NCBI GenBank assembly: GCA_026874595.1
Contig: CM049320.1
Coordinates: 7,565,464 to 7,629,463, forward strand
DNA: 64,000 nt
Direction of reading: 5' to 3'
Source: Sipunculus nudus
Taxonomy: Eukaryota; Annelida; Sipuncula; Golfingiida; Sipunculidae
Shown: positions 1 to 64,000 of the stretch, in pieces
Layout of the letters: each line of letters begins with the position of its first letter
Numbering within the stretch: the first letter of the stretch is position 1
Program-made: the position numbers and the translations under genes
Notes under the pieces: generated by a model
Databases searched by the model: none
What the model saw: the letters and a program-made list of their open reading frames with translations, nothing else
Told to the model about the DNA's origin: nothing

Positions 1-882
1 AAGCCGCATTAACACAAAGGTTAAGGCCACTGTCAGAAGCAACACGGTCATGTGACGTTCTCCGTCTCTTCTGGTTTGACTGGCGCATGAATCCTGTCTC
101 TGTAAGAAGTGTTTTCCAGCATTTATGTAGATTCTTACACTCCATATGGAGAAGATTGATATTAACAAACTGCCGACGATGTCACAGATTACCACGATAA
201 CTATTGTTACTCCCGTCGAGTATACCTTGTCATAAGGCATTGGTATGCAACCATCCATGCTAGAAATAAAGTTTTTAGCGTATAGATTTATCAGAAACGA
301 AATGGCCACCAGGATCGCAATTTGGACGAGTGCTGCCTTAAGGTTGGACACTTTCCTGAATGTTAGTGGAAATTTCATGACAATGAACCGATGCGCGCTA
401 ATGCCAAGGATTAGGAATGTCGACAGACAGCGAAATGTATACTTCAGGTATGCAGTAGCGGAGCACAGAGCTGTTCCTGCTGGAATTACTTCATTCTGAC
501 TTGGGCACGACCTAGACGCTGTGTATTTAAGTGCATGATACAACGGGTCACGTGACAGAGCGATCACTTGCTCGGTTATTAATACGATAATATCAGCTAT
601 CGCGACAGCTATGAGAAAAACACCGGAGACAGATTTACGCATGCGCCTTGAGCTCAGCAGGACAATCAATATTATAATGTTGCTGATACAGCCAAACACA
701 GTGATGATATAGTTAGCATAGTGTCGTATGCAGTACGTTATATGTGGCGTCATATCTGAATCCGAGCTTGAATTATGGCTCAAATATTCTTGTTCATAAT
801 CATAATTATAATCGTGGTCTGGTATTTCCGTCATCCTCACACATGACTTCTGCACTTCTGATTTCCGTACTTCCTGAAGCAT
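1..882 (-). CDS. Rhodopsin-class G-protein-coupled receptor, 3' part missing (off left edge)
   Basis: The minus strand is open from a TAA upstream of 882 to the window edge. It reads as a seven-helix receptor. Numbered from a second in-frame ATG at 834: an acidic, Tyr-rich N-terminus with an N-S-S glycosylation sequon (residue 21); TM1 about 42-60 with the conserved Asn (GCISN); TM2 with AIAD, holding the conserved Asp at 81; then TM3, whose Cys lies exactly 25 residues before the Arg of the DRY position. That motif reads A-H-R-F, so His replaces Asp/Glu. A basic second loop (MKFPLTFRK), TM4, TM5 and the start of TM6 (MTVLLLTVALTFV) follow. It sits in the plasma membrane; the ligand is unknown, and a peptide or orphan receptor is likely. 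The first ATG of the ORF (882) adds 16 residues; either start is possible, and an upstream exon cannot be excluded. TM6-TM7 lie outside the window. Confidence 0.8.
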   Translation of the reverse strand, partial: MLQEVRKSEVQKSCVRMTEIPDHDYNYDYEQEYLSHNSSSDSDMTPHITYCIRHYANYIITVFGCISNIIILIVLLSSRRMRKSVSGVFLIAVAIADIIVLITEQVIALSRDPLYHALKYTASRSCPSQNEVIPAGTALCSATAYLKYTFRCLSTFLILGISAHRFIVMKFPLTFRKVSNLKAALVQIAILVAISFLINLYAKNFISSMDGCIPMPYDKVYSTGVTIVIVVICDIVGSLLISIFSIWSVRIYINAGKHFLQRQDSCASQTRRDGERHMTVLLLTVALTFVLMRL

Positions 883-3242
883 TAACAAAACAATTGTTAG
901 AGGATTTGTTTTAACCTTACGTCTTAATGGGAAAAAAAGAAAATTATCTGGGAGGAATTCTATAATAAGAAAGGAAAGAAAGCTAGCTTGACCTTATAGT
1001 TTACGGTGATGTGGATCAGGGATTACAAAATTCACTTCAATGCCGTCATAGTTCTTGTTATAAACTTTACACAAACATTACCTCTACAATATACTTGCAA
1101 AGCACCGATGATTTTGGTTTGGTTTACATGGTTTGGCAACGAGAGGACAACGAAACTTGTTAAAAACGCACTGTAAATTTCTGACTGATAAACTCCATCA
1201 CTGGTGTTGACGATGTCGTTTATAAAAAGGATGTGTACGAGCTTATTTAATTGGCTGCGGGCCTCATCATACCCACGATGTATTTCCAAAACGTTCTATT
1301 TGGTGCTACGGGAAGATTTAAACTGAAGACTAAGGATTTAAGCCCTAGCTAGGTCATCACTCACTGGTGTCTAATCAGCTTTTAGTGAAGAGACTTCAGT
1401 TTTTCGCTCTGTCTTATGTTAATGAAGGGCCAGAATTTTCTAGATGGTTGTGGTTGGGGTGTGGTTGGTCTTAGAGAAGGTGGAGGAAATCTTGTATGTC
1501 TCCTTTATATGTTAGTCCTCACCATCTTCTTGTGGAAGCGATACAATCTGTATCAGACCTATTTTCAAGTCTGACCTTATTGCTTCAGCACCAACGAACA
1601 CAGTGTATTGACAATGATCGACAGTGATGTAGTGGCAACACTTGGACTGTCATATTAAAAATTGATTTAGCATTACAATAACTGTTTCTGTCGGGAGATT
1701 TGGGCTCGACTAATCTTGAGTTCCTCATATACCATCTCATTGTGTGAAATGCCTTCCAGTAGGAAGATCGACTTTAAAGAAGGGGTGGAGTTTTTGGGGT
1801 AGGATATCCTTTCTTCAGAACACTACTCTTATACTCTGGTTAATCTCGCCTCCAATGATTTTTTTCAAAACTTTGCATGCCTTATCGAGGTGTTCTCCAG
1901 TCAGAGTTACTCTGCCACACTTTTCATACTGGGCTTGTCACTGACGCAAAGTCTTCAACAAGATATAATAATCTTATTTAGATAGGTCTGTTTCCACTGT
2001 ATATTAAATGATCTAACACGGTAATAAAACACATCCTATTTCTGTAACTTCTAAATCATTCTGGTTCGGAGGAAAGATTTACAAGCTGCGACTGCTAGCA
2101 GTCATTTAGTTCATCAACGTCTCGGGATTTTTTTCTATTAATCTATCAATTCTAATAATCTACAACCTCGTGAATAAAGATAAACCAACGAGCGAAAACC
2201 TCTAATTGGCCCCGGTCTCGTTACACCACTGTGGACTGGTTTACACACCACTGACTTGACATGACCTGTAATTTGGTTCCAGATATAGCACGCTCTCTAA
2301 TTGGACTAGAACCGTACACGTAAACACCATGTGCGCTGCCCGACCGTTGAAAATCACTGCTATCTAAAGCAACATTTTATAGACCGACATACAATAATTA
2401 TAGTGCTGTTATAACAAAAATAAATAATAACGTAAATAAAAAGAGATTTTGATCCCGTGTAAAGGGTGGTTGCTCATAGAACTTCATCCTCCGTTAATTC
2501 GACCGGAATGGTTAAAGTTATAGTATAATATAATTTACAAAAAATAGAATAGTCACCAATTTATCCACATTCAAATGCATTAAAGTCTAGCCTGATTTTA
2601 AGAAGACAAATTAATGTTGAAAAATTAACAAGACATATTTTGGATCTAGTCATGCTAATTAATCTCTGGCCAATTTTAAGCGTAGTCTACACGGTAGTAG
2701 GCTGAACAAGACACCAGCCTTGCTCAAGTAAAATCACGTGAAACATGCTATTGATCCTGAAGGAAAATATAAGGGTTTTACTTGAAAACGGACATCTTAT
2801 TATTTAATTAAAATAAATTTACTTTGAAGCTAGCACGGAAATACTAAAATGAATTAAACAGACGACTCTGTTTGAATAAGAATGGTTCATAATTATGAAG
2901 ATTATGTAACACATGACAGACATTTATGCTCATCGAGATTTGTTTGTGCTAGGTTTCCTTCCAACGTTTAAGCTAGTGTAATAACGTATAACCTGGTCAC
3001 AGTAGCTCTATGAACAATTAGATTTGATTAACCCTTTAAACAAGTTGCTCCTTGTACTACTAAAATCATAGTTATATATCGAAAAATCATAGTATATTGA
3101 CCTACCAATTTGACGAATCGGTTTGTTTCGGACTGATGTGTTTATTACTAGTGCCCAACAAATATACGTGTCAGCAACGAGGATCTGTGTAAAGCTTGGG
3201 CAACTTCCTTGACCATGTCACGATCATTATCACAATTAGTAT
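883..3242. other. Intergenic, nothing recognised
   Basis: AT-rich sequence with only short ORFs that have no recognisable protein features. I see no RNA gene or clear repeat here. It may hold the promoter and 5' leader of the minus-strand receptor, but no motif decides this. Confidence 0.5.
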
Positions 3243-3460
3243 CAGGGGCGGCAATATGGCAGGTCAAGGAATCATCTATCATTTTAAGATTACAAAAGTT
3301 CAAGAATGCTATATATATACAATGCAAGCATGAGACAGTTGAAAAAAATTACTCCTGTTTTTAGGGGAAACGAAGTCTGAAACCTAGGGTCTGAAACCTT
3401 AAAAAATTACAGCTGCTGCAAAAAAAAGGAACCCCCCCCCCCCAACTGGATCCGCCCCTG
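3243..3460. mobile_element. hAT-like MITE
   Basis: The 218-bp segment is bounded by CAGGGGCGG on the left and its inverse CCGCCCCTG on the right, with a poly-C run just inside the right end. CAGGGGCGG-type termini are typical of hAT-derived MITEs. No convincing 8-bp duplication is seen in the flanks, so the limits are tentative. Confidence 0.45.
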
Positions 3461-4381
3461 GTTATTGTTATCTTGTTTCTAATAATATAGGGTTGATCCA
3501 GGTAATAGGTTATCTCAACTGATATCCTCTCACTATGGTAAACTGCAAGATAAAATGCCGAGATAACATGCAAAAACCTGGGCAAGGGTTAGACAACAAT
3601 GACATTTTGTTTGTATTTGACAGAGGGCCATTGTTTCATTTTCAGTTAGCTTATGTTTTCCGGAGTTCAGCTTTAACTTGGAGCGCTAACTTATACACAG
3701 AGACAAATGCAATTACTTTTATATAAGTCGAGGGCGTATATAACCATTATGGTTAACTAAAAGGCATTTGCCTACATATGTAGTTGCCGTTTGCTTTCGA
3801 AACAGTTTCATGAACACTATACATTAAGTGTTGGCAGCATGTATTTATCAGCTTTTTATGCCCAGATATATAACAGAGACAAGATGTGTGTATTTGGTAT
3901 CAGTATAGCAATGCACCATATACTCCCATAAAAGTTCCATAATGCTATCAGCAGTATTGGTTACCACGAAACCTGGTTACTCTGTATATTTTAATTGTAT
4001 AAAACCAAATAAGGCCGCCCAAGGCCGTGGTTGAGCTTGTATACTAGATCGCATTAAACGCGAACAAGCTCTTCATAAACTTTTGCTAATACTTAACGTG
4101 CAGTTCTTATTCAGTCCGGTTGTATATTTCGTCAAGTGGCGTCGATTTACATTCAAGAGTGGGGATGACTCGCAGGCGTGGGTTTGACAACTTTTTATCT
4201 CCCTTGTGAGATAAAGTCATATTAAGGCGTCCGTCTGTCGTCCCTCTGTTAACTCTAGCAGCATTCCCCAGCAATGCCTGCACAGATACTCCTGTATATA
4301 AGTGGCAAATGTACCAAATAGGCATGCAACAAAACAAAATTAGTGGCTCCACCTACATTTTTAAGTGACTTTATGTGCATT

Positions 4382-5602
4382 TTTAGCTCAGCTGACTGTA
4401 AGTCATCTGAGCTATAGCGATCACTCTTTGTCCGTCGTCCGTCCGGCCGTCCCGCCGTCCGTCTGTTAACAGGGCACAAACTGTAACTGCTAGACCTAGA
4501 ATCTTGTAGCTTGACATCCTGGGAGGTTCATAAAAAAATCTCCTTGGAAACCTGAAATTAGGTCTCTGTTACCCATATTCTTCGAGCTATGAGGCTCCGA
4601 AGTACCCCCCAGAATAATGGAAAATTTGATTCAAAAGCTCAAGTATCTGGACAACTAATGTATTAATCACCATGATTCTTTGCATGGATATTGATCATGG
4701 AATGTTTCATCAGTTTCTTGAGTCTGGTGGCGCCACCTGTATTTTTTCTATATTTAAGAATGTTTCTCTATTTTTGAGACCTTCAAAGAAGCTTTCATCT
4801 GTTAACAGGGCACAAATCGTAACCGCTGGACCTGGATTCTTCTAACTTGACATCAAGAGAGGTCCATGAAAAGTCTCTATGGAAACCTGAAATTAGGTCT
4901 CCGTTACCCATATCCTTCGAGCTATGGGGCTTCCCAATAGTACTCCTAAGAATAATTAAAAATGTGATACAAAAGCTGCAGTATCTGAATAACTAATGTA
5001 CTGATGGCCATGATTTTTTGCATTCATATTGATCATGGAGTGTTTCATCAGTTCCTGCAGACTGGTGGAGCCACCAATTTTTTTTTAATTTGTACGCATT
5101 TTTTTCTCATTTTGAGACAGTAAAATAAAGCCTCATCTTGTAACAGGGCACAAATCGTAACCACTTGACCTAGAATCTTCGTACTTGAAATCTAGGGAGC
5201 TCCATGAAAAGTCTTCATGGAAATCTGAAATTAGGTCTCTGTTACTCATTCCTCTGAGCTATCGAGCTCATAAGTACCCCCGAAATAATTAAAAATGTGA
5301 TACAAAAACGGTGTTTGTTTCTGGAGAACTCCTCTGAGACCCTTGGACTGATCTTCCGTAACCCGGCATAGTTGTTCCCTCACCTATGTAGTTGTGCATA
5401 ACAAAGACAGGTGGCACCTACCTTCAATCCTTTCTGGGCAGTCTGAATCTGGGTGTCTTTTAGATAACAGCCGATATCTAAGGAGTGGCTCAATGTATTG
5501 AGCTGAAAGTTGGCATGTATATAGATCTTGGATCTCTCCATCTTGTTATCGAATTCAACAATCCTTGAATTCAGCTGAGCGTCATGGCTCATGGGCCACT
5601 AG
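4382..5602 (+). mobile_element. Family A1 hairpin-headed repeat element
   Basis: The head TTTAGCTCAGCTGAC is followed at once by GTCATCTGAGCT, giving an imperfect hairpin. A GTCCGTC-rich tract comes next, then three tandem monomers each opening with CAGGGCACAAA. The 3' end carries CAGCTGAGC, inverse of GCTCAGCTG in the head, then an ATGGGCC-type palindrome and CTAG before TTT. There is no coding capacity. Other copies of the family lie in GART introns. Confidence 0.75.
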
Positions 5603-5889
5603 TTTGTGTTATGGACCCATCAGAAATTGCATTCTTTTGAACATTGTGTCTTATTATGCAGTCATGGTATAACTGATTAGAACAAGGCATACAGGCCTAA
5701 TGCGAACGTGTGCAATGGGTTATACATCAGGTGTATATGCTTCCATAATTACATGCTTGACCATTATTAGAAAAGTGTTTGATTAATTTTCAAGTACATG
5801 TGTGACATTTACATCTAGTAAGTACTAAACATTTTTGAACCGGAGTACAAGAACCAGTTATACAAACGTCACTCCTGTAATACTGACAC

Positions 5890-6855
5890 GAATAGACACA
5901 ACACAAAATTGATTGTAGGTGGCTCCACCAGTTTGAATGGACATGCAAAATTCAATGCCTATTGCCAAATCTTTTTACACTTACTAAAAGACTTTGGCCG
6001 CAATACATTTTTCATGTCGACATATTCATTTCATTTTTTATCAAAAATGTTTAAAATAATAGCAGATGCCTATTGAAAGCAAAATCAGAATACAGATATA
6101 TTTTATTCATGGATTTATCTTACACATAAGCTAGATATTGACACCAATTATTTATGTTGCCTGTACAACTCTGCGTATATAGCTATAACGCTCAGGCAGT
6201 TTCTACAATAAATCTACAAGCTTACCAAAGTATCTCACAGTTCCTTCATTGTTAAATAACTCAGCCAAAAATCATCAAAGTAAACTTGAAAAAAATTTTG
6301 TGCAATCTTATAAACTTTGAAACAACAGTTCTGCAGAAGAGTATTGCAGCCCTCAGTTTGATATAGGCTTACTCGGCTACAAGACCAACTTCAGCTTTCT
6401 GCGACTCTACCAAAAATCAATGAACTCGTTCTATTCTTATTTAATTGAGGGAACCCTACCCTAGAATAACTCTTGTGGAAAATAAAACCATTCAGCTTGA
6501 CAGTTTCATCATAAAACATTTTTAATGAAGAAACTGAAAGAGGCTAATATACACATGTAACGGGGTTTATGTCCTGATAAACAGATCGAATATAGGTGGC
6601 GCCACAAAAACCTCAATTTCAAATATGAGTCATGTGAAAAACATTTGCACAAAACTTGGTGACGAGATTATGTTAGTATGCTTTTAGGCCAATTGACTAG
6701 GTTCAGCTTCCTGTTACTCGGCCAAAAATCAACGAACTGGAAAAATTCGAACAAACTTGGCTGTTATGACTTCAGTCTTCAATCATGTAGTCATGTCGCC
6801 TCAGAAGAATGCTAGTGACTGGGGTGTGCGCATAATAGCCTGTTCCACAGGTGTT
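5890..6855 (-). mobile_element. Family C repeat, reversed and degenerate
   Basis: Read on the minus strand, this stretch matches the copies at 30.3-31.0 kb and 36.7-37.1 kb, for example the segment with CCAGTTCGTTGATTTTTGGC at about 6705-6760. It also carries GGTGGCGCCAC and GGTGGCTCCACC. A decayed family-C head is suggested near 6820-6855. It is the only copy of these families seen in the reverse orientation. Confidence 0.5.
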
Positions 6856-7369
6856 CCCTTTATTATTTTGCGATTATTCTCTTAAACTTTGATATATCAT
6901 ACCATTGACACTACAGCTGATGAGGAAAAAATAGCCCACCCCTGACATAACTTATGATAATATACATGTAACTCCATGGTAATTGTGAAGAATATTACTT
7001 CTATTACAGACAGACTATGTCGATCTTATGAAGTAGTTGGTATTATATATTTTATCTTTGTACAAAGGAATGCAAACCCTGCATTACACGACTTATATTA
7101 TATTTATGCCTAAAAAACAAGTCAATGAACCTTTATTTTATCTCAAAATGGCAACTCGATTTTTAATGCGATACTTGCTAATAAAAAATCCAGATTTCTT
7201 CATACTGGAACTGTGAATACTCATATCAATGATGGGCACATGCTAGTGCATACTGCGATAAGACGCAGTGCCATTAGGATATCAGCAAAGACTACCATTC
7301 TATTATTGCAATTTTACATTTAAATAAAAGCATTTTCTTAAACCATACCCTTTTTTACAACAAGCACCT

Positions 7370-9130
7370 ATGCATGTATTAGAAGTTTTAACTTACATTG
7401 ATGATAGCTTCTTGGTTATATCTAAACTATTGACAGATGTTTTGGACACCCATGCATCCATAAAAAAAAGAAAGTTATTTAGGCTAAACATTAGCTTTTT
7501 TATGAACAGCACTCTTAAAAAAGCCATACTCAACAAGCAACGACTATATGGAGGAGCTACAAGAAATATCCAAACCCCCCCCCCCCCAAAAAAAAAAAAA
7601 AACAAAAAAAAAAACGGAAAGCTTACAGAAATCAAAGGAATATGGTTGTGATTTTACGTATATCATGCAACGATTATTTTAAGGCTAAAAGAAAATGGGC
7701 CCCAGAATGTAGACATCTGGTCTACAATCAATCCTTTTATGACCAACAAGGGAGCTGCCTGGCACATGCATGAGCTCGTGACTGAACATGATCTATTTGA
7801 TGTAACTGATTCTAAAATGTATCTGACATTTTTAACCGTCTTTATATTATAATTTAGCTGTGCATATTGGATCAGATTTTAGTGTACCTGAATATGATTA
7901 TGATGTCTAAGGTTTTATAAATCAGTAAATTTCACATTGTAGTAACCACCAGAGCATAAATGTAGTTGAAAATAATTTTACTATAAGTGTAATGATTTAT
8001 GTTCACATATATCACGTATAATGACATGTTTGAAACTATTTGCATTCTAGACCCTAAAGAAGCCACTGGCTATGAATTATGATGGACTTTCTGCTAAGGT
8101 TCTTAATATTGCAAATCCCATTTGAATATTCCACTTACTATTTTGTATGACAATTGCATCATAGCAGTGTCCTTCCAATTTTGATGAAATATGCAAGTGT
8201 CACATCCGTCTTTAAAAAGGATAATCCTTTTATAAAGACAAACTACCGTCTGGTCAGCAGTTTTACCTCTTCTTGAAAGGTTTTTGAAAAAAAAAAGATA
8301 GAAAACTAGCAAGAAACTTTCCAAAACTAAATATTTCATCCATTTATCTCTACATTTAGAAAGTAACACGGATGTCAGTCGGTTCTTTTGTGAATGACGG
8401 AGGAATGGCGACAGGCACTTGCATGACAATGTCAGGTACGTCGACACTGTGCAGATGAACCCTGTCAGAGCGTTTGATTGTATGCCTTTTTCGCTTCTAA
8501 AACTTAATGCGTTAACTGTATGCGCAATTAACAGTAGTTCAGTTTCTTACAAGTTAACTTACAGAACGTCAGAAAATAATGTCAGATAATACTTCAAACC
8601 TAAAGTTTCCAATGATTCCCGTATCAGCATTTACAATACCGCATTGAACAATGAAGCTTCTTAAAGTGACTTTATTGGTATTAACATATAGAAACACATT
8701 AATTTTGAATTTCATGTACCGTAAATCAGCTTTGCATTAAGGCTGCAAGGAAACTCCGTAAAATATATACATTATACGTCGCATCTTGGAGATGCCAAAC
8801 TAACCATTGTCCAGTCCTTTATACAATCAAATTTTAATTATTGTGCCATTATATGGCATTTCTATGGTCAGTAACTCACAATGAAAATGGAGCGCATCTT
8901 AAGTGGGCACTTCGACTGACTGGTGGAGATTTAAGTACTGAAAACACTGAGCTTTTGAAAAAATACAATGTGAACAATATAGAACTACAGAAACTTCAGA
9001 CTACCGTATCGCAGTTGAAACCTTGATGACCTTTCGCAATGCAGCTAATATATCTTCGATTTTTTTTCGAAAAAAAAGCATGTACCTCATATAATACTCG
9101 ACAGAAGTTTGACCATAAATGACCTCAAGT
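7370..9130 (+). pseudogene. Decayed non-LTR retrotransposon (CR1/Jockey-like reverse transcriptase)
   Basis: Fragments in shifting frames follow the order of a LINE ORF2. VLDTHASIKKRK and FFMNSTLKKAI are the endonuclease-RT linker (7450-7540). IRPFMTNKGA-like sequence lies near 7725, and PKEATGYDGLSAKVL-like sequence near 8055. NYRLVSSF (about 8245) corresponds to the NYRPISLL motif, and RAFDCMPFSLLKL (about 8470) to the catalytic SKAFD block. QSFIQSNFNYCAIIW (about 8820) is the C-terminal thumb region, and YNTRQK-like sequence follows near 9090. Frameshifts, stops and a C/A homopolymer insertion at about 7577-7613 break the frame throughout. It is an old dead copy, distinct from the intact one in GART intron 10. 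Confidence 0.7.
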
Positions 9131-9363
9131 CAAAACTATACTGATTGTATGATCTGCATTCATTTTTAATTAATTTATCGAGTAAAATATGGTATTATTT
9201 GCCTACAGAATTCAAGCAAACAAATTCTTTATCATTTTTTAAACCTAAAATTGCTAATTACGTTATTGCATGGTATAAAATGCAAATATTATATGTGTAA
9301 ACACTATATAACTAAATTTTCATTTGCATGTGCTCATGCTTTTGATATATTACTTTTCATATT

Positions 9364-9385
9364 TTTATTTATTTATTTATTTATT

Positions 9386-9473
<88 letters not shown>
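9364..9473. repeat. Compound microsatellite (TTTA)n-(TA)n-(GA)n
   Basis: A TTTA run passes into a long TA run and then a GA run without interruption. The ORF that crosses it is purely repeat-derived. Confidence 0.95.
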
Positions 9474-9474
<1 letters not shown>

Positions 9475-9728
9475 ATAAATTGGTATTGAGCAAATAAAAA
9501 AAATGTCATTTTAATTTAGATAAAATGGTTTCTTAATGACAATATAAATCAAACGATTTTCAATGTTTTATCACTAAAAAGTTATGTTGAAAAAATTAGA
9601 GGGACAACAAACCCCTTATCGATCTAGCCGTCACCCTGTTGTTCCGCTTAATGGAAGACTGGTTTACCTTATGACTAGAATATATATATGTGTGTATGAG
9701 GGTGTGTGTGTGTGTATTTATATATGTA

Positions 9729-9732
<4 letters not shown>

Positions 9733-9784
<52 letters not shown>
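9733..9784. repeat. (TA)n microsatellite
   Basis: An alternating TA tract preceded by a TG-rich stretch (about 9690-9732). The flank continues to a poly-C run at about 9917-9941. Confidence 0.9.
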
Positions 9785-10429
9785 GATTTAAGATTTTAAT
9801 TTATTTGTATGTATGACTGTATGGGTTATGTTCTGGTCGGTGATTATTAGCTTTGGATAATGTTGTATTGTTCTTAAAACCGACAGAAAATAAAGATTTG
9901 CAGTTGTTGTTGTTGTCCCCCCCCCCCCCCCCCCCCCCCCCAAGAATGTGTCATGTGACCTGCAGTCACACGTAACTCGTGAGGACGCATCTTTCACCGT
10001 TTCCACAACCTTTCGCCGCCGTTCAAAGGGTCATTGACCTATGAAACATCAATTCAGATCTAACGTAAGTTCTTGTTTGGACGAATTGGTACTTTGTTAT
10101 TGTACGGAAAATAGTCAAAACTTCACACAGCTGAAGATGTTACATTGATTATGTACAGAACTTGATTGTTTTCTCAGATCCGCCAACCACATGTGTAAAT
10201 TGGCGATAATAGGGGACCTTGTAAGTTGTACTTGTTGACAGGCGGAACAGTGAGAGCTCATAAACTGTATCAACGTCAACTGAGTTGTGCATGTTGTGAT
10301 ATGACCTACGGTACGACTTAACAATCAGTACCTACCGGTCAGGACTCCTTTATCCACAACGGATACATGTAAAGTGTTCTTATGATGGATCAAACTTACT
10401 CCTCTGTACGTTAATTGAAACTGTTGTAA

Positions 10430-10495
10430 ACACAGAGCCACAGCACAGGTCCCAGCCTTCATTTATCTAGCAGACAAGAGTAGGCTACACCTGAT
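10430..10495. repeat. Dispersed repeat, inverted partner of 17260-17330
   Basis: ACACAGAGCCACA, CAGGTCCC and ATCTAGC occur in order here, and in reverse complement at 17260-17330. The two copies are clearly related, though diverged. Confidence 0.55.
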
Positions 10496-12175
10496 GTTGG
10501 GTGCCTATCCCAATGCCCCTGTGCCATTTTTAGCTTAGCTGACTGTAAGTCATCTGAGCTATAGTCGTGGTCCTTTGCCTGTCGTCCGTCCATCCATTAA
10601 CAGGGCACATTTAAAAACCGTTGGACCTACGTATCCAAAATTTTGCATACCATTAGATGTCCCCAAAATCTCTTACCATACCAAAAATAAAGTAATTAGG
10701 ACTTTGTTCCTTCGAGATATTAAGGAAAAACCTCCGTTTTTTTTAAAAAAGCCATTGTAACACTTCAAGGCTGCCTAATGTCAAAATCACTGATCTGTTT
10801 TTGATCATATTTAGTATCCATATAGTTTCATACATTTTCTATGAACATACCAAAAATTAGGTCAGAATTAGGTATTATTTTGAAGTTATGGTCCCAAATA
10901 TAATGCAATTTTAAAAAAATCAGGAAATATATTTACTAACCTAACATGTGAGATGCTGAAGCTGGAGACTTTTTTTCAGGAATATAACTTTATTTAATCA
11001 AGATTCAATCGTTTACCCAAAATTAGATCTGAATTTTGCAAATTTTTCAAGTTATTAGCATAAATAAAAAATCAATACCTTAAATTTTGTCCAACTTTGG
11101 CAATGGCACATTTTTTCCCATTAAGCACTGTTGATTTAATTTTCACAGCATATATGCATAAGGATTTAATCTTTTAAAATCTGAAATTTCAAAGGAATTG
11201 ATTGAAAGGAGTAGCTTTAATTCATGTTTCCATACACCATGTCAAGTGTTGTTTACATCTAGCCAACCTGGTAGTACAGCCTTCACTTGCATTATGTAAC
11301 TGACCCAGGCAGCTTGCCTTTGCTCAGCTTGGCCACTACTAGCAGGCTTCCCCTCTGCCCTGCACTCCCCCCCCCCCCCCCCCCAAGATGGTGCATTAAC
11401 TAGATGAATGTTATAATTTTCTGTATTTTATTTTATTCTTGGCTATGCTACATTTTAGATTTTGTATTGTACAACCAGGGTTACAATGATTGAAGTGCAC
11501 ATTTAATTGTGTCCACAAAGTGGTGTATTGCTATGAAAGTGTGAATGTTTATCAGATAAGTAAATTCTTACTTCAGAAGAGTAAAAACTTCACCAGATGT
11601 GAAATTGACTATTAATTCCAGTAATAAATTATAGCCGAGATAGTAATTAGCACAATGATTTTGTTTGTCCCTCATTCAACCAACAGTGTGTATACTTTAT
11701 TTGAATAGATGTTTTTATTTTATCAAATTTACTGAATCTTTTATTTCATTTCAGTGAATAAAATTAAGCATGTACTGAAAACTCCAATGTGCAAAACTTT
11801 TTAATAGTGATTCAAAGAATAATCTTGTAGATGCCATATTGTGGCACTATTTTCTTTTAATTTCAGTTTAAACATTTGTGATTTAAAAATAATAAAATAT
11901 ATGTGTATGCATGATATGACCAAATATGAGCTACACTCTGGATAAATAATGATTGCAACTTAGAATTCTAATATTTTAACTTATATTTTCAGTTTTTTTA
12001 TTACAAATTTATAAAACTTGTAAATAAAAAAAAATGAATCAAATAAAAACTGTTAATGGAAAAAGTTGATATGCTTAAAAAATAGGCTTATATATAAACT
12101 TAAATGCATTATTCCCTTGAAAGTGAAATAAAGGTATTAGTCCATTCTGTCCACTCGCCTGTCCATCCGTAAATT

Positions 12176-14558
12176 TTTAGCTCAGCTGACTATAAGTCTG
12201 TCTGTCTGTCCGTCCATCCGTCTGTCTGTCCGTCTGTCTGTCCGTCCGTAAGACTGGCACATTTCGACACCGTTGGACCTACGAATCTGAATTTCGGCAT
12301 ATAGTTAAATGTCCCCATAATCTCGTACCATGCCAAAAATTTGGTCAAGAGGACTTCGTTCCTTTGAGATATTAAGGAAAAACCTCAATTTTTTATTAGA
12401 AATCTATTTTCACACTTCAGGACTGCCTAATATCAAAACCACTCATCTGGTTTTCTTCATATTTACCATAAATATTCCTCTATAAAGTTCCTATGTACAT
12501 GCCAGATATTAAGTCATATTATATAATTTAAAAAAGTTATGGGCCCAAACATAATGGCCTTGTAAAAAAATCAGGAAGATATTTGGTCACTTAAGACAAA
12601 AAGTGTTAAAGGTAGGGACTTTTTTCAGTAATACAACTTTAATTAATCAAAATTTAATTGTATACCAAAAATTAGATCAAAATTTGTTAAATTTTTTTTA
12701 AATATTGGCAAAAATATAAAATTGGTACCTTAAATTTTGCCCAACTTTGGCCATGGCACGTTTTTTTCCTGTAAGTATTGTGGATTTAATTTTCACACCA
12801 TGTATACATAAGGATTTAATCTGTTAAAATCTGTAATTTGAAAATAAAAGCTGCAAAATTAGGTTAGTTATTGAATTTTTTTGGAGGCTCTTGTTGTATT
12901 CCCTTACATTGTCAAGCAGTCCACTTTGATGACTGTAGGTCATTCAGTGCACAACTCTATGCTCCCCAGGCTGTTGACATAATTTTAGATGTCCCCAAAA
13001 TCTCCTACCATACCGAAAATTGGGTCATTAGGACTTCGTTCCTTCGAGATATTAAGGGAAAAAACTCCGTTTTCCATAAAAAAAAGCCATTGTTACACTT
13101 CAAGGCTGCCTAATATCAAAACCACTGATCTGTTTTTGATTGTATTTAGTATTCACATTCTTTTATACATTTTCTATGAACATACCAAAAATTAGGTCAG
13201 TATTGGGTATTATTTTGAAGTTATGGGCCAAAACATAATGCAATTTTTTAAATAATCAGGAAATATATTTACTCACATGAGAATTGCTGAACCTAGAGAC
13301 CTTTTTTCAGGAATATAACTTTATTTAATCAAGATTCAATTGTTTACCCAAAATTAGATCTGAATTTTGCAAATTTTCAAGTTATTAGCATAAATAAAAA
13401 ATCAATACCTTAAATTTTGTCCAACTTTGGGACTGTTGATTTAATTTTCCCAGCATATATGCATAAGGATTTAATCTTTTAAAATCTGAACTTTCAAAAG
13501 AAATTGATTGGAATGAATAGCCTTTATTCATGTTTTCATACACCATGTCAAGTGTTGTTTACATCTAGCCCACCTAGTAGTACAGCCTTCACTTGCATTA
13601 TGTAACCCACCCCAGGCAGCTTACCTTGGCCCAGCTTGGCCACTACTAGCAGGCTTCCCCTCACCCTGCACTCATCCCCCCCCCCCAGCTGGTGCATAAA
13701 CTAGATGAATGTTATAATTTTTCTGTATTTTATTTTATTCTTGGACATGCTACATTTTAGATTTTGTATTGAACCACCAGGGTTACAATGATTAAAATGT
13801 ACATTTAATTGTGTCCACAAAGTGGTGTATTGCTGTGAAAGTGTGGATGTTCATGAGACAAGTAATTCCTTACTTCAGAAGAGTAAAAACTTCACCAGGT
13901 GTGAAATTGACTATTAATTCCAGTAATTAATTAAAACTGGGATAGTAATTAGCACAATGATATTGTTTGTCCCTCATCTAACCAACAGTGTGTATACTTT
14001 ATTTGAAAAGATGTTTTATTTTATCAAATTTACTTTTATTTTATTTTGGTGAATAAAATTAAGCATGTCCTGAAAACTCCAATATGCAACACTTTTTAAT
14101 AGTGATTCAAGGAATACTCTTGTAGATGCCATGTTGTGGCATTATTTTCTTTTAAAATCAGTTTAAACATTTATGATTTAAAAATAATAAAATATATGTG
14201 TATGCATAATATGACCCAATGTTTTTTACTCTGTATATATAATGATTGCAACTTTTGCAACAATTCTAATATTTTAACTTATATTTTCAGGTTTTTTTAT
14301 TAAAAATTTATAAACCTGTAAATAAAAAAATGATTCAGATAAAAACTTCTGAATGGAAAAAGTGGATCTGCTTAAAAAAATAGGATTACAGTAAAACCTG
14401 AGAGTTAAGACCACCTGATGTGCCACACCAAAAGCGGTCTTAAGTCACAGGTGGTCTTAAGTCTCAGGTGGTCTAAGTCTCAGCATGAAGCAAACAAAGA
14501 ATATCAAGGCATATATGTCTACGTAAACATTTATTAATTTATTATAAAAATACATACT

Positions 14559-14604
<46 letters not shown>

Positions 14605-16724
14605 TATAGATAATCAAGATATTCACAACAATATTTACAAGTTAACAGCAATATTTACTTCAATCAATTAATCAATTTTGCTCTGCTTAACAAGGGAATC
14701 TTATTAATAATTATCAAAGAATGCTGGTCCTTTTATAACTTTAATAAACAAGCCTTTATCAAAAGCTTTGAATAGCCTGTTTGTTATATTGCACAAACCA
14801 CAAACCGCTAATTAATGATGTACCATGAGTACACACTGAGTCACTTTGTTTTAGAAGCAGACCCCATTAAAATCTCAATAAACTTCAAAGCAGGTATGAA
14901 AGGATCGATCATTTGATTACAGGTGACTGCTCACGTTATCAAACAGTCTCTCTATATTGGTACTATGGTAGTTAGCATTGAGTCCTATTGTCTTATTGAA
15001 TATCAATGAATATTCTATTGATGTTATCGAAACAGGTCGTCAGTTTGTCGTCACGAACTGACTTGATGTCAAAATGTGTGTGATAAGCAATGACAGTTGA
15101 TCGCTAAGGCTATGACAAACTTACTTTCATGACTAACTTTTTTTTAAAATTAAATCCGCGCAAATGTTATATACACATCGCTAAGACTAGTTATGAACTC
15201 CGGTCAACGACCGCAGCGTAGTGAATGCGACCGCGGTGTCAGAAATACAACGGGAGTTCTATTCGATGAATATTAATGAGGGATTTCCCATAGAGCACGT
15301 GATCCTTTACCGGAAAGATGTTTTAGACAATCGTTAATCAAATACGATGTGTTCAAAGATAGGCTGTGCTAAAAAATAATGGTACACAGGCATCAGAATT
15401 AAAGAATTGCGTCGTTTTACATGTTCCCTCGCAATATTCGCAGAACTTTCATTTTTGGAGAAAGATTAAAACCACGCGGGCCCTAGGCCATTGACACCTG
15501 GAGGGGTATTGTGAATTAATGTCCAATTCACCGCGGGGAAAGTAGGTCACCATTGCAACCTGCACATTCAAGAGACGGTCAATGGCACGGTCGTTTTAGT
15601 CTTATGACGCCAGGTGCCACTACCGCTACACCAGGCGGTCGCTTAACGGAGGTATAGACCAGCGACCGGCCACACCTGAGCGGTCGGTGGTCGCGTACCA
15701 CAAACGGTCGCTCAACACAGGGGCATTAAAGAGGGATTAAGCTCGGTGCATTCATTTTTCGGTCGTAAGTCACAGACGGTCGCTGGCGGCAGTGGTCGCT
15801 TGGTTCAGGTTTCACTGTATATATAAACTTAAATGCATTATTCTCTTGAAAGTGAAATAAAGGTATTAGTCCATTCTGTCCACTTACCTGTCCATCTGTA
15901 AATTTCCGTATGCAACACAGTATCTCAAAACTTTTACTGCTTTTCTTCATGACAGTCTTGTCAGAGTATTAGTTTGCAATCATATATTTAGAACTTTACT
16001 ATAACCAAGTAGGAGGGCCCCTTTCCTCTTAGCTTCTCATATTCTTATATAAATGAAAAACATTACAATAGAATATTTCTACATCCACCTTCGTGCTGCC
16101 CTCACTTTTCCCTTCTCCGAACCCCATCCCAAAGTCAGCCTCAGTAAGCAAGAACAAGATGAATCAGATATATTCATACTTTAATATTTTGTATAACTAT
16201 TCGTCCATAGGTACCTATGTACATGCCAGAAATTATGTCAATATTGTGTAATATGTAGACATAGTGGGCATCACAATAATGTACCTTGTCAAGACTAAAG
16301 AGATATTGTGTCATACAGTCACATATTCATAAATCACTTCATCAGCATAGTTAATCATAACATCATATCTGTCAAATTGAATGCTTGCAGACTACCATAC
16401 ACTTTAGATCCTTCAACAAATAGCCTTATCATCATTCTACTACTGCTTATTACTGCTGTCATTGCATTCATATTTGCTCAAATATATCACAATTTTCAAC
16501 CCCTCCTAAATAAATAAAAAATAAACCACTTTATTTGACTCTATTAATCCATCAGTCAGGTAATTTCATTTATCATTTACTCACATATTACATTACATTC
16601 CTTTATAATAGCCCAACATGTACATGATATTCATAAGCTTTATCGACTCGATATAGTATCACAGTGGAGAAACAATTATAGTCAAATCACGATCAGCTGA
16701 GCGCCGTGACCCATGGGTCCCTTG
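12176..16724 (+). mobile_element. Family A2 element (nested inner copy)
   Basis: The ends are fixed by the interruption of the outer copy. Uninterrupted copies read GTAAATTTTCATATGCATC (about 40504), while here the left side reads GTAAATTTTT before AGCTCAG and the right side CCCTTG before TTCATATGCATC. The element starts TTTAGCTCAGCTGAC and ends CCCATGGGTCCCTTG. It carries a GTCTGTCC/GTCCGTC tract, two monomers, a poly-C tract and A2 3' sequence, and is itself interrupted by the TA-flanked element 14389-15817. Confidence 0.8.
14389..15817. mobile_element. Non-autonomous Tc1/mariner- or pogo-type element with TA duplication
   Basis: The termini are CAGTAAAACCTGA and, inverted at the right end, CAGTGAAACCTGA. 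Both ends are flanked by TA, and the host A2 sequence (ATAGG...TATAAACTTAAATGC) resumes across the insertion as in uninterrupted copies. Subterminal regions hold short GGTCTTAAGTC and GGTCGC repeats. An (AT)n tract lies at about 14562-14602. No transposase ORF was seen. Confidence 0.75.
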
Positions 16725-16962
16725 TTCATATGCATCACAGTGTCTCAAATTTTTTACTGTTTTTCTTCATGACAGTCTTGTCCGAGTATTAGTTTGCAAT
16801 CATATATTTAGAACTTTACTATAACCAAGTAGGGAGGCCCCTTTCCTCTTAGGTTCACATATGCTTATAAAAATGAAAAACATTAAAATAGAATATTTTG
16901 CATATTTTGCATTTGCAAAAATTTCAAACTTCAGCTGAGCGCCCTGACCCAATGGTCCCTTG

Positions 16963-17689
16963 TTTCAAGCAGCAGTGTGCATGCATGTGTTACATCATCT
17001 CTGGTGCATTGTGTGAATGTCCTGTAACACAACCATGTGATACACACTGGCTACAGGCAGTGTTGTTACCAAGGGAACAGGCTTGATTGTTTCAGCTGGC
17101 CAGGTGCATGTATCACATTTCAGCTGGGTATGCCAGTAAGTTGGCAGTGATGCTGTAACACGTGCAGTGCACACTGCTGACCAGAAACAGTCACCAGCCC
17201 ATCACCTGGGGTTTAAACAGGCAAAATGTCCTTAAAATGGGTACATCGTAGTCACCTGCATGCGCTCCTGTCCGCTAGATGAATAAAGGCAGGGACCTGT
17301 GGCTCTGTGTTTTCAACAGAGCCACAACTGGGTCTATATGTTAGTTATATCCTATAGCCTTTTCACTCATATGTTAGCCCGTAAAAATGTACAATTTATC
17401 CTTTTTTCACGCGATTCAACAATCCCTCATGAGGCAGAACTATTGAAAACAGGGCTTCAGCCTACCTCCGGTTCCTTATGCACAACGGGTGTCACATAAT
17501 AAATTGTTTCCTGACAAAGGCTGATACATATTATTTTCTTGAGAATTCCAGTATTTAATTTTGCTCATACCTGGAGTCTATTATATTAAAGGAGGAGAGG
17601 TCCGAGGAACCTGGGTTCGGCCTGAACGGGGGTATCCTCCCCAAGGTTAGGCTTAATTCTCCTGTTAAAATAGTAAATGGTTCCCCATT
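16963..17689. other. Intergenic with a perfect hairpin and a repeat fragment
   Basis: It contains an 11-bp perfect inverted repeat (TGTGGCTCTGT at 17298, ACAGAGCCACA at 17316) with a 7-nt loop. This sits inside the dispersed repeat shared with 10430-10495. Nothing else is recognised. Confidence 0.6.
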
Positions 17690-19063
17690 TTTAGCTCAGC
17701 TGACTATAAGTCATCTGAGCTATAGTCGTGGTCCAGTGTCCGTCGTCCGTCTGTCTGTCCGGATGTCCGCCCGTAAGACTGGCACGTTTCGACACTGTTG
17801 GACCTACGAATCTGAAATTCGGCATACAGTTAGATGTCCCCAAAATCTCCTACCATGCAGAAAATTGGGTCAATAGGACTTCATTCCTTCGAGATATTAA
17901 GGAAAAACCTCAATTTTTTATTAGAAATCTATTTTCACACTTCAGGACTGCCTAATATCAAAACCACTGATCTGGTTTTCTTCATATTTACCATTAATAT
18001 TACTCTATATAGTTCCTATGTACATGCCAAATATTAAGTCAGTATTATATAATTTAAAAAAGTTATGGGCCCAAACATAATGGATCTTGTAAAAAAATCA
18101 GGAAGATATTTGGTCACTTAAGACCAAAAGTGTTAAAGGTAGGGACTTTTTTCCAGTAATACAGCTTTAATTAATCAAAATTCAATTGTATACCAAAAAT
18201 TAGATCAAAATCTGTTAAATTTGTTTAAATATAGGCAAAAATATAAAATTGGTACCTTAAATTTTGCCCAACTTTGGCCACGGCACGTTTTTTTCCTGTA
18301 AGTACTGTGGATTTAATTTTCACAGCATGTATACATAAGGATTTAATCTGTTTAAATCTGAAATTTGGAAAATAAAAGCTGCAAAATTAGGCTAGTTATT
18401 GAATTTTTTTGGAGGCTCTTGTTGTATTCCCTTACATTGTCAAGCAGTCCACTTTGATGACTGTAGGTCATTCAGTGCACATCTCTATGCTCCCCAGGCT
18501 GTTGGCATAATTTTAGATGTCCCCAAAATCTCCTACCATACCGAAAATTGGGTGTTTGGACTTCGTTCCTTCGAGATATTAAGGAAAAAAACTCCGTTTT
18601 CCATTAAAAAAAAGCCATTGTTACACTTCAAGGCTGCCTAATATCAAAACCACTGATCTTTTTTGATCGTATTTAGTATTCACATTCTTTCATACATTTT
18701 CTATGAACATACCAAAAATTCGGTCAGTATTACGTATTATTTTGAAGTTATGGGCCAAAACATAATGCAGTTTTTAAAAAAAATCAGGAAATATATTTAC
18801 TCACCTAACATGAGAATTGATGAACCTAGAGACTTTTTTTTCAGGAATATAACTTTATTTAATCAAGATTCAATCGTTTACCCAAAATTAGATCTGAATT
18901 TTGCAAAATTTTCAAGTTATTAGCATAAATAAAAAATCAATACCTTAAATTTTGTCCAACTTTGGCACTGTAGATTTAATTTTCACAGCATATATACATA
19001 AGGATTTAATCTTTTAAATTCTGAAATTTCAAAGAAATTTATTGGAAAGAATAGCTTTTATTC
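17690..19063 (+). mobile_element. Family A2 element, 3' truncated
   Basis: It has a complete head (TTTAGCTCAGCTGAC with the hairpin partner GTCATCTGAGCT), a GTCTGTCC tract and both AGATGTCCCCAAAATCTC monomers. Similarity to the other A2 copies stops near 19063. No 3' terminus is found before the next element. Confidence 0.75.
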
Positions 19064-20118
19064 CCTATTCAGGTGACTTCTGATGTTAAGTAGTAGTTTA
19101 TGTTAGAATTGTTAATATGAGTGTAGGGACATCTACAGGAAAAAGTAGGAGTTAAAATAGGGAATGAGAAGAGACAGTTTTATTTATTTTTCATGTTCCT
19201 CAATAGAAGCGTAGCAAGCGTTCTATAGTGGCTCCCCTCAGGATTCCTCCCTCTGCTTGTTTACTCCACTTAGCTTATGTGCACGTCCAGCCTACATCAT
19301 ACACACATGTTGTGTTGCTCCCTCAAGGCATTTGTATGCACACAGATCCTGGCTATCCCACAAATATTTGGTGTATATCAAGGGTTAGGGTTTACAAATA
19401 ATTCAGTGGCTCCACCTTGTTCGTGCGAGAGACAGAGTACGCTATAGTGGCAGGCAGTTAACAAACGGCTGAGGGTTAACAAACAGCTGGGAAGCGCACG
19501 GATGTTGCATATGCTTAACAAAAATCAAGCCTCATTTTAACAACTACGACCAATTCTCAAAAGTAGATTACCGTAAAAATCTGCATAAAAGTCGAGAAAT
19601 TTGGACCCTGAAAAAAACATCTAAAGTTAGGGGGTCGACTTATCTGCGGGTACGAGTCCAAGAGCAAAAATTTGTGACTTGAATGTTGTTACATTTTGTT
19701 TAAACGGGCCAAGCTCTGAAGAGTGACGCGCAGGCATGGGGGTAATAAACACCTATTGACACCTGTTGTCTGAGGCTTCTATTGTAAGAACTCTTAACTG
19801 TATGGCTACAGGACTCAATATATGGCAGGGCCTATTAAAATAGAGTCCGATTAAATCTGGCTAGGTTTCTATAGTCGTACCAGTGGACCCTTTTTTTTGT
19901 TATTACATTTCACCAAACACAGCGAACAGACATTGGACTTCATATTTATTTTATTTTTTTTGTTTTATGATTGTGAAGTTGTGAAGTACCTGTATGTATA
20001 TTACTTCAGTCCTTGTACAATTATGAATTATTTATTATGATGGCTTGATGTTGTATTATAAAGTATAACTATTATATAAGAAAATAAACATTTTGATAAG
20101 ATATTTTGTGTGGGCATG
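19064..20118. other. Intergenic, nothing firmly recognised
   Basis: No gene is visible. A short inverted motif pair near 19590-19650 (AAAAGTCGA and TCGACTTATCTGCGGG) looks like the end of a MITE, but the other end was not found. A 5' untranslated exon of GART could lie here or further upstream; no sequence feature identifies it. Confidence 0.4.
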
Positions 20119-21536
20119 CTGTTTAACAGGGTTGGCAGGTTTTAGGCACAGAGGTTTTAACCATAGGTTAAAACCTGGTTAAAACTGCCCCACCTAAAAC
20201 AGGTTTTAGGCACCAAAAGTGTAAATTTATGACTTATGATCTATAAAACTACCAAACTGGCTGCAGTGTTGCAGTCACAAGGCTTTGCTGGGCTTGTGGA
20301 CAGTTTCAGGTATTAGTAATGCCTGATTTCCTGTTGACTTGCAGGATCATGCAGTCTTCTTAAGAGTCTGTATAGATTTCTTAGCATAAGACCATGTTTG
20401 TGTGGCACATGGTTTTATAGGCCAAGGTAATGTCATAATCAGGACCTTTTGGGCTTCCTGATGAGTGCCTTGCTCTCTGGAATTATGTAATGGAGCCACC
20501 TGTAGTTCTCTAGTAAGGCAGGATTTCATACTTGATTAGACTGATAACTGTTTATCAGGGTGATGGCCCTGATTGGACCATAAGGTCCAATGGTCATAAA
20601 TTCTACTGCTGTTTCCTAGATGTTCATGTGAACTTTCATACATGACAAGGATGATGCAATCAAAGCCTGCAAACTTTTCTTGATTCAAACTTTTAACTGA
20701 CTAAGTGATGTAGTCAGGGCCCCTGACCATGAAATGTTGGTTTCTCATGCCTTTAGGTTGAAAACAGCCCATGAATATTCTATGGTTTGGGACATATTCA
20801 ATGCATTATATTTTCTCATTTTCAGTTTATACTAATTACAGTGTTTCAGGAGGGTTCCATTTTCACATATTCACCATACAGCTACCTGCACAGAGCATAT
20901 CCATCATTATATAGACAATAAGTATGGGCACAAAATCTTAAAATTTCAAAAAATGACAAAAGGAAAAAACAACTATTGGAAATTATTGTTGGTTATAAGG
21001 TAATGTAAAAGGTATTATCATATTTTCAATTTTTGGCTAACATAAAAGATCTATTATAATTTATAAAAATCAATCTTTTGCTTTTTGCCATTTGAAGCTA
21101 AAGGCGTACAAAACATACACAATATGTTAGTGAGACTACAGTATAAATGGCAAGCAGAAGTGGTAAACCTCAGAACATATCAGATTTTGGGGTACACCCT
21201 AAAACTGACAGAGAACTGTGTTTATATGGACAACCTGAAGTAGTATTGTTTTCATTTGTTGCTTTTTTTGTATCATTGAATAATTTGTTTAGTTTGAATA
21301 AAGTTTTCCTCAGTTTCAATTAGTTGAGCAAATCTCCAAAATGGATTTAGCTGTGTTACAATGTCATTAAGGTATAGGTAAACTGCAAGTCAAAGGTGAG
21401 GGTATCTAAGGCTATAATCAGTTAAAGGCAGTTTTAGGCAGGTTATAACCTATTTAAGGCAGTTTAAGGCAGGTTTTTGGCTTTTCTCTGCCGAAAACAG
21501 GTTTTGGGCGGCATTAAACCCAACCCTGCTGTTTTA
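20119..21536. mobile_element. Non-autonomous hAT element with 8-bp target-site duplication
   Basis: The element proper is 20127-21528. It begins CAGGGTTGGCAGGTTTTAGG and ends with the inverse CCAACCCTG. The flanking octamers are CTGTTTAA (20119-20126) and CTGTTTTA (21529-21536), seven of eight identical. CAGGGTTG termini with 8-bp duplications are the hAT signature. Subterminal AGGTTTTAGGCA-type repeats occur at both ends. No transposase ORF is visible in 1.4 kb. It ends about 210 bp before GART coding exon 1. Confidence 0.8.
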
Positions 21537-21702
21537 TGCACCTATAGGTCAAATAATGATGTTACATCAGCATATATGATTTTACAGGATATGCAAAATG
21601 AACTGATGTGTGCATTTATTTAATAATGTTAGACACAAGGTATATATAATACAAAAGTTGAAAAAAGTCTTGATTCCAAGCTTTCAATTAATTAATACAT
21701 AA

Positions 21703-59596
<37,894 letters not shown>

Positions 59597-60590
59597 GTCT
59601 GTATTCTAAATAGTCAATTTGATAGGTATTAAATATAATCCATGAGGTTCACAGCCATCCAGGAAACCAGGAATAATTGGGAAAATGAGCTTCCAAAAAA
59701 TCATCATTTCAATAAAAGGGGCCTATTCTGATATTTGAGACTTATCAACTAGAGATAATCCCTCGAACTTTTATAAAAAAAAATAGTCAGAAAAAGCCAG
59801 TCCCACTGCAGACAGACTGTTAGTTTGGTTTATATCTACATGGTTATAACATGTAGGGGCCAACCAAAACAATCCAAACACATTCAAAATCACGTACAAG
59901 TCAGATGAACCATATGTATTTCAAAAAAAAGGTTTGCAGCTAGTGACCTTTCTGCTTTTGTACATATGCAACCTGTTGCCCATCTACTCAAAAAGGGGTT
60001 ACATGGTTTTTCTGATCGTCAGAATTGACGCAAGTACCGTGTATATAAAAGTTAGAAGAGAAACAAGCTCATACAAATGTCACAGAGAACTTTTCAAAAC
60101 AGGAATTACCTGCTGTGTATTCATATGTCCACAGAATAAGCCAGGAATTACATAAATTCTACAGAAAATTAAGATGAAAAGCTTGCTTTAAATGTATTCT
60201 AGATATTTAATCAGTTGTCTCTAAATAAGGGAAGGTCTTTAAATATGTATAAGTTTCCTCACTCTTCTGTACTGACCTTCATATTATAATGGAAAAGTAA
60301 AAAAAAGTGCATTCAATATAAATAACATCAGTATGCACTGTGTCTTCTGTGTATGAGGAGGGGAAGTTCTCAACAACAAATTATTGCTTTTTGGGTTATT
60401 CCAAGTCCTGTGTGTATAAAAGTTTAAATTCAGAATGCTTACATCAAATTAAAATTAATTATCTTATGATAACTGTCGTCCTTATTCAGAATATTAAAAC
60501 TGACAGCGTGTTTATGAATAATCAAATAATAATAAGTAAACAAAATCAAAGAAATTTTTTTTTACAGTTCTTTTACCAAAGTAATATTTT
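59597..60590 (+). other. GART: GART intron 18, left part
   Basis: About 1 kb of AT-rich sequence before the A1 array; no exon or recognisable repeat. Confidence 0.65.
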
Positions 60591-63500
60591 TTTAGCTCAG
60601 CTGCCTGAAAGTCATCTGAGCTATAGCGATCACTCTTTGTCCGTCGTCCGTCTGTCCGTCCGTCCGTCTGTCCGTCTGTCCGTCTGTCCGTCCGTTAACC
60701 AGGCACAAATCGTAACCGCTGGACCTAGAACCTTGTAACTTGGGATTCTGAGAGGTCCAAAAAAAATCTCCTGGGAAACCAGAAAAACAGGTCTCTGTTA
60801 CCCATATCCTTCGAGCTATGTGGCCCCAAAGTACCCCCCAGAAAAGTCAAAAATTTCATACAAAAACTTCAATATCTCATTAACTACTTGACTGATGGTC
60901 ATGATTTTTGGCATACATATTGATCATGAGATGTTACATCACTTCCTGCAGACTGGTGGCGCCACCTGTTTTTTTCGATTTTTTACGAATTTTTTTCTCT
61001 ATTTTTGAGACCTTTAAAAATGTGAACATCTGTTAACAAGGCACAAATCATAAAGACTGGACTTAGAATCTTAATTCTTGACACACTGAGAGGTCCATGA
61101 AAAATCTCCTTGGAAACCAGAAATTAGGTCTCTGTTACCCATATCCTTTGAGCTATGGGGCCCCAAAGTACCCCCCAGAATAGTAAAAAATTTCATACAA
61201 AAATTTCAATATCTCAATAACTACATCACTGATGGTCTTCATTTTTGGCATACATATTGATCATGAGATGTTCGATCAGTTCCTGCAGACTGGTGGCGCC
61301 ACCTGTACTGTTTGATTTTTTACGATTTTTTCCTCTATTTTTGAGACCTTTGAGGATGCTGTCATCTGTTAGCGTGGCACAAATCGTAACGACTGGACCT
61401 AGAATCTTCATTTTCGACACACTGAGAGACCTATGAAAAGTCTCCATGGAAACCAGAAATTAGGTCTCTGTTACCCATATCCTTCGAGCTATGGGGCCCA
61501 AAATTACCCCCCAGAATAGTCAAAAATTTCATACAAAAACTTCAATATCTCATTAACTACATCACTGATGGTCATGATTTTCGACATACATATTGATCAT
61601 GAGATGTTTCATCAGTTTGTGCAGACTGGTGGCGCCACCTGTATTTTTCAATGTTCACGAATTGTTTTCTCCATTTTTGAGACCTTTAAGGATGTAGTTA
61701 TCTGTCAACAGGGTACAAATCGTAACGACTGGACCTAGAATCTTTGTTCTTGACACACATGGAGACCCATGATAAGTCTCCATGGAAACCAGAAATTAGG
61801 TCTCTGTTACCCATATCCTTTCAGCTATGGGGCCCAAAAATACCACCCAGAATAGTAAAAAATTTCATACAAAAACTTCAATATCTCAATAACTACATCA
61901 CTGATGGTCTTCATTTTTGGCATACATATTGATCATGAGATGTTAGATCAGTTCCTGCAGACTGGTGGCGCCACCTGTACTGTTTGATTTTTTACGATTT
62001 TTTCCTCTATTTTTGAGACCTTTGAGGATGCTGTCATCTGTTAGCGTGGCACAAATCGTAATGACTGGACCTAGAATCTTCATTTTCGACACACTGAGAG
62101 ACCTATGAAAAGTCTCCATGGAAACCAGAAATTAGGTCTCTGTTACCCATATCCTTCGAGCTATGGGGCCCAATATTACCCCCAAGAATAGTCAAAAATT
62201 TCATACAAAAACTTCAATATCTCATTAACTACATCACTGATGGTCATGATTTTCGACATACATATTGATCATGAGATGTTTCATCAGTTTGTGCAGACTG
62301 GTGGCGCCACCTGTATTTTTCAATGTTCACGAATTGTTTTCTCCATTTTTGAGACCTTTAAGGATGTAGTTATCTGTCAACAGGGTACAAATCGTAACGA
62401 CTGGACCGAGAATCTTTGTTCTTGACACACATGGAGACCCATGATAAGTCTCCATGGAAACCAGAAATTAGGTCTCTGTTACCCATATCCTTCGAGCTAT
62501 GGGGCCCCAAAGTACCCCCCAGAATAGTTAAAAATTTCATACAAAAACTTCAATATCTCAATAACTACATCACTGATGGTCTTCATTTTCGACATACATA
62601 TTGATCATGAGATGTTTCATCAGTTTGTGCAGACTGGTGGCGCCACCTGTATTTTTCAATGTTCACGAATTGTTTTCTCCATTTTTGAGACCTTTGAGGA
62701 TGCTGTCATCTGTTAGCGTGGCACAAATCGTAACGACTGGACCTAGAATCTTCATTTTCGACACACTGAGAGACCTATGAAAAGTCTCCATGGAAATCAG
62801 AAATTAGGTCTCTGTTACCCATATCCTTCGAGCTATGGGGCCCAAAATTACCCCCCAGAATAGTCAAAAATTTCATACAAAAACTTCAATATCTCAATAA
62901 CTACATCACTGATGGTCATGATTTTCGACATACATATTGATCATGAGATGTTTCATCAGTTTGTGCAGACTGGTGGCGCCACCTGTATTTTTCAATGTTC
63001 ACGAATTGTTTTCTCCATTTTTGAGACCTTTAAGGATGTAGTTATCTGTCAACAGGGTACAAATCATAACGACTGGACCTAGAATCTTCGTTCTTGACAC
63101 ACAGGGAGACCCATGATAAGTCTCCATGGAAACCTGAAATTTGGTCTCTGTTACCCATATCCTTTGAGCTATGGCACTCCAAAGTACAGCTCAGAATAAT
63201 GGAAAATTTGATACAAAAGCTAAAGTAACTGAACAACTAATGCAGAGATAACCATAATTGTTTGCATGGATATTGATCATGGAGTGTTTCATAAGTTTCT
63301 GCAGACTGGTGGCACCACCTGTATTTGTTCGTTTTTTTTTACGAAATTTTTCTGTATTTTTGAGACCTTTAAAGATATGAACATCTGTTAACAGGGCACA
63401 AATCATAAAAACTGGTCCAAGAATCTTCATTCTTGACACACAGGGAGACCCATGAAAAGTCTCCATGGAAACTTGAAATTAGGTCTCTGTTACCCATATT

Positions 63501-64000
63501 CTTTAAGCTGTATGGGTCCAAAATACCCCCCCCCCCCCCCAGAATAATGGAAAATTTGATACAAAAACTGCAGTATTTCAATAACTACAACACTGATGGT
63601 CATGATTTTCGGCATACATATTGATCATGAGCTGTTCCATCAGTTTCTGCATACTGGGTGGGCCACCTCTATTTTTTTTCAAATTTTTACGAATTTTTTT
63701 CTTTTTTTTGAGACCTTTAAAAATGTGGTTATCTGTCAACAGGGTACAAATCGCAACAACTGGACCTAGAATCTTCATTCTTGTCATGCAAGGAGGCCCA
63801 TGAAAGGTGCCTGTGGAAACTTGAAATTAGGTCTCTGTTACCCATATCCTTCAAGCTATAGGACTCCGAAGTATCCCTCAGAATAATGGACAATTTAATA
63901 CAAAAACTGAAGTATCTGAACAACTAATGCAGAGATCACCATGATTTTTTGCATGGATATTGACCATTAAGTGTTTTTATTAGTTTCTTCAGACTGGTGG
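60591..64000 (+). mobile_element. Family A1 element with a tandem array of ~336-bp monomers, runs off window
   Basis: The head TTTAGCTCAGCTG with partner GTCATCTGAGCT and a long GTCCGTCTGTCC tract is followed by ten monomers. The ACAAATC landmark gives starts at 60704, 61042, 61378, 61714, 62050, 62386, 62722, 63058, 63397 and 63745. Six consecutive steps are exactly 336 bp. Units 61378-63058 alternate between two types, making a 672-bp higher-order repeat. Each unit contains GGTGGCGCCACC or a decayed form. The 3' end is not in the window. Confidence 0.85.

Follow-up and report, generated by a model that had tools for sequence, protein, structure and literature searches.

The repeat families present in a window of 64,000 nucleotides from Sipunculus nudus, the whole stretch of DNA analyzed here (contig CM049320.1 of assembly GCA_026874595.1, positions 7,565,464 to 7,629,463), are very probably non-autonomous Helentrons (HINEs), mobilized in trans by the Rep/helicase of autonomous Helentrons located elsewhere in the genome. 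Their common architecture is that of non-autonomous Helentrons: a T-rich site precedes an inverted-repeat head, a GTC-rich tract and a body, often composed of tandem repeats, and in families A, B and C the 3′ module repeats the 5′ arm in inverted orientation, followed by a palindrome and CTTGTT or CTAGTT. Rolling-circle mobility of the families as a class is well supported by the end structures and the junctions; the element ends, insertion into T-runs without duplication and the palindrome at the 3′ side together point to rolling-circle transposition by a Rep/helicase, none of which was found in the window. The elements are mobile DNA of an already known kind, and a tandem-repeat HINE superfamily has already been published for oysters. 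The original prediction that at least six unrelated-looking families share one architecture stood for families A to E as regards the plan of head, tract and body, with a tail where a 3′ end is visible; the exchange of bodies that it proposed was borne out in part, and some bodies of unrelated appearance turned out to be related but diverged, namely those of A and A′ and those of A and C.

Copies and end structures

Families A to E are named by their ends; A′ indicates head A followed by units of about 690 bp, and T4194 is a sixth type of head. Self-comparison and pattern searches identified, all on the plus strand, 11 copies with head A and three of C, along with single copies of B, D, E and T4194. 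Head A is followed by three types of body. The first, made of 336-bp monomers, is found in copy 1 (4384-5604, with head, GTC tract, array and 3′ module), in a head with about three monomers that lacks its own 3′ end and runs into the next A head (22318-23353), in the copy starting there, which has a 3′ module and mixes complete with shortened monomers (23354-24538), in a copy with both ends and about one monomer (49727-50258), and in a copy with about ten monomers that runs off the window (60593-64000). The second, A′, is found in an outer copy at 10531-16964, in a copy nested in it, with a partly deleted head (12178-16726), in a copy with its 3′ end missing (17692-19063), in the longest copy having both ends (38082-41331), and in one with both ends and an internal deletion (51680-53247). 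The third follows a single head at 55832-56631, where the start of an A-like monomer gives way to AGGTCA-rich repeats. The 200-bp flanks upstream of the 11 A heads show no pair alike (best local score 26), so these copies represent separate insertions.

The C copies are located at 28426-30933, at 31003-31938 (diverged head, units of about 272 bp, 3′ inverted copy and palindrome) and at 36520-37329; a C-type 3′ module for which no head was found lies on the minus strand at 5681-5712. B (28568-30287) has a hairpin, a CCGTC tract, a 180-bp array and a 3′ module. D (57968-58402) has a hairpin, a GTCT tract that recurs within its 153-bp units, and an inverted copy of the head, with no palindrome evident near its 3′ end. 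E (42009-42831) consists of a hairpin, a short tract and a 145-bp array, and T4194 (4194-4383), which A copy 1 cuts, of a hairpin head and a GTC tract. For E, T4194 and the copies at 55832, 17692 and 36520 no 3′ end was recognized; the right-hand coordinate is the last aligned repeat base for E and 55832, the last base aligned to other copies for 17692 and the last aligned base for 36520, while that of the C copy at 28426 is the last base aligned to the one at 36520.

The folds confirmed the hairpins foreseen at heads A, B, D and E; the GTC-rich tracts behind them are present, as is the TATAG beside the hairpin in A, B and E. A weak hairpin had been expected in C too, but the family called C here has no local hairpin. 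Instead, 11 bp of pairing link the C head at 36520 to the tail at 31907, a tail from a different and more diverged C copy. At least TTTT stands directly before 10 of the 11 A heads, and the D hairpin is preceded by TT only, with no T-run. A structure-based search for heads, of the kind suggested for the whole assembly, was run over the window using a T-rich flank, a hairpin and at least four GTC within 60 bp; it returned 11 heads on the plus strand and none on the minus strand, and none in 100 dinucleotide shuffles. Sequence matching or visual inspection supplied the heads that it overlooked, those of A at 12178, 38082 and 55832, that of E at 42009 and all three of C. When the scan was relaxed to ask for the GTC tract only, it returned 16 tracts on the plus strand and none on the minus strand, compared with a mean of 0.13 and a maximum of 2 in 30 shuffles.

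At the 3′ side, an inverted copy of the head, predicted for A, B and D, is present in seven of the 11 A copies, in D over 11 bp and in B with one G fewer in a G-run; it also occurs in C over about 11 bp. In an ungapped search the B copy shows four mismatches in 12, and a G-rich stretch at 32250 scores better, with two. For E no inverted head copy was found within 6 kb (best four mismatches in 12), and for T4194 none was convincing (best two mismatches in 10). The 3′ palindromes expected in A and B were found and one is also present in C; in these three families the inverted copy sits about 32-35 nt from the 3′ end. 3′ modules with these parts are those of seven A copies, one B and two C, one on the plus strand and one on the minus strand (5712-5681).

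Ordinary satellite or microsatellite arrays devoid of mobility, with heads arising by chance, would account for the tandem arrays and the GTC microsatellites; however, A heads stand at 11 unrelated sites and A tails at seven, insertions into other repeats are seen, heads are lacking in the shuffled sequences and the junctions contradict this explanation, whose probability is close to nil. A canonical Helitron, with 5′ TC, 3′ CTAG, insertion between A and T and no subterminal inverted repeats, was also discarded: the heads lie in T-runs with TAGCT or TATGC, the ends are CTTGTT or CTAGTT, and subterminal repeats are present.

HINEs are recognized by subterminal inverted repeats of 11-15 bp at both ends, a 3′ palindrome and insertion at TT or T-runs without duplication. 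In the window, the inverted repeats were found in A (7/11), B, C and D, and not in E or T4194, the palindrome in A, B and C, and the target in A and B; the microsatellite behind the 5′ module and the central tandem repeats, a trait of the Cg_HINE type, are present as well. As described for the Pacific oyster's Cg_HINE (Vojvoda Zeljko et al. 2020, PMC7492417), a 5′ subterminal inverted repeat (subTIR) with its complementary inverted repeat, a GTCY microsatellite, tandem repeats, a 3′ subTIR and a palindrome follow each other in the same order as here, the target is T-rich and not duplicated, and arrays may be shared or not between related flanks. The oyster tandem repeats, however, are mostly 140-180 bp long, whereas those of A are about 336 bp and the A′ units about 690 bp, and C lacks the local inverted repeat of Cg_HINE; this comparison is with the published description. 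The accounts of HINEs and Helentrons from mites, mosquitoes and flies, including DINE-1 (Thomas et al. 2014, PMC4067079), likewise report subTIRs, a 3′ palindrome, T-run ends of variable length, no duplication and, in some copies, microsatellites or tandem repeats; in mites the 3′ subTIR lies 38-60 nt from the end, farther than here. The bivalve Pearl family (CvA, CvE, CvG), DTC84 and MgE, again compared by description, are similarly modular with short internal arrays of repeats of about 160 bp (PMC7492417, PMC5139131, PMC11136912); PMC7992393 and PMC10294476 were also drawn on.

Junctions, nesting and exchange of bodies

Two insertions can be read against an uninterrupted counterpart. The A′ copy at 12178-16726 splits the one at 10531-16964, whose relative at 38082 continues without a break at about 40511; B (28568-30287) splits the C copy at 28426, and the C copy at 36520 has the corresponding site intact at about 36680. 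Both junctions, one for A and one for B, lie in a T-run, in which only an ambiguous number of Ts is duplicated, with no other target duplication. By the same comparison, the transposon with terminal inverted repeats (TIRs) at about 14389-15816, which has CAGTAAAACC-type ends and splits the nested A′ copy, shows a TA duplication; thus, A and B are set apart from cut-and-paste elements by their T-run target without duplication, a behavior that matches the available descriptions of HINEs (PMC4067079, PMC7492417). The inverted repeats at both ends and the lack of coding capacity could also suggest that the families are MITEs of cut-and-paste (DDE) transposons, as related bivalve elements were earlier classed; nevertheless, the A and B junctions, together with the subterminal position of the repeats and the palindrome at the 3′ end, make this origin very improbable. 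Nesting is common: besides A in A′ (12178) and B in C (28568), A lies next to T4194 (4384), A′ behind the repeats at 37795 (38082), and the A copy at 23354 within an array of A whose outer element lacks its 3′ end.

The bodies of these HINEs have monomers of about 337, 180, 153 and 145 bp, in agreement with the 336, 180, 150 and 145 bp anticipated. Comparison of 22 A monomers with the other bodies, each scored against 200 shuffles, revealed that 6/22 beat all shuffles with unit 1 of A′, all six from the array at 60593, and 2/22 with unit 2; with the C unit 12 beat all shuffles and 16 had at most one shuffle as good, while a single monomer beat all shuffles with B and none with D or E. According to these shuffle-tested comparisons, related bodies stand behind unrelated ends (A and C) and behind the same end (A and A′). 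Partial exchangeability of the bodies is supported: head A appears with three body types, and A and C combine related bodies with unrelated ends.

The GGTGGCGCCACCT motif, which A and C units contain, recurs with statistical support in the other C body (p=0.0015), among the repeats at 37795 (p=0.002) and within T4194 (p=0.0005), with no supported match in B, D, E, A′, the body at 55832 or three control stretches; for the BIV160/Cg170 group of bivalve satellites, motifs conserved despite divergence have been reported before (PMC5139131). An EM motif search across the bodies beat all 100 shuffles, and the aligned sites shifted with motif width; a template built from A, A′ and C gave p<0.01 in one of seven other bodies (37795), p=0.048 in B and p>0.1 in the other five. 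Since the sites depended on width and the template performed poorly in other bodies, a universal body template is not claimed. The two halves of the 336-bp monomer align with a score of 29 over 40 bp only, reached by 2/500 shuffles, which is only suggestive of a possible 2 x 168 origin.

Shape of the 5′ head and number of machineries

The A and B hairpins give an identical dot-bracket despite unrelated arms, namely 8 bp, a 1x1 mismatch, 5 bp and a triloop, followed by TAG; six of the 11 A copies have exactly the B geometry, a single outer pair sets those at 22318 and 51680 apart from it, and those at 12178, 55832 and 60593 deviate more. The E hairpin has 6 bp, a 1x1 mismatch, 5 bp and a 5-nt loop, that of D has 8 bp and then one or more unpaired bases on the 3′ arm. 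A and E also have in common a 14-bp block, CTATAGYGATCACT, containing GATCACT, beside unrelated hairpins; three A copies and E carry it unchanged, and with up to two mismatches there are six matches against 0.65 expected. With B, D and E represented by one copy each in the window, the A/B and A/E likenesses may be coincidental. A switch between the local hairpin and end-to-end pairing is not claimed, because the predicted end pairing exceeds the local pairing in A and D and falls short of it in B. Rfam gave no match at gathering thresholds, and the head patterns had no match in viral contigs.

The original prediction envisaged one machinery for all families; the evidence supports a shared machinery as a class of transposition rather than as one enzyme. 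Each family may well be served by its own Helentron lineage, in which case the shared architecture would reflect common class and ancestry: the arm sequences are wholly different among A, B, C and D, and mite, fly and mosquito HINEs are described as closely matching particular Helentron partners (PMC4067079). On the other hand, CTATAGYGATCACT in A and E and the hairpin geometry of A and B would fit a common Rep. A Helentron Rep reading the 5′ end largely by shape, that is, an imperfect hairpin followed by TATAG (A, B, E) and the GATCACT block (A, E), is a rather unlikely possibility; if true, families with unrelated arms could share one enzyme, and ends could diversify freely while bodies are swapped.

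For the HINE reading, the mechanism would involve a Rep that recognizes the 5′ module and nicks at the T-run, and a helicase that peels off one strand; copying would stop at the 3′ subterminal repeat and palindrome, and a single-stranded or circular intermediate would be joined into another T-run, which would explain why no target is duplicated. The body would be a passenger sequence that expands and contracts, and insertion of one HINE into another, with loss or bypass of the 3′ end, may give rise to new pairings of head and body. The 3′ hairpin of the Helitron Helraiser is described as a terminator that can be bypassed (PMC4778049), which resembles the 3′ read-through proposed here, although its ends are TC...CTAG, unlike the subterminal inverted repeats and T-run ends of these families. 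Pfam on 10 selected ORFs detected no Rep, helicase or endonuclease domain in the window, a small piece of the genome, and a six-frame scan of it with three Rep/helicase motif patterns and one tyrosine pattern detected none; the oyster study left unresolved which autonomous Helentron drives Cg_HINE. The lack of Rep/helicase in the window counts against the HINE reading, as do E with no recognized 3′ end, D with no clear palindrome or T-run, C with no local hairpin, and the 3′ inverted copy being nearer the end than in mite HINEs.

Orientation within the host gene

The host is a fused purine-synthesis gene, found in pieces on the plus strand: exons of purD type lie at about 26.4, 32.7 (weak), 41.6 and 43.5 kb, those of purM type at about 47.0, 49.4, 50.9 and 53.3 kb; each match is a fragment, and none reaches the NCBIfam cut-off. 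These exons mark the stretch as animal-like nuclear DNA. The elements from 28 kb to 53 kb are intronic. All 18 heads (11 A, three C, B, D, E and T4194) face the same way as the host gene, and on the minus strand neither sequence searches, once each hairpin's match to itself is set aside, nor the structural scan found a head of these types; the headless C 3′ end (5712-5681) opposes this direction. One orientation for 18/19 corresponds to a two-sided binomial probability of about 8e-5, calculated by hand, with nesting lowering the independence of the copies. The supply of T-runs does not explain the bias, as the plus strand has 266 runs of T and 279 of A that are 5 or more long (1738/1608 at 3 or more, 721/680 at 4 or more, 126/119 at 6 or more). 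Oyster HINEs are described in both orientations genome-wide (PMC7492417), and a literature search on orientation bias listed one paper, whose title and abstract concern Drosophila piRNA clusters.

The identification explains the tandem repeats as a class, that is, as cargo of non-autonomous Helentrons, to which this window adds readable junctions and nested cases inside one gene. One head with three bodies and related bodies behind unrelated heads provide evidence that bodies and ends recombine both ways; moreover, two testable leads emerge, the common imperfect 5′ hairpin and the orientation bias relative to the host gene.

Orientation of the HINE heads relative to the host gene

All 18 heads found between 4194 and 64000 of the window, i.e., the 5' inverted-repeat ends with which the non-autonomous Helentrons (HINEs) begin, lie on the + strand, the same as the host fused purine-synthesis gene; on the - strand, a single 3' end of the C type was observed, which is not accompanied by a head. 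Despite the one-sided orientation of the heads, T-runs and A-runs occur in the window with roughly equal frequency.

Other repeats and mobile sequences

An A' element, whose body of about 690-bp units lies behind an A head, contains a TIR transposon (14389-15816), which has ends of the CAGTAAAACC type, is flanked by a duplicated TA and may resemble the pogo/Tigger kind. Behind another A head, AGGTCA-rich repeats (GAGGTCACAAGGTCAAAGGTCAAGGTCA) extend over 55925-56631, and their AGGTCA string is presumably similar to nuclear-receptor half sites. An open frame of 618 codons (44135-45991) includes a reverse-transcriptase domain (RVT_1, E 1.9e-33) and probably represents a LINE. Two dispersed copies of a further repeat, each about 235 bp long and 73% identical to one another, are located at 33037-33270 and 47491-47720.

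Consecutive A heads with a common 3' end

At 22318-24538, two consecutive A heads have one 3' end in common; this single end may derive from a nested insertion, followed by the loss of the outer end, or from an end that was bypassed.
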